Positions 1 to 64,000 of a DNA stretch of 64,000 nt are shown piece by piece (position 1 is the first letter of the stretch; the number at the start of each line of letters is the position of its first letter). This stretch comes from Crossiella sp. SN42. Lineage in GTDB: Bacteria; Actinomycetota; Actinomycetes; Mycobacteriales; Pseudonocardiaceae. Both the position numbers and the translations under genes were made by a program. The notes beneath the pieces are model-generated. The model saw nothing but the letters and a program-made list of their open reading frames with translations. It searched no databases and was not told the DNA's origin. The stretch is taken from the NCBI RefSeq assembly GCF_023897065.1, contig NZ_JAMHIV010000023.1:62001-126000 (forward strand), read 5' to 3'.

Positions 1-344
1 TCGTAGTAGCCGGGCGAGTGGCTGGCCTCGGTGCGCAGCACGCCGGCGTGGAAGGCGCACAGGTGGCCGGGCAGGTCGTTCTTGGCCAGGCCCTGGTAGG
101 GACCGGCGGCGATGTGCCGCACGGTGACGCCGGGGGCCAGCTCGGCGGTGGGCGGCAGGTCCGAGGAGGTGGCCCTGGTGAACACCTCGACCTCGGTGCC
201 GCGCTCGGCCATCCGGGTCGCGGTCTGCGCGATGTAGACGTTCATGCCGCCGGCGTCACCGGTGCCCGGCAGCTCAAGGGGGGAGGTGTGCAGGGACAAC
301 ACGGCCACCCGGCGCGCCCGGGCAGGGTCTCTGCGGCGTCTCAC
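1..344 (-). CDS. mshA: D-inositol-3-phosphate glycosyltransferase MshA, N-terminal part (runs off left edge)
   Basis: First enzyme of mycothiol synthesis: it transfers GlcNAc from UDP-GlcNAc to 1D-myo-inositol 3-phosphate in the cytoplasm. Only about 114 N-terminal residues are in the window. They contain the MshA/GT4 signature [19 protein letters not shown] (residues 19-37), which forms part of the donor/acceptor site, then a DLPGHLCAF segment typical of the family. The GTG start at 344 overlaps the TGA of the upstream hydrolase as GTGA, so the two are translationally coupled. The C-terminal half lies outside the window. The mycothiol-dependent enzyme at 6012 fits an organism that makes mycothiol. 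Confidence 0.93.
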
Positions 345-1183
345 AACCCCATTTTGCCGTGTTCGGCGTGGCTGCGCGTCAGGAAGTGGGCCAGGTCAAC
401 GTCGAAGTCAGCCGGTCGCTCCAGGAACGGGGCGTGTCCGCAGCCGGGGTACCAGCTGGCGGCGGCTCCAGGCACGGTGTCCGCGGCGTAGCGGCCCGCC
501 ATCGGCAGCACCACCTCGTCGGAGTCGCCGTGCAGCACCAGGGTGGGCACGGTCACCCCGGCCAGCGCCTCCGCGCTGCCGATGTCCCGCTTGAACAGCG
601 CCTTGCGCACCGCGGCCGGGGTGCTCAGCGCCACTCCCAGCTGCCGGTCCTGCTCGTCCTGGCTCAGCGGGATCGCGGTGCCGCGCTCGATGAAGGTGCG
701 CAGCGCGGGACGGGCGATCCCCTCGTCCGGGGAGAGCATCTCGCGCAGCCCGGCGTTCATCACCGGCCCGGTCAGCCCGCCCTGCCGGTCCGGCCCGATC
801 TCGGTGATCGCGCCCAGCAGCACGATCCCGGCCAGCGCGGCGTCCCCGTGCACGCGCAGGTAGTCCGCGATCACCAGCCCGCCGTAGGACCAGCCGAGCA
901 CCACCGCGGGGCCGCTGGCCTCGGCCAGCACCGCGGCCAGGTCACCGGCCCAGACCTCCGGGTCGTCGTAGCCGCTCTCGGTGACCTCGGAGTCGCCGTG
1001 CCCGCGCAGGTCCGGCGCGAGCAGCCGGTACCGCTCGGTCAGGCCGGGGTCGGCGAGCAGCCGCCGCCAGACCGCGGCGCTCTGCGCCCAGCCGTGCAGC
1101 AGCACCAGCGCGGGCGCGCCCAGCGGACCTGCGGTGCGCACCGCGAGGCGCGCACCGCCGTGGCCGGTGACCGTGGTGCTCAC
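341..1183 (-). CDS. alpha/beta-fold hydrolase
   Basis: A 280-residue alpha/beta hydrolase of unknown substrate. The oxyanion HGW motif is at 30-32, the nucleophile elbow is GWSYGG with Ser99, the acid is in HGDSDEVV (about Asp220/222) and the catalytic His is His250 in CGHAPF. No signal peptide is seen, so it is probably cytoplasmic. The GTG start at 1183 overlaps the TGA of the L,D-transpeptidase gene (GTGA), and its own TGA overlaps the mshA start, making a coupled three-gene run. Such hydrolases are too broad a family to assign a reaction. Confidence 0.85.
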
Positions 1184-2355
1184 TTGAGTGCCGACTTCGA
1201 CAGCCAGGTCGGCCAGTCGATCCGCCAGTCGTAGGTGTCCGACACCGCGCCCTTGGTGGCCGCCGAACCGGAGATGATCACCGGGTCGCCGATCATCGCC
1301 TGGTCGAAGTACTTCTTGGCGTCCGCCTCGAGCAGGTTGATGCAGCCGTGCGAGTTGTTCCGCTTGCCGATGTTGGCCGCGTTGTCGTTGTTCTCGTGGA
1401 TGAACTCACCGCTGTTGGCGATGCGCACCGCCCACTTCTTGACCACGTCGTACTTGTACTTCTCGTTGACCATGCGCTCGGTGGCGTTGCGCTCGGAGAC
1501 CATGTAGATCCCGTTCGCGGTGCGCAGGTCCGGCTTGCTCTCATCACCCAGGCTGGCCGGCAGGTTCATGATCTCCTTGCCGTCCTGCTTGACGATCATG
1601 CGGTGGGTGCGCACGTCCGCCTCGACCACCTGCGCGCGGCCGATGGTGAACTTGGTGCTCAGGTTGGCCCGGCCGAAGACGTTCTTGCCGTAGGGCACCG
1701 CGAACAGGTCCGCGGTCACCTTGACCTTGGTGTTGGCCGGCCAGAACTCCTTGGGCCGGTAGTGCACTTCCTTGGGGTTGAGCCAGGCCCACGCGCCCTC
1801 GACCGGCACCGAGGTCTCCACCTTCAGCGCCTTCTCCACCGCGGCCCGGTCCTGCGGGGCCTCGTCGAACTCGACCTTGATCGGCATCGCGATGCCCACC
1901 GTGGCGTTGTCCACCGGGTTGATCGTGGCCCGCAGCAGCTTGCCCGCCGCCTGGGTGGCGAAGCTGCCCTTGATCTCGACCTTCTTGCCGTCGGTCCCGG
2001 TGGCCGAGCCGCCGACGGTGTAGCTCTTGCCGAACTCCAGCACCTTGTCCGGGGCCCAGCTCTTCTTGTCCTCGCTGAGCTTGCCGGGGACCGTCTTGCC
2101 GTCCGCGCTCAGCTTCACCTCGTCAAGCGTGCCCTCGGCCACCGACACTTTCACCGGCGCCCGCGGGCTGACGTCCTTGGCGCCCTCACCGGGCTCCACA
2201 CTCACCTTGGCGACCGGTGGCGCATCCGGCTTGGCCGGGTCCCCTCCGGTGCCGCCCGCGCCGCCGGTACAGGCGGAAAGCAGCAGCGCACCGGCAGTGA
2301 GCAACCCCGCGAAACCGAGCAGGGACCGTCCCCGTCCCCGTCGTTCACCAACCAC
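1180..2355 (-). CDS. lipoprotein L,D-transpeptidase (peptidoglycan 3-3 cross-linking)
   Basis: Secreted, lipid-anchored L,D-transpeptidase of the actinobacterial LprQ/LdtMt2 type (391 aa). The start chosen is GTG at 2355 because GGAGG lies 6 nt upstream; this gives an Arg-rich n-region, a hydrophobic stretch and the lipobox LLSAC at about residue 27-29. Two Ig-like domains (about 50-240) precede a YkuD catalytic domain with the motif SHGCINL, catalytic Cys338 and His336. It would form 3-3 cross-links between meso-DAP residues, giving beta-lactam-tolerant cross-linking. First gene of the run into the hydrolase and mshA. An in-frame extension to 2421 is possible but has no ribosome site. Confidence 0.9.
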   Translation of the reverse strand: MVGERRGRGRSLLGFAGLLTAGALLLSACTGGAGGTGGDPAKPDAPPVAKVSVEPGEGAKDVSPRAPVKVSVAEGTLDEVKLSADGKTVPGKLSEDKKSWAPDKVLEFGKSYTVGGSATGTDGKKVEIKGSFATQAAGKLLRATINPVDNATVGIAMPIKVEFDEAPQDRAAVEKALKVETSVPVEGAWAWLNPKEVHYRPKEFWPANTKVKVTADLFAVPYGKNVFGRANLSTKFTIGRAQVVEADVRTHRMIVKQDGKEIMNLPASLGDESKPDLRTANGIYMVSERNATERMVNEKYKYDVVKKWAVRIANSGEFIHENNDNAANIGKRNNSHGCINLLEADAKKYFDQAMIGDPVIISGSAATKGAVSDTYDWRIDWPTWLSKSALK

Positions 2356-2497
2356 AGTCGACCTCCAACACTCCGGCACCCCGTCAAGGGTGCCCCCATC
2401 TCCAGGACGCCCTACGCCCATGCCGGGGTGCCCTGGATGGATGTGTCACTTCTCACAATGGGGTTGCGAGTGAACGAAATTATCCGGACGGGCCGTT

Positions 2498-3490
2498 CTA
2501 GGCCAGCACCACGTCCAGCTCGTCCAGCACCCGGTTGATCGGGTTCGCGAAGCCGCTGCCGCCGCCCAGGGTGCCCGCGCAGTGCAGGCCCACGACCTGG
2601 TTGTCCGCGTCCACCAGCACAGCCCCGGAGTCGCCCCGGTCGCCGAAGACGCCCTCGGCCGCGGTCACCCGGATCTGGTCGCGCAGGCGGCGGTGGCCGA
2701 GGCTGTCGCCGTAGTCCAGGCACAGCGTGACGTCGGTGGAGACCACCACGCCCTGGGTGAGCCCGGTGGTCCGGCCGCGCTTGCGCACCTGGCTGCCCAG
2801 CAGCGCCTGCCCGCAGCCGCCCGGCCTGCCCAGCTGGGCGATCTCCCGACGCCACGGCCGGTCGGCGGCCAGCGCGATCAGCGCCGCGTCCACCGAGCCG
2901 GACAGCGCCGAGCTGGCCAGGCTGCCCACCACGTCCGCGGGGCAGCGGCCGCCGTCCACCCTGGACGGGTGGGTCATCCGGTCGCCCACCGCCCAGGCGT
3001 CGTCCACGCAGGCGATGTGGAAGTTGGTCAGCCCGAACACCCGCCGCCGGTCGTCCCTGGCCGCCACCAGCAGGCCGAGGGTGCCCACGGTGACGTACTC
3101 ACCGGCCTCCGGCGCCTGCGGCGGCACCATCTGGATGGACCGGCAGGGGCCGACGCTGATCCCGCCGACCAGCGGCGCGTAGGACTCCCCGGTGCGCTCC
3201 GGGGCGGCGTCGGCGCGCAGCAGCGCGGGGTGCAGCAGGACGTCCTCCTCGATGACGTCCACCGGCACCCCGTCGATCCGCTCGGGCAGCAGCTGTCCGT
3301 GCGCCACCGCGATGGCGGGCCGCTTGGCCCGCACCGACACCACGATGGCCGGCCGGCCGGTGCGCACGCCGTTGGTGGTCTGCGCACCGATGTCCACCGC
3401 GACGACGCCGGGCAGGTCGAGCAGGGTGTCCTCGTGCCGTCGCTTCACCGGCCGGATCGCTGCCCTGCGCCTGTCCTCCGCGCTGGTCAT
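2498..3490 (-). CDS. trypsin-fold serine protease-like protein without export signal
   Basis: A 330-residue protein whose C-terminal half has a chymotrypsin-like triad: His158 in TNFHIA, Asp201 in SVDAAL and Ser288 in GDRGDSGA. The N-terminal about 130 residues (LDLPGVVAVDIG and following) resemble the prodomain-like region of uncharacterised Nal1-type bacterial proteins. The ATG start at 3490 is supported by TAGGAG 5 nt upstream. No signal peptide or membrane segment is visible, so it may work inside the cell, unlike the exported protease at 33843. It stands alone between murB and the L,D-transpeptidase. Substrate unknown; activity is inferred from the intact triad. Confidence 0.75.
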   Translation of the reverse strand: MTSAEDRRRAAIRPVKRRHEDTLLDLPGVVAVDIGAQTTNGVRTGRPAIVVSVRAKRPAIAVAHGQLLPERIDGVPVDVIEEDVLLHPALLRADAAPERTGESYAPLVGGISVGPCRSIQMVPPQAPEAGEYVTVGTLGLLVAARDDRRRVFGLTNFHIACVDDAWAVGDRMTHPSRVDGGRCPADVVGSLASSALSGSVDAALIALAADRPWRREIAQLGRPGGCGQALLGSQVRKRGRTTGLTQGVVVSTDVTLCLDYGDSLGHRRLRDQIRVTAAEGVFGDRGDSGAVLVDADNQVVGLHCAGTLGGGSGFANPINRVLDELDVVLA

Positions 3491-3582
3491 GCGCACTCCT
3501 AGATCCGGCACTACACCGTCTATGTAACCCCGGGGTGAGGGACCCGTCACTTGGCGTCACTCGTTTGGCCGGTTGCCCCGCT

Positions 3583-4647
3583 TCAGAGCGAGCAGCCCAC
3601 GAACACCGGTTCCGGGTGCAGCTCGACCTCGAAGGCCGCGCGCACGCCGTCGCGCACCTCGCGGGCCAGGGTGAGCAGGTCCTCGGTGTCGGCCTTGCCG
3701 CGGTTGGTCAGGGCCAGGGTGTGCTTGTGCGAGAGCGAGACCCGGCCGTCGGCGGCCTCGTGCCCGCGCAGGAACCCGGCCCGCTCGATCAGCCAGGCCG
3801 CGGACAGCTTCACCTTGCCCGCGCCGCCCGGGTACTGCGGCACCTTGACCTCGGGGCCGAGCCGGGCGTGGATCAGCGAGAGCACCCTGGGCAGGTCGGC
3901 CTCGGCCACGATCGGGTTGGTGAAGAAGGACCCGGCGCTCCAGGTGTCGTGGTCCTCCGGGTCGAGCACCATGCCCTTGCCGGTGCGCAGCGCGAGCACC
4001 GCCTCCCGCACCAGCGCGGCCGGCACCCTGGCGCCCAGCTCCACGCCCAGGGTGTTGGCCAGCTCGGCGTAGCGGACCGGGGCGGACTGGCCGCCGGTGC
4101 GCAGCGCGAAGGAGACCCGCAGCACCACCGCGTCGTCGGTGCCCTTGAGCACGCTGGTCCGGTAACCCAGGCCCAGCTCGGCGGCGCTGACCTGGCGCAC
4201 CTGGCCGCTGCGCCGGTCCAGCAGGTCCACCGAGAGCAGCAGGTCGGCCACCTCGACGCCGTAGGCACCCACGTTCTGCACCGGGGTCGCGCCGACCAGG
4301 CCGGGGATGCCGGAGAGGGCCTCCAGGCCGCCGAGGTCGTTGGCCACCGCGTCGGCGACCACGTCGTCCCAGTTCTCGCCGGCCTCCACGGTCAGCCGGA
4401 CCAGGCCGTCGCCGAGCGGGTCGTGGCCGCGGCCCCTGGTGGCGATGCGCACCACGGTGCCGTCGAAGCCCTCGTCGCCGATGACCAGGTTGGACCCGCC
4501 GCCCAGCACGAGCAGGGGTTCACCTGCCTGGTCCGCGGCGCGGACGGCTTCGATGACCTCGGTGGACTTCGCTGCTTCCAGGAACACCGAGGCCGGGCCG
4601 CCAAGGCGCAGGGTGGTGTAGCCAGCCAACGGCACGGGTGTGGTCAC
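3583..4647 (-). CDS. murB: UDP-N-acetylenolpyruvoylglucosamine reductase MurB
   Basis: Reduces UDP-GlcNAc-enolpyruvate to UDP-MurNAc with NADPH and FAD, the second committed step of peptidoglycan precursor synthesis. The 354-aa protein has the FAD-binding segment LVLGGGSNLVI near residue 50, the GIPGLVGATPVQNVGAYG block and the catalytic-Ser segment SAGSFFTNP. It ends in HPEPVFVG as type I MurB does. The GTG start at 4647 is preferred over further-upstream codons because a TACCGT -10 hexamer lies 8 nt before it, implying a leaderless mRNA. That promoter overlaps the one of the divergent DUF2505 gene. Confidence 0.95.
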   Translation of the reverse strand: MTTPVPLAGYTTLRLGGPASVFLEAAKSTEVIEAVRAADQAGEPLLVLGGGSNLVIGDEGFDGTVVRIATRGRGHDPLGDGLVRLTVEAGENWDDVVADAVANDLGGLEALSGIPGLVGATPVQNVGAYGVEVADLLLSVDLLDRRSGQVRQVSAAELGLGYRTSVLKGTDDAVVLRVSFALRTGGQSAPVRYAELANTLGVELGARVPAALVREAVLALRTGKGMVLDPEDHDTWSAGSFFTNPIVAEADLPRVLSLIHARLGPEVKVPQYPGGAGKVKLSAAWLIERAGFLRGHEAADGRVSLSHKHTLALTNRGKADTEDLLTLAREVRDGVRAAFEVELHPEPVFVGCSL

Positions 4648-4655
4648 GACGTTCA

Positions 4656-4665
4656 ACGGTAGCGT
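4656..4665. promoter_or_regulatory. overlapping divergent -10 elements of murB and the DUF2505 gene
   Basis: The 26-bp space between the two start codons holds TAGCGT reading rightward (4660-4665, 8 nt before GTG 4674) and TACCGT reading leftward (4661-4656, 8 nt before GTG 4647). They share the central TA. Both fit the actinobacterial -10 TANNNT and both would give leaderless transcripts. If real, the two promoters cannot be opened at once. Confidence 0.5.
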
Positions 4666-4673
4666 GACACCCC

Positions 4674-5174
4674 GTGGCAACCAGCACCGAGACCTCGCAC
4701 GGCTACTCCTTCCCCGCCGCACGGGTGGCCGCGACCATGGTCGACGAGACCTACCTGCGGGACCGGCTGGCCGCGGTGGGCGGCACCAAGGCCGAGCTGC
4801 TCTCCCTCGATGTCAGCGGCGCGGAGACCGTGCTCAAGCTGCGCCAAGGCATTCCGTCGGACAAGCTGCCCGCGCTCGTGCGCACGCTGATCTCCGGCGA
4901 CCTGGTGATCGAGCGGGCGGAGACCTGGCTGGCCACCGGCGAGGGCGCGACCGCGGTGGTGAACGCCACCGTGCCCGGCGCGCCGGCCACCATCGGCTGC
5001 TCGATCTCGATCAGCCCGGATCGCGCGGGCTGCCGGGTGCGGGCGAAGCTCACCGTGTCGGTCTCGCTGCCCTTCGTCGGCGGCAAGGTGGAGAAGGCGA
5101 TCATCGAGCAGGTCCAGCGGCTGCTGACCACCGAGCACGAGTTCACCGAGCGCTGGCTGCGCGAACACCCGTGA
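4674..5174 (+). CDS. DUF2505 domain protein
   Basis: A 166-residue protein of the actinobacterial DUF2505 family, predicted to have the START/SRPBCC-like ligand-binding fold. Its opening (HGYSFPAARVAATMVDETYLRDR) and the closing EHEFTERWL segment fit that family. No enzyme motif or export signal is visible. The GTG start sits 8 nt after a TAGCGT -10. Its TGA overlaps the next GTG start (GTGA at 5171), coupling it to a methyltransferase. Function unknown; the placement next to murB is commonly conserved in actinomycetes, to my knowledge. Confidence 0.8.
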   Translation: MATSTETSHGYSFPAARVAATMVDETYLRDRLAAVGGTKAELLSLDVSGAETVLKLRQGIPSDKLPALVRTLISGDLVIERAETWLATGEGATAVVNATVPGAPATIGCSISISPDRAGCRVRAKLTVSVSLPFVGGKVEKAIIEQVQRLLTTEHEFTERWLREHP

Positions 5175-6001
5175 ACCAGGTCCGCAAGCGCGCGCCCCGC
5201 TACGCCGCGGGCCGGGCCAGGGCGCTCGGCCTGCCCACCAGGGGCACCACCAACCCGAACCGGCTGCGCAAGGTGGACCGCTGGATCGCCGCCACCCCGC
5301 TCACCGCCGACGCGCTGCGCGCCGCGCCGGACCCGCTGGTGGTCGACCTGGGCTACGGCTCCTCGCCGATCACCACGGTGGAGCTGGCCGACCGGCTGGC
5401 CGGGCTGCGGCCGGACCTGCGGGTGCTGGGCCTGGAGATCGACCAGGAGCGGGTGGACGCGGCCAAACCGGCCGAGCGGCCCGGCCTGGAGTTCCGCCGC
5501 GGCGGGTTCGAGCTGGCCGGGCGGCGGCCCGCGCTGGTGCGCGCGTTCAACGTGCTGCGCCAGTACGAGGAGGACGCGGCCGAGGAGGCCTGGGCCACCA
5601 TGCAGGCCCGGCTGGCTCCCGGCGGGCTGCTGGTGGAGGGCACCTGCGACGAGATCGGCCGCCGCTGCTGCTGGGTCACCCTGGACGCCGGCGGCCCGCT
5701 GACCTTCACCCTGGCCTGCCTGCCCTCGGACCTGGAGCAGCCCTCCGACCTGGCCGAACGGCTGCCCAAGTCGCTGATCCACCACAACGTGCCCGGTGAG
5801 CGGGTGCACGCCCTGCTGGCCGAACTGGACGCCTGCTGGGCCACCGCGGCCCCCTTCGCGCCGTACGGACCCAGGGCCCGCTGGGTCGAGGCGGTGCGGC
5901 TGCTCGCCGCGCGGGACTGGCCGGTGCTGGACCGCCGGAACCGGTGGCGGCTGGGCGAGGTCACGCTTAATGCGGACGCGGTCTACGGCCCGCGTCCGTA
6001 G
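5171..6001 (+). CDS. class I SAM-dependent methyltransferase-like protein
   Basis: A 276-residue protein with a Rossmann methyltransferase core. Motif I is VVDLGYGSSP, the acidic residue after strand 2 is in GLEIDQERVDAA, and later APGGLLVEGTCDEIGRR matches the post-motif III region. The start is the GTG at 5171 inside the GTGA overlap with the DUF2505 gene. An N-terminal Arg-rich stretch (NQVRKRAPRYAAGRARALG) suggests an RNA or other polyanionic substrate, but that is only inference. The terminal TAG also forms the first three bases of the next gene's -10 hexamer. Confidence 0.8.
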   Translation: MNQVRKRAPRYAAGRARALGLPTRGTTNPNRLRKVDRWIAATPLTADALRAAPDPLVVDLGYGSSPITTVELADRLAGLRPDLRVLGLEIDQERVDAAKPAERPGLEFRRGGFELAGRRPALVRAFNVLRQYEEDAAEEAWATMQARLAPGGLLVEGTCDEIGRRCCWVTLDAGGPLTFTLACLPSDLEQPSDLAERLPKSLIHHNVPGERVHALLAELDACWATAAPFAPYGPRARWVEAVRLLAARDWPVLDRRNRWRLGEVTLNADAVYGPRP

Positions 6002-6004
6002 GCT
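5999..6004 (+). promoter_or_regulatory. -10 element TAGGCT, leaderless start of gene at 6012
   Basis: TAGGCT (TANNNT) ends 7 nt before the GTG at 6012. Its TAG is also the stop codon of the preceding methyltransferase gene. No ribosome site is present, so a leaderless transcript is likely. Confidence 0.5.
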
Positions 6005-6011
6005 CGGTGAC

Positions 6012-6764
6012 GTGCAGCACAACGACTTCATCGAGCAGATCAGGGTTCATTCCGAGGCGATGCGGGCGGCCGCGCTGAAAGCCGGTCCCGAGGCGCGGGT
6101 CCCCACCTGTCCGGAGTGGGACGTGCGGCAGCTGGTCGCGCACATGGCCAGGGTGCAGTGCTGGGCTGGGGACAACCTGGCCGCGGGCATCCGCGAGGCG
6201 CGGCCGGAGTTCCCGCCCGCGCCCGAGGACTGGGCCGAGCTGCACGCCTGGTGGCTGGCCAAGCAGGAGCGGCTGACCGGCCTGCTCGCGGAGAAGGGCG
6301 TGGACACCCCGGCGTGGACCTTCGGGTACGAGGTGGCCGAGCCCGGCGCGTTCTGGGCCCGGCGGCAGGCGCACGAGGTGGCCATCCACCGGCTGGACGC
6401 CGAGCACGCGCTGTTCGAGGTCTCCGGCGGCACCGACCCCGGCAAGGAGCTGCTGTTCGACCCGGCCTTCGCCGGTGACGGCATCGAGGAAGCCCTGTGG
6501 ATGGCCCTGGTCTTCCGCAAGCACGCCGAGCGCACCGAAGAGGGCACGGTCCTGTTCCACGCCGCCGACGCGGGCGTGGCCCTGGTGCTGACGCTGACCG
6601 CGGGGCAGCCCGCCGAGCTGGGCCCGGTGCGCGGCACCGGCACGGACACCGACGCGGTGGTCGCGGGCACCGCGGACGCGATCTACCGGTACCTGTGGAA
6701 CCGGCCGAACAACGCCGTGGTGACCGGGAAGTCTGAGTTGCTGGACCGGATCGGCACCCCCTGA
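6012..6764 (+). CDS. maleylpyruvate isomerase-type mycothiol-dependent protein
   Basis: A 250-residue member of the TIGR03083/MDMPI family. The N-terminal DinB-like four-helix domain has the hallmark CPEWDVRQLVAHMA (about 34-47) with one metal-ligand His, and ARRQAHEVAIHRLDAE (about 117-132) supplies the other ligand histidines. The C-terminal MDMPI_C domain follows from about 160. Family members use a metal and mycothiol as cofactor for isomerase or S-transfer reactions; the substrate here is unknown. GTG 6012 is chosen by the -10 element 7 nt upstream. mshA in the same window is consistent with mycothiol use. Confidence 0.85.
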   Translation: MQHNDFIEQIRVHSEAMRAAALKAGPEARVPTCPEWDVRQLVAHMARVQCWAGDNLAAGIREARPEFPPAPEDWAELHAWWLAKQERLTGLLAEKGVDTPAWTFGYEVAEPGAFWARRQAHEVAIHRLDAEHALFEVSGGTDPGKELLFDPAFAGDGIEEALWMALVFRKHAERTEEGTVLFHAADAGVALVLTLTAGQPAELGPVRGTGTDTDAVVAGTADAIYRYLWNRPNNAVVTGKSELLDRIGTP

Positions 6765-6802
6765 CCAGGTGAAGCCGTTCGCACGGGGCAGACTGACCAG
6801 CC

Positions 6803-7687
6803 ATGTCCGCACGTGAACGACGCTACGTGATCACCCTCGGCTGCCCGGACCGCACCGGCATCGTGGCCCGGATCTCCACCTTCCTCGCCGAGCAGGGCGG
6901 CTGGATCGTGGAGGCGGCCTACCACACCGACACCGACACCAACTGGTTCTTCACCCGCCAGGAGGTGCGCGCGGACTCGCTGCCCTACGACGTGACCGAG
7001 CTGCGCCGCCGGTTCAGCTCGGTGGCCAGGGAGCTCGGCGTGCGCAGCGACTGGCGGGTCAGCGACACCGGGGAGAAGCGGCGGGTGGTGATCCTGGTGT
7101 CCAAGGCGGGGCACTGCCTCTACGACATCCTGGGCCGGGTGGCCTCCGGCGAGCTGGACGTGGACGTGCGCGCGGTGATCGGCAACCACGCGGACCTGGC
7201 CGGCATCACCAGGGCGCACGGCATCCCGTTCCACCACGTGCCGTTCCCGGTGGCCGGCAAGGACCCCGAGGGCAAGACCGCGGCGTTCGCGCAGATCCGG
7301 CAGCTGGTGGACTCCCAGCGCCCGGACGCGGTGGTGCTGGCCCGGTTCATGCAGGTGCTGCCGCACGAGCTGTGCGCGGCCTGGTCCGGCAAGGCGCTCA
7401 ACATCCACCACAGCTTCCTGCCCTCGTTCATGGGCGCCCGCCCGTACCACCAGGCCTACGCCCGCGGCGTGAAGCTGGTCGGGGCGACCTGCCACTACGT
7501 CACCGCGGAGCTGGACGCCGGGCCGATCATCGAGCAGGAGGTGGGCCGGGTGGACCACACCGACTCGGTGGCCGACATGGTGCGCAAGGGCACCGACATC
7601 GAGAAGGTGGTGCTGGCCAGGGGCCTGCGCTGGCACGTGGAGGACCGGGTGCTGGTGCACGGCAACAGAACTGTCGTTTTCCACTAG
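6803..7687 (+). CDS. purU: formyltetrahydrofolate deformylase PurU
   Basis: Hydrolyses 10-formyl-THF to THF and formate, supplying formate and balancing one-carbon pools. The 294-aa protein has an N-terminal ACT domain (YVITLGCPDRTGIVARIS, residues 8-25) and a formyltransferase domain. The catalytic Asn-His are in LNIHHSFLPSF and the catalytic Asp in AELDAGPII. Length matches the family. The ATG at 6803 follows a short 38-bp gap with a CAGACT hexamer 8 nt upstream and no Shine-Dalgarno, so the message may be leaderless. Confidence 0.96.
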   Translation: MSARERRYVITLGCPDRTGIVARISTFLAEQGGWIVEAAYHTDTDTNWFFTRQEVRADSLPYDVTELRRRFSSVARELGVRSDWRVSDTGEKRRVVILVSKAGHCLYDILGRVASGELDVDVRAVIGNHADLAGITRAHGIPFHHVPFPVAGKDPEGKTAAFAQIRQLVDSQRPDAVVLARFMQVLPHELCAAWSGKALNIHHSFLPSFMGARPYHQAYARGVKLVGATCHYVTAELDAGPIIEQEVGRVDHTDSVADMVRKGTDIEKVVLARGLRWHVEDRVLVHGNRTVVFH

Positions 7688-7704
7688 CGGAGCGCCCCCG
7701 GCCC

Positions 7705-7710
7705 TACCCT
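7705..7710 (+). promoter_or_regulatory. -10 element TACCCT of the LOG-family gene
   Basis: TACCCT lies exactly 7 nt before the GTG at 7718, with no ribosome-binding site in between, matching the leaderless layout repeated elsewhere in the window. Confidence 0.45.
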
Positions 7711-7717
7711 GGGCGGC

Positions 7718-8893
7718 GTGCGGATCGAGATCGGTGAGCTGGACGCGCTGCGGGAGCACCGGGCAGCCGGGCGGGACCTGCGGCACACGGTGCTGGTCGG
7801 GCTGGACCTGACCGGCCAGGCGGAGCACGAGCTGCTGCGCACCAGCCTGGACGGCGCGCTGCTGCTGGGCTGCCGCCTGACGCCAACGGCCAGGGACCGC
7901 GCCGAGGCCAGTGGCGCGCTGGTGTTCCCGGACATCCCGGAGCTGCCCTACCGCGCCTACCGGTCCTCGCTGTACACGGTGGCCGAGCTGTTCGAGGGCC
8001 TGGACCCGCGCCGCCCGGAGACCTACCGGGACACCCCGGACGCCAGGGTCTACCGGCACAGCCGTGCCATCGGCGGCAGCACCGGCAACCACCCGGACCC
8101 GCTGCACGCGCTGGCCGAACGCCTGCACGACCACGCCATCACCGAGGCGCTGGAAGACCTGCTGGCCGCCTGCGCGGCGCAGGGCAGGGCCAACCCGGTC
8201 GCGGTGATGGGCGGCCACGCCTTCCGCCGGGACAGCCCCGAGTACCGCCAGGCCGCCGAGCTGGGCCGCGCCATCGGCCGCAGCCCCACCGGTTTCACCG
8301 TCCTCACCGGCGGCGGCCCCGGCGCCATGGAAGCCGTCCCCCTCGGCGTCCGACTGTCCACAGTGGACGATGACCAGCTCACCAAAGCCTTGTCGGAACT
8401 GGCCGCCGCCCCGACCTTCCACGCCGCGAAATCGTCCACAGTGGACGATGCGACGATCGGCCGCTGGGTGCAAGCGGGCCTGTCCCTCGACCTGCCGGAA
8501 CCGCAGCCGCTGCCCCGCACCATCGGCATCCCGACCTGGTTCTACGGCCACGAACCGCCCAACCCGCTGTGCGAGCTGCACGCCAAGTACTTCGCCAACT
8601 CCGTCCGCGAGGACGGCCTGCTCACCGTCGCCACCGGCGGCGTGCTCTACACCCCTGGCCGCGCGGGCACCGTCCAGGAGATCTTCCAGGACCTCACCCA
8701 GAACTACTACGAGAGCGTCGGCCCCGCGGCACCCATGGTGTTCCTGGGCAAGCGGTTCTGGACCGAGGAGCTGCCGGTGGCCGACCTGGTGCACCGGCTG
8801 ACCAGCGGCAGACCGGCGGAACGCTGGATCCTGGTCACCGACGACCCGGGCGAGGCGGTCGCACTGCTGGAGGACTACGCGGGCACCGGCTGA
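7718..8893 (+). CDS. LOG-family (lysine decarboxylase-like) Rossmann protein
   Basis: A 391-residue protein of the TIGR00725/LOG superfamily. It has the nucleotide/phosphoribose loop TGGGPGAMEA (197-206) and the second motif as PGRAGTVQE (313-321), where the usual PGGxGT has Arg in place of the second Gly. LOG enzymes release free cytokinin bases from their monophosphates or cleave related nucleotides; at about twice the LOG length, this protein belongs to a longer, uncharacterised branch. Two copies of a 17-bp palindrome-bearing sequence (8356 and 8434) sit in its coding region and encode STVDD both times. Confidence 0.8.
   Translation: MRIEIGELDALREHRAAGRDLRHTVLVGLDLTGQAEHELLRTSLDGALLLGCRLTPTARDRAEASGALVFPDIPELPYRAYRSSLYTVAELFEGLDPRRPETYRDTPDARVYRHSRAIGGSTGNHPDPLHALAERLHDHAITEALEDLLAACAAQGRANPVAVMGGHAFRRDSPEYRQAAELGRAIGRSPTGFTVLTGGGPGAMEAVPLGVRLSTVDDDQLTKALSELAAAPTFHAAKSSTVDDATIGRWVQAGLSLDLPEPQPLPRTIGIPTWFYGHEPPNPLCELHAKYFANSVREDGLLTVATGGVLYTPGRAGTVQEIFQDLTQNYYESVGPAAPMVFLGKRFWTEELPVADLVHRLTSGRPAERWILVTDDPGEAVALLEDYAGTG
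8356..8372. repeat. 17-bp dispersed repeat GTCCACAGTGGACGATG, copy 1
   Basis: GTCCACAGTGGAC is a 13-bp palindrome around a central A, followed by GATG. A second copy starts at 8434 and a third, with central T, at 39245. All are inside coding DNA and encode TVDD. Confidence 0.7.
8434..8450. repeat. 17-bp dispersed repeat GTCCACAGTGGACGATG, copy 2
   Basis: Identical over 17 bp to the copy at 8356, 78 bp downstream in the same reading frame of the LOG-family gene. Confidence 0.7.
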
Positions 8894-8985
8894 GTCGTTC
8901 CGGTCAAGTCACGATACGGCCAAACGGACTAACACCGCGCGCTCCCACACGACGAACGGGACACCCCAGCCGAATCGAGGGCCCC

Positions 8986-9558
8986 GTGAAGCTCGCCGCC
9001 GCCTGCCTGTCCGTCCTGCTCCTGTCCGCCTGCGCCGACGCCGCCCCACCTGCCGCCCCACCGCCCAGCCCCACGATCACAACCACCACACCGCCCGCGC
9101 CAAGCACCACCACGGCCGCCCGAAAGCAGTCCGCACGCGGCAACCTGGTGAAGAACGTCGGCGAGCGAGCAGGCTGGACCACCCGCGATCAGGAACTGGC
9201 CGCCGACTTCACCCTGACCGCCATCGAGGTCGATCCGCGCTGCAAGGCGCAGTGGGAGAACACCGGCGGCAAGCACATGCTCGTGTTGAGCTTCACCGTG
9301 GAGACCACCGCGAAGCTGCCTGCCGACCAAGCCTGGTGGATCATGGCGCACGATTTCGAGGTCATCGGCCCGGACGGGTTCACCGAGTCCGCACTCGTTC
9401 CCGACGGCTATGGCAACTGCCCCAAGGACTTGCTGCCTACCCGGCCCTACGCGCCGGCCTCGAAGTTCACCGGGAAACTGGTGCTGTTCAGCAAGCACGC
9501 GCACGGCACGCTCGTCTACCGGATGGCCAGCGACGTCGGCTGGGAATGGACCTACTGA
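8986..9558 (+). CDS. secreted lipoprotein with DUF4352-like Ig domain
   Basis: A 190-residue lipoprotein. The signal peptide has the lipobox LLSAC (Cys at about 16), then a Pro/Thr-rich linker (about 22-50) and a C-terminal beta domain resembling DUF4352-type extracellular Ig folds (hydrophobic TLTAIEVDP, HMLVLSFTV, KLVLFSKH strands). The GTG start at 8986 has GAGGG 4 nt upstream and is the only start that gives a signal peptide; the longer open frame to the left is antisense noise. The last 7 bp overlap the 3' end of the convergent YbaK gene. Ligand unknown. Confidence 0.8.
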   Translation: MKLAAACLSVLLLSACADAAPPAAPPPSPTITTTTPPAPSTTTAARKQSARGNLVKNVGERAGWTTRDQELAADFTLTAIEVDPRCKAQWENTGGKHMLVLSFTVETTAKLPADQAWWIMAHDFEVIGPDGFTESALVPDGYGNCPKDLLPTRPYAPASKFTGKLVLFSKHAHGTLVYRMASDVGWEWTY

Positions 9559-10094
9559 GCCAGCCCCGGCAACACCTCCGCGTTCGGCAGCTTGGCCAAC
9601 AGCGACCCCGGCACCAGCAGCTTGCTGTGCCGCACCCCGCTGCCGATCACCAGTTCCGGCGCCTCCGCCACCTCCGGCGCGAGCAGGATCGGCCAGTCCG
9701 CGGGCAGGCCGATCGGGGTGATCCCGCCATAGGCCATGCCGGTGCGGGTGACCGCCTCGTCCATCGGGGCGAAGCTGGCCTTGCGGGCGTCCAGGCGTTT
9801 GCGGACCACGCCGTTGACGTCGGCCCGGGTGGTGGCCAGGACCAGGCAGGCGGCGTAGCGGGTGACCTCGCCGCGGCGGCCGGCCACGACCACGCAGTTG
9901 GCCGAGGCGGACAGTGGGGAGCCGTACTCGGCGCAGAAGGCCGCCGTGTCGGCCAGGTCGGGGTTGATCTCGGCCACGCCGCAGCGCTCGGCCGCCAGGG
10001 TGCGGAGCATGGTGGCCACCGGGGCGGCCAACAGGTCCAGGCGGTCTTGGGCGGGGTGGACGGTGAGGGTGCCCGCGATGGTCCAGCCGGTCAT
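9552..10094 (-). CDS. YbaK/EbsC-type aminoacyl-tRNA deacylase-like protein
   Basis: A 180-residue YbaK/ProX-fold protein. The family hydrolyses mischarged tRNAs such as Cys-tRNA(Pro) or Ala-tRNA(Pro) in trans. The central VVAGRRGEVTRYAACLVLATTRADVNG segment and the TGMAYGGITPIGLP segment, with its conserved Gly-Gly-x-x-Pro loop, are characteristic. It has a less conserved N-terminus than classical YbaK. The ATG at 10094 is preceded by TAGCCT at 7 nt spacing, so it is probably leaderless; that hexamer contains the stop codon of the upstream DJ-1 gene. Confidence 0.82.
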   Translation of the reverse strand: MTGWTIAGTLTVHPAQDRLDLLAAPVATMLRTLAAERCGVAEINPDLADTAAFCAEYGSPLSASANCVVVAGRRGEVTRYAACLVLATTRADVNGVVRKRLDARKASFAPMDEAVTRTGMAYGGITPIGLPADWPILLAPEVAEAPELVIGSGVRHSKLLVPGSLLAKLPNAEVLPGLAQ

Positions 10095-10101
10095 GTCCGG
10101 C

Positions 10102-10107
10102 AGGCTA
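10102..10107 (-). promoter_or_regulatory. -10 element TAGCCT of the YbaK gene, overlapping an upstream stop codon
   Basis: Read on the minus strand, TAGCCT ends 7 nt before the ATG at 10094. Its first three bases are the TAG stop of the DJ-1/PfpI gene (10107-10105). Confidence 0.5.
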
Positions 10108-10647
10108 GCCGAGGCCGAACTCCTTGAGCGCGGCCTGGTTGAAGGCGGGCAGGTCCTTCGGGGTGCGGCTGGTGATCAGCCGCCACTCGCGGTGGTCGCA
10201 GACCTGGACCTCCCGGTCGACCCACTCGCCGCCCGCGTTGCGGATGTCGGTGGCCAGGCTCGGGAAGGAGGTCAGCACGCGGCCGTTGACCAGGTCCGCC
10301 TCGACCAGCAGCCAGGGGGCGTGGCAGATCGCCGCGATGGGCTTGCCCGCGGCGGCGATGGCCTGGACGAACCGGGCGGCGTCCTCGTCCATCCGCAGCT
10401 CGTCGGCGTTGGCCACCCCGCCGGGCAGCACCACGCCCGCGTAGTCGGCCGGGTTGGCGTCGCTGAGCGCGACGTCCACGGTGAACTCCTCGGCCGGGTC
10501 CAGGTGGTGGTACGCCCGGACCGTGCCCAGCTTGGTGGACAGCAGCCGCGGCACGCCGCCCGCCTCCTCGACGGCGGCCCAGGGGTCGGTCAGTTCGGCC
10601 TGTTCGATGCCCTCGCTCGCGACGAGGAACGCGATGCGCTTGTCCAT
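10105..10647 (-). CDS. DJ-1/PfpI family type 1 glutamine amidotransferase-like protein
   Basis: A 180-residue PfpI-type protein. The nucleophile elbow is AICHAPW with Cys at about 109, followed by the family His; the acidic residue is in the GGVANADELR segment near 77-86. Relatives act as glyoxalase III-like deglycases or stress chaperones (YhbO/PfpI); which activity applies here cannot be told. The ATG at 10647 is separated from its neighbours by short gaps and a TAGGCC hexamer lies 6 nt upstream. The stop is shared with the next promoter. Confidence 0.87.
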   Translation of the reverse strand: MDKRIAFLVASEGIEQAELTDPWAAVEEAGGVPRLLSTKLGTVRAYHHLDPAEEFTVDVALSDANPADYAGVVLPGGVANADELRMDEDAARFVQAIAAAGKPIAAICHAPWLLVEADLVNGRVLTSFPSLATDIRNAGGEWVDREVQVCDHREWRLITSRTPKDLPAFNQAALKEFGLG

Positions 10648-10675
10648 GCCCAGGGCCTACCCGGTGCCGCCGGGG

Positions 10676-11455
10676 TTACACCGCCCAGTCGGCCAGCAGG
10701 GCGCGCAGTTCACGGCGGTGGGTGACCAGCGGGATGAGCGCGGGCAGCACCGCGAGCCGGGCGGCGGGGAAGGCGGCGGCCACCGACTTGGCCACGTGCT
10801 CGGGGTGCAGCGGGTCACCGGTGGCCGAGACCACCAGCACCTTGGCGGTCACCTCGGCCAGCGCGGCCGCATCCGGCACCGGGACCTGGGCCGGTAGCTC
10901 GCGCAGTGCCTCGCGCAGGCGCAGCAGGGCGGCCACCCGCTTGTCCACGTAGTCGGCGAAGTCCTGGCCCGGCGGGAGCTCACCGGCCACCACGGCCTGC
11001 AACCGGCTGCTGTCGCCGGTGGCCAGCGCGTGCTCGGTGGCCTCGGACATCCGGCCGAGCGGGTCCGCGCCCGCTGCCGTGCGCGGCTCGTCCAGCACCG
11101 CGGGCAGCAGCAGGGCCAGCCGCTCGAACCGGGCCGGGTGCCCGGCGGCGATGTGCAGCAGGGCACTGGCGCCGAGCGAGGTGCCGATCGCGGCGGTGGC
11201 GCCGACCTCGTCGGCCACCGCGAGCACGTCGGCGGCGATGGTGTCGTAGCGGAAGTAGCCGGGCGGGGCGTCCGGGGACTCGCCGTGGCTGGGCAGGGTG
11301 AGCACCACCCTGGTGCCGGGCAGGCCGGTCGCGGGCAGCCGCGCCTCACCCGGGGTGGCGCCCAGTCCGGGGACCAGCAGGGTGACCGGGCCGCCGGTGC
11401 CGTGCACGCTCCAGCGCACGCCGTTGGCCGTGGCCGTGGCCAGTGGCGAGCTCAC
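10676..11455 (-). CDS. alpha/beta-fold hydrolase
   Basis: A 259-residue alpha/beta hydrolase: oxyanion region VPGLGATPG, nucleophile elbow GTSLGAS (Ser at about 99), acid in VVSATGDPLHPEHVA and late His in LVTHRREL. The substrate cannot be predicted. The GTG start at 11455 overlaps the TGA of the DUF2516 gene (GTGA), so it is the last gene of the XRE-HbhA-DUF2516 run. An equally open frame extends upstream to 12055, but that is antisense-frame noise across the DUF2516 and HbhA genes. Confidence 0.83.
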   Translation of the reverse strand: MSSPLATATANGVRWSVHGTGGPVTLLVPGLGATPGEARLPATGLPGTRVVLTLPSHGESPDAPPGYFRYDTIAADVLAVADEVGATAAIGTSLGASALLHIAAGHPARFERLALLLPAVLDEPRTAAGADPLGRMSEATEHALATGDSSRLQAVVAGELPPGQDFADYVDKRVAALLRLREALRELPAQVPVPDAAALAEVTAKVLVVSATGDPLHPEHVAKSVAAAFPAARLAVLPALIPLVTHRRELRALLADWAV

Positions 11456-11745
11456 CACCGGGGGCCGCGCTGGGCCTCGATCACCTTCGGTCGCACGTCC
11501 ACCAGGTAGACCAGGACCGCGACCAGCCCGGCCATCCAGAACAGCGAGCCTGGCCCGCCGAAGACGAACAGCGCCAGCGCGGCGGTGCCCCCGCCGGTGA
11601 TGCCGAGCCAGGCCGGCTTGCTGAGCTTGTCCGCCGCGGTGAAGGCGTCCGCGCGCTGGATGAGAGCGTGCACGAACGCGAACAGGCCGACCGGAATCGC
11701 GGCGAAGTAGATGATTTTCAAGATCAGGGCAGCAGGTTCGAGCAC
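11452..11745 (-). CDS. DUF2516 small membrane protein
   Basis: A 97-residue membrane protein with three hydrophobic segments (about 6-27, 45-63, 65-82) and a charged C-terminal tail, matching the actinobacterial DUF2516 family (Rv0476-like). It lies directly downstream of the HbhA-like gene, as I recall for the mycobacterial order Rv0474-hbhA-Rv0476. The GTG start at 11745 begins VLEPAALILK. Function unknown. Coupled to the following hydrolase by a GTGA overlap. Confidence 0.82.
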   Translation of the reverse strand: MLEPAALILKIIYFAAIPVGLFAFVHALIQRADAFTAADKLSKPAWLGITGGGTAALALFVFGGPGSLFWMAGLVAVLVYLVDVRPKVIEAQRGPRW

Positions 11746-11858
11746 ACCACCAGGGTACGACGAAGCCCGGCCGCGCCGGAGCCCAGCGGAGACGAAAGCC
11801 ACCGCCGGCCAGTTCGGGGCTGGTCGGCGGCGGCAGCTTTCGGCGGGCTCCAGCCAGG

Positions 11859-12518
11859 TCAGCTGGTGGTCTTGCGCGCACCGGTGGTGCTGCCACCGGT
11901 GGTCTTGCGGGCGCCGGTGCTGGTCTTGGCGGCCGGCTTGCGGGCGGTGGCGGTCTTGGTGGCGGCGGCCACGTCCGCGCCTGCCTCCTCGACCTTGACC
12001 GCGACGTCCTCGATCTTCTCCGCGACCTTCTCGGCGGCCTCGGCGGTCTTCTCACCGGCGGCGCGGGTCCGGCGGGTGACCTTGCCGAGCACGTCGTCGG
12101 CCAGCTCGCGAACCTCGGCCGCGGCCTCCTCGACCCGGTGCTGGGCGGTCTGCACCTGCGGGTTGGCGCGCAGCTTGTCCAGGGTGGCCTCGCCGCGCTC
12201 GGCCAGGTAGCCGTAGAGCTGCTGGGCGGCCTGGGTGTAGGCGTCCACGATCTTGCGGAACTCGGCCGGGTCCAGCTTGCTGCGCAGCTCGCCCAGGTCG
12301 GTGGGCAGGTCGTTCACGGCGGTGGTGGCCTTCTCGGCGCGCTCGCCGACGGTCTCGCGGGCCTTGGTCAGCGCGTCCACCACGGCCTTGGCGGCCAGGT
12401 CACCGGCGCCGAGGGCGGCCAGCAGCGGGGTGCGGGCCTGCTCGATGGCGGCGTTGAACACGGTGGCGGCCTGTTCGGTGGCCTTGCGGACGTCTTCAGC
12501 GGTGGGCAGTGCGGGCAT
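11859..12518 (-). CDS. heparin-binding hemagglutinin (HbhA)-like protein
   Basis: A 219-residue, almost entirely helical protein. Residues about 5-150 form amphipathic coiled-coil helices rich in Ala, Glu and Arg. The last about 50 residues are a Lys/Ala/Thr-rich low-complexity tail with repeated GARKTT units, like the lysine-rich heparin-binding tail of mycobacterial HbhA. In soil actinomycetes the homologue probably acts in the cell envelope or cell-pole/lipid-body association rather than in adhesion; that is inference. It follows an XRE gene 7 bp upstream and precedes DUF2516, the same neighbourhood as in mycobacteria. Confidence 0.8.
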   Translation of the reverse strand: MPALPTAEDVRKATEQAATVFNAAIEQARTPLLAALGAGDLAAKAVVDALTKARETVGERAEKATTAVNDLPTDLGELRSKLDPAEFRKIVDAYTQAAQQLYGYLAERGEATLDKLRANPQVQTAQHRVEEAAAEVRELADDVLGKVTRRTRAAGEKTAEAAEKVAEKIEDVAVKVEEAGADVAAATKTATARKPAAKTSTGARKTTGGSTTGARKTTS

Positions 12519-12525
12519 TACTGGA

Positions 12526-12933
12526 TCACTCCTCGGTGGGTGAATCGGCTGGCGGGGTCGTGGCGGCGTTCTCCCGCCGGAACGACTCGTAGACGTCGAG
12601 CAGCACCTGCTTCTGCCGCTCGTTCAGGTCTGGGTCGGCGAGCACGGCGTCGATGACGGGCCCGCCAGGGCGCTCCTGCAGGATTCCGGCCTGCACGTAG
12701 AGCGCCTCGGCGGAGATCCGCAGCCCCTTGGCGATCTGCTGCAGGATCTCGGCGCTCGGCTTGCGCAATCCGCGCTCGATCTGGCTGAGGTACGGGTTGG
12801 ACACACCGGCGAGCTTGGCCAGCTGGCGCAACGAGATCTGCGCGGTCGCCCGCTGGGTGCGGATGTAGTCACCGATATCACGGCCGAGATCAGCGACCAC
12901 CTGGTTGACCGACTTGCCCTGGTCTTCCGTCAT
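12526..12933 (-). CDS. XRE-family regulator of the HbhA locus
   Basis: A 135-residue DNA-binding protein with one helix-turn-helix of the Cro/C1 type at about 26-75 (ISLRQLAKLAGVSNPYLSQIERG is the turn region, residues 34-56) and a helical tail. The ATG at 12933 is preceded by an unusually complete ribosome site, GGAGGTGA, 4 nt upstream. It is the Rv0474 counterpart by synteny, first in the HbhA-DUF2516 run, and probably regulates it. Its own promoter lies in the 123-bp divergent space shared with the fluoride channel genes. Confidence 0.88.
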   Translation of the reverse strand: MTEDQGKSVNQVVADLGRDIGDYIRTQRATAQISLRQLAKLAGVSNPYLSQIERGLRKPSAEILQQIAKGLRISAEALYVQAGILQERPGGPVIDAVLADPDLNERQKQVLLDVYESFRRENAATTPPADSPTEE

Positions 12934-13044
12934 GGGGTCACCTCCTCTCGCCTGTCTCCGACCGTACGCAAGAGTGCTAGCTCCTGCAAGCGCTCTGCTA
13001 ACAGATCCGCGGTGGGCTCGCACACACCCGATCGGGCCAGCGCC

Positions 13045-13050
13045 TACCGT
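13045..13050 (+). promoter_or_regulatory. -10 element TACCGT of the fluoride channel genes
   Basis: TACCGT ends 6 nt before the GTG at 13057 and no ribosome site is present, implying a leaderless mRNA. I searched the space to 12934 for a crcB-type fluoride riboswitch and did not recognise one. Confidence 0.4.
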
Positions 13051-13056
13051 GGTCCG

Positions 13057-13401
13057 GTGCGGGTTCTGTTGCTCATCTCCGCCGGTGGCGTGCTCGGCGC
13101 GCTGGCCAGGCACGCCGTCGGCACGGCCTTTCCCTGGCCCTGGCCGACGGTCGGCGTGAACGTGCTGGGCTGCTTGCTGATCGGCTTGCTGATCAGCCGC
13201 ACCGGCCCGGAATCGGCGCTGCGCCCGTTCCTGGGCACCGGGGTGCTGGGCGGGTTCACCACCTTCTCCGCCTACGCCGTGGACGTGGTCCGGCTGACTC
13301 ACGAGGGCCGCGCCGCCGAGGCCGCCGCCTACCTCGCGGTCACCCTGCTCGGCGCGCTGGCCGCGGTCTGGGCCGGCCGAGCGCTCGGCGCGGCCCGGTG
13401 A
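13057..13401 (+). CDS. crcB: fluoride channel subunit CrcB/Fluc (first of pair)
   Basis: A 114-residue four-helix membrane protein of the Fluc family, which exports fluoride passively. The signature GGFTTFSAYAVD (about 66-77) carries the Na+-site Gly and the phenylalanine-box residues, and VGVNVLGC (about 29-36) supplies the pore Asn. Two adjacent crcB genes usually encode a heterodimeric channel. Its TGA overlaps the next GTG start (GTGA at 13398). Confidence 0.93.
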   Translation: MRVLLLISAGGVLGALARHAVGTAFPWPWPTVGVNVLGCLLIGLLISRTGPESALRPFLGTGVLGGFTTFSAYAVDVVRLTHEGRAAEAAAYLAVTLLGALAAVWAGRALGAAR

Positions 13402-13742
13402 ACGCGCTGCTGGTGGCGCTGGGCGCGGCCGTTGGCGCGCCGCTGCGCTACCTGGTCACCGAGTGGGCGCGGCGGCGCTTCCCCGGCCTGCCCTGGGGCA
13501 CCTTCGCGGTGAACACCGCGGGCTCGCTGCTGCTCGGCCTGCTCGCCGGGGCCGCGGTGGCCAGCCCGGCGATGGCGCTGCTGGGCACCGGCTTCTGCGG
13601 CGCGCTGACCACCTACTCCACCTTCGCGCTGGAGACCAGCCAACTGCCCAAGGGCAAGGCCGCGCTCAACGCGATCGGCAGCGTTGTCGCCGGAGTTCTG
13701 GCCGCCGCCACCGGCTTCCTGCTCGGTACCCTGGGCTGGTGA
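13398..13742 (+). CDS. crcB: fluoride channel subunit CrcB/Fluc (second of pair)
   Basis: A 114-residue Fluc subunit with the same pattern as its partner: FAVNTAGS (pore Asn) and GFCGALTTYSTFALE. The two subunits differ clearly in sequence, as in heterodimeric Fluc channels. The GTG start overlaps the first subunit's stop, and its own TGA overlaps the start of the zinc-ribbon gene, giving a tightly coupled three-gene unit. Confidence 0.93.
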   Translation: MNALLVALGAAVGAPLRYLVTEWARRRFPGLPWGTFAVNTAGSLLLGLLAGAAVASPAMALLGTGFCGALTTYSTFALETSQLPKGKAALNAIGSVVAGVLAAATGFLLGTLGW

Positions 13743-14161
13743 TCTGCCCGAAGTGCCAGGACATCATGCAGACCGTGGACCGCACCGGTGTGCACATCGA
13801 CGTCTGCCAGGACTGCAAGGGCATCTTCCTGGACCGCGGTGAGCTGGAGCGCCTGGTCGACGCGGCACTGATCTACCGCCAGGCCGCCGAGGCCCGCGAG
13901 CGCGAGGCGGCCGCCACCGCGAGCACCGGGGCCAACCCGGTCACCAGCGAGCAGCCGGTGCCCGCCCAGCCGCCGCCCTACCAGCCGGAACCGGGTTACG
14001 CGCCGCCGCCACCGGCCTACCCGCCGCCGGGCTACGCCGCGCCGCCGTTGCCGCCGGGCTACGGCCAGCCCGCGCCCTACGGCCACGACCCGTACGCGCA
14101 CGACCCGTACCACCGGCGGCGCAAGAAGAAGGACATCCTCTCCGAGCTGTTCGACCTGTAA
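13739..14161 (+). CDS. TFIIB-type zinc-ribbon protein with proline-rich tail
   Basis: A 140-residue protein. The N-terminus is a zf-TFIIB zinc ribbon with ligands CPKC (3-6) and CQDC (24-27), followed by FLDRGELERLVD, the family's conserved tail. Residues about 75-120 are Pro/Tyr/Gly-rich low complexity (PPAYPPPGY repeats) and the end is basic (HRRRKKKD). The GTG start overlaps the crcB stop. The role is unknown; the ribbon suggests nucleic acid or protein binding. It ends 7 bp from the convergent DUF5753 gene. Confidence 0.82.
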   Translation: MICPKCQDIMQTVDRTGVHIDVCQDCKGIFLDRGELERLVDAALIYRQAAEAREREAAATASTGANPVTSEQPVPAQPPPYQPEPGYAPPPPAYPPPGYAAPPLPPGYGQPAPYGHDPYAHDPYHRRRKKKDILSELFDL

Positions 14162-14168
14162 CGCCTGC

Positions 14169-15026
14169 TCAGACCAGCTCGTCGGCGATCCTGGCGATCA
14201 GCGCGACCGAGTCCTTCTGGCTCATCGCGGCCATGGTCAGGTGGTCCATGGCCAGCTTGTACCGGCGCACCTCGGCCGCCTTCTTCATGCCCTGCCAGCC
14301 CGCCGAGTTCTCCAGGAACACCACCGGCGGGTCCACCGGGTCCGGGAACTCCAGCAGCGCCACGTTGTCCCCGATCAGCGGGTGCGCGCCGGCCGCGTTG
14401 GGCAGCACCTGCACGGTCACGTTGGCCCGGTAGGCCAGGTGCAGCAGGTGCCGCAGCTGCTGGCGCATGGCATCGGCGGGCACCACCAGCCTGCGCAGCG
14501 CGGACTCCTCCACCACCGCCCACAGGGTGAGCGGGTTGACCCCGGTCAGCCGCTCCTGCCTGGCCAGCCGCAGCGCCAGGCTGCTCTCCACGTCGGTGCG
14601 CTCCACCGGGGACCAGGCGTTGAGCAGCTCGTAGGCGTACTCCTTGGTCTGCAGCAGGCCGGGCACCAGGCCACTGCTGAAGGTGCGCAGCGAGCTGGCC
14701 GCGGCCTCCAGGCCGAGGAAGGTGTCGAAGCCGGGCGGCACCGCGCCGGTTCCGTAGGACTGCCACCAGCCCTTCTGCTTGGAGTCCTTGGCCAGGCCCA
14801 GCAGGATCTCGATCTTGTCGTCGGCCGCGCCGTAGAGCTCGGCCATGGCCCGGACCTCCAGGGTCCGCACCGGCACCCGGCCCGTCTCGATCTTGGAAAT
14901 CTTGCCCTGGGAGCAGTCCAGCGCCTCGGCGACCTGGACGTGGGTGAGCCCCGCTGCCTCGCGGAGCTGTCGTAGTTCGGTGCCGAGTCGGCGGCGCCCC
15001 ACGGTCGGGCTTTGCACCTGGGCCAC
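14169..15026 (-). CDS. XRE regulator with DUF5753 ligand-binding-like domain
   Basis: A 285-residue regulator: an N-terminal helix-turn-helix (about 12-68, with LTHVQVAEALDCSQGKISKIE) followed by the DUF5753 domain (about 95-280; FSSGLVPGLLQTKEYA and VLPNAAGAHP are typical). Such proteins are abundant in mycelial actinomycetes and are often paired with a small DUF397 protein; none is found next to this one. The GTG start at 15026 has GGGGAG 7 nt upstream. Confidence 0.88.
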   Translation of the reverse strand: MAQVQSPTVGRRRLGTELRQLREAAGLTHVQVAEALDCSQGKISKIETGRVPVRTLEVRAMAELYGAADDKIEILLGLAKDSKQKGWWQSYGTGAVPPGFDTFLGLEAAASSLRTFSSGLVPGLLQTKEYAYELLNAWSPVERTDVESSLALRLARQERLTGVNPLTLWAVVEESALRRLVVPADAMRQQLRHLLHLAYRANVTVQVLPNAAGAHPLIGDNVALLEFPDPVDPPVVFLENSAGWQGMKKAAEVRRYKLAMDHLTMAAMSQKDSVALIARIADELV

Positions 15027-15170
15027 GCGTTCGCTCCCCTGTTCGGCTCTACTGCTCGCGGCAGTGTCGCGCGATCGGGGACCAACCCTCAACAGGGCTC
15101 ACCGTAGGTCACGAAAACGACCCGCATTCGGCCCATCGCCGCAGCGAATATTCTCATCTAGCGTCAAGAA

Positions 15171-15206
15171 CGGCCGGGCGGTGCGCGCGCCCGCACCGCC
15201 CGGCCG
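15171..15206 (-). terminator. hairpin terminator after the PadR/ABC exporter run
   Basis: A perfect 15-bp stem (15171-15185 with 15192-15206) and 6-nt loop lie 18 bp past the end of the VTT-like gene. The following minus-strand sequence starts TTCTTG, a weak U-tract. Confidence 0.6.
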
Positions 15207-15223
15207 CCTGGAATATGTGTCGC

Positions 15224-15706
15224 TCAGAAGCGCCAGTCCACACTGCCGAGCAAGCTGCCGCCGCTGGCCAGCACGCAGAACCGGATGATCCGGCCGAGCA
15301 GCGCGGCAGGCAGCAGCACCCGCAGCGGCAGCCGTCCGGCCCCGGCCACCACGACCAGGATCGTGTACGGCGGGATGCCCACCGAGGCGCTGAGCAGCAC
15401 CACGAAGAAGCTCCACCACGGCCGGTGCGCGCAGGTGTCCTGGAAGTGCCGGAACCAGGTGGCGAACCGGCCCTTGGAGGTGCCCAGCCTGCGGGTCACC
15501 CAGGGCATGTTGATCACGCCGCGCGCGGCGTAGTAGTGCACCATCTTGCCCAGCACGTGCCCCACGCCGGTCACCACACCGGCGGCGAGCCAGTGCAGGT
15601 CCGGCCGGGCCGCGGACAGCCCGACCAGGTACAGCTCGACGCTGAAGACCGGCAGGATGCCACTGCCGACCGCCGCGCCGAACAGGCTCAGCAGCGGCCA
15701 GCTCAC
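15224..15706 (-). CDS. small VTT/DedA-like membrane protein
   Basis: A 160-residue integral membrane protein with four or five hydrophobic segments. The pattern GSGILPVFSVELYLVG near the N-terminus and SASVGIPPYTILVVVAGAGRLPLRVLL with a final membrane helix resembles YqaA/VTT (SNARE-associated Golgi protein) domains, which are linked to lipid handling or flipping. The GTG start at 15706 overlaps the stop of the second permease (GTGA), so it belongs to the exporter run. The family call is by pattern only. Confidence 0.65.
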   Translation of the reverse strand: MSWPLLSLFGAAVGSGILPVFSVELYLVGLSAARPDLHWLAAGVVTGVGHVLGKMVHYYAARGVINMPWVTRRLGTSKGRFATWFRHFQDTCAHRPWWSFFVVLLSASVGIPPYTILVVVAGAGRLPLRVLLPAALLGRIIRFCVLASGGSLLGSVDWRF

Positions 15707-18039
15707 TCGAAGCGCAGGCCGCTCGGGCGGACCGCGGAACGCAGGGCCGGCAGGGTGGACAGGGTCACCAGCACGATCAGCGCGGCGCCCGCGCCCAGAA
15801 TCATCGCCACGTCTCCCCAGTTCACCACAATCTCGCGCAGGATCGAACCGCTGCTGGTCATGACGCCCAGCACCAGCACGGCCAGGCCGATGCCGATCGG
15901 GGGCGCCAGTGCCAGGCCGATCGCGGTGGGCACCGCGTTCTGCCACAGCGTCGCCCAGCCCAGGGTACGGCGGGGCACGCCGCTGGCGGCCAGCACCGAG
16001 TACTGCCGCCTGCGCTCCTGCAGCTGGTCCACCGCGGCCACCACCAGGCTCAGCAGCGCCAGCAGCACCACCACCGCGGTGCCTGCCAGCACCCCGCCGC
16101 GCACGCTGGCGAAGGCGGCCACCTCCCGCGTGGGCATGTCGGAGGCGCGCACGGACAGGTCCACCCGGCCGGTGGCGGCCAGCACCCGGTCCTGCAGGTC
16201 GGACCCTGGCGGGCCCTTCACCCAGATGTAGTTGGCCTGCGCCGCGTCCAGCCGGGGGTCGGTGCCGGTGGCCACCAGCACGGAGCCCAGGTTCTGGCCC
16301 AGCCAGGGGCTGCTGGTGCTGACCTGCCGCACCGACGGCACGGTCCAGGCGAAGGGCCGGTCGGCGCCGGAGGCGCGCAGCCGCACCACCTGTCCCGGCC
16401 GGAACACCGGCCGCCAGCTGCTCGCCTGGTAGAGCGTGCCCGGCCGGCAGTCGGCCACCCCGAACAGCTGCCGGATGGTCGCGCAGTCCGCGACCTGGAG
16501 GACGCGGCTGTCCTCGGCGTAGAACGAGCGCAGCGCCCCGGCGTGCACCACGCCCGGAGCCCGGCCCGCCGCCTCCAGCACCCGCGCCTCGTCCGGCCGG
16601 TTGTCCGGCCCGCCGCCGGTGACCAGCAAGACCTCGCCGGAGCCGCTGCCGCGGTAGCCCTCCGCGCTGACCTCGGTGTGCGCGATGGTGCTCAGCAGCA
16701 CCTGCAACGCGATCGCGCCGATCAGCACGGTGACCACGCCGGCCACCACCCGGGTGGTGGCGTACTCGAAGCGCAGCCGCCGCACCGCGAGCAGCGCGGG
16801 CACCCACCGCGGCCGCCAGCGGTCGGCCAGCCGCTCCACCAGCCAGGGCAGCACCGCGGCGGCGCCGGCCAGCACCAGCGCGATGCCCGCCGAGAGCAGC
16901 GTGCCGCGCCAGTCGTCCTCGCGGGCGTAGCGCCGCAGCGGGATGTTGGCCGCGAGCACCAGCACGCCGAGCCCGGCCAGGGCCAGCCGCCAGCGCAGCC
17001 TGCGCGGCGGCGGATCGGCCTTGCGGACCACGCCCAGCGGCCCGATCTCCAGTCGCCGCAACGCGATCAGCGCCGCGGCCACCGCGGTGGCAGGCACCCC
17101 GAACAGCAGCAGCACGGTGATCGGCGCGCTGGGCACCAGGTCAGCGGGGTAGAAACCGACCTGCTCGATCTGCACCACCGCGGCCAGCGAGCGCACCAGC
17201 AGGAACAGCCCCGCGCCCACGCCGAGGCCGAGCAGCGCGGCGGCCAGCGACTCACCGGCCGCGATCCGCCTGGCCTGCCCGGGATCGGCGCCGACCAGCC
17301 GGATCGAGGCCAGCCGCTGCTCCCTGGCCCCGGCGCCGATCTGGGTGGCGACCAGCACGAACACCCCGATCGGCACCAGCAGCGCGGCCGCGGCCGCGGT
17401 GAGCAGCAGCTGGAACAGCTCCGGCAGCGAGGTCGACTGGGGGGCGCTGCCGATCCGCAGCACCGGCAGCGCCCGGCCCCGCTGGTCCTCGGGCAGCCCG
17501 GCGTAGAAGTACAGCTCGCCCGGCCTGGCCAGGCCGGCCTCGCCGATGTGACCGGCGATCGTGGCGGGCAGCCGCGCGCGCAACAGCTCGTTGCCCGGCT
17601 CGGCGAGCAGCCGGTCCAGCGCGGGCGAGACGATGATCTCGCCCGGCCCCGGCAGCCGGTCCAGCCCCGGTGGCAGCTTGGGCACGCCACCGCTGACCGG
17701 GCTCAGCTCGACGCCCTGGATGTAGGTGCTCCGCCAGGCCTGAGCGGCCTGCCTGGCCAGCAGGTGGGTCGGCTCCGCCTCGCCCGCGCGGGCCGGATCG
17801 CCGGTCTCCAGCTGACGAGCGGCCATCCGGTCGGCCTTGGCCTCCTGCGCGGGGCCGACCGAGGCGGCCAGCAGCAGCACCATGACGCCGAGGCCGATGC
17901 CGACCGCGGAGAGCATCAGCCTGGCCCAGGCGGCGCGGCCGCCGGTGAGCGCGAGCCTGGTGCCGAGCAGCAGCTCGCTCAGCCACTGCCCGATCCGGAC
18001 CTCGTCCGCCGGCGACCGCTGCGTCATGCTCGTGCTCAT
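15703..18039 (-). CDS. ABC transporter permease, double-FtsX type (second)
   Basis: A 778-residue permease. A first membrane helix at about 36-57 is followed by a large outside domain, then helix groups near 240-420, a short cytoplasmic join, another outside domain and a last helix group near 670-775. It ends in LRSAVRPSGLRFE, as MacB/FtsX-like permeases do. It overlaps the first permease gene by ATGA at 18036 and is served by the ATPase at 20455. Such exporters move lipids, peptides or antibiotics, or act mechanically; the substrate is unknown. Confidence 0.85.
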   Translation of the reverse strand: MSTSMTQRSPADEVRIGQWLSELLLGTRLALTGGRAAWARLMLSAVGIGLGVMVLLLAASVGPAQEAKADRMAARQLETGDPARAGEAEPTHLLARQAAQAWRSTYIQGVELSPVSGGVPKLPPGLDRLPGPGEIIVSPALDRLLAEPGNELLRARLPATIAGHIGEAGLARPGELYFYAGLPEDQRGRALPVLRIGSAPQSTSLPELFQLLLTAAAAALLVPIGVFVLVATQIGAGAREQRLASIRLVGADPGQARRIAAGESLAAALLGLGVGAGLFLLVRSLAAVVQIEQVGFYPADLVPSAPITVLLLFGVPATAVAAALIALRRLEIGPLGVVRKADPPPRRLRWRLALAGLGVLVLAANIPLRRYAREDDWRGTLLSAGIALVLAGAAAVLPWLVERLADRWRPRWVPALLAVRRLRFEYATTRVVAGVVTVLIGAIALQVLLSTIAHTEVSAEGYRGSGSGEVLLVTGGGPDNRPDEARVLEAAGRAPGVVHAGALRSFYAEDSRVLQVADCATIRQLFGVADCRPGTLYQASSWRPVFRPGQVVRLRASGADRPFAWTVPSVRQVSTSSPWLGQNLGSVLVATGTDPRLDAAQANYIWVKGPPGSDLQDRVLAATGRVDLSVRASDMPTREVAAFASVRGGVLAGTAVVVLLALLSLVVAAVDQLQERRRQYSVLAASGVPRRTLGWATLWQNAVPTAIGLALAPPIGIGLAVLVLGVMTSSGSILREIVVNWGDVAMILGAGAALIVLVTLSTLPALRSAVRPSGLRFE

Positions 18040-20402
18040 TCCGCTCGTAGGCCCTCCGGCCGCATGGCCCGCAGCACCGACGGTAGCGTCAGCAGGCTCA
18101 CCGCCAGCGCCGCCAGCAGCGCCGCGCCGGCGGACACCCCGACCGAGGTCCAGTCCAGCAGCAGCGGCCGCCGCACGGTGCGCAGCAGCAGCGCGCCGAG
18201 CCCGATCCCGGCCCCGCTGGAGACGAGGACGGCCAGCAGCACCGGCACCGCGTTCTGCCACAGCACCGACCCGGCCAGGGTGCGCCTGGGCACCCCGTTG
18301 GCGGAGAGCACGGCCAGCGGCCGCCGCCGTTCCCGCACCTGCTCGAAGCCGATCACCAGCAGGCTGGCCGCGGCCAGCAGCAGCGCGACCAGCACACCGG
18401 CCAGCACGCCGCGGCGCACGGTGGCGTAGCTCTGCGCGCGCTCCCGGTTGTAGGAGTCGTCCCGGTAGGCCGGGTACACCGAGGCCCGCCAGCCCATCGG
18501 CCCGAGCAGGTTGCGCACGTGCTCGGCGGCGTCCGGCTGGGCCGGGTCGACCTTCAGCTGGGCCTGCAGGTACATCTGCTTGGCCACCTTGGGCGGCAGG
18601 GTGCCCACGGCCACCAGGATCCCGTCGCCGATGCCGTAGTCGGCCACGTCGCGGGCGGCGACCGGGGTGAGGTTGGCAGGCACCGTCCAGTCCGGCTGCC
18701 AGGCGGGGCGAGCGGCCGACGGATCGGTGCGCAGCATCAGCTGCTGACCGGGCTTGGGCTGCGGGGCGGGCGTGGCGGAACCGGACCCGGAGCTCTGCTG
18801 CCGCCGGGACTGGACCAGCCAGGCCCGGCCGGGCCGGCAGTCGCTGATCTCGGCGTGCCTGGCCAGCTCGGCGCAGTCGGCCATGGTCACCGAGAAGTAC
18901 TCGTCCTGGCCCGGACCGCGCGCGGTCACGCTCGCGGTGCCGTTGACCGAGAGCAGGCCGGGGGCGCGGCGCAGCTCGGTGAGCAGGGCCAGCGGGTCGT
19001 CCAGCCCGGAGCGCGCGTGCACCGTCAGCTTGGTCGCGTCAGCGGGGCGCTGCTCCGGCGGGTACTCCCGTTCGGTGGTCATCAGCACGGTCTGCAACGC
19101 GATGCCGCCGGCCAGCACCACCGCGAGCCCGCCGATCACCCTGGCCGAGGTGCCGCTGTCCAGCTGCATCCGGCGCACCGCGAGCTGCCAGGCCGGGTGA
19201 CCGCCGCGTGCGCGCGCGACCAGCTTCTCCACCGCCCACGGCAGCAGCATCGGAATGCTCAGCAACAGCAGCACCACGCCGGTCGCGATCAGCAAGGTGG
19301 ACCGGCCGCCGGAATCGCTGCCGGAGGACAGCTTCCCGGCCTGGGTGACCAGCAGCCCGAAGCCGAGCACCAGCGGCACCAGCCGCCAGATCAGCCTGCG
19401 CCGGATCGGCTTGGCCTGCCGGACCGAGCCCAGCGGGTCGACCAGGGTGTTGCGCAGGGTGGCCATGGACACCGCGACCGCGAGCACCGGCACGCCGAGC
19501 GCGATCAGCGCGGCCAGCCACGGCGAGGGCCGCACGTCCACCGCGAACACGCTGACGCCGAACAGCTGCACCAGTTCCACCAGCTGCCTGCCGAGCAGGA
19601 ACACCAGCCAGCCGAGCAGCACGCCGAGCACCGCGCCCACCAGCGTCTCGCCCGCGGCCACCCGCCTGGTCTGCACCGCGTCCGCGCCGACCAGCCGCAG
19701 CGCGGCCAGCCTGCGGTCGCGGGCGGCGGCGGCCAGCCGGGTGCTGGCACCGATGAACACCACCACCGGGATCAGCATGGTGGTGGCCCCGACCAGCACC
19801 AGCAGCGCCAGCAGCGGCTCCAGCGACCGCGGTTCCGGCGTCTCGCCGAAGGCGTACAGGGTCCGCACGTCACTGGCCCAGGTGAGGTCGCTGGCGCCGA
19901 CGTAGAAGAACAGCTCGTGCGGCCCGACCAGGCCCTCGTCCGCGATCAGCCGCCGGGGCCCGTCGAACCGGGGGCGCAGCAGCTCCCCCTCGGCCGAGCT
20001 CAGCAACCGGTCCAGGGCCGGCGAGACCACGAACTCGCCCGGCCCGGGCAGCGAGCTGACCCCCGGCGGCAGCGGCGGGGTGGCGCCCAGCGGCTGGACC
20101 AGGACGCCCTGGACGGTCTGCCCGCGGAACTCGGTGCTGGTCCTGGTGGCCAGCAGCGGATCCTTGCCGGGCACCGGTTTCTGCTGCTGTTGCTGGCTGA
20201 CCGCGCGGTCGTACCGGCGCGCGTCGTGATCTTCCTTGATGTTGAAGAAGGAGGCCGCGAGCAGCAGCACGGCCACGCCGATGCCGATGCCGACGGCGGT
20301 GAGGGTGAGCCTCGCCCAGGAGTTCCGGCTGCCCCCGACGGCCAGCCGGATGCCCAGGGCGAGGTCGTCAACCCAGCGGCGGACCACGGTCCGCTTGTCC
20401 AT
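18036..20402 (-). CDS. ABC transporter permease, double-FtsX type (first)
   Basis: A 788-residue permease of the same architecture as its neighbour: first helix about 38-58 (LTLTAVGIGIGVAVLLLAA), outside domain, helix groups, second outside domain, last helix group, ending MRPEGLRAE. The two are clearly homologous (for example GVPRRTLAGSVLWQNAVP versus GVPRRTLGWATLWQNAVP) and probably arose by duplication; together they would form the membrane pair for one ATPase. The ATG at 20402 gives the best N-terminus; a GTG at 20420 is also possible. Confidence 0.85.
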   Translation of the reverse strand: MDKRTVVRRWVDDLALGIRLAVGGSRNSWARLTLTAVGIGIGVAVLLLAASFFNIKEDHDARRYDRAVSQQQQQKPVPGKDPLLATRTSTEFRGQTVQGVLVQPLGATPPLPPGVSSLPGPGEFVVSPALDRLLSSAEGELLRPRFDGPRRLIADEGLVGPHELFFYVGASDLTWASDVRTLYAFGETPEPRSLEPLLALLVLVGATTMLIPVVVFIGASTRLAAAARDRRLAALRLVGADAVQTRRVAAGETLVGAVLGVLLGWLVFLLGRQLVELVQLFGVSVFAVDVRPSPWLAALIALGVPVLAVAVSMATLRNTLVDPLGSVRQAKPIRRRLIWRLVPLVLGFGLLVTQAGKLSSGSDSGGRSTLLIATGVVLLLLSIPMLLPWAVEKLVARARGGHPAWQLAVRRMQLDSGTSARVIGGLAVVLAGGIALQTVLMTTEREYPPEQRPADATKLTVHARSGLDDPLALLTELRRAPGLLSVNGTASVTARGPGQDEYFSVTMADCAELARHAEISDCRPGRAWLVQSRRQQSSGSGSATPAPQPKPGQQLMLRTDPSAARPAWQPDWTVPANLTPVAARDVADYGIGDGILVAVGTLPPKVAKQMYLQAQLKVDPAQPDAAEHVRNLLGPMGWRASVYPAYRDDSYNRERAQSYATVRRGVLAGVLVALLLAAASLLVIGFEQVRERRRPLAVLSANGVPRRTLAGSVLWQNAVPVLLAVLVSSGAGIGLGALLLRTVRRPLLLDWTSVGVSAGAALLAALAVSLLTLPSVLRAMRPEGLRAE

Positions 20403-20454
20403 TTCGCCTGTACCCCTCACGCGGCACGTCCAAACCTGTTCCGGCGCAACGGGA

Positions 20455-21144
20455 TCAGCCCACCAGCTCGACGTCGCGGGTCCGGCCGTCGCGCACCACG
20501 ACCTCGCGGTCGGAGTAGGCGGCCACCCTGGCCTCGTGCGTCACCAGCACCACCGCGGCCCCGGTGTCCTTGGCCGCGGTGACCAGCAGCCGCATCACCC
20601 GCTCACCGTTGAGCGAGTCCAGCGCGCCGGTCGGCTCGTCGGCGAAGATCACCCGGGGACCGGTGACCAGCGCGCGGGCCACCGCCACCCGCTGGCCCTG
20701 GCCGCCGGAGGTCTCGCCGGGCCGCTTGTTCCGCACGTCGGCGACCTCCAGCCGCTCCAGCCAGTCGGTCGCCTTGGCCTCGGCCTCCTTGCGCCTGATC
20801 CCGCCCAGCCGCAGCGGCAGCGCCACGTTCTCCACCGCGGTCAGCTCCGGCACCAGCTGACCGAACTGGAAGACGAAGCCGAACTCGGTGCGCCGCAACG
20901 CGCTGCGCTCGGACTCGCCCATGGCCGACATCTCCCGGCCGCGGTAGGTCACCCGGCCGGAGTCCGGCACCAGGATCCCGGCCAGGCAGTGCAGCAGGGT
21001 GGACTTGCCGGAACCGGAGGGCCCCATCACCGCGACCACCTCGCCGGGGCTGACCTGCATGCCGGCCCCGTCCAGGGCCGGGGTCGGGCCGAAGGTCTTG
21101 TGCAGGTCGAATCCGGCCAGCAGCGGCCCGTTCACGTTGGTCAT
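20455..21144 (-). CDS. ABC transporter ATPase (LolD/MacB type)
   Basis: A 229-residue ATPase with Walker A GPSGSGKST (about 42-50), Q-loop FVFQFGQLVPEL, signature TSGGQGQRVAVARAL, Walker B VIFADEPTGALD and the switch His in VTHEARVA. The ATG at 21144 overlaps the PadR stop (ATGA). It energises the two large FtsX-type permeases downstream; the order regulator-ATPase-permease-permease is typical of stress-inducible exporters. Confidence 0.93.
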   Translation of the reverse strand: MTNVNGPLLAGFDLHKTFGPTPALDGAGMQVSPGEVVAVMGPSGSGKSTLLHCLAGILVPDSGRVTYRGREMSAMGESERSALRRTEFGFVFQFGQLVPELTAVENVALPLRLGGIRRKEAEAKATDWLERLEVADVRNKRPGETSGGQGQRVAVARALVTGPRVIFADEPTGALDSLNGERVMRLLVTAAKDTGAAVVLVTHEARVAAYSDREVVVRDGRTRDVELVG

Positions 21145-21665
21145 GCCCCGACTTCCTTCGCGAGCTGGTGCAGGCGGGCCGCGGTGAGCTCCAGCCACCG
21201 CAGGTCGGCCTCCAGGTGGAACAGCGCGTGGTCGCAGATCAGCTGGTCGGCGAGGTCACCGGCGCTCTTGCGCTGGGTCAGCTCGCGCATCAGCCGCAGG
21301 TGCTCGGCGCGCTGGGTGTCCAGCAGGTCGGTGGCGCTGCGGCCGGAGAGCAGGGCAAGCACGACCTTGGTGTAGAGCGTGTTCTGCAGGTACGGCTCCG
21401 GCTTCTCCGGCGTGGCCAGCCAGGTGCCGACATCGGTGATGCCCGCGCCGGTGATCGCATACCGCTTGCGTTCGGGACCCTCGCCCTGCTCGACGCCCTC
21501 GACCTGGACCAGGCCGTTGCGGAGCAGGCGGGACAGCGTCGAGTAGACCTGCCCGTAGTGCAGCGGGCGGTCCTGCCCAAAGCGCTCGTCATAGGCGCGT
21601 TTGAGGTCGTAGCCGTGCCGAGGACCGCCTTCCAGCAGCCCGAGCAGGGTGTGTCCGATTGACAT
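21141..21665 (-). CDS. PadR-family transcriptional regulator
   Basis: A 174-residue PadR regulator: winged helix at about 1-80 (LLGLLEGGPRHGYDLKRAYDERFG, then HYGQVYSTLSRLLRNGLV) and the helical Vir_act_alpha_C dimerisation region (about 95-170). As first gene of the exporter operon and with an operator-like repeat just upstream of its ATG, it probably represses the operon until an effector binds. Confidence 0.92.
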   Translation of the reverse strand: MSIGHTLLGLLEGGPRHGYDLKRAYDERFGQDRPLHYGQVYSTLSRLLRNGLVQVEGVEQGEGPERKRYAITGAGITDVGTWLATPEKPEPYLQNTLYTKVVLALLSGRSATDLLDTQRAEHLRLMRELTQRKSAGDLADQLICDHALFHLEADLRWLELTAARLHQLAKEVGA

Positions 21666-21674
21666 GGCGGCGAC

Positions 21675-21708
21675 TCTACATGGCGGGTATACACCCGGTC
21701 TATACATG
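21675..21708. promoter_or_regulatory. putative PadR operator/promoter
   Basis: GTATA-N9-TATAC (21687-21705) is an inverted repeat, flanked by related TACATGG words at 21677 and 21704. It lies 10-45 bp upstream of the PadR ATG, where an autoregulatory site is expected. Confidence 0.45.
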
Positions 21709-21785
21709 GCCCGAATAGGACATTCGGGCGAGCGTGCAACCCGCCGCCCGGTCGCGCGCGTATCAGCGGCGAGAGGAGGTCGCGG

Positions 21786-22448
21786 GTGCGACGGAAGATC
21801 ATCGGCTTGACCCTGGCGATCGGGCTGACCGGCGCCCTGCTCGGCGTGCTGGGCACCACCGGGGTCTGGCAGGACGCGGCCGAGTGGGCAGGCCTGGACG
21901 CGGCGGCCACCACGACCGGCCGGACCAGCCCGCCGCCCGCGCAGACCTCGGTGGAGGTGGTGACCGTGCCGGACAACCCGGCCCGGCCGCCGAACACCCC
22001 GGGCCCGCAGCCGGAACCCAAGCTGGACAAGAACGGCAAGCCGATCTGCGCGGCGGACCCGAGCTACTTCGACAAGAAGGTCGACGGGCTCAAGGACGCG
22101 GCCGAGCAGGCCTGGAAGCGGGCCAGGCAGGCGGCCTGGGAGGCCGGGCTGACCCTGTGCGTGCACGACGGCAAGCGCAGCACCGCGTCCCAGCAGGCCG
22201 AGTTCGACGCCGCGCTGGCCCTGCACGGCAGCGCGGCCAAGGCCCGGCAGTACGTGCTGCCACCGGAGAAATCTCTGCATGTGAAGGGACTCGCGGTGGA
22301 CGTGCAGCCCCGGGCCTCGGCAGCATGGTTGGAGCGGACCAAGGGCGAGTTCGGCTGGTGCAGGCGCTACGCCAACGAGCCCTGGCACTTCGAGTACTCC
22401 GCCGGCTACCAGAGCGGCGGTTGTCCTGAGCTGCTGCCGCACCCGTGA
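21786..22448 (+). CDS. D-alanyl-D-alanine carboxypeptidase, M15 (VanY-like)
   Basis: A 220-residue membrane-anchored peptidase acting on peptidoglycan stems. One N-terminal membrane helix (5-25) is followed by a Pro/Thr linker (about 40-75) and an M15 domain with zinc motif SLHVKGLAVDV (His about 160, Asp about 167) and the last zinc ligand in EPWHFEY. The GTG at 21786 has GGAGG 7 nt upstream. A paralogue of the same design is at 43679. Two Cys pairs may form disulfides outside the cell. Confidence 0.88.
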   Translation: MRRKIIGLTLAIGLTGALLGVLGTTGVWQDAAEWAGLDAAATTTGRTSPPPAQTSVEVVTVPDNPARPPNTPGPQPEPKLDKNGKPICAADPSYFDKKVDGLKDAAEQAWKRARQAAWEAGLTLCVHDGKRSTASQQAEFDAALALHGSAAKARQYVLPPEKSLHVKGLAVDVQPRASAAWLERTKGEFGWCRRYANEPWHFEYSAGYQSGGCPELLPHP

Positions 22449-22493
22449 GCTGCCGTCGGCGTGGTCGCCCCCCGACATGCCAGCGGCATGGCT

Positions 22494-22529
22494 GGACCGC
22501 CCGGACTTCGTGCCGGGCGGTCCGGTCCT
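22494..22529. terminator. bidirectional terminator hairpin
   Basis: A perfect 11-bp stem (22494-22504 with 22513-22523) with an 8-nt loop sits between two convergent genes and is followed by a short T-run on the plus strand. Confidence 0.7.
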
Positions 22530-22901
22530 TTAGTCGGTGACCAGGCAGAACGGGTGCCCGGCCGGGTCGGCGTAGACCCGGAAGCCGTCCTTGGACGTGC
22601 CCTGCACCTCGCCGAGGGCCACCGCCCCGCAGGCCAGCGTGCGCTCGTGCTCGGCGTCCAGGTCGGCCACCCGCAGGTCCAGGTGCAGCATCTGCGGCCG
22701 GGGGCCGCTCGGCCAGGTCGGCGGCTGGAAGTCGGGGGCCCGCTGGAAGGCCAGCCGCACCCCGTCCGGGCCGTGCAGCTTCAGGAAGTCCTCCCGCCCG
22801 GTGATCTTGTCCCAGCCGAGCAGCCTGCCGTAGAACTCGGCCAGCTCCCTGGGGTTCGGGCAGTCGAACACGGTCGACTCCACGCTGATGCCAGCGGCCA
22901 T
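22530..22901 (-). CDS. VOC-family (glyoxalase/bleomycin-resistance fold) protein
   Basis: A 123-residue vicinal-oxygen-chelate protein: starts ISVESTVFDCPNPRELAEFYGRLLGW, has the middle MLHLDLRVADLDAEHERTLACGA and ends YADPAGHPFCLV. Enzyme members use a metal; the substrate is unknown. The ATG at 22901 is preceded by a GA-rich ribosome site. It lies 16 bp downstream of DUF445 and is probably cotranscribed with it. Confidence 0.88.
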   Translation of the reverse strand: MAAGISVESTVFDCPNPRELAEFYGRLLGWDKITGREDFLKLHGPDGVRLAFQRAPDFQPPTWPSGPRPQMLHLDLRVADLDAEHERTLACGAVALGEVQGTSKDGFRVYADPAGHPFCLVTD

Positions 22902-22917
22902 TCCTGATCTCCCCTCC

Positions 22918-24177
22918 CTAGAACAACAGCTGGGACAGGGTGTGGATGCCCAGTCCGGCCAGCGCGCCAACCACCGTGCCGTTGATCCGGATGAACTGCA
23001 GGTCCCTGCCCACCTGGAGCTCGACCTTGCGCGCGGTCTGCTCGCCGTCCCAGCGCTCCACCGTGTCGGTGATCAGGGTGACGATCTCGGCCTGGTAGTT
23101 GGTCACCAGGTAGACCGCCGCGCCCTCCAGCCAGCCGTCCACCTTGGCCCGCAGCGACGCGTCCTCGCCGAGCTTGCGGCCCAGCGTGCGCAGGCCGTCG
23201 CGGACCCGGACCCGGAACTCGCTGGAGGGGTCCTCGGCCGCGTTGAGGATCATCTTCTTCGCGGTGCCCCAGGCCGAGCCGACCAGGTTCTGCACGTCCG
23301 GGTGCTCCACCACCTGCTGTTTGACCGCCTCGGCGCGGGCCATGGTGTCCGGGTCGTGCTGCAGGTCGTGGGCGAACTCGCCGAGGAACTTGTCCAGGGA
23401 CAGCCGGACCGGGTGGCCGGGCTCGGTCTTGACCGCCCAGGCGAAGGCCAGCAGCTCGTTGTAGACCTTGTCCGCGACCAGGCCCTCGACGAACTTGGGC
23501 GACCAGGACGGGGCCCGGTCGGAGACCAGGGACTTGAGGGTCTGCTCGTTGGTCAGCACGTAGTCGTAGGCGCGGTCGAAGAGCAGGTCGACCAGCTTGT
23601 GGTGGGCGCCGTCGGTGAAGGTCTGGCCGAGCAGCTTGCCCAGCGGCGGCCCCCACGGCCGGTCCACCACCTTGCGCAGCACGGCTTGTTCCAGCACCGC
23701 CTGCACGTCCTCATCGCGCAGCACGGTGACCGCGCCGCGCACCGCGGTGGCCAGCTCCTCGGTGACCCGCTCGGCGTGGCCGGGCGCGCTGAGCCACTGA
23801 CCGAGCCGCCCGGCGATGCCGACCCGGCTCAGCTTGTCCCGCACCACCTCGGTGGAGAGGAAGTTGGCCCCGACGAAGTCGCCAAGGCTGCTGCCCAGCT
23901 CGTTCTTGCGGGTCGGGATGATCGCGGTGTGCGGGATGGGCAGCCCGAGCGGGCGCCGGAACAGCGCGGTGACCGCGAACCAGTCCGCGAGCGCGCCGAC
24001 CATGCCCGCCTCGGCCGCGGCCCGCACAAAACCCACCCAGGCCGGCGCGCCAGCCGACTCCTGCCAGCGCGCGAACAGGTAGATGACCACCGCTCCGAGC
24101 AGGAACGAGGTGGCCACGGCCTTCATCTTGCGCAGCTCGGCCCGCTTGACGCGTTCGGCTGGTGTCAGCTCTTGCAC
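22918..24177 (-). CDS. DUF445 (YjiN-like) membrane protein
   Basis: A 419-residue DUF445 protein. A membrane helix near 22-40 is followed by the signature GMVGALADWFAVTALFRRPLGLPIPHTAIIP (about 58-88), a long helical region and a C-terminal membrane helix (GTVVGALAGLGIHTLSQLLF). Function unknown; the family is thought to sit in the inner membrane with a large soluble part. GTG start at 24177. It is divergent from dapC with a 45-bp shared promoter space. Confidence 0.88.
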   Translation of the reverse strand: MQELTPAERVKRAELRKMKAVATSFLLGAVVIYLFARWQESAGAPAWVGFVRAAAEAGMVGALADWFAVTALFRRPLGLPIPHTAIIPTRKNELGSSLGDFVGANFLSTEVVRDKLSRVGIAGRLGQWLSAPGHAERVTEELATAVRGAVTVLRDEDVQAVLEQAVLRKVVDRPWGPPLGKLLGQTFTDGAHHKLVDLLFDRAYDYVLTNEQTLKSLVSDRAPSWSPKFVEGLVADKVYNELLAFAWAVKTEPGHPVRLSLDKFLGEFAHDLQHDPDTMARAEAVKQQVVEHPDVQNLVGSAWGTAKKMILNAAEDPSSEFRVRVRDGLRTLGRKLGEDASLRAKVDGWLEGAAVYLVTNYQAEIVTLITDTVERWDGEQTARKVELQVGRDLQFIRINGTVVGALAGLGIHTLSQLLF

Positions 24178-24222
24178 ACCTCCGATTGTGGCTCAGCCCG
24201 GTGAAGTTGCAGGATCACTCCC

Positions 24223-25398
24223 GTGACCATTCCCGCTCTCGTCTCCCGGCTCCAGCCGTTCACCTCGACGATCTTCGCCGAGATGACGGCGTTGGCGCAG
24301 CGCACCGGCGCGGTCAACCTGGGTCAGGGCTTCCCCGACACCGACGGCCCCGCCTCGATGCTCGCCGCCGCCCAGCAGGCGATCGCGGACGGGGTCAACC
24401 AGTACCCGCCCGGTCCCGGCCGCCCCGAGCTGCGCGCCGCGATCGCCGAGCACCGCGCGGGCCAGTACGGCCAGGAGTTCGACCCGGACACCCAGGTCCT
24501 GGTCACCGTCGGCGCCACGGAGGCCATCGCGGCCAGCCTGATCGCCCTGGTCGAACCGGGCGACGAGGTCATCCTGATCGAGCCCTACTACGACTCCTAC
24601 GCCGCCTCGGTCGCGATGGCAGGTGGCGTGCGCCGCGCGGTGGCCCTGCGCCCCGACCCGGAAACCGGCCGCTTCACCCTGGACATCGAGGCCCTGCGCG
24701 CCGCCGCGGGCCCCAAGACCAAGGCGCTGCTGCTCAACACCCCGCACAACCCCACCGGCACCGTGCTGACCGACGCCGAGCTGGCCGAGATCGCCGAGCT
24801 GGCCCAGCGGCACGACTTCCTGGTGATCTCCGACGAGGTCTACGAACACCTGCTCTACGACGGCCGCGCGCACCGCCCCATCGGCACCCTGCCCGGCATG
24901 GCCGAGCGCACCCTGACCATCTCCAGCTGCGGCAAGACCTTCAACGCCACCGGCTGGAAGATCGGCTGGGTCTGCGGCAGGCCGGACCTGATCGCCGCGG
25001 TCCGCGCCGCCAAGCAGTTCATCACCTTCGTCGCGGGCGCCCCCTTCCAGCCCGCCGTCGCACATGCCCTGCGCACCGAGCTGCCGTGGGTGGAGAACCT
25101 CCGCCAGGACCTGCAACGCAAACGCGACCGCCTGGCCGCGGGCCTGTCCGACGCGGGCTTCACGGTCCTGCCCAGCGAAGGCACCTACTTCATCTGCACC
25201 GACGTCCGCCCACTCGGCTTCGACGACGGCGCCACCCTCTGCCGCGAGCTCCCCGAACGCATCGGCGTGGCCGCCATCCCGGTCCAGGTCTTCTGCGACG
25301 ACCCGGCCACCGCCCGCCACCTGGTCCGCTTCGCCTACTGCAAACGCGACGAGGTCCTCGACGAAGCCCTGCTCCGCCTGGCCAAACTGACGTCCTGA
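24223..25398 (+). CDS. dapC: PLP aminotransferase, probable N-succinyldiaminopimelate aminotransferase DapC
   Basis: A 391-residue fold-type I aminotransferase. The PLP lysine is in SSCGKTFNATGWKIGW (Lys about 230), the Asn-Pro-Thr-Gly motif is HNPTGTVL and the Asp-x-x-Tyr pair is ISDEVYEHL. Throughout, it follows the mycobacterial DapC (Rv0858c) pattern, for example VNLGQGFPDTDGP and VNQYPPGPG, so lysine/meso-DAP synthesis is the best role; kynurenine aminotransferases are the nearest alternative. A CAGGAT hexamer 7 nt before the GTG suggests a leaderless start. Its last 64 bp overlap the antisense CHAT gene. Confidence 0.85.
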   Translation: MTIPALVSRLQPFTSTIFAEMTALAQRTGAVNLGQGFPDTDGPASMLAAAQQAIADGVNQYPPGPGRPELRAAIAEHRAGQYGQEFDPDTQVLVTVGATEAIAASLIALVEPGDEVILIEPYYDSYAASVAMAGGVRRAVALRPDPETGRFTLDIEALRAAAGPKTKALLLNTPHNPTGTVLTDAELAEIAELAQRHDFLVISDEVYEHLLYDGRAHRPIGTLPGMAERTLTISSCGKTFNATGWKIGWVCGRPDLIAAVRAAKQFITFVAGAPFQPAVAHALRTELPWVENLRQDLQRKRDRLAAGLSDAGFTVLPSEGTYFICTDVRPLGFDDGATLCRELPERIGVAAIPVQVFCDDPATARHLVRFAYCKRDEVLDEALLRLAKLTS

Positions 25399-27428
25399 CC
25401 CACGCAGACGAACCCCCGGTGCCCGTGCACCCGCTGCACCGCGGCCAACGCGGCTGCCGGGGGCTCCACGCGCAGCCGCCGATGCAGCTCCAGCATCAGC
25501 GCCCCGGTCCCGGCGTCAGCCACGTCCAGCACACTCGCCACCACCACCCCGCGCCCCCGCCCCAACGCCCGCCCCACACCGCAGGCGGACAGCACCACCG
25601 TCCCTCCGGCGACCGCGAGCAGCTCCGCCACCCGCAGCCGCCCGTCCGCCAGCTCCACACTCCCGTGCCGCCCGTGCGCGGCCACGTGCACCAGCCCGGC
25701 CTCCGCCACGGCCCGCAAGGTCCGTGCCACAGTCGCCCGGGACCCGGTGAGCAGCTGGCCCCCGAACTCTCCGTGCAGCTCCCGCACCTCCGCCTCGGCC
25801 CCCGGCAACCCCGGCCCCGCCACCCACAACGGCGCGCCCAAGCGCTCCGGCCCGGCCGCCCCCGGTGACGGCTCCCGTCCCCATCCCGGCGGCAGCACCC
25901 CGACCTCCCGCCCGGCCAGCGAGGGCAACCCGTTCCACGGCACCCCGAGCAGTTCGCCCGGCACCAGCACCACCACCGGTCCGGAACCCAGCTCCGGCAA
26001 CAACAACCGCTCCAGCCGGGCCAGGGACCCGCTGCCCAGGCGCACCCCGGCCAGCTCCCATTCGACCTCGCCCAGCGCGGCCATCCGCCGCACCCGGCCC
26101 GCGCTGCCGACCCAGACCTCGCCCCGGTGCACGAAGTACTCCACCGTCCCCGACGCCCCATCGCCCCGGCACCGCCGCGCCCAGCGCAGCGCCGCCCTGG
26201 CATCGCCACTGGCCAACGCGGCTCCCAGCCCGATCTCGGCCAGCTCCGGATCCCACCCGGCCCGCAGCCCCCTCCGGCACACGGCCAACACCTCACCGCC
26301 ACCGGCCAGCTCCGCCCGCGCCCGCCACCGCCCCGCGCCGCGCACCTGGCCAAGCAGCTTGCGCCCCAAGGCTTCCCGCCCGTCCCACCGGGCGGCCCGC
26401 CCCGCGACCAGCCGCAGTTCCTCGGCATCCTCGGCCCACCCGGCCCGCGCGCACAACGCGGCTGCCCGGCCCACCGCCGACCACCGCGCAGGCGTGTTCC
26501 CCGCCGCCAGCGCCGCCCGCAACGCCAGCGCCCTGGCCAGCGCCGCCCACCCGGGCCGCCGCTGCCGCCGGAACAGCTCCGCCGCGGCAACCGCCTCGAC
26601 CTCGGCAGCCCGGAAGTCCTTGTCCCGCAACGCACACCGCGCCAGCGCCACCTTCGCCTCAGCCAGCTTCCGCCCCTTGCCCGCCGCCGCGAGCAGCGTC
26701 ACCGCCTTGCTCAGCACCGGCAACGCCTCCGCCGGTTCGAGCGCCTCGGCCCGGTCGAGCAACATCTCCGGATGCCGCAATGGATCCGCGCCCGCCCGTT
26801 CGGCGGCGTCGAACAACCGAAGTGCCGCAAGGGGATCCCCCTCCCGCAAGGCCGCGAACCCCTGGTTGTGCACGCACACCGCGGCCCGCTCGGTCAGCCC
26901 GAGTCCGGTCAGAACCCGTTCCGCCGCAGCGAAATCCGCCCGGCCACGGGCCGCCTGCCCCCGGTAGCAGGCGTCCGCGCCGCGCACGATGAGTGCGTTG
27001 GCCAGCCACCGGGGCGCTTCGCCCAGGCCCGCCACGGCCGCGGTCAGCTCCGTCTCCGCCGGTTCCCGCAACGCGAACAGCGCTGCCCCGCGCAGGCACC
27101 GGGCCTTGGCCAGCTCGATCCCGCGCAGTCCGGCAGCCCGGTCCAGCTCGGCCAGTGCGGCCCTCGGACGTCCCCGGTCGACCGCCAGCCAGGCCCTGGC
27201 CAGCCGCACCGACGCGGTCAGCCCGGTCAGCCCGGCCCGTTCCGCCGCGGCCAGGGCCAGCCGGGCGTGCCGGGCGGCCGGGGTGGGTTCGCCCAGCTCC
27301 ACGTGCGCGAGGCAGGCCGCCAGCCGCAGGTTCACCAGCTCGGCGCCTCTGGCCGCCGGCAGACCGGCGGCGGCCTGGCGCAGCACCAGATCGGGCTCGG
27401 TCGCGGCCCGGTCGACCAGGCTCACCAC
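25335..27428 (-). CDS. CHAT-domain (caspase-like) protease with TPR-type N-terminus
   Basis: A 697-residue protein. Residues about 1-400 are Ala/Leu-rich helical repeats of TPR type; the C-terminal third is a CHAT caspase-like domain with catalytic His585 (AAHGRHG) and Cys616 (LSACGVG). It is encoded downstream of, and coupled to, a sigma factor and a 130-aa protein, so the three probably form one signalling or defence unit. GTG 27428 is chosen for GGGGAG at 8 nt; GTGs at 27425 and 27437 are possible. The last about 20 residues, antisense to dapC, are basic/Ser-rich and look non-conserved. Confidence 0.8.
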   Translation of the reverse strand: MVSLVDRAATEPDLVLRQAAAGLPAARGAELVNLRLAACLAHVELGEPTPAARHARLALAAAERAGLTGLTASVRLARAWLAVDRGRPRAALAELDRAAGLRGIELAKARCLRGAALFALREPAETELTAAVAGLGEAPRWLANALIVRGADACYRGQAARGRADFAAAERVLTGLGLTERAAVCVHNQGFAALREGDPLAALRLFDAAERAGADPLRHPEMLLDRAEALEPAEALPVLSKAVTLLAAAGKGRKLAEAKVALARCALRDKDFRAAEVEAVAAAELFRRQRRPGWAALARALALRAALAAGNTPARWSAVGRAAALCARAGWAEDAEELRLVAGRAARWDGREALGRKLLGQVRGAGRWRARAELAGGGEVLAVCRRGLRAGWDPELAEIGLGAALASGDARAALRWARRCRGDGASGTVEYFVHRGEVWVGSAGRVRRMAALGEVEWELAGVRLGSGSLARLERLLLPELGSGPVVVLVPGELLGVPWNGLPSLAGREVGVLPPGWGREPSPGAAGPERLGAPLWVAGPGLPGAEAEVRELHGEFGGQLLTGSRATVARTLRAVAEAGLVHVAAHGRHGSVELADGRLRVAELLAVAGGTVVLSACGVGRALGRGRGVVVASVLDVADAGTGALMLELHRRLRVEPPAAALAAVQRVHGHRGFVCVGQDVSLARRSRASSRTSSRLQ

Positions 27429-27814
27429 GTCAGCCACTCCCCGACCAGGAGGGCCTCGCCGTGCACGCGCAGGCTCAGCGGACCGTGCGGCACGCCCTCG
27501 ATGGTGAACCGGCCGGCCGGGTCGATCTCGGCGAACCAGGAGCCGTCCGGGGTGCGGGCCTCGATCATGCCCGCGGTGCCGGTGACCACGCCGGTGAGCG
27601 GGTCGCCGAGCTCCACCCGGACCGTGACCCCGTAGGCGGACAACACGATCAGGTCCGCACCGGCGCGCATGCCCTGTTCCACCTCGCGCAGCCGGAGGCC
27701 GTGGACCGGCGGCAGGTCCCCGGCGGCCCTGGCCGCGGCGAGCACCGCGGGCGGCAGTGGGTCGGTGGCGGAGACCGTGTCGGTGAGTTCGGCGAAGAGG
27801 TCGTCGTCGGTCAT
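27422..27814 (-). CDS. small protein of the sigma-CHAT cassette, unknown function
   Basis: A 130-residue acidic protein starting MTDDDLFAELTDTV, with a helical N-terminal half and a C-terminal beta-rich part (FAEIDPAGRFTIEGVPHGPLSLRV) like a small prealbumin/carboxypeptidase-regulatory fold. It overlaps the sigma factor stop by ATGA (27811-27814) and runs into the CHAT start, so it is made together with both. It might be a sigma-binding partner or CHAT substrate; that is speculation. I know no named family for it. Confidence 0.7.
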   Translation of the reverse strand: MTDDDLFAELTDTVSATDPLPPAVLAAARAAGDLPPVHGLRLREVEQGMRAGADLIVLSAYGVTVRVELGDPLTGVVTGTAGMIEARTPDGSWFAEIDPAGRFTIEGVPHGPLSLRVHGEALLVGEWLTW

Positions 27815-28335
27815 CCCGCTGCTCCCAGCTCGCCGACCAGGCGGCGGCGCAAGGCGGCCAGGCACCGGCCTCTGGTGGGGCCGATGCTGCCCAGTGGCAT
27901 GGCCAGCAGCTCGGCGATCCGGGTGTACGGCAGGTCCGGGGCGTAGGCGGCGATCCAGAGCAACTGCCTGCAGCGCAACGGCATTCGGGCGAAAGCTCGC
28001 CAGAGTCGGCCCGCGCGGTCGCCTTGCACGACCAGGTCCGCCGGGTCCGGGGCGCGGAAGCGGTCCAGGTGTGCCACGCGGCCCAGGGTGTCCAGGTCCA
28101 GGGGGTGTTCGCGGTGGCGGGCGGCCAGGGTGCGCAGCGACTCGCGGCGGGCGGTGGTGACCAGCCAGGCCTGGACGCGGTCCGGGGCGGTCAGCTCGTG
28201 GCGGTGTTCGGCCAGTTTCAGCCAGGTGGTCTGGCTGACGTCGGCGGCTTCCTGGTCGTCCAGGCGGTGCGAGCGGGCCACCGCCCACACCAGCCTGGCG
28301 TAGCGGTTGATGAGGTCCTGCCACTCCGGGTCCAT
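27811..28335 (-). CDS. ECF-type RNA polymerase sigma factor
   Basis: A 174-residue group IV sigma factor. Region 2 spans about 8-75 (INRYARLVWAVARSHRLDDQEAADVSQTTWLKL) and region 4 about 112-165 (MPLRCRQLLWIAAYAPDLPYTRIAELLAMPLGSIGPTRGRCL). It has the usual two-domain ECF length and no extra C-terminal domain. The ATG at 28335 has GGGGAG 5 nt upstream. First gene of the cassette with the 130-aa protein and the CHAT protease; it probably drives genes outside this window, or its own operon. Confidence 0.9.
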   Translation of the reverse strand: MDPEWQDLINRYARLVWAVARSHRLDDQEAADVSQTTWLKLAEHRHELTAPDRVQAWLVTTARRESLRTLAARHREHPLDLDTLGRVAHLDRFRAPDPADLVVQGDRAGRLWRAFARMPLRCRQLLWIAAYAPDLPYTRIAELLAMPLGSIGPTRGRCLAALRRRLVGELGAAG

Positions 28336-28665
28336 CGGCTCTCCCCTGCGTCGGCGACTCGGCAGGCACTTGGAAGCCGCGGGGGCGGTCCGGGATCCGT
28401 CAGCCGCCCGAAGGCGTTACCGCGGTCACTCGCCCGAATGACACTTGCCCTCGGTGACTGGGCCCCGGCCCGCCAGCTCGGGAAACCGCTTCCCTACCTG
28501 GTGTTATCGACGCAGGGTGATCGTTTCGCGCACGTCTGGAGCAACACGACCCACCTCCGGGTGGAAACCGGTCAGTACGCTCGCGCATACCGGCAAACGG
28601 GCCAACCATGGTTGACGCACCTGGGAAGAGATCTGTCTTTCCTTCAGTCGTCCGGTGATCGGTAG
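28336..28665. other. 330-bp divergent intergenic region
   Basis: Lies between the sigma factor and the secreted protein gene and must hold both promoters. I see a TTGACG hexamer at 28612-28617 that could be a -35 for the plus-strand gene, but no good -10 at the right spacing. No RNA gene or convincing small gene recognised. Confidence 0.4.
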
Positions 28666-29550
28666 GTGGTGGTGACGGTGACCAGCGCCGGGGCGGTGCG
28701 CAGCCGGGGAGAGAGGCTGCGCGTCGTTGCCGTCCGGCTGGCCATTGCCGGCGGCCTGGCTGCGGCCGCTTGGCTGGCCGGAGCCGTCGCCGCCCATGCC
28801 GACGAGTCACCGGCCCGCGCAGACGTTCTGAGCCCGTCGACCGTTTCGGAAGTCCAGGAGCCGGCCAAGACGGATGCCGTCGCGCGGGCCGGTGGCCTCG
28901 GCGCACGCATCACCGAGCGGGTCACCGCCCGGCTGGGCCGCACCGACACCACGCTCCGCGGCACCGCTACCCCGATGACCAGCGAGGACGAGGCTGACGC
29001 CGCTGGTGGCGGCATGGTCACCGTGGGCTCTGACGAGGTGCGGCCGCTGCCCGAAGAGGACGGTCCGGCGCCGGCTCCGGTCAGGACGACCCGCACCGCG
29101 AAGTCCGCCGAGGGGTCGGTCAGCGCGGTCCGCCCGCCGCGGCAGGCCCCGCCGCCCCCGCCGCCGGTCCAGCAGCCCGCGCCGGTCGAGCCAGTCGTCG
29201 AGCCGGTGGTGGAGACGCCGCCGGCCGCGCCCGTGCTGAGCTCCCGCCCGATGGTCACGGTGCGCACGGTCGAGCCCAAGGCCGCCGAGCCGCCCGCAGG
29301 CACCAGGACCAAGCACGACGACGTGCCCGACCTGCCCATGCCTGATCCCCGCAAGCCGGCCCCCAGCGCGCCGTCCTCGGCCTCGCTGGGCGGCACGGCT
29401 TCGGACAACGGTGGTGCCCGTGGCGCCACCGCGATGGTCACCGTCCCGCTTCCGCAGCTGCCGAAGCCGAGCCTGGTGACCGTCGAGCACCCGCGCAACG
29501 CGGGCTCGCCGAGCAACACCCCGGGCCTGCCGCCCACCTCGCCCGACTGA
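28666..29550 (+). CDS. secreted proline-rich protein with repeated MVTV motif
   Basis: A 294-residue exported protein of unknown function. A signal sequence at about 17-46 (LRVVAVRLAIAGGLAAAAWLAGAVAAHA) precedes a low-complexity mature part rich in Pro, Ala, Thr and Val. The motif M/L-V-T-V recurs four times (near 116, 206, 252 and 268), each followed by a charged or Pro-rich stretch, which suggests a degenerate repeat. No enzyme motif or anchor is seen. Several in-frame GTG codons at 28666-28678 could serve as start. A strong terminator follows at 29803. Confidence 0.65.
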   Translation: MVVTVTSAGAVRSRGERLRVVAVRLAIAGGLAAAAWLAGAVAAHADESPARADVLSPSTVSEVQEPAKTDAVARAGGLGARITERVTARLGRTDTTLRGTATPMTSEDEADAAGGGMVTVGSDEVRPLPEEDGPAPAPVRTTRTAKSAEGSVSAVRPPRQAPPPPPPVQQPAPVEPVVEPVVETPPAAPVLSSRPMVTVRTVEPKAAEPPAGTRTKHDDVPDLPMPDPRKPAPSAPSSASLGGTASDNGGARGATAMVTVPLPQLPKPSLVTVEHPRNAGSPSNTPGLPPTSPD

Positions 29551-29853
29551 CTGAGTCGGTAACACGCCACCGGTGTGCGCACAGCCAGTGACGGCTTGCG
29601 CCATCCGAGCGGCATTCCTGGCGCGGCCGTTTCGCCGCACCTGCGTTGAGCAGGGACAACCACCCGCGTGAAGCAGTGATCGGCGTTTCGTCGCCGCGGT
29701 TGCCGGACTTTCCGAGCAACGCCGACGAAGGAAGCCAGCGTCCTGTGGACACGCCCCCGATCTCCCAACCGGCCGACCGCGCCCGGCCGTGTTGGGTGCG
29801 CAGCCCCGGTACCGCGTTGCCCCCGCGGTACCGGGGCTCCTTATTTGCCCAGG
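29551..29853. other. 303-bp intergenic region with terminator
   Basis: Contains the 14-bp-stem terminator at 29803. An 81-codon plus-strand frame (29646-29891) runs through the terminator and into the 3' end of the next gene and is not believable. Nothing else recognised. Confidence 0.5.
29803..29845 (+). terminator. strong hairpin terminator
   Basis: A perfect 14-bp stem (29803-29816 with 29824-29837) and 7-nt loop, then TCCTTATTTG on the plus strand. It would end transcripts from the secreted protein gene; the minus-strand side has no T-run. Confidence 0.7.
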
Positions 29854-31299
29854 TCAGGTCACTGCGAGTAGGTCGTCCGTCGCGCCGGTGAGGGTCGCGG
29901 CGGCGCGGGCCAGGCGGTTCGCCGCCTCGGTGAGCACCGCGGGTTCCTGGGCGAAGGACAGCCGCAGCCACCGCTCCAGCCCGCCGTTGACCCCGAAGCG
30001 GGGACCCGGCACCAGGTGCAGGCCGTGGTTGATCGCGGCGGCGGCCAGCCGGGTGCTGATCGGCCCGTCCAGCTCGCACCACAGGCTCAGTCCACCGGCC
30101 GGGCGGCGCACCGTCCAGGCGGGCAGCCGGGCACGCAGCGCGTCCACCAGGACGTCCCGCGCGGTGGCGAAGTGGGCCCGTCTGCGGGCCAGCAGCGGCT
30201 CGGGGTCGGTGAGCAGTTCGGTGAGCACCAGCTGGTCCAGCACCGAGGAGCCCAGGTCGATGGAGGCGCGCACCCCGGCCAGCTGCCGGATCAGCTCCAC
30301 CGGTCCGCGCAGCCAGCCCAGGCGCAGCCCGCCCCAGAGCATCTTGGACGCCGAGCCCGCGGTGAGCACCAGCCCTTCGGCGAAGGCGGCCAGCGGCGGC
30401 GGACCGTCCACCGGGTCGCCGTCCAGGTCCAGCTCGGCCAGGGTCTCGTCCACCAGCGCCAGCGTCCTGGTCCGGCGCAGCGCGGCGGCCAGCTGCTCCC
30501 GGCCCTGCGTGGACAGCCGCAGGCCGGTCGGGTTCTGGAAGTCCGGGATCAGGTAGGCCAGCCGGGGCGCGACCTGGCGCAGGGTGGCCTCGATGCCGGG
30601 CAGGTCCCAGCCGTCCGGGGCCATCGCCACCGGCACCGGCTGGGCGTGCGCGGCCCGGATGCCGTCCACCGCGTTCGGGTAGGTCGGGTTCTCCAGCAGC
30701 ACCCGCTGGCCGGGCATGACCAGCAGCCGCAGCGCCAGCGCCAGCGCGTGCTGCGCGCCCGAGGTGATCATGACCTGGTCCGGGCCGGTGGGCAGGCCGC
30801 GCCTGGTGTAGCGCTCGGCGATGCGTTCCCGCAGCACCGGCAACCCCATCGGGGCGTAGCCGGGGCCGCTCAGGTACCCGGGCAGGCGCAGCCGGGCCGC
30901 GTCCACCGCGGCGGCCAGCTCGGCAGGCGCGGCCGGGGTGGCCTGGGCCAGGTTGATCGTCTCGTCCTCCGGCAGCGAGGTGAACCCCTGCGGGCCGAAC
31001 TCCTTGCCGGGCAGGGTGATCCAGGAACCCGCGCCGCGGCGGCTGGCGATCAGGTCCTGTTCGCGCAGCCGGTCCAGCATCGCGGTGACCGTGGTGCGGC
31101 TGAGGTTGAGCGCTTGGGCCAGCTCCCGTTCCGCGGGCAGCCGGGTGCCCGCGGGCAACCGGCCCTCCAGCACCAGCAGCCGCAGCGCGGCGGCCAGGTC
31201 GGCGGACTGGGCCCGGTTCGGCCCGTCGCGCCAGCAGCCGAGCAGGTCGGCGAGGTGCGGCGCGGAGATCCGGCCACCGGTGGGCAGTGCCTGGCTCAT
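29854..31299 (-). CDS. MocR-type regulator (GntR DNA-binding plus aminotransferase domain)
   Basis: A 481-residue MocR/GabR-type regulator. An N-terminal GntR winged helix (about 20-90, with LPAERELAQALNLSRTTVTAMLDRL) is joined to a fold-type I aminotransferase-like domain. PLP-site residues include ITSGAQHALAL, FQNPTGLRLS and the lysine in TAGSASKMLWGGLRLGW. It senses PLP or an amino compound. The ATG at 31299 follows repeats of GGCCAAT that are probably its operator. It is divergent from a YczE membrane protein gene, a known partnership. Confidence 0.92.
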   Translation of the reverse strand: MSQALPTGGRISAPHLADLLGCWRDGPNRAQSADLAAALRLLVLEGRLPAGTRLPAERELAQALNLSRTTVTAMLDRLREQDLIASRRGAGSWITLPGKEFGPQGFTSLPEDETINLAQATPAAPAELAAAVDAARLRLPGYLSGPGYAPMGLPVLRERIAERYTRRGLPTGPDQVMITSGAQHALALALRLLVMPGQRVLLENPTYPNAVDGIRAAHAQPVPVAMAPDGWDLPGIEATLRQVAPRLAYLIPDFQNPTGLRLSTQGREQLAAALRRTRTLALVDETLAELDLDGDPVDGPPPLAAFAEGLVLTAGSASKMLWGGLRLGWLRGPVELIRQLAGVRASIDLGSSVLDQLVLTELLTDPEPLLARRRAHFATARDVLVDALRARLPAWTVRRPAGGLSLWCELDGPISTRLAAAAINHGLHLVPGPRFGVNGGLERWLRLSFAQEPAVLTEAANRLARAAATLTGATDDLLAVT

Positions 31300-31302
31300 G
31301 TG

Positions 31303-31342
31303 GGCCAATTTTTCCACTTTGGCCCTCGAAGTAAAGGCCAAT
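31303..31342. promoter_or_regulatory. putative MocR operator with GGCCAAT direct repeats
   Basis: GGCCAAT occurs at 31303 and 31336, 33 bp apart (three helical turns), with an opposite-strand GGCCAAA (31324-31318) between them. MocR regulators are known to bind direct repeats in the divergent promoter, which is exactly this position. Confidence 0.55.
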
Positions 31343-31361
31343 CCCGGCAGAGGATGGCCGC

Positions 31362-32009
31362 ATGGCCTCCCCGACGATCCCCCTGCACCCGCTGCCCGTG
31401 GCGGACCGGCCGCTGCGCAGGCTCAGCCAGCTGCTGGCCGGGCTGCTGCTCTACGGCGCGAGCATGGCGCTGATGATCAGGGCCGGGCTCGGCCTCGACC
31501 CGTGGGACGTCCTGCACGAGGGCCTGACCAGGCACATCCCGGTCAGCTTCGGCACCGTCACGGCGATCACCGGGGTGATCGTGCTGCTGGGCTGGATCCC
31601 GCTGCGGCAGCGGCCGGGCATCGGCACGGTGGCCAACGTGGTGCTGATCGCGGTCGCGGTGGACGCCTCGCTGTACCTGCTGCCCGCGCCGTCGGCCTGG
31701 TGGCTGCGCGCGGTGTTCCTGGTCTCGGCGATCGTGCTGAACGGCCTGGCCACCGCCGCCTACATCGGCGCCCGGCTCGGGCCGGGGCCGAGGGACGGGC
31801 TGATGACCGGGCTGTGCGCGCGCACCGGTTGGTCGATCCGCCTGGTGCGCACCGGGATCGAGATCACCGTGCTGGCGGTGGGTTTCCTGCTCGGCGGCAC
31901 GATCGGCATCGGCACCCTGCTGTACGCGATCACCATTGGTCCACTTGCCCAGTTCTTTGTGCCGTTCGTGGCGCTGCGTACTCCGGCTGAGTGGAAAACC
32001 GAGCGGTAG
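31362..32009 (+). CDS. YczE/YitT-family membrane protein
   Basis: A 215-residue membrane protein with five hydrophobic segments. GLGLDPWDVLHEGL (about 42-55) and the half-repeat GPGPRDGLMTGL (about 138-149) are the YczE family hallmarks. Genes of this family often sit next to MocR regulators, as here, and are thought to move the compound the regulator senses; the substrate is unknown. ATG start at 31362. Confidence 0.88.
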   Translation: MASPTIPLHPLPVADRPLRRLSQLLAGLLLYGASMALMIRAGLGLDPWDVLHEGLTRHIPVSFGTVTAITGVIVLLGWIPLRQRPGIGTVANVVLIAVAVDASLYLLPAPSAWWLRAVFLVSAIVLNGLATAAYIGARLGPGPRDGLMTGLCARTGWSIRLVRTGIEITVLAVGFLLGGTIGIGTLLYAITIGPLAQFFVPFVALRTPAEWKTER

Positions 32010-32032
32010 CAGGCTTTTCCGGGTTTTCGCAT

Positions 32033-32038
32033 TAGGGT
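32033..32038 (+). promoter_or_regulatory. -10 element TAGGGT of the PP2C-like gene
   Basis: TAGGGT ends 7 nt before the GTG at 32046 with no ribosome site, the repeated leaderless layout. Confidence 0.45.
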
Positions 32039-32045
32039 CCCGGAC

Positions 32046-32894
32046 GTGCCGGCGATCGAAATGGCTGAACGAGCAGGGGTCCAGCTGACCGGCGGGTCCG
32101 CCGAGAGCGAGGACCGCATCGTGGTCCTGCCGAACGCGGTGGTGCTGCTGGACGGCGCGACCCAGCTGGAACCTGGGCGCCACACCGGCGGCTGGTACGC
32201 CGAGCGCCTCGGCGACCAGCTGCGCCGGGAGCTGACCGCGCAGCCCGACATCGACCTGGCCGAGCTGCTGGCCGCCTGCATCAGCCAGGTGGCCGCCGAC
32301 CACGGCCTGGAGCCGGGCAAGGCCCCGTCCAGCACGGTGGCGCTGCTGCGCTGGGACGACGAGCGGGTGGACGCCCTGGTGCTGGCGGACAGCCCGGTGG
32401 TGGCCTTCACCGTCGGCGACGTGCACGTGCTCTCCGACACCCGGCTGGCGAGCCTGGCCGTCCCGCGCCGCACCGGCTACCGCGACCAGCTCCGCGAGGG
32501 CGTTGGTTTCTCCACCGGCCACGCGGACGCGCTGCGCGCCTCGGCGGCCGAGGTGGGCCAGTGGCGCAACCGTCAGGGCGGTTTCTGGGTGGCCGAGGCC
32601 GACCCGGACGCGGCCAAGCAGGCCATGCGGGCGAGCTGGATGCGGGACCAGGTGCAGGCGATCGTGATGGCCAGCGACGGCGTCTCCTGCGGCGTGGACG
32701 ACTACGGCGTGTTCGCCGACTGGACCGCGCTCTACGACCAGGCGGTGCAGGACGGCCTGCACACGGTGCTGGACGCGGTGCGCAAGGCCGAGGAGTCCGA
32801 CCCGGACGGCCGCAAGTGGCCGCGCCCGAAGCGGCACGACGACCAGAGCCTGGTCGTGGTGCACTTCGACGACGACTGGTTCCCCCGCTTCTGA
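32046..32894 (+). CDS. PP2C-like protein phosphatase domain protein
   Basis: A 282-residue protein with recognisable PP2C (PPM) metal-site positions: SEDRIVVLPNAVVLLDGAT (about 20-38, with DGAT in place of DGMGG), VLADSPV, MASDGVS (about 216-222) and the closing HDDQSLVVV (about 264-272). The conserved Asp residues for metal binding appear present, but the first motif is altered, so activity is uncertain. It would act on phospho-Ser/Thr in the cytoplasm. The HTH gene follows 18 bp downstream with its own -10. Confidence 0.7.
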   Translation: MPAIEMAERAGVQLTGGSAESEDRIVVLPNAVVLLDGATQLEPGRHTGGWYAERLGDQLRRELTAQPDIDLAELLAACISQVAADHGLEPGKAPSSTVALLRWDDERVDALVLADSPVVAFTVGDVHVLSDTRLASLAVPRRTGYRDQLREGVGFSTGHADALRASAAEVGQWRNRQGGFWVAEADPDAAKQAMRASWMRDQVQAIVMASDGVSCGVDDYGVFADWTALYDQAVQDGLHTVLDAVRKAEESDPDGRKWPRPKRHDDQSLVVVHFDDDWFPRF

Positions 32895-32899
32895 GCACC

Positions 32900-32905
32900 T
32901 ACGCT
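32900..32905 (+). promoter_or_regulatory. -10 element TACGCT of the HTH gene
   Basis: TACGCT ends 7 nt before the ATG at 32913; no ribosome-binding site lies in the gap. Confidence 0.45.
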
Positions 32906-32912
32906 GGCGAGC

Positions 32913-33806
32913 ATGCCGCCGGAGCACCAGCCGGACCCGTTCGCCACCGCCCTGCGCGCGGCGATCGCCAGCCGCGGCCTCGGCCTGCACCGCATCCGCG
33001 AACGCCTGCGCACCAGGGGCGTCACCATCTCCGCGGCCACCCTGAGCTACTGGCAGTCCGGCCGCAGCCGCCCGGAACGCCACGAGTCGCTGACCGCCCT
33101 GCACCACCTGGAAGAGGTCCTGGAAGTCCCCCAGGGCGCCCTGACCACCCTGCTGGGCCCACCCCGCCCCCGCGGCCCGCACCGGATCACCGACCCGCCG
33201 GACATCGACGCCTTCTGGCCGGTCCCCACCGAGGTGGCCGAAGCCCTTTCCGAGATCAATACCAGCTGGGACACCCGCCTGACCCGCCTCAGCCAGCACG
33301 ACACCATCCACATCGGCCCGCACCGCGAGGAACTGACCTCGGTCTCCCGCCAGGTCCTCAGGGCCAACGCCGACGGCCCCGACCGCTGGGTGGTCATCCT
33401 GCACCTGGACGAGCACGACCACCCCCTCCCCGAGGTCCGCCCCCTGCGCCACTGCACCCTGGGCCGCACCTCCGCGCACCCCCGGACCGGCCTGCTGACC
33501 GCCGAGCTCCTCTTCCCCAAACCCTTGCGCCGCAACGAAACCATCATCACCGAACACGAGCTCCGCAACCACGCCCCGCACCCCACCGCCACCAACTACG
33601 AACGCAAGTTCCGCCTCCCCGTCCGCGAGTACGTCCTCGAAGTCCGCTTCGACCCCACCTGCCCGCCGGCAACCATCACCCGCAGAACCACAACCCAAAC
33701 CACCACCCACCAAGAGCAAGTCCACCTGGACGAACTCACCTCAGTCCACGGCGTGGCAACGGATTTCGGCCCAGGAACCTACGGCTTCCACTGGACCTGG
33801 CCGTAA
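32913..33806 (+). CDS. helix-turn-helix protein with unknown C-terminal domain
   Basis: A 297-residue protein. The first about 75 residues form an XRE-like helix-turn-helix (LHRIRERLRTRGVTISAATLSYWQSGRSRPERHESL), and the rest is a beta-rich domain with many His, Thr and Arg residues and no motif I recognise. It ends GPGTYGFHWTWP. In actinomycetes such proteins appear as stand-alone regulators. It is preceded by a -10 at 7 nt and its stop abuts the terminator of the convergent protease gene. Confidence 0.7.
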   Translation: MPPEHQPDPFATALRAAIASRGLGLHRIRERLRTRGVTISAATLSYWQSGRSRPERHESLTALHHLEEVLEVPQGALTTLLGPPRPRGPHRITDPPDIDAFWPVPTEVAEALSEINTSWDTRLTRLSQHDTIHIGPHREELTSVSRQVLRANADGPDRWVVILHLDEHDHPLPEVRPLRHCTLGRTSAHPRTGLLTAELLFPKPLRRNETIITEHELRNHAPHPTATNYERKFRLPVREYVLEVRFDPTCPPATITRRTTTQTTTHQEQVHLDELTSVHGVATDFGPGTYGFHWTWP

Positions 33807-33838
33807 AAAAACGGGGCGCCCCACCAGGAGCGCCCCGT
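33804..33838 (-). terminator. terminator of the secreted protease gene
   Basis: A perfect 9-bp stem (33811-33819 with 33830-33838) followed on the minus strand by seven T. It lies 4 bp beyond the protease stop and overlaps the last codon of the convergent HTH gene. Confidence 0.85.
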
Positions 33839-33842
33839 CCCA

Positions 33843-35495
33843 TCACACCGAGATGGACCAACTGCTCAAGGTCCCGGTATCCCCAGGCCCGTTGTCGCCG
33901 ATCCGCAACACCCAGTTCCCCCCAGCCTGCTCCGAGGTCCGCACGGTAAAGGTCCGAGACCCCGGAAACGCATGGCACTCAAACCCGCCGGCCCGGTGCA
34001 ACGAGTAGTACCGCCCAGAAGGCCCCACCAGGTTGATGTTCAGGTCCTCCTGACAAGTGTGCGAGGCATTCACCACCACGGTCACCGGCACCGCGGCCGC
34101 CCCACCGGCAGTAGACCGCACCGGACTGACCGCCACCGCGAAGTCCCGAATCGGATAAGCGTTGGCATTGCTGAAGGTCCGAGCCCCCGCATCCCCCTTG
34201 GCCGTCCGGGCGGTCACCGGTGCGCTCGCACCGGACCGGTTCCCCGCCGCATCCCGAGCCCGCACCACAAACGAGTACTCGGTATCGGCCTCCAGCCCCG
34301 CAACCGTCGCCGAAGTCCCCTCCGCACTGGCGACCACCGTCTCCCCCCGGTACACGTCGTACCCACTCACCCCAACGTTGTCAGTAGCCGCATCCCAAGC
34401 CAGCGCAACAGAAGAAGCCGTGCTCCCGGTAGCCCGCAGGTTCCCCGGCACCGAAGGCGCCTCGGTGTCCCCGCTACTCCCACCGGTCACCAACGTCAGC
34501 CCCCACTTCTTCAGGGCTTCCCCCACCGGCTGAAAGATCGACTGGTTGTCCGCCCCACCCGGCTCACACGAGGACTGCCCACCCGAGTGCAGCCCCACAG
34601 CCTTGTCCCCAACCAGCCACCCCCCACCAGAGTCCCCACCCTTGGAACAAGCAGTGGTCGTGGCCAACCCCTCGATGACCACGCTCCCGTAGTTGATCGT
34701 CTGATTGACCGCCGTCACCCGCCCGCACTGCCACTTCGACGTGTTCCCCGAGTGACACACGGTCTGGTTGACCACCGGCTCCACAACCCCCGCCACAGTG
34801 ACACCGGTCCCACCCCAGGTGTTCACCGCCGGCGACAAACCCCAGCCCGACTCGGTAACCGCAACAACCCCCATATCCCCCTCACGGGCATTGACACTGC
34901 GCGACCCGCCGGAGTTGGAAGTCCCGACCCGATTCTGCTGCCCAGCCTCCCCATAAGCAGCCTGACTGACATCATTAGTGCAATGCCCAGCGGTAAGAAA
35001 ATGCTTCCCCCCAGCAGAATCCGTAGCCCCAAACCCAACAGAACAGTAGGTCTCACTACCGGGCCACCACGGATTCCCCGTCCGCACCTCCCCACCCTGC
35101 TGCACCGGCGCCGAAGCATCCACCACAACCCGCACAGCATCACCAAACGCCCGCACGCGTTCGACGACGGAGGCATCCGCGGACGCGACGGCGCGCACCA
35201 CCACCTGCGCACTCACGGGATCGATACCCCAGGAGGTGACGCCAGTAGGCCCAGCGGCAACCTCACCAACCCGCCGAACCACCCCATCAAGCTCAGCCCG
35301 CCCACGCGGCATCACCTGAGCACGAACCCCGGCCTGCCGAACCCGAGAAGCAGTGGATTCATCACCAACAGAAACAACAACCTCACCACTGACCGGATCA
35401 ATCCACTTCCCAATAACACCACCCCCCTCAGACGCAGCCGAAGCAGGCACAGGAAGTGCCAACAAAAGCAAAACCGCAGGGATAACCGCCCTCAT
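33843..35495 (-). CDS. secreted streptogrisin-like serine protease with FN3 and P domains
   Basis: A 550-residue exported protease. Signal peptide 1-21; an alpha-lytic/streptogrisin-type pro region to about 130; S1E catalytic domain 145-338 with His171 (LTAGHC), Asp207 (GDMGVV) and Ser289 (KGGDSGG); one fibronectin type III domain at about 346-432; and a C-terminal proprotein-convertase P domain at about 440-550 (DLNINLVGPSG, GNWVLRIGD). It degrades extracellular protein. The ATG at 35495 has GAGGAG 7 nt upstream. Its 5' region carries an unusual AT-rich repeat and two DnaA-box matches. Confidence 0.93.
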   Translation of the reverse strand: MRAVIPAVLLLLALPVPASAASEGGGVIGKWIDPVSGEVVVSVGDESTASRVRQAGVRAQVMPRGRAELDGVVRRVGEVAAGPTGVTSWGIDPVSAQVVVRAVASADASVVERVRAFGDAVRVVVDASAPVQQGGEVRTGNPWWPGSETYCSVGFGATDSAGGKHFLTAGHCTNDVSQAAYGEAGQQNRVGTSNSGGSRSVNAREGDMGVVAVTESGWGLSPAVNTWGGTGVTVAGVVEPVVNQTVCHSGNTSKWQCGRVTAVNQTINYGSVVIEGLATTTACSKGGDSGGGWLVGDKAVGLHSGGQSSCEPGGADNQSIFQPVGEALKKWGLTLVTGGSSGDTEAPSVPGNLRATGSTASSVALAWDAATDNVGVSGYDVYRGETVVASAEGTSATVAGLEADTEYSFVVRARDAAGNRSGASAPVTARTAKGDAGARTFSNANAYPIRDFAVAVSPVRSTAGGAAAVPVTVVVNASHTCQEDLNINLVGPSGRYYSLHRAGGFECHAFPGSRTFTVRTSEQAGGNWVLRIGDNGPGDTGTLSSWSISV

Positions 35496-35567
35496 CACAG
35501 GGCTCCTCTCAAAGCAGGGAGCCCAAAGCTAGAACGCCACCACAAACAACCGGCAGACCAAAACCGC

Positions 35568-35601
35568 GTTAACAGTTAACCAACAAGGATTAACCGTTAA
35601 C
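35568..35601. promoter_or_regulatory. AT-rich inverted repeat of paired GTTAAC boxes
   Basis: Three GTTAAC hexamers (35568, 35575, 35596) and a degenerate fourth (about 35589-35594) are arranged as two head-to-head pairs: GTTAACAGTTAACC, then GATTAACCGTTAAC. They are 8 bp apart, forming a near-perfect inverted repeat some 75 bp upstream of the protease ATG. It is probably a regulator site or promoter part. Binding protein unknown. Confidence 0.5.
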
Positions 35602-35604
35602 ACC

Positions 35605-35624
35605 TGTGGACAACCTGTGGATAA
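35605..35624 (-). promoter_or_regulatory. two adjacent DnaA-box matches
   Basis: On the minus strand, TTGTCCACA (35613-35605) and TTATCCACA (35624-35616) are exact matches to the actinobacterial and classical DnaA 9-mers, 11 bp apart, i.e. on the same helix face. No dnaA, dnaN or gyrase gene is nearby, so this is not an origin from what is visible. Confidence 0.6.
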
Positions 35625-35718
35625 CCCACCCAAGCGCGCCTCAACGCAACCACGCTGGTTCGGCACCGCTCGCACCGTGGGGGTCCGGGGGGCTCGGCCC
35701 CCCGGGTCGAAGACCACC

Positions 35719-35755
35719 GAAAAAAGCGAACCCCCTGCGGGTGAGCAGGGGGTTC
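35719..35755 (-). terminator. terminator after the tRNA cluster
   Basis: An 11-bp stem (35728-35738 with 35745-35755) followed on the minus strand by GC and six T, just after tRNA-Phe. Confidence 0.85.
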
Positions 35756-35764
35756 CCATTTCGG

Positions 35765-35838
35765 TGGCCAGGGGCGGGGTCGAACCGCCGACCTACCGCT
35801 TTTCAGGCGGTCGCTCGTACCAACTGAGCTACCTGGCC
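35765..35838 (-). tRNA. tRNA-Phe (anticodon GAA)
   Basis: A 74-nt cloverleaf with a 7-bp acceptor (GGCCAGG/CCTGGCC), D-arm AGCTCAGTTGGTA, anticodon loop CTGAAAA and T-arm GGTTCGACC. The discriminator is A and CCA is not encoded. Last of three co-directional tRNAs. Confidence 0.97.
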
Positions 35839-35874
35839 GAAAGGGGTCCGCTCCACGGAGCGAACCCCTTCGCG

Positions 35875-35948
35875 CGACCCAGACGGGACTCGAACCCGCG
35901 ACCTCCGCCGTGACAGGGCGGCGCGCTAACCAACTGCGCCACTGGGCC
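35875..35948 (-). tRNA. tRNA-Asp (anticodon GTC)
   Basis: A 74-nt cloverleaf: acceptor GGCCCAG/CTGGGTC with one G-U pair, anticodon loop CTGTCAC, T-arm GGTTCGAGT and discriminator G. CCA is not encoded. Middle tRNA of the Glu-Asp-Phe cluster. Confidence 0.97.
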
Positions 35949-35977
35949 TTGCTGCACTGCCGTCGTGCTGTGTTGCG

Positions 35978-36050
35978 TACCCCCAACGGGATTCGAACCC
36001 GCGCTACCGCCTTGAAAGGGCGGCGTCCTAGGCCACTAGACGATGGGGGC
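35978..36050 (-). tRNA. tRNA-Glu (anticodon TTC)
   Basis: A 73-nt cloverleaf: acceptor GCCCCCA/TGGGGGT, anticodon loop CTTTCAA, T-arm GGTTCGAATCC and discriminator A. First gene of the Glu-Asp-Phe cluster, an order common in actinobacteria. Confidence 0.97.
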
Positions 36051-36058
36051 CAGGATGC

Positions 36059-36079
36059 TTCTGACTCAGTGAATCAGAA
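36059..36079. repeat. 21-bp imperfect palindrome upstream of tRNA-Glu
   Basis: TTCTGACTCAGTGAATCAGAA is a near-perfect palindrome in the 5' leader just before tRNA-Glu. It may be a processing hairpin or a binding site. A second hairpin (about 36092-36114) lies between it and the promoter. Confidence 0.4.
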
Positions 36080-36121
36080 CTTCTCCCGCACCTCCAACGG
36101 CTTTCCGTTGGGAGCATGGAT

Positions 36122-36151
36122 AGCTTAGGGGGCTGGGGGCGGAAGTTCCAA
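36122..36151 (-). promoter_or_regulatory. probable promoter of the tRNA cluster
   Basis: On the minus strand, TTGGAA (36151-36146) and TAAGCT (36127-36122) are separated by 18 bp, a good match to the housekeeping -35/-10, about 70 bp upstream of tRNA-Glu. Confidence 0.5.
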
Positions 36152-36264
36152 ATCGGGGGTCCTGAAACGCTCCTACCAGCCCCAACAGCTCCCAGCCAAC
36201 GGCAACCGGCGATCAAGTCCAGCCCGCTGACAAGCCGAAGTCACCCATCCGAGCCGTCGGCCCC

Positions 36265-36315
36265 GGATGGAGCAGCGGCCACCGAACCCTTGTGAGTTCT
36301 GCCACTGCTCCATCC
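36265..36315 (-). terminator. inverted repeat downstream of the SCO6745-type gene
   Basis: Two 14-bp arms (36265-36278 and 36302-36315) pair fully on the minus strand if one G-U is allowed, with a 23-nt loop, starting 6 bp after the gene stop. No T-run follows, so it may act as a Rho-assisted end or mRNA stabiliser. Confidence 0.45.
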
Positions 36316-36321
36316 GCCAGG

Positions 36322-37080
36322 TCACGGGGTCGGCAGCGCCAGCATCAGTTCCTGGAACTCGGCCAGCTCGGCCTCGGACAGCGTGGCGGCCAGGGTCTGG
36401 CCCATCACCTCGTCGGTCAGGTCCTCGGCCTGGCGCCAGCGGCGCGGCAGGTCGGGCTTGGCCTGGGTGGCGGCGATCAGCGCGTCGGCCTCCTCTTCCT
36501 GCCAGGCCAGCCTGGTCATGATCTGCTTGCCACTCTCCGGGTTGATCGCGAGCGCCTCGTCGATGCCGACGCCGCAGGCCCGCAGAGCGCAGAAGTGCAG
36601 GCCGCCGCGGTACTCGCGCAGCAGGTTGAGCGCGTGCGCGAGCCGGGCCGGGGCGTCCTCGGGCCGGGCGGCCTCGCGCCAGCCGGCGAACAGCGGCAGG
36701 TTGCCGGCGTCGGCGGCGTCACTGACCTGGAACAGCAGTTCGGCGGTGCGTTCGGCGGCAGGCACCTCGGCCAGGGCTTCCCGGCCCCACTCCCAGCAGG
36801 CCGCGGAGTAGGCGGCGACCGCGGCCTTGGCCGGCAGCAACTGGGTGACCTGCGGGATCACCGCGTGCATCAGCCACTTCGGGAAGATCCCGTACAGCTC
36901 GGCGACCACGGTGGACGAGGGGTCGCCGAGCACCGCGGCGCGGCCGCGGAAGTACAGGCCGGCCCTGGGTAGTTCGAGCGCCTTGGTGTGCGCGTTCATC
37001 TGGGGCGAGGTCATGAAGACCCCGCCGAGCTTCACCAGCGGTTTCCGGGTCGCCGCTGCGACCTCGGCCGGACTGGTCAC
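36322..37080 (-). CDS. SCO6745-family protein
   Basis: A 252-residue, largely helical protein matching the actinobacterial SCO6745 family (helix-turn-helix-like in older annotation). It opens VTSPAEVAAATRKPLVKLGGVFMTSP and includes LELPRAGLYFRGRAAVLGD. No catalytic motif or export signal is recognised and the function is unknown. GTG at 37080 is chosen for GAGGAGG 6 nt upstream. It lies 11 bp downstream of the TetR gene and is probably cotranscribed with it. Confidence 0.78.
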   Translation of the reverse strand: MTSPAEVAAATRKPLVKLGGVFMTSPQMNAHTKALELPRAGLYFRGRAAVLGDPSSTVVAELYGIFPKWLMHAVIPQVTQLLPAKAAVAAYSAACWEWGREALAEVPAAERTAELLFQVSDAADAGNLPLFAGWREAARPEDAPARLAHALNLLREYRGGLHFCALRACGVGIDEALAINPESGKQIMTRLAWQEEEADALIAATQAKPDLPRRWRQAEDLTDEVMGQTLAATLSEAELAEFQELMLALPTP

Positions 37081-37091
37081 GTGATGCCTCC

Positions 37092-37721
37092 TCAACCCCC
37101 GAGCCCGGGGGCGGTTCGCCAGTCGGTCAGCCACTCCTCGGTGGCGATGGCAGGCAGCAGCACTCGCCACGCCTGCTCCATCCGGGTGACGTAGTCCGCG
37201 TACCCGGTGAGGGCCGCGGCGATCTCCCGGTTACCAGCGAACACGGCGTTGAGCAGTCGCGCCACCTCCACCGGGTCGGCGCCTGCTCGCAGCAGGCCTT
37301 CGTCCCGCGACCGCTCCAGCAGCGCGGTCAGCAGGGACTCCCAGTTCAGGTACTGCGGGCGCAGGCCGGAGGCGTGCACCTCGGGGTCGGTGGACAGACG
37401 CACACCCGCGCGGACAATGGGGTCGCTGGAGATCAGCTCGACGGCCTGGGTGGTGGAGCCGATCAGCGTGCGCAGGGCGTCCAGGCCGCGTTCGTCCCAG
37501 CGGCGGGTGAGCTCCGGCCAGATCGCCTGCTCGGCCTCCATGATGGCCGCGGCCAGGCCGATCTTGGACGGGAAGTGGAAGTAGAAGGCCCCTTTGGACA
37601 CGCCGCTGCGCTCCAGGATGAGGCTGAGCGGGACGGCGGCATAGCCGAGCCGGTCGAACTCGGACGCGGCGGCGACCATGATCGATTCTCGGGTGACCTG
37701 GGCCCTGGACTGCTGGGGCAT
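37092..37721 (-). CDS. TetR regulator resembling gamma-butyrolactone receptors (ScbR/ArpA type)
   Basis: A 209-residue TetR protein. The DNA-binding helices are at about 5-50 (RAQVTRESIMVAAASEFDRLGYAAVPLSLILERSGVSKGAFYFHFPSK). That region and the following IMEAEQAIWPELTRRWDERGLDAL closely follow the pattern of butyrolactone autoregulator receptors. The C-terminal half would bind a lactone ligand. The ATG at 37721 has GGAG 5 nt upstream; a perfect 16-bp palindrome lies 18 bp before it. It may be a receptor or a pseudo-receptor, since no synthase is adjacent; an AfsA-like gene is 18 kb away at 56003. Confidence 0.8.
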   Translation of the reverse strand: MPQQSRAQVTRESIMVAAASEFDRLGYAAVPLSLILERSGVSKGAFYFHFPSKIGLAAAIMEAEQAIWPELTRRWDERGLDALRTLIGSTTQAVELISSDPIVRAGVRLSTDPEVHASGLRPQYLNWESLLTALLERSRDEGLLRAGADPVEVARLLNAVFAGNREIAAALTGYADYVTRMEQAWRVLLPAIATEEWLTDWRTAPGLGG

Positions 37722-37738
37722 GACGGCTCCGGTGATCA

Positions 37739-37754
37739 CTTGCGGTACCGCAAG
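37739..37754. promoter_or_regulatory. perfect palindrome, probable TetR operator
   Basis: CTTGCGGTACCGCAAG (16 bp, perfect dyad) is 18 bp upstream of the receptor-like TetR start. A further GCGGTA word lies just beyond on the minus strand (37763-37758). The position fits autoregulation. Confidence 0.6.
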
Positions 37755-37923
37755 CTACCGCCTCAGGCGGCCCGCGCACAGCCTTACACCACCGGGTGAG
37801 ACGAGGTCACGCTGTGCTGTCCGCGACACCGTGAAACTGATCCATTGCCGGATAACCCGACCGCTCGGTATGTTCCGGCCAGGCAGCCCGAGGCGGGCGC
37901 CGGGGGGTGTGCGTCTCGGGGGT

Positions 37924-37953
37924 CCGGGACGTGGCTTCTCGGCCACGTCCCGG
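37924..37953 (-). terminator. hairpin downstream of the small protein gene
   Basis: A perfect 12-bp stem (37924-37935 with 37942-37953) 30 bp beyond the stop of the 79-aa gene; no T-run, so a U-less terminator at best. Confidence 0.45.
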
Positions 37954-37982
37954 CCCAGCCCAATCGTTTGTCGCGAAGCGCC

Positions 37983-38222
37983 CTACCGGCGCACCGGCGG
38001 GATGCCGTCCTCCTCACTGGGCACGAGTCCCAGCATGTCAAGCAGCATGCGGCAGTCCTCGGCGTCTAAAGCGCCACGGGCCACGGCCATGCGCGCCCTG
38101 TGCACCTGTTCCGCGGAGATCCGGGATGGTTCTCCGTTCCGCGGCAGCGGCACCCCGCTGCCCTTGGCAACCGTGTCGTCCTGCTCCCACAGGTACTTCC
38201 GCACCTCGAGCGACCCGTGCAT
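37983..38222 (-). CDS. small hypothetical protein
   Basis: A 79-residue, charged, probably cytoplasmic protein: MHGSLEVRKYLWEQD at the start and LDAEDCRMLLDMLGLVPSEEDG near the end. It is judged real because GGGGAGG lies 4 nt before the ATG at 38222, the codon composition is typical and a hairpin follows. No family or function recognised; the helical DCRMLLDMLGL segment might be a protein-interaction helix. Confidence 0.6.
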   Translation of the reverse strand: MHGSLEVRKYLWEQDDTVAKGSGVPLPRNGEPSRISAEQVHRARMAVARGALDAEDCRMLLDMLGLVPSEEDGIPPVRR

Positions 38223-38331
38223 GGCGCCTCCCCGACGTTGGCTTCGCAGGCAGGCTAGCTACTGGTTCTCGCCCTCACAGCCCCCCGCAGAGTGATTCAT
38301 CCAGAACCCTGTGTAATCAACGGTTGGCAAT

Positions 38332-38350
38332 CTGTCCCTTGACAGGACAG
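38332..38350. promoter_or_regulatory. inverted repeat spanning a TTGACA hexamer
   Basis: CTGTCC-N7-GGACAG with TTGACA (38339-38344) in the spacer, upstream of the copper operon. Either a -35 with an overlapping operator or chance; I find no matching -10 17-18 bp downstream. Confidence 0.3.
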
Positions 38351-38389
38351 GCGTTCTGTGAGCCGGACCACCCCGCCGACATTTACCCC

Positions 38390-38408
38390 TACCCCCTAGG
38401 GGTATGCT
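38390..38408 (+). promoter_or_regulatory. CsoR operator overlapping a TATGCT -10 element
   Basis: TACCCCCTAGGGGTA (38390-38404) matches the GC-flanked palindrome bound by copper-sensing CsoR repressors. It overlaps the -10 TATGCT (38403-38408), which ends 6 nt before the csoR ATG. Repression without Cu(I) and a leaderless csoR message are inferred. Confidence 0.7.
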
Positions 38409-38414
38409 TCGGTC

Positions 38415-38711
38415 ATGGCCGAGGAGCACAGCCACCCGTACAGCAAGCGCAAGGACGCCCACCTGCGCCGACTCCGTCGAGTCGAGGGGCAGGTCCGCGG
38501 ACTTCAGCGGATGGTCGACGACGACACCTACTGCATCGACGTGCTGACCCAGGTGTCCGCGGCGACCAGGGCGCTCCAGGCATTCGCCCTCGAGCTGCTC
38601 GAGGAGCACATGGCCGGCTGCGTGGTCGAGGCCGCGCGCACCAGCGACGAGGCCGCCCAGGCCAAGGTCCGCGAGGCCGCGGACGCGATCGCCCGCCTGG
38701 TCAAGTCGTAG
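38415..38711 (+). CDS. csoR: copper-sensing repressor CsoR
   Basis: A 98-residue all-helical metal-sensing repressor. The Cu(I) ligands are Cys ([10 protein letters not shown], about residue 40), His (LLEEHMAGC, about 65) and Cys (about 69), the C-H-C set of copper CsoR as opposed to other metal types. [17 protein letters not shown] (about 18-34) is the DNA-contact region. Cu(I) binding releases the operator at 38390 and derepresses copZ and copA just downstream. Confidence 0.95.
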
Positions 38712-38766
38712 CGAACGTCCCGCCGCCGCCATCCGTACAAGGACATAGAGAACCCAAGGAGCACGC

Positions 38767-38976
38767 ATGTCCGTCAGCACCACCTACACCGTCACCGGCA
38801 TGACCTGCCAGCACTGCGTCAGCTCGGTGACCGAGGAGCTGTCCGAGGTCGCCGGGGTCACCGGGGTCACCGTGGACCTGCCCACCGGCGCGGTGACCGT
38901 CACCAGTGAGCGCGAGCTGGCCGAGGCGGAGGTCAAGGCCGCGGTGACCGAGGCCGGTTACCAGCTCGCGAGCTGA
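38767..38976 (+). CDS. copZ: copper chaperone CopZ
   Basis: A 69-residue heavy-metal-associated domain with the Cu(I) motif MTCQHC (residues 12-17). It carries Cu(I) to the CopA ATPase. An AAGGAG ribosome site is 6 nt before the ATG. Located between csoR and copA, in one operon. Confidence 0.96.
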   Translation: MSVSTTYTVTGMTCQHCVSSVTEELSEVAGVTGVTVDLPTGAVTVTSERELAEAEVKAAVTEAGYQLAS

Positions 38977-39008
38977 TTTTCAGGGCGGGACAGCGGAGGG
39001 GAGCGGTT

Positions 39009-41255
39009 GTGACGACCACGGAGGCCGGTCAGCGGATCGAGCTGGCCATCGGCGGGATGACCTGCGCGGCCTGCGCCGGGCGGATCGAACGCAAGCTGAA
39101 CAAGCTCGACGGCGTGACCGCCACGGTCAACTTCGCCACCGAGAAGGCCACCGTGGCCTATCCGGACGACCTGGACGTGGACACGCTGGTGGCCACGGTG
39201 CAGACCGCCGGGTACACCGCGACCCCGCCGCAACCGGCTAAACCGTCCACTGTGGACGATGAAGACCCCGGCGAGCGGGTCGAGGAGCTGAAGGCGCGCT
39301 TCGTGATCGCCGCGCTGCTCGGCCTGCCCGTGGTGCTGCTCTCGATGGTCCCGGCGCTGCAGTTCCCGTTCTGGCAGTGGGCCGCGCTGGCGCTGACCTC
39401 GCCGGTGGTGCTGGTCTGCGGCTGGCCGTTCCACCGCACCGCCGCGGTGAACCTGCGGCACGGCGCGACCACGATGGACACCCTGGTCTCCATGGGCGTC
39501 GCGGTGGCCTACCTGTGGTCGGTCTACGCGCTGGTCTGGGGCGGCGCCGGGATGCCGGGCATGGTGCACGAGTTCAGCCTGCTGCCGCGCGAGTCGACCA
39601 CCGCGGACATCTACCTGGAGGTCGCCGCCGGGGTGACCGTGTTCCTGTTGCTGGGGCGCTGGCTGGAGGCCAGGTCCAAGCGGCACAGCGGAGCGGCGCT
39701 GCGCGCGCTGCTTGCCTTGGGGGCCAAGGACGTCGCGGTGCTGGAGGACGGGCGCGAGCGCCGGGTTCCGGTGGAGTCGCTGGCGGTCGGCACGCGGTTC
39801 GTGGTGCGGCCGGGCGAGAAGGTGGCCACCGACGGGGTGGTCGAGGAGGGCACCTCGGCGCTGGACCGGTCGATGCTGACCGGGGAGTCGGTGCCGGCGG
39901 AGGTCGGGCCGGGCGCCCAGGTGGCCGGCGGCACGGTGAACGCGGGCGGGCGGCTGGTGGTGCGCGCCACCAGGGTCGGCGCGGACACCCAGCTGGCCCA
40001 GATGGCCCGGTTGGTCGAGCAGGCGCAGGCGGGCAAGGCGCAGGTGCAGCGGCTGGCCGACCGGGTCTCGGCGGTGTTCGTGCCGGTGGTGCTGCTGATC
40101 GCGGCAGGCACGCTGGCCTTCTGGTTGCTGTGGGGCGCGGGCGCGTCCTTCGCGCTGACCGCCTCCGTGGCCGTGCTGGTGATCGCCTGCCCGTGCGCGC
40201 TCGGGCTGGCCACGCCGACCGCGCTGCTGGTGGGCACCGGCCGGGGCGCGCAGCTGGGCATCCTGGTGAAGGGGCCGGAGGTGCTGGAGTCCACCCGCCG
40301 GGTCGACACCATCGTGCTGGACAAGACCGGCACGGTGACCACCGGCGTGATGACGCTGGCCGGGGCGGTGCCGGCCGAGGGCTTCGACCGGGCCGAGCTG
40401 CTGCGGCTGGCCGGGGCGGTGGAGGCGGCCTCGGAGCACCCGATCGCGCGGGCCATCGCCGAGGGCGCGCGCGCCGAGGCCGGCGAGCTGCCCGCGGTGA
40501 CCGAGTTCGGCAACAACGAAGGCCTTGGCGTGCAGGGACAGGTGGCCGGCCGGGCCGTGCTGGTCGGCAGGCCGCGGCTGCTCGCCGAGCGCGGGGTCGA
40601 GCTGCCCGCCGAGCTGGCCGGGGCGGTGCGGGAGGCCGAGGCCGCCGGGCGCACCGTGGTGGCCGCGGCGGTGGACGGCGCGGCGGCCGGGCTGCTGATG
40701 GTCTCCGACACGGTGAAGCCGACCAGCGCCGAGGCGGTGCGCAGGCTGCGCGAGCTCGGCCTGCGGCCGGTGCTGCTGACCGGGGACAACGCCACGGTGG
40801 CCGCCGCGGTGGCGGCCGAGGTGGGCATCCCGGCCGAGGACGTGATCGCCGAGGTACTGCCCGCGGACAAGGTGGCCGCGGTGCGTAGGTTGCAGGCGCA
40901 GGGCCGGGTGGTGGCCATGGTCGGCGACGGGGTGAACGACGCCCCGGCGCTGGCAGCCGCTGACCTGGGTCTGTCCCTGGGCACGGGCACTGATGTGGCC
41001 ATCGAGGCCGGTGACCTGACCCTGGTCCGAGGGGACCTGCGGGTGGCCGCGGACGCGATCCGGCTGTCCCGGCGCACCCTGGGCACCATCAAGGGAAACC
41101 TGTTCTGGGCGTTCGCCTACAACGTGGCGGGTTTGCCACTGGCCGCGGCCGGGGTACTCAACCCCATGCTGGCCGGCGCGGCGATGGCGTTCTCCAGTGT
41201 GTTCGTGGTCACAAACAGCTTGCGCTTGCGGAAGTTCCGGTCTTGGGCGGAGTGA
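39009..41255 (+). CDS. copA: Cu(I)-exporting P1B-type ATPase CopA
   Basis: A 748-residue copper exporter of the plasma membrane. One N-terminal metal-binding domain has MTCAAC (17-22). Eight membrane helices include the CPC ion-path motif (Cys394-Pro-Cys396). The phosphorylated Asp438 is in DKTGT; SEHP, TGDN and GDGVNDAPA follow. The C-terminal helices carry the YN and MxxSS motifs (FAYNVAGLP, AMAFSS) of the Cu(I) subgroup. GTG start at 39009, 32 bp after copZ. A copy of the 17-bp dispersed repeat lies at 39245 in the linker after the metal-binding domain. Confidence 0.96.
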   Translation: MTTTEAGQRIELAIGGMTCAACAGRIERKLNKLDGVTATVNFATEKATVAYPDDLDVDTLVATVQTAGYTATPPQPAKPSTVDDEDPGERVEELKARFVIAALLGLPVVLLSMVPALQFPFWQWAALALTSPVVLVCGWPFHRTAAVNLRHGATTMDTLVSMGVAVAYLWSVYALVWGGAGMPGMVHEFSLLPRESTTADIYLEVAAGVTVFLLLGRWLEARSKRHSGAALRALLALGAKDVAVLEDGRERRVPVESLAVGTRFVVRPGEKVATDGVVEEGTSALDRSMLTGESVPAEVGPGAQVAGGTVNAGGRLVVRATRVGADTQLAQMARLVEQAQAGKAQVQRLADRVSAVFVPVVLLIAAGTLAFWLLWGAGASFALTASVAVLVIACPCALGLATPTALLVGTGRGAQLGILVKGPEVLESTRRVDTIVLDKTGTVTTGVMTLAGAVPAEGFDRAELLRLAGAVEAASEHPIARAIAEGARAEAGELPAVTEFGNNEGLGVQGQVAGRAVLVGRPRLLAERGVELPAELAGAVREAEAAGRTVVAAAVDGAAAGLLMVSDTVKPTSAEAVRRLRELGLRPVLLTGDNATVAAAVAAEVGIPAEDVIAEVLPADKVAAVRRLQAQGRVVAMVGDGVNDAPALAAADLGLSLGTGTDVAIEAGDLTLVRGDLRVAADAIRLSRRTLGTIKGNLFWAFAYNVAGLPLAAAGVLNPMLAGAAMAFSSVFVVTNSLRLRKFRSWAE
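39245..39261. repeat. 17-bp dispersed repeat GTCCACTGTGGACGATG, copy 3
   Basis: Same 17-mer as at 8356 and 8434 except for the central base (T for A). It encodes STVDDE in the variable linker of CopA between the metal-binding domain and the first membrane helix. Confidence 0.65.
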
Positions 41256-41270
41256 GATCGGATTTACTCC

Positions 41271-41300
41271 ACACTGTGTCCAAACCTGGACACCAAGTGT
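41271..41300 (+). terminator. hairpin after copA
   Basis: ACACT-g-TGTCC paired with GGACA-cc-AGTGT, 15 bp past the copA stop. The T content downstream is low, so it is a weak intrinsic terminator. Confidence 0.45.
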
Positions 41301-41422
41301 TCATAACGCCGTTTTGGTGAATAAGTACGCGCGATAAACAAAAAAATTCGACGACATCACTGGGCACCGACGAGTGAGCATGCAACAATCACTTTGCTGA
41401 CACACCCCCGGTCAGCGCCTGT

Positions 41423-41473
41423 GGAGATCCCCTCCGGCCCCCGTGCTCCTCCCCCTGGCGCGGGGGCCTCTCC
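41423..41473 (+). other. two-part stem-loop of unknown role
   Basis: An outer GGAGA/TCTCC stem (41423-41427 with 41469-41473) encloses an inner 8-bp stem (41436-41443 with 41461-41468). It lies 88 bp before the start of the small downstream gene. It could be a terminator for leftward or rightward transcripts or a regulatory leader; there is no T-run. Confidence 0.35.
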
Positions 41474-41547
41474 ATGTCAATAGGCCGTTCGCGGCGTTAC
41501 ACACTGACGGGTAACTCACAAGCCTCGAACTTCCTTCATCAGTTCGT

Positions 41548-41553
41548 TACCGT
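41548..41553 (+). promoter_or_regulatory. -10 element TACCGT of the small gene at 41561
   Basis: TACCGT ends 7 nt before the GTG at 41561 and decides that start over the longer frame beginning at 41474. Confidence 0.45.
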
Positions 41554-41560
41554 GTTCGCC

Positions 41561-41863
41561 GTGCTTCTCAGTCGATCGAAGAACGGCCGTCATCGCCCGG
41601 CTCCGGCAGCCGAGACCGAACTTCTCGCCCCCGACGCGGAGTTGGACAACTACCTCGCCGCCCTCGCTCCCGAGGCCGACGTGGAGACCACGGCCACCGG
41701 CCGCCGCTTCGGCAACGCCGAGGTTCACCAGCTCCGCCTGAGCCTGATCGCGAACGAGCAGCTCCGTGAGCTCGCCGCGCAGCGCCAGACCTCCCCGATG
41801 GCCCTGGCCCAGGAGTGGGTCATGCAGCGCCTCGACTGGGAGTTCCGCCAGCAGGGGCACTGA
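41561..41863 (+). CDS. small hypothetical protein, possible ribbon-helix-helix-like C-terminus
   Basis: A 100-residue basic/acidic mixed protein (start VLLSRSKNGRHRP). The C-terminal part EVHQLRLSLIANEQLRELAAQRQTSPMALAQEWVMQRLDWE has a strand then two helices, the layout of a ribbon-helix-helix DNA-binding unit, though no named family is recognised. No partner toxin gene is seen. The start is taken from the -10 spacing, not from a ribosome site. An N-terminal extension of 29 codons is open but unsupported. Confidence 0.6.
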   Translation: MLLSRSKNGRHRPAPAAETELLAPDAELDNYLAALAPEADVETTATGRRFGNAEVHQLRLSLIANEQLRELAAQRQTSPMALAQEWVMQRLDWEFRQQGH

Positions 41864-41895
41864 AACCTGTTTTGGCGCGCTGAGCATCCCGAGCC

Positions 41896-42645
41896 TCAGC
41901 GCGCCGCGACCGCCCTGGTCGCAGGCACCAACCGCACCACGTCCTCGCCAGCGGCTGCCTCCCCGAGCAGTCCGGCCTGGTAGGCCAGGGCCACCGCGTG
42001 CGCCCGGTCGCGCGCGTCGAGCTTGCGCAGCATCCGCCGGACGTGGGTCTTCACCGTCTCCTCGGAGACCTCGAGCCGGTGCGCGATGTTCTTCGCGGTG
42101 AGCCCGTCCGCGATCAGTCGCAGCACCTCGAACTCCCGCTTGGACAGCGCGGGCCCGTTGCCCCGCTGGGCGCCGACCACCCGGCCGGGCGCGAGCAGCG
42201 GGGCCAGCGAGGGCGCCACGTACAGCCCCAGCTCCACCGCCTGGCAGATCGCCTCCGGGAGCCGGGCCGGGTCCATCTCGCGCGGCAGGAAGCCCTTGGC
42301 GCCGCTGCGCCGGGCCACCTCCACCTCACCGGCCAGCCGCGCGCCGGGACGGAACAGGGTCACCACCGTCAGGTTCGGCTGCATGCCGGCCAGCATCCGG
42401 CACAGGTGCGCGCCGGGGTCCAGCTCGGAGTCGATGAGCAGCACGTTGGGCTGGGCCGCCCGGCAGAGCTGCACGGCGCTGCCGGGGGAGCTGGCCGCGC
42501 CCACCCACTGCACCCTGGGGTCTCGACCGAGGACCGCGGCGACGCCGTGCTGGAACAGCGGCACGGAGTCGATCTGGGCGACCCGGTACGCGCCGGCCCG
42601 AGTCCTCAAGCCGGCGGCGCGTGCACGCAGTGTCACTGGATCCAC
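41896..42645 (-). CDS. LuxR-family (NarL-type) response regulator
   Basis: A 249-residue regulator: a receiver-like domain at about 20-140 (candidate phospho-Asp in VLLIDSELD, near 72) and a LuxR helix-turn-helix at about 165-228 (LSKREFEVLRLIADGLTAKNIAHRLEVSEETVKTHVRRML). The receiver is divergent and no histidine kinase is adjacent, so it may be an orphan or atypical regulator. GTG start with AAGGGGA upstream. Confidence 0.88.
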   Translation of the reverse strand: MDPVTLRARAAGLRTRAGAYRVAQIDSVPLFQHGVAAVLGRDPRVQWVGAASSPGSAVQLCRAAQPNVLLIDSELDPGAHLCRMLAGMQPNLTVVTLFRPGARLAGEVEVARRSGAKGFLPREMDPARLPEAICQAVELGLYVAPSLAPLLAPGRVVGAQRGNGPALSKREFEVLRLIADGLTAKNIAHRLEVSEETVKTHVRRMLRKLDARDRAHAVALAYQAGLLGEAAAGEDVVRLVPATRAVAAR

Positions 42646-42917
42646 GGCGGTCCCCTTTCGACGTCTTGCCTTCTTGGAGTCGCCTCACACCCGATCGTGA
42701 CGCCACCTATGGAGGTAGTCGGGTTCGACGCGGGGTTCTGACGTTGGAACCAGCACTTCCAGCCACTCGTTGTCACTCGATTGGAGGACAAAACCGACCT
42801 TTTGGTCTGTCTTCGGACACGCGAACGTTCGGCGCAGTGTCGCTGCACCCTTCGGCCTAGTTTGTGTCCGGTTTCGCTGCGTGCTCAACTAATTACGCTG
42901 TGATCCTGGAGGTGGCC
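42646..42917. other. 272-bp divergent intergenic region
   Basis: Shared upstream region of the LuxR regulator and the amidase genes. AT-richer than its surroundings. I see several short open frames without ribosome sites and no RNA gene; promoters must lie here but I cannot place them. Confidence 0.35.
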
Positions 42918-43682
42918 ATGACTACGCGGCGTGCACTGTTGACCGGGCTGGCCGGACTGGCCGGGGCGGCGTTCACCGGCGCGAGCACGGCCTCGGCCGC
43001 GCCCCGGCAGCCCCCGGCCGAACTGGCCCCGCCGGGCCGGGACGACCTGAAGGTGCGGATCCGGACCAGGGCGGAGTGGGGCGCGGACGAGAGGCTGCGC
43101 TTCGGGCCCAAGGGCGAGCTGTGGCCGCCGACGTTCAGCCCGGTGCAGTGCCTGACCGTGCACCACTCGGCGATCGCGGTGGACGGCGACCGGGACGCGG
43201 CGGTGCGCTCGATCTACCACGGGCACACCGTGGGCAACGCCTGGGGCGACATCGGCTACCACCTGCTGATCGATCCGGAGGGCGTGCTCTACCAGGGCAG
43301 GCACACCGGCGGCGCGGCGGTCTTCGGCACGATGCAGGCCAACGGCCGGGCGACGGGGACGGTGACCGCGGGGCACGTGCGCGGGCGCAATCCCGGCAAC
43401 ATCGGCATCTGCCTGCTCGGCGACTTCACCGGCGGCCTGCCCGCACCGGGGGCGTGGAGCACGCTGACCAGGACGCTGGCCGCGCTGACCCTGCTCTGCG
43501 GGCTGGACCCGCTGGCCAGGCTGACCTACGTCAACACCGAGGACGGGCAGCGCTACGAGGGGCCGGTGCTGGCCAGGCACCGGGACTGGGTGTCCACCCA
43601 GTGCCCCGGCAACCTCTTCGCGGAGACCTTCGAGCCGGTGCGGCTCGAGGTGGCCAGGCTGCGCGGCGCACGGCGGCGCTAG
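42918..43682 (+). CDS. Tat-exported N-acetylmuramoyl-L-alanine amidase (PGRP/Amidase_2)
   Basis: A 254-residue secreted amidase that cuts the bond between MurNAc and the stem peptide. The N-terminus is a twin-arginine signal (TTRRALLTGLAGLAG, cleavage near 30). The PGRP domain spans about 45-245; zinc ligands are expected in LTVHHSA, LARHRDWV and TQCPG, with GDIGYHLLI between. The ATG at 42918 has GGAGG 6 nt upstream. It ends tail-to-tail with, and overlaps by 4 bp, the M15 peptidase gene. Confidence 0.9.
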   Translation: MTTRRALLTGLAGLAGAAFTGASTASAAPRQPPAELAPPGRDDLKVRIRTRAEWGADERLRFGPKGELWPPTFSPVQCLTVHHSAIAVDGDRDAAVRSIYHGHTVGNAWGDIGYHLLIDPEGVLYQGRHTGGAAVFGTMQANGRATGTVTAGHVRGRNPGNIGICLLGDFTGGLPAPGAWSTLTRTLAALTLLCGLDPLARLTYVNTEDGQRYEGPVLARHRDWVSTQCPGNLFAETFEPVRLEVARLRGARRR

Positions 43683-44326
43683 CGGGGATCCGGGCAGCCC
43701 TTGCCGACCCAGTCCGCGCTGTGCTCGAAGTGCCACCACTCGCGGGCGATGGTGCGGCACAGGCCCCACTGGCTGCCGTAGCGCTCCAGCCACTTCGCGC
43801 CGGACTGCGGCTTCACGTCCACCGCGGTGCCCTTGACGTGCGCGGACTCCTCCGGCGGCAGCACCCACTTGCGCGCCTCGGCCTCCGAGCCGCGCTTCTT
43901 GATCTCCGCGCGGTACAGCCTGCGCTGCTCGGCCGCGGTGCGCCGGGCCGACTTCACGAAGATGTCCACGCCGTCGGCCCGGGCCGCGCAGCGGGCGGCC
44001 TGGAAGGCCTCCCGCATCGCGGGCGCCAGCCGGTCCGGCTCCAGCTCGCTGGGCACTTCCAGGCGCTCGGCCTGCTGCGGCTCGAAGACGCAGTTCGGGT
44101 TGTTCTCGGTGGTCTTGCCGGTGCTGCTGCCCGTGGTCAGGCCGAGCAGCTGACCGCCGGGGTGAGCGGGCGAGGGCAGCCCGTAGACCACAAAACCGGT
44201 TGCCAGCAGCAGTGCGACGCTCAGGCCGGCCACTCCGGTCCAGGTGCGGAACCGGCGGCGGGGCTGGGTTCCGGGCACCGGGATGGGTGCGGTCGGCGCG
44301 TCCAGGGAGTTGGTCTGGTTGCGCAT
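43679..44326 (-). CDS. D-alanyl-D-alanine carboxypeptidase, M15 (VanY-like)
   Basis: A 215-residue membrane-anchored M15 peptidase. One membrane helix at about 30-50 is followed by a linker and a catalytic domain with SAHVKGTAVDV (His, Asp) and EWWHFEH (Glu and last zinc His). It shares design with the protein at 21786 but is diverged. It is convergent with the amidase (4-bp overlap) and divergent from the two-component genes; envelope stress control is plausible. Confidence 0.88.
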   Translation of the reverse strand: MRNQTNSLDAPTAPIPVPGTQPRRRFRTWTGVAGLSVALLLATGFVVYGLPSPAHPGGQLLGLTTGSSTGKTTENNPNCVFEPQQAERLEVPSELEPDRLAPAMREAFQAARCAARADGVDIFVKSARRTAAEQRRLYRAEIKKRGSEAEARKWVLPPEESAHVKGTAVDVKPQSGAKWLERYGSQWGLCRTIAREWWHFEHSADWVGKGCPDPR

Positions 44327-44439
44327 GCCACTGACGGTCGGCGCTGGATGTCCCTGGCTGGTCCGCGCCTTGTCATGGTTCTGCTACAGCAGTCGGACCA
44401 GGTCGGCGGTGGTGTCCCCGGGGGCCAATAATCGGTGCC

Positions 44440-45114
44440 ATGCCGAGGGTGCTGTTGATCGAGGACGACCATGCCGTGCGCGAGGGCCTGCAACTGGCCC
44501 TGCGCAGGCAGGGCTACACCGTGGACGCGGCGGCCACCGGCGAGCTCGGCCTGGACGCGCTGCGCGCGCAGGCGCCGGACATCGTGGTGCTGGACCTGAT
44601 GCTGCCGGGCATCGACGGCTTCGAGGTGTGCCGCCGGATCAGGGCAGGCGGCGAGGTGCCGATCATCATGCTGACCGCGCGCAGCGACGACATGGACATC
44701 GTCGGCGGGCTGGAGGCCGGCGCGGACGACTACGTGGTCAAGCCGGTGCAGCCCAGGGTGCTGGACGCCCGGATCAGGGCGGTGCTGCGGCGCGGGGCCA
44801 GCGAGCAGACCAGCAAGGAGCGGCACGGGTCGCTGGAGATCGACCGGCAGGCGCTGGTGGTGGCCAAGAACGACCGGCAGGTCGGGCTGACCCCGACCGA
44901 GCTGCGGCTGCTGCTGGAGCTCTCCGCCTCGCCCGGCCAGGTGTTCAGCCGCCAGCAGCTGTTGCAGGCGGTGTGGGAGCACGACTACCTCGGTGACTCC
45001 CGGCTGGTGGACGCGTGCGTGCAGCGGCTGCGGGCCAAGATCGAGGACCGGCCGGGCAGCCCGGTGTACGTGCAGACCGTGCGCGGTTTCGGCTACCGGT
45101 TCGGCCCGGTATGA
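44440..45114 (+). CDS. OmpR/PhoB-class response regulator (AfsQ1/CseB-like)
   Basis: A 224-residue regulator: a receiver with phospho-Asp52 (VLDLMLPGIDGFEVC), Lys in YVVKPVQ, and a winged helix at about 130-222 ending VQTVRGFGYRF. GLEAGADDYVVKPVQPRVLDARIRAVLRR is very close to the AfsQ1/CseB subgroup of streptomycetes, which respond to envelope or nutritional stress and influence antibiotic production. An AATAAT hexamer lies 7 nt before the ATG. Its stop overlaps the kinase start (ATGA). Confidence 0.92.
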   Translation: MPRVLLIEDDHAVREGLQLALRRQGYTVDAAATGELGLDALRAQAPDIVVLDLMLPGIDGFEVCRRIRAGGEVPIIMLTARSDDMDIVGGLEAGADDYVVKPVQPRVLDARIRAVLRRGASEQTSKERHGSLEIDRQALVVAKNDRQVGLTPTELRLLLELSASPGQVFSRQQLLQAVWEHDYLGDSRLVDACVQRLRAKIEDRPGSPVYVQTVRGFGYRFGPV

Positions 45115-46568
45115 GCCGCCTGCTCGACTCGCTGCCCACCTGGGCCCGTGGCCTGCGCGCGCGGCTGGTGTTCGCCTTCCTGGCGGTGGCCGCGCTCGGC
45201 GCGGCGGCCGCGGCGGGGGCCAGCTACGTCTCGGCGCGCACCACGGTGCTCAAGTACGCCCAGGACCAGGTCATGGTCACCACCAAGGAAACGGTGAGCC
45301 GGTTCGCCCCTGAGCTCAGCTTCCCGCCGACCCAGGCCACCCTGGACCAGCTGGTCAGCAAGCTCCCGGACAGCGCGGCGGTGGTGACCTACCAGGACCT
45401 GCGGTCGCGCCCGATGGGCTACCGGCTGGAGGACTTCCCGGCCGAGCTGAGGACCGCGGTGCGGACCAGGGGCACCCTGGTGTTCCAGCGGGGCCTGTCG
45501 CCGGGTGGCAGCTCGCCGATGTTCTACGTCGGCATGCCGGTGCTGACCAAGCGCGCGGGTGGCGAGCTGGAGCCCTCCGGTATGGAGGTCTACCTGGCGC
45601 GGAACCTGGGCGGACCCGCCGGCCAGATCAGCGACCTGGCCCAGAGCGCGTGGCAGACCAGCCTGCTGGCGCTGCCGCTGGCCGCGTTGCTGGCGTTGCT
45701 GGCCGCGCGCGGGGTGCTGCGGCCGGTGCGCGAGCTGCGCGGGGCGACCCGGCGGCTGGCCAGCGGCGAGCTGGGCGCGCGGCTGGAGGTCAAGGGCTCG
45801 GACGAGCTGGCCGACCTGGCGCACACCTTCAACGACACCGCGGCCGCGTTGGACCGGACGGTGACCGGGCTGCAGCGGATGGAGGCGGACGCGCGGCGGT
45901 TCGTGGCCGACGTCTCGCACGAGCTGCGCACCCCGCTGGCCGCGATGACCGCGGTGACCGACGTGCTGGACGAGGAAGCGGAGAACCTGCCCGAGGACGC
46001 GCAGATCGCGGCCAGGCTGGTCGGCCAGGAGACCCGCAAGCTGGCCAGGATGGTGGAGGACCTGATCGAGATCTCCCGGTTCGACGCGGGCGCGGCCAGG
46101 CTGGTGCTGACCGAGGTGGACGTGGCCGAGGCGGTGCGCAACACGCTGCGCGCCAGGGGCTGGACGGACCAGGTGACCACCGAGCTGCCCGAGGGCGTGC
46201 GGGTCAAGCTGGACGCCAGGCGGCTGGACGTGATCGTGGCCAACCTGGTCGGCAACGCGCTGCGGCACGGGGAGCCGCCGGTGGTGGCCACGCTGACCGC
46301 GAGCCCGCAGTGGATCGAGCTGACCGTCACCGACCACGGGTCCGGGCTGCCGGAGGCGGTGCTGCCACAGGTGTTCGCCCGCTTCTACAAGGCCGACTCG
46401 GCCCGGTCCCGGTCCGAGGGCAGTGGGCTCGGGCTGGCCATCGCCTGGGAGAACGCGCAACTGCACTACGGCACCATCGAGGCGGCCAACGCGCCGCACG
46501 GCGGGGCCAGGTTCACCCTGCGGCTGCCCCGGCTGGCCAGGGGCGTGGAGGAGGGTGGTCCGCGGTGA
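45111..46568 (+). CDS. sensor histidine kinase (AfsQ2/CseC-like)
   Basis: A 485-residue membrane kinase. Membrane helices at about 20-42 and 185-205 flank an outside sensor domain. HAMP (about 207-260), HisKA with phospho-His270 (DVSHELRTPL) and an ATPase domain with NLVGNALRHG, DHGSGLP and GLGLAI follow. It phosphorylates the regulator encoded just upstream. Coupled at both ends: ATGA with the regulator and GTGA with the lipoprotein. Confidence 0.94.
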   Translation: MSRLLDSLPTWARGLRARLVFAFLAVAALGAAAAAGASYVSARTTVLKYAQDQVMVTTKETVSRFAPELSFPPTQATLDQLVSKLPDSAAVVTYQDLRSRPMGYRLEDFPAELRTAVRTRGTLVFQRGLSPGGSSPMFYVGMPVLTKRAGGELEPSGMEVYLARNLGGPAGQISDLAQSAWQTSLLALPLAALLALLAARGVLRPVRELRGATRRLASGELGARLEVKGSDELADLAHTFNDTAAALDRTVTGLQRMEADARRFVADVSHELRTPLAAMTAVTDVLDEEAENLPEDAQIAARLVGQETRKLARMVEDLIEISRFDAGAARLVLTEVDVAEAVRNTLRARGWTDQVTTELPEGVRVKLDARRLDVIVANLVGNALRHGEPPVVATLTASPQWIELTVTDHGSGLPEAVLPQVFARFYKADSARSRSEGSGLGLAIAWENAQLHYGTIEAANAPHGGARFTLRLPRLARGVEEGGPR

Positions 46569-47038
46569 GGCGGCTGGTGACGGTGCTGCTGGGGGTGGCC
46601 CTGCTGGCCGGGTGCGGGGTGCGGCCCACCCCGCCGGTGGGCGGCGGGGACGCGCCGCGCGGGGTGGCCGAGGGGCCGACGCTGTACTTCCTGCGCGGCG
46701 GCAGCCTGGTGCCGGTGGTGCGCAAGCTCGGCAAGCTGGGCGACTACCCGACCGCGCTGCGCGAGCTGTTCTACGGGATCGCCGAGGACGATCCGCCCGG
46801 CTTGACCAGCGCGCTGCCCACGGCCGGGTTCGGCGAGCTGACCGCGGGGGTGACCCAGCGCAACACCGTCGAGGTGCGGGTGCTCAGGGGCGACGGGCGG
46901 CCGCTGACGCTGTCCGGGCCGGCCCTCGACCAGATCGCGTGCACCGTCTCCGCCCGGCACCTGGCCGCGGACCGGGTGTACAGCGTGGAGTCGGTGATCG
47001 TGAACGAGGTGCCGCGGCGCTGTCCCATCGGGGTCTAG
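46565..47038 (+). CDS. lipoprotein with GerMN-like domain, partner of the two-component system
   Basis: A 157-residue lipoprotein: signal peptide with lipobox LLAGC (Cys about 18), then a domain resembling GerMN/sporulation-germination folds (TLYFLRGGSLVPVVR, TALRELFYGIAEDD, LTSALPTAGFGELT). In afsQ and mtrAB-lpqB type loci a lipoprotein encoded next to the kinase tunes its signalling; the same is inferred here. GTG start overlapping the kinase stop. Confidence 0.82.
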   Translation: MRRLVTVLLGVALLAGCGVRPTPPVGGGDAPRGVAEGPTLYFLRGGSLVPVVRKLGKLGDYPTALRELFYGIAEDDPPGLTSALPTAGFGELTAGVTQRNTVEVRVLRGDGRPLTLSGPALDQIACTVSARHLAADRVYSVESVIVNEVPRRCPIGV

Positions 47039-47682
47039 GCGATCGTGCCGCGCAGGGCGAGCACGTCCAGCTGGTCGCGGGAGGAGTTGAGCCTGCGGGT
47101 CCAGGAGGTGGCCAGCTCGGCGATCTCCTCCGGGCTCAGGTAGGCGGCCTCGGTGAGCTGCCAGCCCGCGGTGGCGTAGGCCTTGGCCAGCACCTCGGTG
47201 GCCGACTCCGGGGTGGGCTCGGCGGTGTCGCCGACCTCGGGCACCGGCGGGCGCCAGGCGTGCAGGTTCAGCGTGACCAGGAAGTCCGCGCCGGGGCGGC
47301 AGCAGGCGGCCAGCCCGCGCAGCAGCGCGCCCTCGGTGTCCAGCACGCCGCGCAGCAGGCTGCCCCAGGGCATCAGCACGTGCAGCTCGTCGATCTCGCG
47401 CAGCTCCGGCGGCAGCGACTCGGCGGCGTGCCAGAGGTAGACCAGGTTGGGCAGGCCGCCCTTGGCCGGTTTGGCCGCGGCCTTGCCCGCGGTCTTGCGC
47501 AGGTTGTCCGGGGCCGCGTCCAGGCCGATGACCAGCTGGTCGGGATGCTTGCGGGCCAGGTGCAGCGGGTGCTTGCCGTCGCCGGTGCCCACGTCGAGCA
47601 GGACCGAGGTGTACTGGGCGCGGAGCTCGGCGAACTGCTCCGCGGTCAGGTCGACGACCTGCTTGCCGGTTACGCGACGCAC
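47035..47682 (-). CDS. kamB: 16S rRNA (adenine-1408-N1)-methyltransferase, KamB/NpmA family
   Basis: A 215-residue SAM-dependent rRNA methyltransferase. The opening RRVTGKQVVDLTAEQF, motif I LLDVGTGDGKHPLHLAR (about 28-44), the HVLMPWGSLLRGVL block (about 98-111) and the closing ETSWTRRLxSSRDxxDVLAL pattern (here ATSWTRRLNSSRDQLDV) are diagnostic of KamB-type enzymes. They methylate N1 of A1408 in the decoding site and give resistance to kanamycin-, apramycin- and related aminoglycosides. The TAGGCT hexamer 6 nt before the GTG suggests an own leaderless promoter. Preceded by a DUF371 gene with a 1-nt gap. Confidence 0.88.
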   Translation of the reverse strand: MRRVTGKQVVDLTAEQFAELRAQYTSVLLDVGTGDGKHPLHLARKHPDQLVIGLDAAPDNLRKTAGKAAAKPAKGGLPNLVYLWHAAESLPPELREIDELHVLMPWGSLLRGVLDTEGALLRGLAACCRPGADFLVTLNLHAWRPPVPEVGDTAEPTPESATEVLAKAYATAGWQLTEAAYLSPEEIAELATSWTRRLNSSRDQLDVLALRGTIA

Positions 47683-47683
47683 C

Positions 47684-48763
47684 TCAGGAGCCTAGATCCT
47701 TGAGCTGTTGCACCGCGTCGTAGGCGGTGCGGCGGGTGAAGCCGGGCAGCTCGGCCAGGGTCTGGGCCAGGCTCTTGGCCGGCACGCCCTGGCCGAGCAG
47801 GCCGGTGACCATCTTGTGCAGCAACGGGTCCAGGCCCTGGCTGGGGGCCGGGTCGAGGCAGAGCCAGAACTCGCCGCGGGCGGGCAGCGGGAGGGTGTCC
47901 AGCTCGCCCCAGCGCGGGCGCTCGCTCTCCGCGTAGGGCTCGGTGGCCACGGCGAGGGTGCGGGTGCCGCGGTCGCGGGCGGCGGCGAGCACCTTGGCCG
48001 CGGTGTCGGCGGCGACGCGGATGACCACCTTGGCGTCCAGGGGGGCGGCGCGCAGGGTGTCGGCGGGTTTGCGGGACGGCTCGGTCAGGAAGAGCGGGGC
48101 GGCGGATGGGGAGGCGGCCGCGGCGGCCAGGCCGGGGGGCAGGCCGATGGCCTCGGTGGGGCCGCCAAGCAGGTGGCGGACGGTGCGGCCGGGGAGGTCC
48201 TCGGTGGCCAGGATGAGGATGCGGCCGGTGACGTCGGCGGGCACGGCGCGCGCGGGGGCGGCGGTCAGCCGGGTGAGCAGGGACCGTGCGCCGGAGTCTT
48301 CGGCGAGCACCGTGTCGGCGGCGGCCAGTTCGGCGCTCAGGCGGGGGCTCGGGCCGGTGGCGTGGCACAGGACCACGGTGCCGGGATCGTCCACGGCGGA
48401 CACCTCGACCAGCACCTCGGTGGCCGGGTCGGTCAGCCGGGCGGCCAGGTCGCGGGGCAGGTCGGCCGCGGACAGGTCGGCGTCGGTGGCCAGGGTGCCG
48501 GGCAGGCGCAGCGGGCTGCGGCGGATGACGGCCGGGCCGCCGGGAACCCAGTTCGGGTTGCCGACGGCCCGGACGGTCGCGCTGTGCCCGCCCGCGCTGA
48601 TCCGCAGCTCCACCGGACCGGCCAGCGGGCCGCCCTCGGTCACCGCGCCGACGCCGAGCACGCAGGTGGCGCGGGCGGTCAGCTCGGTGTCCGGGGTCAG
48701 CTCCCACGTCTTGTCGTGGGTGGCCCTGATCTCCGGGTGGCCGGTGGCGCGGATGGTGGTCAT
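47684..48763 (-). CDS. DUF371-domain protein with RsmI-like C-terminus
   Basis: A 359-residue protein of unknown function. The N-terminal third (ATGHPEIRATHDKTWELT, GVGAVTEGGPLAG, then AVGNPNWVPGG) matches DUF371, a family I know mainly from archaea. The C-terminal part (about 225-355) has LTEPSRKPADTLRA and LAQTLAELPGFTRRTAYDAVQQL, resembling the end of RsmI-type 16S rRNA 2'-O-methyltransferases, but the SAM-binding half of RsmI is missing or very diverged. Next to the KamB gene, a ribosomal-RNA-related role is plausible. A CACACT hexamer 7 nt before the ATG suggests leaderless starts. Confidence 0.72.
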   Translation of the reverse strand: MTTIRATGHPEIRATHDKTWELTPDTELTARATCVLGVGAVTEGGPLAGPVELRISAGGHSATVRAVGNPNWVPGGPAVIRRSPLRLPGTLATDADLSAADLPRDLAARLTDPATEVLVEVSAVDDPGTVVLCHATGPSPRLSAELAAADTVLAEDSGARSLLTRLTAAPARAVPADVTGRILILATEDLPGRTVRHLLGGPTEAIGLPPGLAAAAASPSAAPLFLTEPSRKPADTLRAAPLDAKVVIRVAADTAAKVLAAARDRGTRTLAVATEPYAESERPRWGELDTLPLPARGEFWLCLDPAPSQGLDPLLHKMVTGLLGQGVPAKSLAQTLAELPGFTRRTAYDAVQQLKDLGS

Positions 48764-48781
48764 CCCGCCCAGTGTGCCCGG

Positions 48782-49627
48782 TCAGGCGAAGCTGAACGCG
48801 CCCCGGTCCAGGGTGACGCCGCCCTCCTTGGTCTCGGTGCGGAAGGCCACCTCGGTGCCCTCGGCCCAGGCGTGCACGATCAGCTCCTGGCCGGGCAGCA
48901 CCGGGGCGGTGAACCGGCCGAAGATCCGGCGCACCCTGCTGACCTCGCCGCCGCAGAAGTGGCCGGTGAGCAGCCGGGCGGTGATGCCGTAGGTGCACAG
49001 GCCGTGCAGGATCGGCCGCGGGAACCCGCCCCGCCCGGCGAAGGCCGGGTCGGAGTGCAGCGGGTTGTGGTCGCAGCCGCCCAGCCGGTACAGCAGGGCC
49101 TGGCTGGGCGCGGTCTGGAAGGTGAGCACCGCGTCCGGCTCGCGCGCCGGCGGCGCCCACTCCTCCGACGGACCGCGTTCGCCGCCGAACCCGCCCTGGC
49201 CGCGGACGAACACCGAGGACATGGTGGACAGCAGCGGTTCGCCGTTGATCGTGCTGCCCTCGGTCCTGGCCACCACCAGGGCGCCCTTGCCCTTGTCGAA
49301 GACGTCGGTGACCGTGCGGCGCAGGCTCATCCGGCCCTCGGCCGGCAGCGGCCGGTGCAGCACCAGTTCCTGCTCGGCGTGCACCAGCAGGGCCGGGTCG
49401 AAGTCGCCGAAGGACTGCGCGGGGCCGCCGAACTGGGCCAGCACCACGCCGAAGGTGGGCAGCACCTGCTGCTCGACCCCCGCGGTGTTCTCGGTGGTGT
49501 AGGCCAGTTCCGCCAACGGGTCCTCGGCGCCCGCGCCGACGCCGAGCGCGTACAGCAACGCCTCCTCCGCCGTCCAGCTGCGTTCCCACGGGCCGACTGC
49601 GCGGCCCACCGCGGACAGGTCGATCGG
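48782..49627 (-). CDS. MaoC-type enoyl-CoA hydratase (double hotdog)
   Basis: A 281-residue peroxisomal-type 2-enoyl-CoA hydratase. The N-terminal half is a degenerate hotdog; the C-terminal MaoC half has the catalytic Asp/His in GGCDHNPLHSDP. It hydrates trans-2-enoyl-CoA to (R)-3-hydroxyacyl-CoA. TTG 49627 is chosen as start because GGGGAG lies 7 nt upstream and the protein then begins M-PIDLSAVG, as relatives do; a GTG at 49660 has no ribosome site. In operon with the dehydrogenases and ligase upstream. Confidence 0.88.
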   Translation of the reverse strand, partial: PIDLSAVGRAVGPWERSWTAEEALLYALGVGAGAEDPLAELAYTTENTAGVEQQVLPTFGVVLAQFGGPAQSFGDFDPALLVHAEQELVLHRPLPAEGRMSLRRTVTDVFDKGKGALVVARTEGSTINGEPLLSTMSSVFVRGQGGFGGERGPSEEWAPPAREPDAVLTFQTAPSQALLYRLGGCDHNPLHSDPAFAGRGGFPRPILHGLCTYGITARLLTGHFCGGEVSRVRRIFGRFTAPVLPGQELIVHAWAEGTEVAFRTETKEGGVTLDRGAFSFA

Positions 49628-49643
49628 CAACTTCTCGCTCCCC

Positions 49644-50813
49644 TCAGCCGAGTGCGCCACGCACGTTCGCGTGGCCCTTCAACAGGTTCCGGGCGATGGT
49701 GCGGCGCTGGATCTCGTCGGTGCCCTCGTAGATGCGCAGCAGGCGCAGCTCGCGGTACCAGCGCTCCAGCGGGAGTTCCTTGGTGTAGCCCATGCCGCCG
49801 TGGATCTGCAGCATGCGGTCGACGATCTCGTTGGCCTTGATGCCGCCGTAGAGCTTCGCCATGGACTGACCCTGCCGGGAATCCAGGCCCGCGTCCACCT
49901 GCCAGGCGGCGGTGAGCACCAGCCAGCGCAGCGCCTCGATCTCCACCGCGGAGTCGGCCAGCATCCACTGGATGGCCTGCCGCTCGGCCAGCAGCTCGCC
50001 GAAGGTCTCCCTGGTGCGCGCGTAGTCCAGGCCGAACTCGACCAGCCGGACGCAGGCGCCCAGCGCGCGGGCGGGCAGCAGGTAGCGGCCGCGGCCGATC
50101 CAGCTCATGGCCAGCGCGAAGCCCTGCCCGACCTCGCCGAGCACGTTCTCCTGCGGCACCCGGACGTTGTCGAAGACCAGCGCGGCCGGCCCCCACTCGC
50201 CCATGGTGGCGATCGGCTCGGACTTCCAGCCCATGTCCCGGTCCACCAGGAAGCAGGTGACGCCGCCGTTGGCGCCCTTGTCCTTGTCGGTGACCGCGAA
50301 GACCATCACGAAGTCGGCGTCGTTGCCCTTGGTGATGAAGGTCTTCTCACCGTTGATCACCCAGTCGTCGCCGTCCCTGACCGCGCTGGTCCGGATGGCC
50401 TTGGCGTCCGAGCCCGCGCCCGGCTCGGTGATGGCGAAGCAGGAGATCCGGTCACCGGCGATGGTCGGCAGCAGGTACTTCTCCTTCTGCGCCTCGTTGC
50501 CGGCGTAGAGGATGTTGTCGGCCTCGCCGCCGAAGTGGAAGGGCACGAAGCTGTAGCCCAGCTCGCCCTCGACCAGCGCGGTCATCACCGCGCCCAAGCC
50601 CATGCCGCCGTAGGCCTCCGGGGTCTGGATGCCCCAGAACCCGGCCGCCTTGGCCTTGAGCTGCAACTCGCGCAGCTCGTCCCTGGTGATGCCCGGCTGG
50701 CCGAGGCGTTCCCGGCGGAGCACCTCCGGCTCCAGCGGGATGAGCTCCTTGCGGACGAAGTTGCGCACCCAGTCCCGGATGTCGCGTTCGGTGTCGTTGA
50801 GGGAGAAGTCCAT
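49644..50813 (-). CDS. acyl-CoA dehydrogenase
   Basis: A 389-residue flavoprotein that makes the 2,3-double bond of acyl-CoAs. Signatures: AITEPGAGSDAKAI (FAD/substrate region), the GEWGPAALVFDNVRVP segment and the C-terminal QIHGGMGYTKELPLERWYRELRLLRIYEGTDEIQR, where the Glu of YEGTDE is the catalytic-base position. ATG at 50813 (MDFSLND). 16-bp gaps to the SDR and MaoC genes on either side make it part of one operon. Confidence 0.94.
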   Translation of the reverse strand: MDFSLNDTERDIRDWVRNFVRKELIPLEPEVLRRERLGQPGITRDELRELQLKAKAAGFWGIQTPEAYGGMGLGAVMTALVEGELGYSFVPFHFGGEADNILYAGNEAQKEKYLLPTIAGDRISCFAITEPGAGSDAKAIRTSAVRDGDDWVINGEKTFITKGNDADFVMVFAVTDKDKGANGGVTCFLVDRDMGWKSEPIATMGEWGPAALVFDNVRVPQENVLGEVGQGFALAMSWIGRGRYLLPARALGACVRLVEFGLDYARTRETFGELLAERQAIQWMLADSAVEIEALRWLVLTAAWQVDAGLDSRQGQSMAKLYGGIKANEIVDRMLQIHGGMGYTKELPLERWYRELRLLRIYEGTDEIQRRTIARNLLKGHANVRGALG

Positions 50814-50829
50814 TGCGCTGCTTGCCTTT

Positions 50830-51585
50830 CTAGCGGCCACCGTCGACGTAGAGGATCTGACCGTTGATGAACGAGGAGTCCTCGCTGACCAGGAAGGCCA
50901 CCGTGTTCGCGATGTCCTCCGGCTTGCCGGTGCGGCGCACCGAGATCTGCTCGGCGGCGGCCTTCTTGAACTGCTCGAAGTCCATCCCGATCCGGGCCGC
51001 GGTGGCCGCGGTCATGTCGGTCTCGATGAAGCCGGGGGCGATGGCGTTGACGTTGACGCCGAACGGGCCCAGCTCGATGGCCAGGGTCTTGGTGAAGCCC
51101 TGCAGGCCCGCCTTGGCCGCGGCGTAGTTGGCCTGGCCCCGGTTGCCCAGCGCGGAGGTGCTGGACAGGTTGACGATCTTGCCGAACTGCTGCTGCACCA
51201 TGTGCTTCTGCGCGATCTGGCTGCACAGGAAGGCGCCGCGCAGGTGCACCGACATGACCGTGTCCCAGTCCTCGTCGGTCATCTTGAACAGCAGGTTGTC
51301 CCTGGTCACCCCGGCGTTGTTGACCAGGATGTGCAGCCCGCCCAGCTCGGCGACCACCCGGTCGAAGGCCGAGGTGACCTGCTCGCGGCTGGTCACGTCG
51401 CAGCCGATGCCCACCGCCCTGCCACCGGCGTCGGTGATCGCCTTGACGGTCTCGGCGGTGGCCGCCTCATCCAGGTCGATCACCGCGACCGCGGCGCCGC
51501 GCTCGGCCAGCGTGCGGGCGGTGGCCGCGCCGATCCCGCGTGCCGAGCCGGTCACCACCGCGACGCGTCCGTCCAGAGTTCCCAC
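50830..51585 (-). CDS. SDR-family 3-oxoacyl reductase / 3-hydroxyacyl-CoA dehydrogenase (FabG-like)
   Basis: A 251-residue classical short-chain dehydrogenase. NAD(P) motif TGSARGIG (about 12-19), NNAGV, catalytic Ser in LSSTSAL and YxxxK as YAAAK, ending in LYVDGG. By context it oxidises the (R)-3-hydroxyacyl-CoA made by the MaoC enzyme; a biosynthetic FabG role is the alternative. GTG at 51585 with AAGGGA upstream. Confidence 0.93.
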   Translation of the reverse strand: MGTLDGRVAVVTGSARGIGAATARTLAERGAAVAVIDLDEAATAETVKAITDAGGRAVGIGCDVTSREQVTSAFDRVVAELGGLHILVNNAGVTRDNLLFKMTDEDWDTVMSVHLRGAFLCSQIAQKHMVQQQFGKIVNLSSTSALGNRGQANYAAAKAGLQGFTKTLAIELGPFGVNVNAIAPGFIETDMTAATAARIGMDFEQFKKAAAEQISVRRTGKPEDIANTVAFLVSEDSSFINGQILYVDGGR

Positions 51586-51599
51586 GAGTTTCCCTTTCC

Positions 51600-53135
51600 T
51601 CACTTGACCTTGCCGGTGGCCACCCACTGGCGGAGCTCGCGCTTGAGCACCTTGTGGCTGGGGCCAACGGGCAGTTCCTCGACCACGACGACCCGTCGCG
51701 GATACTTGTGGTGGCCAAGGCGCTCCCTGGTCCAGGCGATCACCTCGTCCTGGGTGACCTGCTGTCCCGGCTTGGGCACCACCACGGCGCAGACCTCCTC
51801 ACCGCTGCGCTCGTCCGGCAGGCCGATCACCGAGACCTCGGCGATGGCGGGGTGCCGGATGAGCATCTCCTCGACCTCGCGCGGGTAGACGTTGAACCCG
51901 CTGCGGATGATCAGGTCCTTCTTGCGGTCCACCACCGAGAGGTAGCCCTCGGCGTCCTTGACCCCGATGTCGCCGGTGCGGAACCAGCCGTCCACCACGG
52001 CCGCCTCGGTGGCCGCCGGGTCTTCGAGGTAGCCGGCGAAGACGTTGTGCCCCCTGATGACGATCTCGCCGCTCTGCCCGGCCGGCAGGAACTCGTTCCG
52101 CTCGTCGATCGCCGGGTCCACCACCTCCACCTCGACGCCCCAGATCGGGTGGCCGACGGTGCCCGGCCGCGCGCCGAAGACCGGCTGGTTGACGGTGGCC
52201 GTCGGCGAGGTCTCGGACAGGCCGTAGCCCTCCAGGATCTCGGTGCCGAAGCGTTCCTGGAAGGCCTCCAGCACGGCCACCGGCAGCGGCGCCCCGCCGG
52301 AGGTGCACCCGCGCAGCTGGGGCACCTCGGCCTGGCCCTCGCTGACCTCCAGCAGCCGCAGGTACATGGTGGGCACGCCAAGGAAGATCGACACCTGGTG
52401 CCTGCGCATCAGCTCCAGCGCCTCGGCGGCGTCGAAGCGGGGTTGCAGCAGCAGGGTGGCGCCGACCCGGAAGCCGGAGTTCATCGCGCTGGACTGACCG
52501 AAGATGTGGAACAGCGGCAGGCAGCCCAGGATCACGTCTCCCGCGGCCAGCTTGTCCACGTCGAAGGCGGCCACGGTGGCGTTCATGACCAGGTTGAGGT
52601 GGGTGAGCACGGCGCCCTTGGGGCGGCCGGTGGTGCCGGAGGTGTAGAAGACCACCGCCGGGTCCTCCGCGGCACGGGTGCGGAAGGTGGGCAGCGGGTC
52701 GGTGGCCGCGGCCAGCTCGGTCAGCGAGGGGTGCTCGGGAGTGGCCGGGCCGAGCGTGCGCAGCTCGACCCCGGCGGCCTTGGCGGCGGGCGCGCCGAGG
52801 TCCAGCTGGGAGACGTGGCAGAGCACCAGCTTGGCCTTGGCGTGCGAGATCAGGTAGGTGGCCTCAGCCGGCACCAGCAGCAGCGGGATCGGCACCACCA
52901 CCGCGCCGGCGGCCAGCACGCCGAAGTAGGACTCGACGAAGCCGATCACGTTGGGGGCCACGATCGCGACCCGGTCGCCCTCCCGGACGCCCAGCTCGCG
53001 CAGGGCCGCGGCGTGCCGCCTGGCCCGCTCCCAGAGCTCCGGGTAGGTGAGCTGCTGGTCGCCCTGGATGAGGGCGACCCGTTCGCGGTGCAGCCGCGCC
53101 GACTCCGCGAGGACCATCGCCAGCGAGAGAGTCAT
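51600..53135 (-). CDS. long-chain fatty-acid-CoA ligase (FadD-like)
   Basis: A 511-residue acyl-adenylate-forming enzyme that activates a carboxylic acid to its CoA ester. Motifs: YTSGTTGRPKG (P-loop), YGLSETSP, DGWFRTGDIG, DRKKDLIIRSGFNVYP and the catalytic Lys in PSHKVLKREL. First gene of a six-gene minus-strand run; the ATG at 53135 has GGAGG 4 nt upstream. Transcription is probably controlled by the divergent TetR through the palindrome at 53174. Confidence 0.94.
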   Translation of the reverse strand: MTLSLAMVLAESARLHRERVALIQGDQQLTYPELWERARRHAAALRELGVREGDRVAIVAPNVIGFVESYFGVLAAGAVVVPIPLLLVPAEATYLISHAKAKLVLCHVSQLDLGAPAAKAAGVELRTLGPATPEHPSLTELAAATDPLPTFRTRAAEDPAVVFYTSGTTGRPKGAVLTHLNLVMNATVAAFDVDKLAAGDVILGCLPLFHIFGQSSAMNSGFRVGATLLLQPRFDAAEALELMRRHQVSIFLGVPTMYLRLLEVSEGQAEVPQLRGCTSGGAPLPVAVLEAFQERFGTEILEGYGLSETSPTATVNQPVFGARPGTVGHPIWGVEVEVVDPAIDERNEFLPAGQSGEIVIRGHNVFAGYLEDPAATEAAVVDGWFRTGDIGVKDAEGYLSVVDRKKDLIIRSGFNVYPREVEEMLIRHPAIAEVSVIGLPDERSGEEVCAVVVPKPGQQVTQDEVIAWTRERLGHHKYPRRVVVVEELPVGPSHKVLKRELRQWVATGKVK

Positions 53136-53173
53136 CCGGCCTCCGTGACTTCATCGTCGTGGGTGCAGACCCG

Positions 53174-53196
53174 GAAAACTAACCGTGTTAGTTTTC
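53174..53196. promoter_or_regulatory. perfect 23-bp palindromic operator
   Basis: GAAAACTAAC-cgt-GTTAGTTTTC is a perfect 10-3-10 inverted repeat between the ligase operon and the TetR gene, 38 bp upstream of the ligase ATG. Size and position fit a TetR dimer site controlling both directions. Confidence 0.8.
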
Positions 53197-53274
53197 ATCG
53201 AGGCTAGGACGGCGGTGCGCGCACGGCAAGACCGCGGCGCGAAGTCGAGCGAGACTCATCCACGAGGAGCAACG

Positions 53275-53952
53275 GTGCCCAGACCCCCAGCCCCGCTGCT
53301 GTCGGTCGACCGGATCCGGACGGCCGCGCTGGAGATCATCGACCAGCACGGGCTGGAGGCGCTGACCATGCGCAGGCTGGCCCACCACATCGGCGTGCAG
53401 GCCGCCTCGCTGTACAACCACGTGCGCACCAAGGAACAGCTGCTGCACGACGTGGCCAACGAGCTGGCCACCGAGGTGGACACCTCCGCCTTCGGCCGCT
53501 GCGACTGGCGGCAGGCGCTGACCATCTACCTGCGTTCCTACCGGTCCGTGCTGGCCCGCCACCCCAACATCGTGCCGCTGCTCTCGGCCGGGCCCGGCCG
53601 CCGCGAGTCCGGCCTGAAGCTGGCCGACGCGGTGCACGGCGGCCTGGTCTCCGCGGGCTGGCCGCCCAAGTACGCCACCATGATCGGCGCGGCCACCAAG
53701 TACCTGGTCTTCGGCGCGGCCATGGGCTCGTTCTCCCAGGGCTTCATCGACGACGAGCAGCTCTACGCCGAGCGCTACCCGAACCTGGCCCAGGCGCACC
53801 TGCTGCGCGGCCGGGCCGAGATCGACACCGAGGCCTTCGAGCTGGCCCTACGCGTGATGCTGGACGGGCTGACGAACCTGTGGGAAAGCCTGGAGCACCC
53901 CGACGGCCAGCAGCGCGACCAGCCCGCCGGTGACCATGGTGACCGAGACTGA
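53275..53952 (+). CDS. TetR-family regulator of the acyl-CoA operon
   Basis: A 225-residue TetR protein: helix-turn-helix at about 10-60 (IRTAALEIIDQHGLEALTMRRLAHHIGVQAASLYNHVRTKEQLL) and a TetR_C-type ligand domain (about 85-215). It probably senses an acyl-CoA or related acid and represses the ligase operon through the 53174 palindrome. GTG at 53275 with GAGGAG upstream. Its last 105 bp overlap the convergent MFS gene; the tail (HPDGQQRDQPAGDHGDRD) looks non-conserved. Confidence 0.9.
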   Translation: MPRPPAPLLSVDRIRTAALEIIDQHGLEALTMRRLAHHIGVQAASLYNHVRTKEQLLHDVANELATEVDTSAFGRCDWRQALTIYLRSYRSVLARHPNIVPLLSAGPGRRESGLKLADAVHGGLVSAGWPPKYATMIGAATKYLVFGAAMGSFSQGFIDDEQLYAERYPNLAQAHLLRGRAEIDTEAFELALRVMLDGLTNLWESLEHPDGQQRDQPAGDHGDRD

Positions 53953-54999
53953 GCTCGCGTCCACCAGCACGCCACCGAGCAGCGCGCCGGTGGACAGGGT
54001 GGCCTGGAAGGCCGAGGTGAACAGCACGGTGGCCGCCTCCGGCGCCTCGGGCGCGGACTGGGCCAGCCAGGTCTGCGCGCAGGCGGGCACCGCGCCGTAG
54101 GCCAGTCCCCAGAGCACCAGCAGCGGCAGCTCCCAGCCGCCGAGCACCGGCAGCAGCACCGTGGCCAGCGCGATCATTCCGGCCGCCACGGCGAACACCC
54201 GGCGCACCGCGGTGGCTGCCCACGCCCCGGCGAGGAAGTTGCCGAGCACCCCGGCCAGGCCGTAGGCCAGCAGGTACGGCGTGGGGCTGGCCTGGGTGGC
54301 CTGGTGCAGGAACGGGGTCACGTAGGTGTAGGTGCCGAAGTGCGCGAGCACCACCAGGAAGGTCACCGCCAGCCCGAGCCGGGCACTCGGCAGGCGCAGC
54401 AGCCCGGCCAGCACCCGCGGACTGGTCGCCCGTTCGGCGGGCAGCGACGGCAGGAACACCAGCAGCGCCAGCCACACCGCCGCGGTGAGCACCCCCAGCA
54501 CCACGAACGCGGACCGCCACCCGGCCAGCTCGCCGAGGAAGGTCCCGGCAGGCACGCCGAGCACCGAGCCCAGCGGCACCGCCGCGAAGATCACCGCGGT
54601 GGCCGCGCCCACCCGGTGCGCGGGCACCAGCCGAGGCGCCAGCCCGGCCCCGATGGACCAGAACCCGCCGATGACCACGCCCAGCAGCACCCGGGAGAGC
54701 AGCATCAGCCAGTAGCCGGGGGCCGCCGCGGCGAGGAAGTTCGCCACCGCCAGCAGCAGCGCCAGCGCGGCCAGCATCCGCCGCCGGTCCAGCCGCGCGG
54801 TGGCCACCGTGACCAGCGGCGCGGCCAGCGCGGCCAGGAAACCGGGCATGGTCATCATCAGGCCCGCGGTGCCGGGCGAGATGCCGAAGGTCGTGCCGAT
54901 GGGGGTGAGCAGGCCGATGGGCAGGATCTCGGTGGTGACGATGGCGAAGATGCCCAGCATGACGGAGACGACCGCCGGCCAGCGGGAGTGAACGGACAT
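53848..54999 (-). CDS. MFS transporter, DHA1/AraJ-type
   Basis: A 383-residue, 12-helix major facilitator. The loop 2-3 motif appears as ATARLDRRRML, and motif C-like LAPRLVPAHRVGAATAVIFAAVPLGSVLGVP marks the drug:H+ antiporter subgroup. The substrate is unknown; efflux of a drug or sugar is typical. It overlaps the TetR gene by 105 bp tail-to-tail, so the two transcripts can interfere. Confidence 0.88.
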   Translation of the reverse strand: MSVHSRWPAVVSVMLGIFAIVTTEILPIGLLTPIGTTFGISPGTAGLMMTMPGFLAALAAPLVTVATARLDRRRMLAALALLLAVANFLAAAAPGYWLMLLSRVLLGVVIGGFWSIGAGLAPRLVPAHRVGAATAVIFAAVPLGSVLGVPAGTFLGELAGWRSAFVVLGVLTAAVWLALLVFLPSLPAERATSPRVLAGLLRLPSARLGLAVTFLVVLAHFGTYTYVTPFLHQATQASPTPYLLAYGLAGVLGNFLAGAWAATAVRRVFAVAAGMIALATVLLPVLGGWELPLLVLWGLAYGAVPACAQTWLAQSAPEAPEAATVLFTSAFQATLSTGALLGGVLVDASSVSVTMVTGGLVALLAVGVLQAFPQVRQPVQHHA

Positions 55000-55060
55000 G
55001 CGGCCAGCCCAGCAGCCAGGGGCGGTCCCGGTCTCGCGAGAACGCGACCAGGCAGTGGGC

Positions 55061-55519
55061 TCAGCCCTCAGCCAGTTCCTTGAGGCCGGCCAACGTCTGG
55101 TCGATGTTGCGCTTGTTGCGGGCCGCGCGGTCCTTGACGCCGACGATGCGGTTGAACAGCCACTTGATCACCGGGTTGCGCAGGTCGACGAAGGACTCGG
55201 TGACCCGGCAGCCGGTGCCGGTGGGTTCGAGGGTCCAGGCCCAGTCGGCGACCCGGATCGGCCCGGCGGTGACGCGGTAGGCGAACGCGCGGCCGGGGTC
55301 GGCCTTGGTGACCCGGCAGGTGGTGGACCACTTGGCCTTGCCGACCTCGTTGTGGCCGCGGAAGCGGGCGCCGACCGCGGGACCGGTGGCCGGGGGCAAC
55401 CAGTCGGCGGCGCGGCACTCCGTGGTGAACCGGTGCTGGTTCGGCACGTCGGAGACCAGGGCGTAGACCGCGGCCGGGGTGGCCGCGATGTCGGTGGTGC
55501 CGGCGATCTGCTTGGTCAT
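55061..55519 (-). CDS. SRPBCC-family (polyketide cyclase-like) protein
   Basis: A 152-residue START/SRPBCC protein (AGTTDIAATPAAVYALVSDVPNQHRFTTECRAADWL at the start). Such folds bind hydrophobic ligands; no catalytic residue is clear. The ATG at 55519 has GGAGG 6 nt upstream. Stands alone between the MFS and SnoaL genes. Confidence 0.85.
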   Translation of the reverse strand: MTKQIAGTTDIAATPAAVYALVSDVPNQHRFTTECRAADWLPPATGPAVGARFRGHNEVGKAKWSTTCRVTKADPGRAFAYRVTAGPIRVADWAWTLEPTGTGCRVTESFVDLRNPVIKWLFNRIVGVKDRAARNKRNIDQTLAGLKELAEG

Positions 55520-55583
55520 GTGGTGCCTCCGCTGGACGGGGGTGGCCGGGACCGCGCGCGCGGCGGACCCGGCCAGTGCGCCG

Positions 55584-56006
55584 TCAGTAAATCGGATAAG
55601 CCCTGCCGAGTGCCATGGCGATGGCCAGGGTGTCCTCGACGACCCGGTACTCATGAATCAGCCCGGCCCGCACGGAAAGACTCACCGCGAAATCCTGGGC
55701 GAACACGCGACCGGTTCCGGTGGCCCGGTATCGGCCGCCGCCGAAGACCACCGCATCATCACCGTCGACCAGGACCTTTCGCACGGTCACCGCGTGGAAC
55801 TCCAACCGGTGGAACAGTGCCAGGAAGAACGCCTCGATTTCCCGGCGGCCATGGGACCGCACCGGCCAGGGATCTCCCGGAATTTCCGAGGAATGGCACT
55901 GCGCGTCCACGTGGAACAACTGTGCGATGCCCGCGGCATCCTGCGCACCGAATCGGGTGAGCAGTCGTTGCACCATTTCCAGCGTGGAGGACGTCCGATT
56001 CGTCAT
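55584..56006 (-). CDS. SnoaL/SgcJ-like NTF2-fold protein
   Basis: A 140-residue NTF2-like protein: MVQRLLTRFGAQDAAGIAQLFHVDAQC near the start, PVRSHGRREIEAFF, then VLVDGDDAVVFGGGRYRATGTGRVF. The ATG at 56006 overlaps the stop of the AfsA-like gene (ATGA), so both are made together; a role in finishing or changing the signal molecule is possible but unproven. Ketosteroid-isomerase-type folds are found in many pathways. Confidence 0.83.
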   Translation of the reverse strand: MTNRTSSTLEMVQRLLTRFGAQDAAGIAQLFHVDAQCHSSEIPGDPWPVRSHGRREIEAFFLALFHRLEFHAVTVRKVLVDGDDAVVFGGGRYRATGTGRVFAQDFAVSLSVRAGLIHEYRVVEDTLAIAMALGRAYPIY

Positions 56007-56893
56007 GACACCGGCCCGGCGCCGGGCGCCAGCCGCCAGGCCGCGGTCGCCGCCCGCTGGCCGTCCTGCTCCACCGCGACCCAGCACATGCCGTTCGCGG
56101 TGCGCAGCACGCTCACCTCGGCCGGCCGGTCCAGCTCGACGAACCGGCCGGTGCGGGCCTGGCAGGAGACCAGGTATCCGGGACCCACGACGGCCCGGAC
56201 CGCCTGGCGCATGGCCGCGAAGACCACCATGCCCGGCACGTGGTCGACCGCGTGGTCGAACAACGCCGGATGGCTGGCATCCACCAGCAGGCCCCAGCGG
56301 TTCGCCTTGTTCACGCTGGTCAACAACACGTCCCTGACATCGCGCCTGCCCACCAGTTCCGGCGGCACCGGCGCCGGCCGCTCACCGGCCGCCTGGCTGG
56401 GCACCCTTGGCGGGCGCAGCCTGGCGTACACCGCGGGCGGCAGCGCGCCCAGCGTGCCGCCGCCCTGACCGAACCGGCGGCCCTCCCGGTACAGCTCGGC
56501 CTCCACCGCGAGCGTGGAGGCGTGCCCCGGCCGAACCCTCGGATCCCTGGTGCGCACCACCAGCTGGATGTCGACCGGCCGGTCGCCGGCCCGCAGCGCC
56601 GCAGGATCGACGGCGTAACTCATTCCGCGCATGACGAACTTGTGGTCCAGCGGTATGTCCCAACCCGTATGGGCAATCAACAGCCCGGTTTGGCGAATGG
56701 TCTCCAGTATCAGCAGCGGGTCGGCCCGGCCCTGTTCTGGCTGGTAGAAGGCGTGCGCCCGGGGTAGCTGGGCACAGATCCGGAAGTCGCCGGTGCGGCG
56801 GCGCACCCATCTGGTCAGCAGCACCTCGGCCACGGACTCGCGATGCACCAGCCTGCGCGGTACGGTCGTGTCGAATCCCTCCTCTCCACTCAT
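56003..56893 (-). CDS. AfsA-like gamma-butyrolactone (A-factor type) synthase
   Basis: A 296-residue protein with the two AfsA hotdog repeats: about 12-150 (VHRESVAEVLLTRWV, RAHAFYQPEQGRADPLLILETIRQTGLL, and a second block AVDPAALRAGDRP) and about 185-285 (NKANRWGLLVDASHPALFDHAVDHVPGMVVFAAMRQAV). AfsA joins a beta-ketoacyl chain to dihydroxyacetone phosphate, the key step for butyrolactone hormones. The ATG at 56893 faces the receptor-like TetR gene across about 127 bp. Longer open frames to the right are antisense noise. Confidence 0.88.
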   Translation of the reverse strand: MSGEEGFDTTVPRRLVHRESVAEVLLTRWVRRRTGDFRICAQLPRAHAFYQPEQGRADPLLILETIRQTGLLIAHTGWDIPLDHKFVMRGMSYAVDPAALRAGDRPVDIQLVVRTRDPRVRPGHASTLAVEAELYREGRRFGQGGGTLGALPPAVYARLRPPRVPSQAAGERPAPVPPELVGRRDVRDVLLTSVNKANRWGLLVDASHPALFDHAVDHVPGMVVFAAMRQAVRAVVGPGYLVSCQARTGRFVELDRPAEVSVLRTANGMCWVAVEQDGQRAATAAWRLAPGAGPVS

Positions 56894-56961
56894 TTCGAGT
56901 GCAACGAATAGTGAGTCTTTGCTCTTCGGCACCTGGTCGTTGCCCAACCGCAACATGTCGG

Positions 56962-56990
56962 CCAACATACCGGTACAGATTAGTTTCGAC
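56962..56990. promoter_or_regulatory. possible autoregulatory element (ARE-like) between synthase and receptor
   Basis: The divergent space contains CCAACATACCGGTACAG (from 56962) followed by TTAGTTTCG. ACATACCGGT resembles half-sites reported for butyrolactone receptors. A full palindrome is not evident, so this is tentative. Confidence 0.35.
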
Positions 56991-57020
56991 GGCAAGAACA
57001 CCTGGATGGCGGAGCAGTCG

Positions 57021-57692
57021 ATGTTCAAGCGTGAACAATCGAGCAACACGAAGCAAAGCCTGCTGCTGGCGGCAGCGAACACTTTCGACCGGAAGGGCTT
57101 TCTCGGTACCAATCTCACCGACGTTTGCGCAAGTGCGGGCGTCACAAAAGGGGCTCTGTACTGCCATTTTCCCTCGAAGGAAGCACTCGCGGTCGCTTTG
57201 ATCGAGACCCAGTTACGTCTCTGGCACGAAGTCCACCACCATTTGGCCCAGCAGCCATTGAGCCCGATGCAGTCGCTCATCGATCTCTCACACGAGTTCG
57301 GCAACCGGTTGCGCACCGATGTGCGGGCCAGGGTGGGCGTCCGGCTGCTCTTCGAGGCCGACCTGTTCGACCGCGAGGCGGGCGGTCAGTTCCACGGCTG
57401 GGTCACCATGGTCCGCGATCTGTTGATCTTGGCGGGCGCGGCTGGGCAGCTACGGCCCGAGGTGCATCCGAGGGAGGCCGCGGAGTCCCTGGTGGCCGCC
57501 TTCACCGGCACCCAGCTGCTGTCCAGGGCGACCAGTGGACATGACGACCTGACGGCCAAGTTCACCGCGCTGTGGCGGCTGTGGCTGCCCGCCCTGGTGG
57601 TGCCCTCGGCCTTGGTCACGCTGCGCATCGGCCCACCGGTGAGCGAGCCGGAAGTCTTCGTGCCGGTCCAACAAACCGCCGGTATCACCTGA
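57021..57692 (+). CDS. TetR-family butyrolactone receptor-like protein (ArpA type)
   Basis: A 223-residue TetR regulator: helix-turn-helix at about 10-58 (KQSLLLAAANTFDRKGFLGTNLTDVCASAGVTKGALYCHFPSKEALAVALIE), then the ligand domain. Its place beside the AfsA-like gene and the ArpA-like DNA-binding part support a hormone receptor that represses its targets until the lactone binds. The ATG at 57021 has GGAG 6 nt upstream; M at 57006 is an alternative. An in-frame TTA leucine codon at 57213-57215 makes translation likely to depend on the rare Leu-tRNA (BldA type). Confidence 0.85.
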   Translation: MFKREQSSNTKQSLLLAAANTFDRKGFLGTNLTDVCASAGVTKGALYCHFPSKEALAVALIETQLRLWHEVHHHLAQQPLSPMQSLIDLSHEFGNRLRTDVRARVGVRLLFEADLFDREAGGQFHGWVTMVRDLLILAGAAGQLRPEVHPREAAESLVAAFTGTQLLSRATSGHDDLTAKFTALWRLWLPALVVPSALVTLRIGPPVSEPEVFVPVQQTAGIT

Positions 57693-57736
57693 TCTGATCC
57701 GGCCACGGCGGCGGCGGGCGCGGCAGGGTGAGGACC

Positions 57737-58228
57737 ATGCGCGACAAGAGGTCCCGCCCGGCAAGCACCGCCGTCGACTGGCAGGAGTGCCTGCGCCTGC
57801 GGCCCGCGCTGCTGCGGCTGGCCAGACAACGCTGCCCAGCCGGCGCCGAACCCGAGGACCTGGTGCACGAGGCACTCACCCAGGCCGCCGAGCTCGGCCG
57901 GGTGCCACCGGACCGGCTGGCCGCGTTCCTGGCCCTGGTGGTCGGCAGGCTGTGCGCGGAGGAACACCGGCGGCAGCACGAGGACGCGGCCCTGTTCGAC
58001 CACCCCCGGCTCCGGCCGAGCACCCCGGAGGATCCGACCGAACGGGTCAACGACCGGTTGGAGGGACGCTGGTTCCGGCAGCGGCTGCGGGACTTCTCCA
58101 CCCGCGACCGCAACCTGCTGCTGCTCTTCGCCGACGGCCTGCCGCACACCGAGATCGCCAGGGAGCTGCGCACCACGGTGGGCGCGACGCAGTCGGCGCT
58201 GCATCGCATCCGGGAGAGGTTGCGTTAG
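57737..58228 (+). CDS. ECF-type sigma factor-like protein
   Basis: A 163-residue sigma-70 family protein: a region 2-like part at about 14-75 (LRPALLRLARQRCPAGAEPEDLVHEALTQAAEL) and region 4 at about 110-160 (LRDFSTRDRNLLLLFADGLPHTEIARELRTTVGATQSALHRIRERLR). Region 2 is less conserved than in the sigma at 27811. It lies 44 bp after the receptor gene on the same strand and may be its target. ATG at 57737; a GTG at 57728 is possible. Confidence 0.8.
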   Translation: MRDKRSRPASTAVDWQECLRLRPALLRLARQRCPAGAEPEDLVHEALTQAAELGRVPPDRLAAFLALVVGRLCAEEHRRQHEDAALFDHPRLRPSTPEDPTERVNDRLEGRWFRQRLRDFSTRDRNLLLLFADGLPHTEIARELRTTVGATQSALHRIRERLR

Positions 58229-58286
58229 GTCACAAGTCAGTGGTGGGAGCAACGGGTGGGTGAACTCGGCTGCTAGATGTACGGAC

Positions 58287-59480
58287 ATGCGGGTTCACCA
58301 CCTCAACTGCGCGAGCATGGCTCCGCTCGGCGGGCGGCTGATCAACGGCGACGCCCCGCCGCACCGGGCGGCCCGGCTGGTCGCGCACTGCCTGCTGATC
58401 GAGACCGAGCAGGGCCTGGTGCTGGTGGACACCGGGCTCGGGCTCGACGACCTGCGCTCGCCGGGCAGGCTGGGCGCGCTGTTCCGGCTTTCCTGCCGGC
58501 CGAAGCTGGCCGAGAGTGAGACCGCGGTCCGGCAGATCGCCCGACTGGGTTATTCACCGGCGGACGTCCGGCACATCGTGCTGACCCACCTGGACCTGGA
58601 CCACGCGGGCGGGATCGCGGATTTCCCGCAGGCCAAGGTGCACGTGCATGCCGAGGAATACGCCGCGGCAATGGCCAGGCGAACCTTGGGGGAACGTTCG
58701 CGCTATGTGCCGGCGCAATGGGCGCACGGCCCGGACTGGGCCACATACGACCGGACCGGAGGCGAGGGCTGGTTCGGCTTCGAGGCGGTGCGGCAACTCG
58801 ACGGACTTCCGCCGGAGATCCTGCTGATTCCACTGGCTGGACACAGCCACGGCCATAGTGGAGTCGCGGTGGCGGCCGACGGCGACCGCTGGCTGTTGCA
58901 TGCCGGGGACGCCTACTTCTTCCACGGCGAGGTCAATGGGCGGCCGTCTCGCGGCACCCCGGGGCTGGACCTATTCCAATCCGTGGTGGCGGTCAACCGG
59001 ACAAAACGTCTGGACAACCTGCGCAGGCTGCACGCGCTGGCGGCGGCGCAACCCCAGCGGATTCAGGTCTTTTCCGCGCACGATCCGCTGGAGTTCGAAC
59101 GCTGTGGTTCCGCGAACTCAGGAAGCGTGGGCTTCCTGGAACTTCACGACCAGCTCCTGCGGAATGCGGCCGCGCTCGGAGACCTGGTGGCCCTGGGTGC
59201 GGGCCCACTGCCGAATCTCCTGGTTGCGGTCGCGCTCGCCGGCGGCCTTGGCACCGCCGCCGCGGGTGGCCCGCTGCTTGCGGCCACCGGTGCGCCGGGC
59301 CGCGGCGACATACGCCGCAACGGCGTCGCGAAGAGCCGCCGCATTGTCCGCGGACAGGTCGATGACATAGTCGACGCCGTCGAGCCCGAAGGAGACGCTC
59401 TCCTCAGCCTTCGACCCGTCGAGGTCGTCCACCAGCTCGACCGTGACTTTCTCCGCCATTTGCACTCCCCGTTTGGATAG
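58287..59480 (+). CDS. metallo-beta-lactamase-fold hydrolase, lactonase-like, open frame extended over lsr2
   Basis: An MBL-fold hydrolase. Metal motif THLDLDHAGG (HxDxDH form), then AGHSHGHSG, HAGDAYFF and a late FSAHDPLEF His match the glyoxalase II/AHL-lactonase group. The recognisable domain ends near residue 277 (about 59118), but no stop occurs until 59480. The last about 120 codons run antisense through the whole lsr2 gene. Either the stop was lost or the true end is misjudged. Next to an AfsA/ArpA pair, a role in removing a lactone signal is an attractive inference. Confidence 0.75.
   Translation: MRVHHLNCASMAPLGGRLINGDAPPHRAARLVAHCLLIETEQGLVLVDTGLGLDDLRSPGRLGALFRLSCRPKLAESETAVRQIARLGYSPADVRHIVLTHLDLDHAGGIADFPQAKVHVHAEEYAAAMARRTLGERSRYVPAQWAHGPDWATYDRTGGEGWFGFEAVRQLDGLPPEILLIPLAGHSHGHSGVAVAADGDRWLLHAGDAYFFHGEVNGRPSRGTPGLDLFQSVVAVNRTKRLDNLRRLHALAAAQPQRIQVFSAHDPLEFERCGSANSGSVGFLELHDQLLRNAAALGDLVALGAGPLPNLLVAVALAGGLGTAAAGGPLLAATGAPGRGDIRRNGVAKSRRIVRGQVDDIVDAVEPEGDALLSLRPVEVVHQLDRDFLRHLHSPFG
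59118..59459 (-). CDS. lsr2: nucleoid-associated protein Lsr2
   Basis: A 113-residue H-NS-like xenogeneic silencer. The N-terminal oligomerisation part (KVTVELVDDLDGSKAEESVSFGLDGVDYVIDLS) and the C-terminal AT-hook-like DNA-binding part with RGR (GHQVSERGRIPQELVVKF) are both intact. It coats AT-rich DNA and silences acquired or specialised-metabolite genes. The ATG at 59459 has GGGGAG 5 nt upstream. The entire gene lies opposite the extended MBL open frame. Confidence 0.95.
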   Translation of the reverse strand: MAEKVTVELVDDLDGSKAEESVSFGLDGVDYVIDLSADNAAALRDAVAAYVAAARRTGGRKQRATRGGGAKAAGERDRNQEIRQWARTQGHQVSERGRIPQELVVKFQEAHAS

Positions 59481-59589
59481 GTGGCTCGTGGCAGTAAATA
59501 TCCGAACGGGCGTGAAGTCAAATTTCCAGGTGGGTCAGCAACCAGGATGTGACCGGATCGCGTGATGGGGCAACGGAATCATAAACCCT

Positions 59590-60267
59590 TCACCGAGCGG
59601 CCGCGCCGTGGTAGAAGAAATCTCCGAAGCCGATGGTGAAGACCAGCAGGCCATAGAGCCCGTGCTCCACCCAGGCGGCGAACAGCGAGCGGGTGCGCCG
59701 GTATCGGTTGCTGAAGATCCAGCCGCCGATGACGGTGAGTACCACGCTGAGCACGTTGCCGAAGATGATGTGCACGAAACCGAAGGCAGCGGCACTCGCC
59801 GCGACCATTCCCAGGCCGTTGCCGAACACCGGCGCGTACCGGTGGAACAGGAACGCCCGGAAGATGAGTTCCTGCGGGTAGACCGACAGCAGCGGGTACA
59901 ACACCATGATGAACAGCCACACCGTCGGGTTGTTCCTGGGCAGCTCGAACAGGCGTTCCGGGCTGAACAGCCACAGCGAGACCAGGCCGAGCGCGGCGGT
60001 GGCCCCCCACAGCAGCAGCATCCTCGGCAGCACCGGCCACAGCGCGGAGGCCCGCCAGAAGTTCGACCGGTCGAAGTCCGGCTGCCGGCGCAGGTAGACC
60101 ACCGCGGTGATGCCGAGCACCACCAGCAGCGGAATGGGCCCGCCGGGAATGCGGAAGACGGTGTAGACCGAGACCGCCCCGAAGAACAACAGGAGGAACT
60201 CGGCGGCCAGGTAGTTGCGGCGACTCCGGCCGACACCGGGAGCGACCGCGTCGGCGGTGGTCGTCAT
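59590..60267 (-). CDS. CPBP-family intramembrane protease-like protein
   Basis: A 225-residue protein with about six membrane segments. Motif 1 is PQELIFRAFL, i.e. QE in place of the usual EE before xxxR; motif 2 is FGFVHIIFGN and motif 3 VEHGLYGLLVF. CPBP (Abi/CAAX-like) proteins are membrane metalloproteases or inactive relatives; the first Glu change leaves activity open. A TAAAGT -10 lies 8 nt before the ATG, so it is probably leaderless. Confidence 0.85.
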   Translation of the reverse strand: MTTTADAVAPGVGRSRRNYLAAEFLLLFFGAVSVYTVFRIPGGPIPLLVVLGITAVVYLRRQPDFDRSNFWRASALWPVLPRMLLLWGATAALGLVSLWLFSPERLFELPRNNPTVWLFIMVLYPLLSVYPQELIFRAFLFHRYAPVFGNGLGMVAASAAAFGFVHIIFGNVLSVVLTVIGGWIFSNRYRRTRSLFAAWVEHGLYGLLVFTIGFGDFFYHGAAAR

Positions 60268-60275
60268 GCCTGCCG

Positions 60276-60281
60276 ACTTTA
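60276..60281 (-). promoter_or_regulatory. -10 element TAAAGT of the CPBP gene
   Basis: TAAAGT on the minus strand (60281-60276) ends 8 nt before the ATG at 60267; no ribosome site intervenes. Confidence 0.4.
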
Positions 60282-60303
60282 CCGAGGGAAACTGAGGATC
60301 TCT

Positions 60304-61266
60304 TCAGCTTCTGGGCGGCCAGTGCCCGCCGCGCAGCCGCCCTTCCCGAATCGCCCGCGCCCAGTAGTCTCCGGCCCGCGCGGCCAGCTCGGCGTAATGC
60401 GCGCAGGCCGCGCCGAGCGCGCTGTCCACCACGTCAGCAGGCAGCCTGCCCAGCCAGGCCGCCCACACCGGGCGGTGGATCGGCGGGTCGACCGGCAGCA
60501 CCACCACGTTGTCATCCGGCCAGGCCGCGGCCAGCGGGGCGGCCAGGCTGACCGCCTGGCCCGAGGAGACCAGGTTGCGCACCGTGTTCGAGGAGTCGGC
60601 CACGTGCAACACGTGCGGGCGAATTCCGGCCGAGGTGAACACCGCGGCGCACACCTGGGCCAGCACGGTGTCCGGCGGCGGCGCCACCCAGCGGTCGGCG
60701 GCCAGCTCGGCCAGGTGCACGGACTCGGCGGAAGCGCACCGGTGGGCGGCCGAAAGGGCCACGTAAATCGGTTCATGCAACAGAATTTCGGCTTGGGCAC
60801 CCGGCGGTAACGAGGGTTGCGTCCCCGGCGGGCCGTAGCCGAGGACAAGATCGACTTCCCCGCGTTCCAGCGCCTGCACGGCCAGGTCGGGGGTGGTGGT
60901 CAGGGTGGCCACCTGGACCTCGGGCAGGGCCTGGGTGAGCCGGGCGGTCAGCTCGGAGACGCCGATCGGGTAGGTGGCCAGCCGGAGCTGCACCTGACCA
61001 TGGCCAGCGGCGGTGACATCGGCCCTGAGCTGCTCGGCAAGCTCCTCGGCGCGCCTGGCGTGGGTGTAGAGGGCGTGCCCGGCCGGGGTGAGCGAGACCG
61101 CGCGGGTGCTGCGCCGCAGCAGGCTCACGCCAAGGCTGCGTTCCAGCCGCTGCACCTGGCGGGACAGACCGGACTGCGGAACACCCAGACGTGCCGCGGC
61201 GCGGGTGAAGTTCAGCTCCTCCGCGAGCACCCGGAACGCCTTAAGATGCCGGAACTCGATATCCAT
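60304..61266 (-). CDS. LysR-family transcriptional regulator
   Basis: A 320-residue LysR regulator: winged helix at 1-62 (FRHLKAFRVLAEELNFTRAAARLGVPQSGLSRQVQRLE) and a periplasmic-binding-protein-like effector domain at about 90-300. ATG at 61266 with AGGA 5 nt upstream; an ATG at 61272 is also possible. It lies 36 bp upstream of the CPBP gene on the same strand and is divergent from the subtilisin gene, either of which may be its target. Confidence 0.93.
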   Translation of the reverse strand: MDIEFRHLKAFRVLAEELNFTRAAARLGVPQSGLSRQVQRLERSLGVSLLRRSTRAVSLTPAGHALYTHARRAEELAEQLRADVTAAGHGQVQLRLATYPIGVSELTARLTQALPEVQVATLTTTPDLAVQALERGEVDLVLGYGPPGTQPSLPPGAQAEILLHEPIYVALSAAHRCASAESVHLAELAADRWVAPPPDTVLAQVCAAVFTSAGIRPHVLHVADSSNTVRNLVSSGQAVSLAAPLAAAWPDDNVVVLPVDPPIHRPVWAAWLGRLPADVVDSALGAACAHYAELAARAGDYWARAIREGRLRGGHWPPRS

Positions 61267-61375
61267 GCTCATCCTGCATCAATCTTGGTCACCCGTTGGT
61301 ATTTCCGCTTGTCCGTCGGCCACTGCTGCAATGCGCGCGGCGCATAACCGCAGTTCGTTCCGTGAGCGTGCCGCT

Positions 61376-61393
61376 TGGACACGGACGTGTCCA
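61376..61393. promoter_or_regulatory. inverted repeat upstream of the subtilisin gene
   Basis: TGGACAC-GGAC-GTGTCCA, a perfect 7-bp inverted repeat, 22 bp before the protease ATG. It could be an operator or a leader hairpin. The T-N11-A pattern of LysR sites is not obvious in it. Confidence 0.4.
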
Positions 61394-61415
61394 GCCGGGT
61401 CACGTCGAGGAGGCA

Positions 61416-63152
61416 ATGAACGTGAAGGTCAAGAAAATCCTGACAGCCGGGCTGGCTGTGCCGGTCGTGGCAGGTTCCCTGCTGCTGGCCGGTGGCCCGG
61501 CGGGTGCCGCGGGCACGGCATCCCAGCAGGCTCAGTCCGACTACACCGTGCTGGTCGCCGACGGCGCCAGCCGGGAGGCCGCGATCCGCGCGGTGCAGGC
61601 TGCCGGCGGCACCGTGACCAAGGAGAACGCCGCGATCGGCGCCCTGGTCGTGCGGGCCCCGCAGCAGGGCTTCATCACCCAGGTCGCCGGGTCCACGGAC
61701 TTGGGCGGCGCGACCAGGGCGCGGCCGGTTGGCCAGGCGCCCAAGCAGAAGCTGGAGAAGGCCAAGCGGGACGCGGTCGAGAAGGAGTCCGCTGGCAAGC
61801 AGGGTCCGGCCGAGGCCAAGGTCCAGCAGTCCGGCATGGACCCGCTGGACGACAAGCTGTGGGGCCTGAAGATGCTCCGCTCCGACCTGGCCCGCTCGAA
61901 GCAGCCGGGTGACAAGCGGGTCACCGTCGGCATCCTGGACACCGGCGTGGACGGCAACCACCCGGACATCGCGCCGAACTTCTCCAAGGAGCTGTCCCGC
62001 AACTTCACCACGGACCTCCCCTACGACGAGAACGGCGCCGAGGTCGACGGCGAGTGCGAGTTCCGCGGCTGTGTGGACCCCAACGACCATGACGACAGCG
62101 GCCACGGCACGCACGTCGCGGGCACCATCGGCGCGGCGGTCAACGGCTTCGGCGTCTCCGGCGTCGCGCCCGGCGTCACGCTGGTGAACATCCGCGGCGG
62201 CCAGGACAGCGGCTACTTCTTCCTGCAGCCGGTCATCGACGCGCTGACCTACGGCGCGGACGCGGGCCTGGACGTGATCAACATGTCCTTCTACGTCGAC
62301 CCGTGGGCGTTCAACTGCGTGGCCAACCCGGCCGACACCCCTGAGCAGCAGCAGGAGCAGCGCGCCACCATCAAGGCGATCAACCGCGCGCTGAACTACG
62401 CGCACAACAAGGGCGTCACCCTGGTCGGCGCGCTGGGCAACAACCACGAGGACCTCGGCAAGCCGCGGACCGACAAGTCCAGCCCGAACTTCCCGGCGGG
62501 CAACACCCACGAGCGTCCGATCGACAACGCGTCCTGCTTCGACCTGCCGGTCGAGGGCGCGCACACCATCGGCGTGTCCAGCCTCGGCCCGTCGGGCAAG
62601 AAGTCGGACTTCTCCAACTACGGCCTGGAGCAGATCTCGGTGGCCGCCCCCGGCGGTTACACCCGCGACTACTTCGGCACCCCGTGGTTCAACGCCAACG
62701 AGAACCGCATCCTGTCCTCGTACCCGAAGAACGTGCTGCAGGCCGAGAAGCTGGTCGACGCCGAGGGCAACATCACCCCGGACGGTGTCAAGGCGGGCGT
62801 GACCAAGTACGTGCAGGGCGACAAGGTGGGTTACTACCACTACCTGCAGGGCACCTCGATGGCCTCCCCGCACGCGGCCGGTGTGGCGGCGCTGATCGTC
62901 AGCCAGTACGGCAAGAAGGACCGGAAGAACCCGGGCCTGACCATGTCCCCGGACAAGGTGGAGAAGGTGCTCTACGGCACCGCGCAGAAGCGCGCCTGCC
63001 CGACCCCGCGCACGGTGGACTACCTGAAGGAGGGCCGGAGCGCGGAGTTCACGGCCACCTGTGAGGGTGACACCAAGTTCAACGGGTTCTACGGGCACGG
63101 CATCGTGGACGCGTGGAACGCGGTGACCCGCGGCGCGGAGTTCGCCCGGTAG
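61416..63152 (+). CDS. secreted subtilisin-like serine protease (S8)
   Basis: A 578-residue exported protease. Signal peptide about 1-33, inhibitor I9-like prodomain to about 110, then the S8 domain with Asp175 (ILDTGVDGNHPD), His230 (SGHGTHVAG) and Ser481 (GTSMASPHAAG). An insertion of about 100 residues between the oxyanion region (VGALGNNHED) and the Ser motif is notable. The ATG at 61416 has GAGGAGG 3 nt upstream. No C-terminal anchor. A second secreted protease of unrelated fold is at 33843. Confidence 0.95.
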   Translation: MNVKVKKILTAGLAVPVVAGSLLLAGGPAGAAGTASQQAQSDYTVLVADGASREAAIRAVQAAGGTVTKENAAIGALVVRAPQQGFITQVAGSTDLGGATRARPVGQAPKQKLEKAKRDAVEKESAGKQGPAEAKVQQSGMDPLDDKLWGLKMLRSDLARSKQPGDKRVTVGILDTGVDGNHPDIAPNFSKELSRNFTTDLPYDENGAEVDGECEFRGCVDPNDHDDSGHGTHVAGTIGAAVNGFGVSGVAPGVTLVNIRGGQDSGYFFLQPVIDALTYGADAGLDVINMSFYVDPWAFNCVANPADTPEQQQEQRATIKAINRALNYAHNKGVTLVGALGNNHEDLGKPRTDKSSPNFPAGNTHERPIDNASCFDLPVEGAHTIGVSSLGPSGKKSDFSNYGLEQISVAAPGGYTRDYFGTPWFNANENRILSSYPKNVLQAEKLVDAEGNITPDGVKAGVTKYVQGDKVGYYHYLQGTSMASPHAAGVAALIVSQYGKKDRKNPGLTMSPDKVEKVLYGTAQKRACPTPRTVDYLKEGRSAEFTATCEGDTKFNGFYGHGIVDAWNAVTRGAEFAR

Positions 63153-63165
63153 TCAGTGGTTTTGC

Positions 63166-64000
63166 TCAGTCGCCCCGCGGGCTTTCCAGGACCGCGGGGC
63201 GACTGCTTTCTCGGGGGCGCCAGATGACCTGTAGTTCATGGCGTTGCCGCAGCGGGCGGAGGATGGCCAGATCGGTGCAGACGATGTGCAGCCGCCGCAG
63301 GGCTTTCAGCTCCAGCAGCGAGGCGACATCGAGGTCCACCAGGAGGTCGCGTGGCACGATTTCGAGATTCTCAAGCCGGGGCGCGGACTTGAGCACGGAC
63401 AGGTCGCTGGCATCCTGAATGCCGTGCAGCCCCAGCTTTTTCAGCTTGGGTAGCGGCGGGAGCCCGCCCAGATCCGAGGCGCTGAAGACGTTGAGCTCAC
63501 GCACTCCAGGCGGCACATCACGCAGGTCAAAACCACCGTCGACATTCAGGTGCCGGAGCCCGCGCAGGTGGCGCACTGGCGGATTGACTCCACTGATCAC
63601 TAGCTCACCCGCGTATTCGGTGAGCACACTGCGGGCGTACTCGTCCCGGTCGAACCGGTCCCACATCAGTAGAAGTTCTTCCTGGACCTCCTCCCGCTTG
63701 TCCGCAGCGAACCTGGCCAGGAGCGGGATCGCCTCGGCCAGCCCGGTCTCCGCCATCGCCCTGATAGTGGTCACCACTTCCCGTTCCGTACGCGGATTGG
63801 CGCTCGCGAGCAGATCGAGGGCGAAGGCGCCGGCGGAGGCGAACACCCGCGCCTGGGTTCGGGACTTGGGCGGCACCAGATCGGCGGCCTGGCGCTGGAT
63901 TTGTGCGCGGAGCGCGGCATTCAGGTCCGGTGCGGTTTCCAGGCAGGCCAGGGCGAGTAGCTGGAGGTTGCGTTTGCCCTGGGCTTTGGTCAGGCCGGAG
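63166..64000 (-). CDS. HEAT/LRR-repeat C-terminal part of a large protein, possibly a NACHT/STAND NTPase (cut by right edge)
   Basis: The frame is open from 63166 to the window end with no start needed inside; about 277 C-terminal residues are visible. The first part is helical (TKAQGKRNLQLLALACLETAPDLNAALRAQIQRQAADL, then AETGLAEAIPLLARFAADKREEVQEELLLMWDRFD), like HEAT or STAND arm repeats. The second is a leucine-rich repeat ladder (LRGLRHLNVDGG, VRELNVFSASDLGGLPPLPKLKKLGLHG, PRLENLEIV). I associate this arrangement with the sensor end of actinobacterial NACHT NTPases, but the NTPase domain, if present, is outside the window. Confidence 0.6.
   Translation of the reverse strand, partial: SGLTKAQGKRNLQLLALACLETAPDLNAALRAQIQRQAADLVPPKSRTQARVFASAGAFALDLLASANPRTEREVVTTIRAMAETGLAEAIPLLARFAADKREEVQEELLLMWDRFDRDEYARSVLTEYAGELVISGVNPPVRHLRGLRHLNVDGGFDLRDVPPGVRELNVFSASDLGGLPPLPKLKKLGLHGIQDASDLSVLKSAPRLENLEIVPRDLLVDLDVASLLELKALRRLHIVCTDLAILRPLRQRHELQVIWRPRESSRPAVLESPRGD

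Follow-up and report, generated by a model that had tools for sequence, protein, structure and literature searches.

The closest described counterparts of the locus analyzed here are the AfsA/ArpA and ScbA/ScbR systems of Streptomyces, whose synthases and receptors belong to the same families as two Crossiella proteins that pass the curated cut-offs. A second set of systems, not known to include AfsA, comprises those for avenolide and pristinamycin. PMC7554373 describes both as P450-dependent butyrolactone-receptor systems, with Cyp17/Aco for avenolide and with SpbR/PapR3/PapR5 and SnbU for pristinamycin. In Rhodococcus, the qsd operon combines the TetR regulator QsdR with the lactonase QsdA, and no signal synthase is named for this operon (PMC6262395). 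Finally, the quorum-quenching lactonases AiiA, AttM, AhlX, and GcL have an MBL fold that the Crossiella hydrolase shares over its whole length.

The window, a 64,000-nucleotide stretch of the Crossiella sp. SN42 genome, contains a 4-kb locus that codes for an AfsA/ScbA-family synthase, a SnoaL-like NTF2-fold protein, an ScbR-family receptor, an ECF-type sigma factor, and an MBL hydrolase (Table 1). All five genes claimed by the initial annotation were confirmed, and their order and strands are identical in five of five Crossiella genomes (the window strain, G001–G003, and G060, the last of the same species as the window strain). The synthase and receptor genes are adjacent, which is true of most of the AfsA loci examined; here they are divergent and share a spacer. 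Unlike the Streptomyces systems, the locus also contains a snoaL gene that overlaps afsA by 4 bp and a sigma-MBL pair that follows the receptor gene. Relatives of the SnoaL-like protein or of the sigma-MBL pair were found in none of 29 other AfsA loci. A run of fatty-acid genes, which were considered as possible contributors to signal biosynthesis, lies at 48.8–53.1 kb of the window, and the nearest SDR gene, 4.4 kb from the locus, is part of this run.

Table 1. Features of the butyrolactone-type locus in the window
Feature	Position	Strand	Evidence
SnoaL-like NTF2-fold protein	55584..56006	(-)	SnoaL_2 49.4 bits vs cut-off 27
AfsA/ScbA-family gamma-butyrolactone synthase, two hotdog domains	56003..56893	(-)	Pfam AfsA 140 bits; NF041195 305 bits
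Shared divergent afsA-scbR spacer, 127 bp, putative operator region	56894..57020	.	Conservation in congeners
ScbR-family TetR receptor/repressor	57021..57692	(+)	NF041196 182 bits
ECF-type sigma factor, regions 2 and 4	57737..58228	(+)	Sigma70_r2, r4_2, TIGR02937 above cut-offs
MBL-fold hydrolase, homologous part only	58287..59105	(+)	Lactamase_B (Pfam) 71 bits; HxDxDH motif; lactonase-group fold
Probable read-through tail of MBL ORF, antisense to lsr2	59106..59480	(+)	Relatives stop near codon 278

The predicted make-and-sense core of synthase and receptor is well supported. The AfsA protein clears the ScbA/BarX equivalog cut-off (305 vs 200 bits for NF041195), a profile search finds both hotdog domains in one protein, and ETIRQ is retained in the first domain and MRQA in the second. 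The receptor, annotated initially as ArpA-like, exceeds the 150-bit cut-off of its family model, and the sequences closest to it in the PDB belong to a TetR regulator (6srn), a gamma-butyrolactone receptor, AvaR1, and CprB. Its Trp127, which may correspond to the ligand-site tryptophan of ArpA (W119), occurs in all five Crossiella receptors, in 40 of 44 AfsA-linked rows (three duplicate loci included), and in 15 of 23 SnoaL-linked rows. The ability to make and to sense a signal, as proposed for this locus, is also supported by the highly conserved spacer that the two genes flank. This spacer is 98.4% and 89.1% identical to those of two congeners, a degree of conservation that exceeds that of the third codon positions of every gene compared. 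It contains an imperfect palindrome (ATGTCGG/CCAACAT, 56955–56968) as well as ATGTCGGCCAACAT and ACATACCGGT, and is probably the operator region of the receptor.

The proposed coupling of the synthase to an NTF2-fold protein held up, in that the two genes overlap by an ATGA and both products pass their profiles (AfsA and SnoaL_2). The SnoaL-like protein is modeled by AlphaFold with a pLDDT of 90.6. It passes the broader SnoaL_2 profile and misses the gathering score of the SnoaL polyketide cyclase family PF07366 (18.2 vs 28.4 bits); the nearest solved structure is a ketosteroid isomerase with 36% identity. Seven positions appear by eye to be invariant in the subfamily (R18, D23, R55, E58, R76, D81, and D125), and these residues may be structural. 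SnoaL-type folds include aldol cyclases. Together with the overlap with afsA and the relation to ketosteroid isomerase, this background raises the idea that the protein is a signal-biosynthesis enzyme that catalyzes or steers the closing of a ring in the AfsA product by an aldol-type reaction, which PMC7480387 lists as a step toward A-factor. We regard this role as unlikely, given that the conserved neighbor outside the genus is the receptor: AfsA was encountered in none of the 18 loci with close SnoaL relatives, each examined over 12–18 kb, and 11 of the 16 genomes that contain these loci have no AfsA match at all.

These 18 loci came from a search of 200 family genomes (E ≤ 2.2e-21) and are distributed over 16 genomes and four genera. 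In every one of them a gene for an ScbR-type receptor lies downstream on the same strand, and in seven of the 18 the two genes overlap by 4 bp according to our gene calls. The pairs occur in several different neighborhoods. All come from a single family, and one genus (g8) accounts for 10 of the 16 genomes. The converse search gave the same set: with 14 candidates scored per genome, the best 16 receptor matches outside Crossiella (E ≤ 4.2e-46) coincide with the receptors of the 16 SnoaL-bearing genomes, with snoaL found within 1.5-kb flanks in 13 cases and in larger loci in three. The Crossiella receptors cluster with these SnoaL-linked receptors in a tree (97/91). For nine weaker SnoaL matches, no receptor of the ScbR type was found within 1.5 kb. 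Beyond the family, at least three SnoaL matches were detected in 396 phylum genomes (E ≤ 1e-20, 10 candidates scored per genome); their 1.5-kb flanks contain no full receptor relative and one weak HTH-only match. Ten of the 18 loci outside the genus have a palindrome, ACCGNCGGT, no more than 220 bp upstream of snoaL; these are L094 and all but one of the 10 primary loci from g8. It is absent from the Crossiella afsA-scbR spacer, and no operator motif common to this spacer and the 18 loci could be established.

Since presence of the SnoaL subfamily shows no association with that of AfsA across 195 family genomes outside the genus (p = 1.0), the SnoaL-like protein need not work in the AfsA pathway. 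Because it neighbors this receptor clade even where AfsA is missing, we infer from gene linkage that it belongs to the receptor. The predicted dedicated SnoaL-receptor pair, with a synthase added in Crossiella, would be a novel form of butyrolactone signaling. Among the titles and abstract openings returned by searches of largely open-access literature, none reports a SnoaL-receptor pair or a study of butyrolactones in Crossiella. Like the P450-dependent systems, the pairs of other genera consist of an ScbR-type receptor with a ligand that would be tied to a neighbor other than AfsA; the constant neighbor is a SnoaL-like protein in the one case and a P450 with an acyl-CoA oxidase in the other. 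A more specific reading, in our view less likely than not, is that in this Pseudonocardiaceae receptor clade the SnoaL/NTF2 protein is a third component that makes, converts, or hands over the ligand, that the pair is a unit independent of a synthase, and that Crossiella keeps the state with AfsA, SnoaL, and receptor together.

The sigma factor had been described as divergent. The gene stands, with Sigma70_r2, r4_2 (both Pfam), and TIGR02937 all passed; its orientation had to be corrected, as it starts 44 bp after scbR on the strand of the receptor gene. As a putative transducer of the signal, it is conserved throughout the Crossiella genomes compared. Relatives occur in 13 of 60 genomes (E ≤ 1e-8), and among the AfsA loci compared the gene adjoins afsA only in Crossiella. 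Since the best NCBIfam match of the SnoaL-like protein, at 19.4 bits, covers the C-terminal portion of a model for sigma-70 factors, we considered that it might have split off from an ECF41/SigJ-like sigma factor, a group with a SnoaL-like domain at the C terminus. This idea was set aside because the sigma factor scores only 16.7 bits against the SigJ model and because tblastn finds no relative of it in the 18 SnoaL-receptor loci. A local blastp search returned one stray match of the sigma factor to a 285-residue protein in one of these loci (L147).

As to the MBL protein, its top structural matches in Foldseek and VIA-align are AHL lactonases and 4-pyridoxolactonase (AhlX Z 29, GcL Z 27, AiiA Z 25). 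The protein thus has the fold of the lactonase group, which is an assignment of fold and not of activity. It shares 20–25% identity with AiiA, AttM, AhlX, and GcL and stays below every equivalog cut-off tested for AHL lactonases (AiiA, AttM, AhlS, AidB, and YtnP; best 67.7 vs 375 bits, scanned with the ORF including its read-through tail). In place of the HxHxDH metal motif it contains HLDLDH (HxDxDH), and the second histidine of the motif is an aspartate in 19 of 20 aligned MBL rows, the window included. The claim of a lactonase-group protein therefore stands for the fold and falls short on the motif and the equivalogs. Thirteen other MBL reading frames stop at codons 264–305, the three Crossiella ones among them at codon 278. 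The window assembly lacks about 55 bp, comprising the MBL stop and a hairpin, that are present in G060 (MBL of 278 residues), and the ORF therefore continues antisense through lsr2 (59118–59459). Hence, the true end of the MBL protein is probably not at the initially annotated position 59480, and the tail probably lies outside the ancestral protein.

This hydrolase could make the locus a self-contained module, in which a lactonase destroys the butyrolactone made there and so provides built-in signal turnover. In its favor, all five Crossiella genomes retain the MBL gene next to afsA, the structural ranking fits such a role, and HxDxDH is also reported for the putative AiiA-type lactonase Y2-AiiA (PMC6146095). 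MBL relatives are also enriched in SnoaL-receptor genomes (15 of 16 vs 76 of 179, p = 8e-5; 10 of the 16 from one genus), though none lies near the pair in the 18 loci. Against this, 91 of 195 family genomes outside the genus have close relatives of the MBL protein, with no AfsA association (32 genomes with both, Fisher p = 0.28), none is near AfsA in the 29 loci outside Crossiella, and the lactonase equivalogs were missed. Among 33 MBL loci outside the genus (the weaker matches L036–L048 excluded), an LmrA/YxaF-type TetR gene lies upstream in 19 and AfsA is present in none. These TetR-MBL units resemble the qsd operon, in which a lactone hydrolase likewise accompanies a TetR regulator; QsdA itself has a different fold. 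The nearest regulator of the Crossiella MBL gene, by contrast, is an ScbR-type receptor. An old partnership of MBL and AfsA is rejected by the co-occurrence and neighborhood comparisons; the proposed pairing and gene order hold within Crossiella and not in the other family genomes examined. Signal removal, proposed at the outset, has the fold and the genus-wide adjacency on its side; it is possible but weakly indicated, and we consider the self-contained module improbable.

The restriction of the sigma and MBL neighbors of afsA to Crossiella, in a sample of five genomes, could also mean that the butyrolactone locus and its sigma factor and hydrolase neighbors are functionally unrelated and have stayed together only because of the youth of the genus. 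The sigma-MBL spacer measures 58 bp in the window and 105 bp in G003, with 32% identity. Yet the order is kept while the locus proteins are 70–96% identical to those of G001–G003, the scbR-sigma spacing stays at 43–44 bp, and the SnoaL-receptor link recurs in four other genera; we find adjacency without joint function doubtful. We lean instead toward a genus-wide gamma-butyrolactone-type locus with an AfsA and ScbR-type receptor core, a receptor-linked SnoaL protein, a sigma output, and possible trimming by MBL. Family knowledge and conservation suggest that the role of AfsA is to supply an acyl precursor from which a lactone signal is formed. From the 127-bp spacer, the receptor would repress the divergent afsA-snoaL and scbR-sigma-MBL units, the latter a presumed operon, until the signal binds. 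Gene linkage suggests that the ligand of the receptor is most likely bound or chemically converted by the SnoaL-like protein, and the output is probably broadened through the sigma factor. The MBL protein, a widespread, often TetR-associated hydrolase of the lactonase group, may trim lactone levels, which is the weakest step.

Butyrolactone-type receptors without an adjacent synthase are widespread, and their ligands are often unknown; 18 loci of this kind, without a neighboring AfsA, were found here. A companion that one receptor clade retains in several genomic settings gives a tangible lead to the ligand. Crossiella offers a test case, since its locus combines AfsA, SnoaL, and the receptor, and if the MBL protein also acts on the signal, synthesis, sensing, and removal would come together in one place.

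The five genes that the initial annotation read as a compact hormone module are all present at the locus (positions 55584-59480 of the window, in a genome of 9.7 Mb). The synthase-receptor core of this reading is sound. Both AfsA and the receptor pass curated equivalog cut-offs. AfsA (83% identical to that of a named relative, Crossiella sp. S99.2) retains the ETIRQ motif in the first domain and MRQA in the second. Three residues before the second-domain Arg, this protein and its G001 homologue carry Ala; Glu occupies the position in G003 and in 9/9 aligned proteins from outside the genus. The snoaL and afsA genes overlap by 4 bp. The receptor gene is followed on the same strand by the sigma factor gene (44 bp gap) and the MBL gene (58 bp gap); these three may form one operon, with the sigma factor as a putative output. 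A second ScbR-family receptor (172.7 bits, over the cut-off) is encoded about 19 kb from the first and adjoins an HTH_67 gene. These are the only two genes in the genome that exceed the ScbR cut-off, and both lie inside the window. The dehydrogenase, SDR, and ligase of a fatty-acyl metabolism run in the window are kept in G001-G003 and G060.

Features of the window discussed in the text
Feature	Position	Strand	Description
Second receptor gene	37092-37739		ScbR family
Fatty-acyl metabolism run	48782-53135	-	MaoC hydratase, acyl-CoA dehydrogenase, SDR, acyl-CoA ligase
snoaL	55584-56006	-	NTF2-fold protein
afsA	56003-56893	-	AfsA/ScbA-family gamma-butyrolactone synthase
afsA-scbR spacer	56894-57020		127 bp
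scbR	57021-57692	+	ScbR-family TetR receptor
sigma	57737-58228	+	sigma factor
MBL	from 58287	+	MBL-fold hydrolase
Missing ~55 bp	59100-59120		relative to G060

We compared five Crossiella genomes (G000, G060 of the same species, and G001, G002, and G003). The series SnoaL-AfsA-ScbR-sigma-MBL-Lsr2 has the same order and strands in G001, G002, G003, and G060. The flanks beyond it vary: G003 has no MFS match at the corresponding place, and its snoaL and SRPBCC genes are 0.8 kb apart. The afsA-scbR spacer shares 98.4% identity with its G002 counterpart and 89.1% with that of G003. Third positions of the codons in afsA and scbR give 75-79% and 62-66%, and the maxima for third positions among all genes compared are 88% and 81%. 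Against G002, the five other spacers measured show 46-100% identity (the 100% case is the 44-bp scbR-sigma spacer). Against G003, the four measured show values between 4% (0.8 kb inserted there) and 79%; the sigma-MBL spacer, recomputed with exact gene ends, gives 32%. The simplest reading of this conservation is that the afsA-scbR spacer would be a shared regulatory region, through which the receptor may control its own expression.

The predicted MBL fold (pLDDT 89) finds its best structural matches among AHL lactonases (VIA-align, in agreement with Foldseek). It aligns with a mutant chain of AhlX over 246 residues (Z 29.4, 2.9 A), followed by GcL (mutant chain, Z 27.6), AiiB (Z 26.6), AiiA (Z 25.5), and 4-pyridoxolactonase (Z 25.5). 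The metal motif reads HLDLDH; 19 of 20 aligned rows carry Asp in place of the second His. Because an Asp-bearing motif of this kind is noted for Y2-AiiA in an excerpt of PMC6146095, HLDLDH is compatible with lactonase activity. Relative to G060, the window lacks about 55 bp containing the MBL stop codon and a strong hairpin between the convergent mbl and lsr2 genes, so that the MBL reading frame continues antisense through lsr2; this is either a true deletion or an assembly error at the hairpin.

Built-in signal removal was the striking claim of the initial annotation. The adjacency of MBL and AfsA is kept in all five Crossiella genomes but was not seen at the loci examined outside the genus: tblastn detected no relatives of MBL, SnoaL, or sigma in 29 non-genus AfsA loci (six shorter than 18 kb), and profile searches of the same loci found neither MBL nor SnoaL. 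MBL relatives (E<=1e-40) occur in 91 of 195 non-genus genomes of the family (96 of 200 with Crossiella), and none of 33 inspected non-genus loci has AfsA within the 1.5-kb flanks. MBL thus appears, from these gene neighborhoods, to have been recruited to the AfsA locus within Crossiella. The two genes co-occur in 32/195 genomes, about the chance expectation (p=0.28). At 19 of the 33 loci, one of which supplied the TetR query, a co-directional LmrA/YxaF-type TetR gene lies directly upstream of MBL or of two MBL genes in tandem. This TetR-MBL gene pair is widespread in Pseudonocardiaceae (loci L052, L053, L056-L058, L060, L098, and 12 of L180-L199), with tandem MBL genes in L029, L186, L190, L197, and L199. 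MBL relatives are over-represented in genomes with a SnoaL-receptor pair (15/16 versus 76/179, p=8e-5). We read this excess as ancestry, since 10 of the 16 genomes belong to one genus and MBL is found in none of the 18 pair loci; it still counts in favor of some MBL link. MBL may take some part in signal turnover, and built-in removal is weakly supported.

The partnership of receptor and SnoaL is the stronger feature. In 200 family genomes, 18 SnoaL matches at E<=2.2e-21 lay outside Crossiella. They are spread over 16 genomes in four genera (g8, g21, g27, and g56); 16 of them belonged to the first locus set, and the additional copies in G163 and G179 were retrieved separately. All 18 have an ScbR-type gene downstream on the same strand. 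It is immediately adjacent in 13 (gaps of -4 to 80 bp by our gene calls; seven pairs overlap by 4 bp). In the other five (g21 and the additional copies in G163 and G179), it lies at a distance of 0.8-1.3 kb, and these loci also hold a second receptor and, in four cases, a called XRE-type gene. Two ScbR-type genes share one stretch in L136-L138, L143, and L148, and XRE-type HTH relatives (cluster 11) were called in 7 of the 18 loci. None of nine weaker SnoaL matches with loci has a receptor within 1.5 kb. In the converse search, the best 16 non-genus matches were the receptors of the 16 SnoaL genomes; next among the matches listed were three AfsA-linked receptors from g56, one AfsA-linked from G083, and one from G143 that has neither SnoaL nor AfsA within 1.5 kb. 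Of eight SnoaL-linked receptors scanned against NCBIfam, six scored 157-174 bits (cut-off 150) and two fell below (147.8 and 135.6). Neighborhoods differ among genera, with flanking genes in common between the g8 loci and one g27 locus, so the linkage is not preserved synteny alone. The literature we searched did not yield a report of this partnership.

Ten of the 18 loci (L094, L095, L139, L141, L142, L144-L147, and L149) carry the palindrome ACCGNCGGT no more than 220 bp upstream of snoaL. This palindrome is a candidate receptor operator and is absent from the Crossiella afsA-scbR spacer.

An excerpt of PMC7480387 gives the steps following AfsA as dephosphorylation, aldol condensation, and reduction, and a SnoaL-type cyclase could perform the aldol condensation. 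However, the SnoaL subfamily is independent of AfsA (AfsA is present in 5/16 SnoaL-pair genomes versus 56/179 others, p=1.0), which argues against this reaction as its general function. AfsA, MBL, and sigma were also absent by tblastn from all 18 SnoaL-receptor loci (12-18 kb each). SnoaL may have a ligand-related role.

A receptor tree was built from 70 rows after removal of three duplicate loci and of short rows. In it, the five Crossiella and 23 SnoaL-linked receptors fall on one side of a branch (support 97/91), joined next by three AfsA-linked g56 receptors (99/98), with the other AfsA-linked rows outside; these clade statements are conditional on the midpoint root and on the program's long-branch warning. 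Among the non-genus loci compared, those of g56 also encode the AfsA proteins most similar to Crossiella AfsA (45-47%). In a simple scenario, an AfsA-receptor pair acquired SnoaL, and AfsA was then lost in other genera. Trp at receptor position 127 is present in 5/5 Crossiella and 40/44 AfsA-linked rows (three of them duplicates) and missing in 8 of 23 SnoaL-linked receptors; this pattern would be consistent with a change of ligand in the absence of AfsA.
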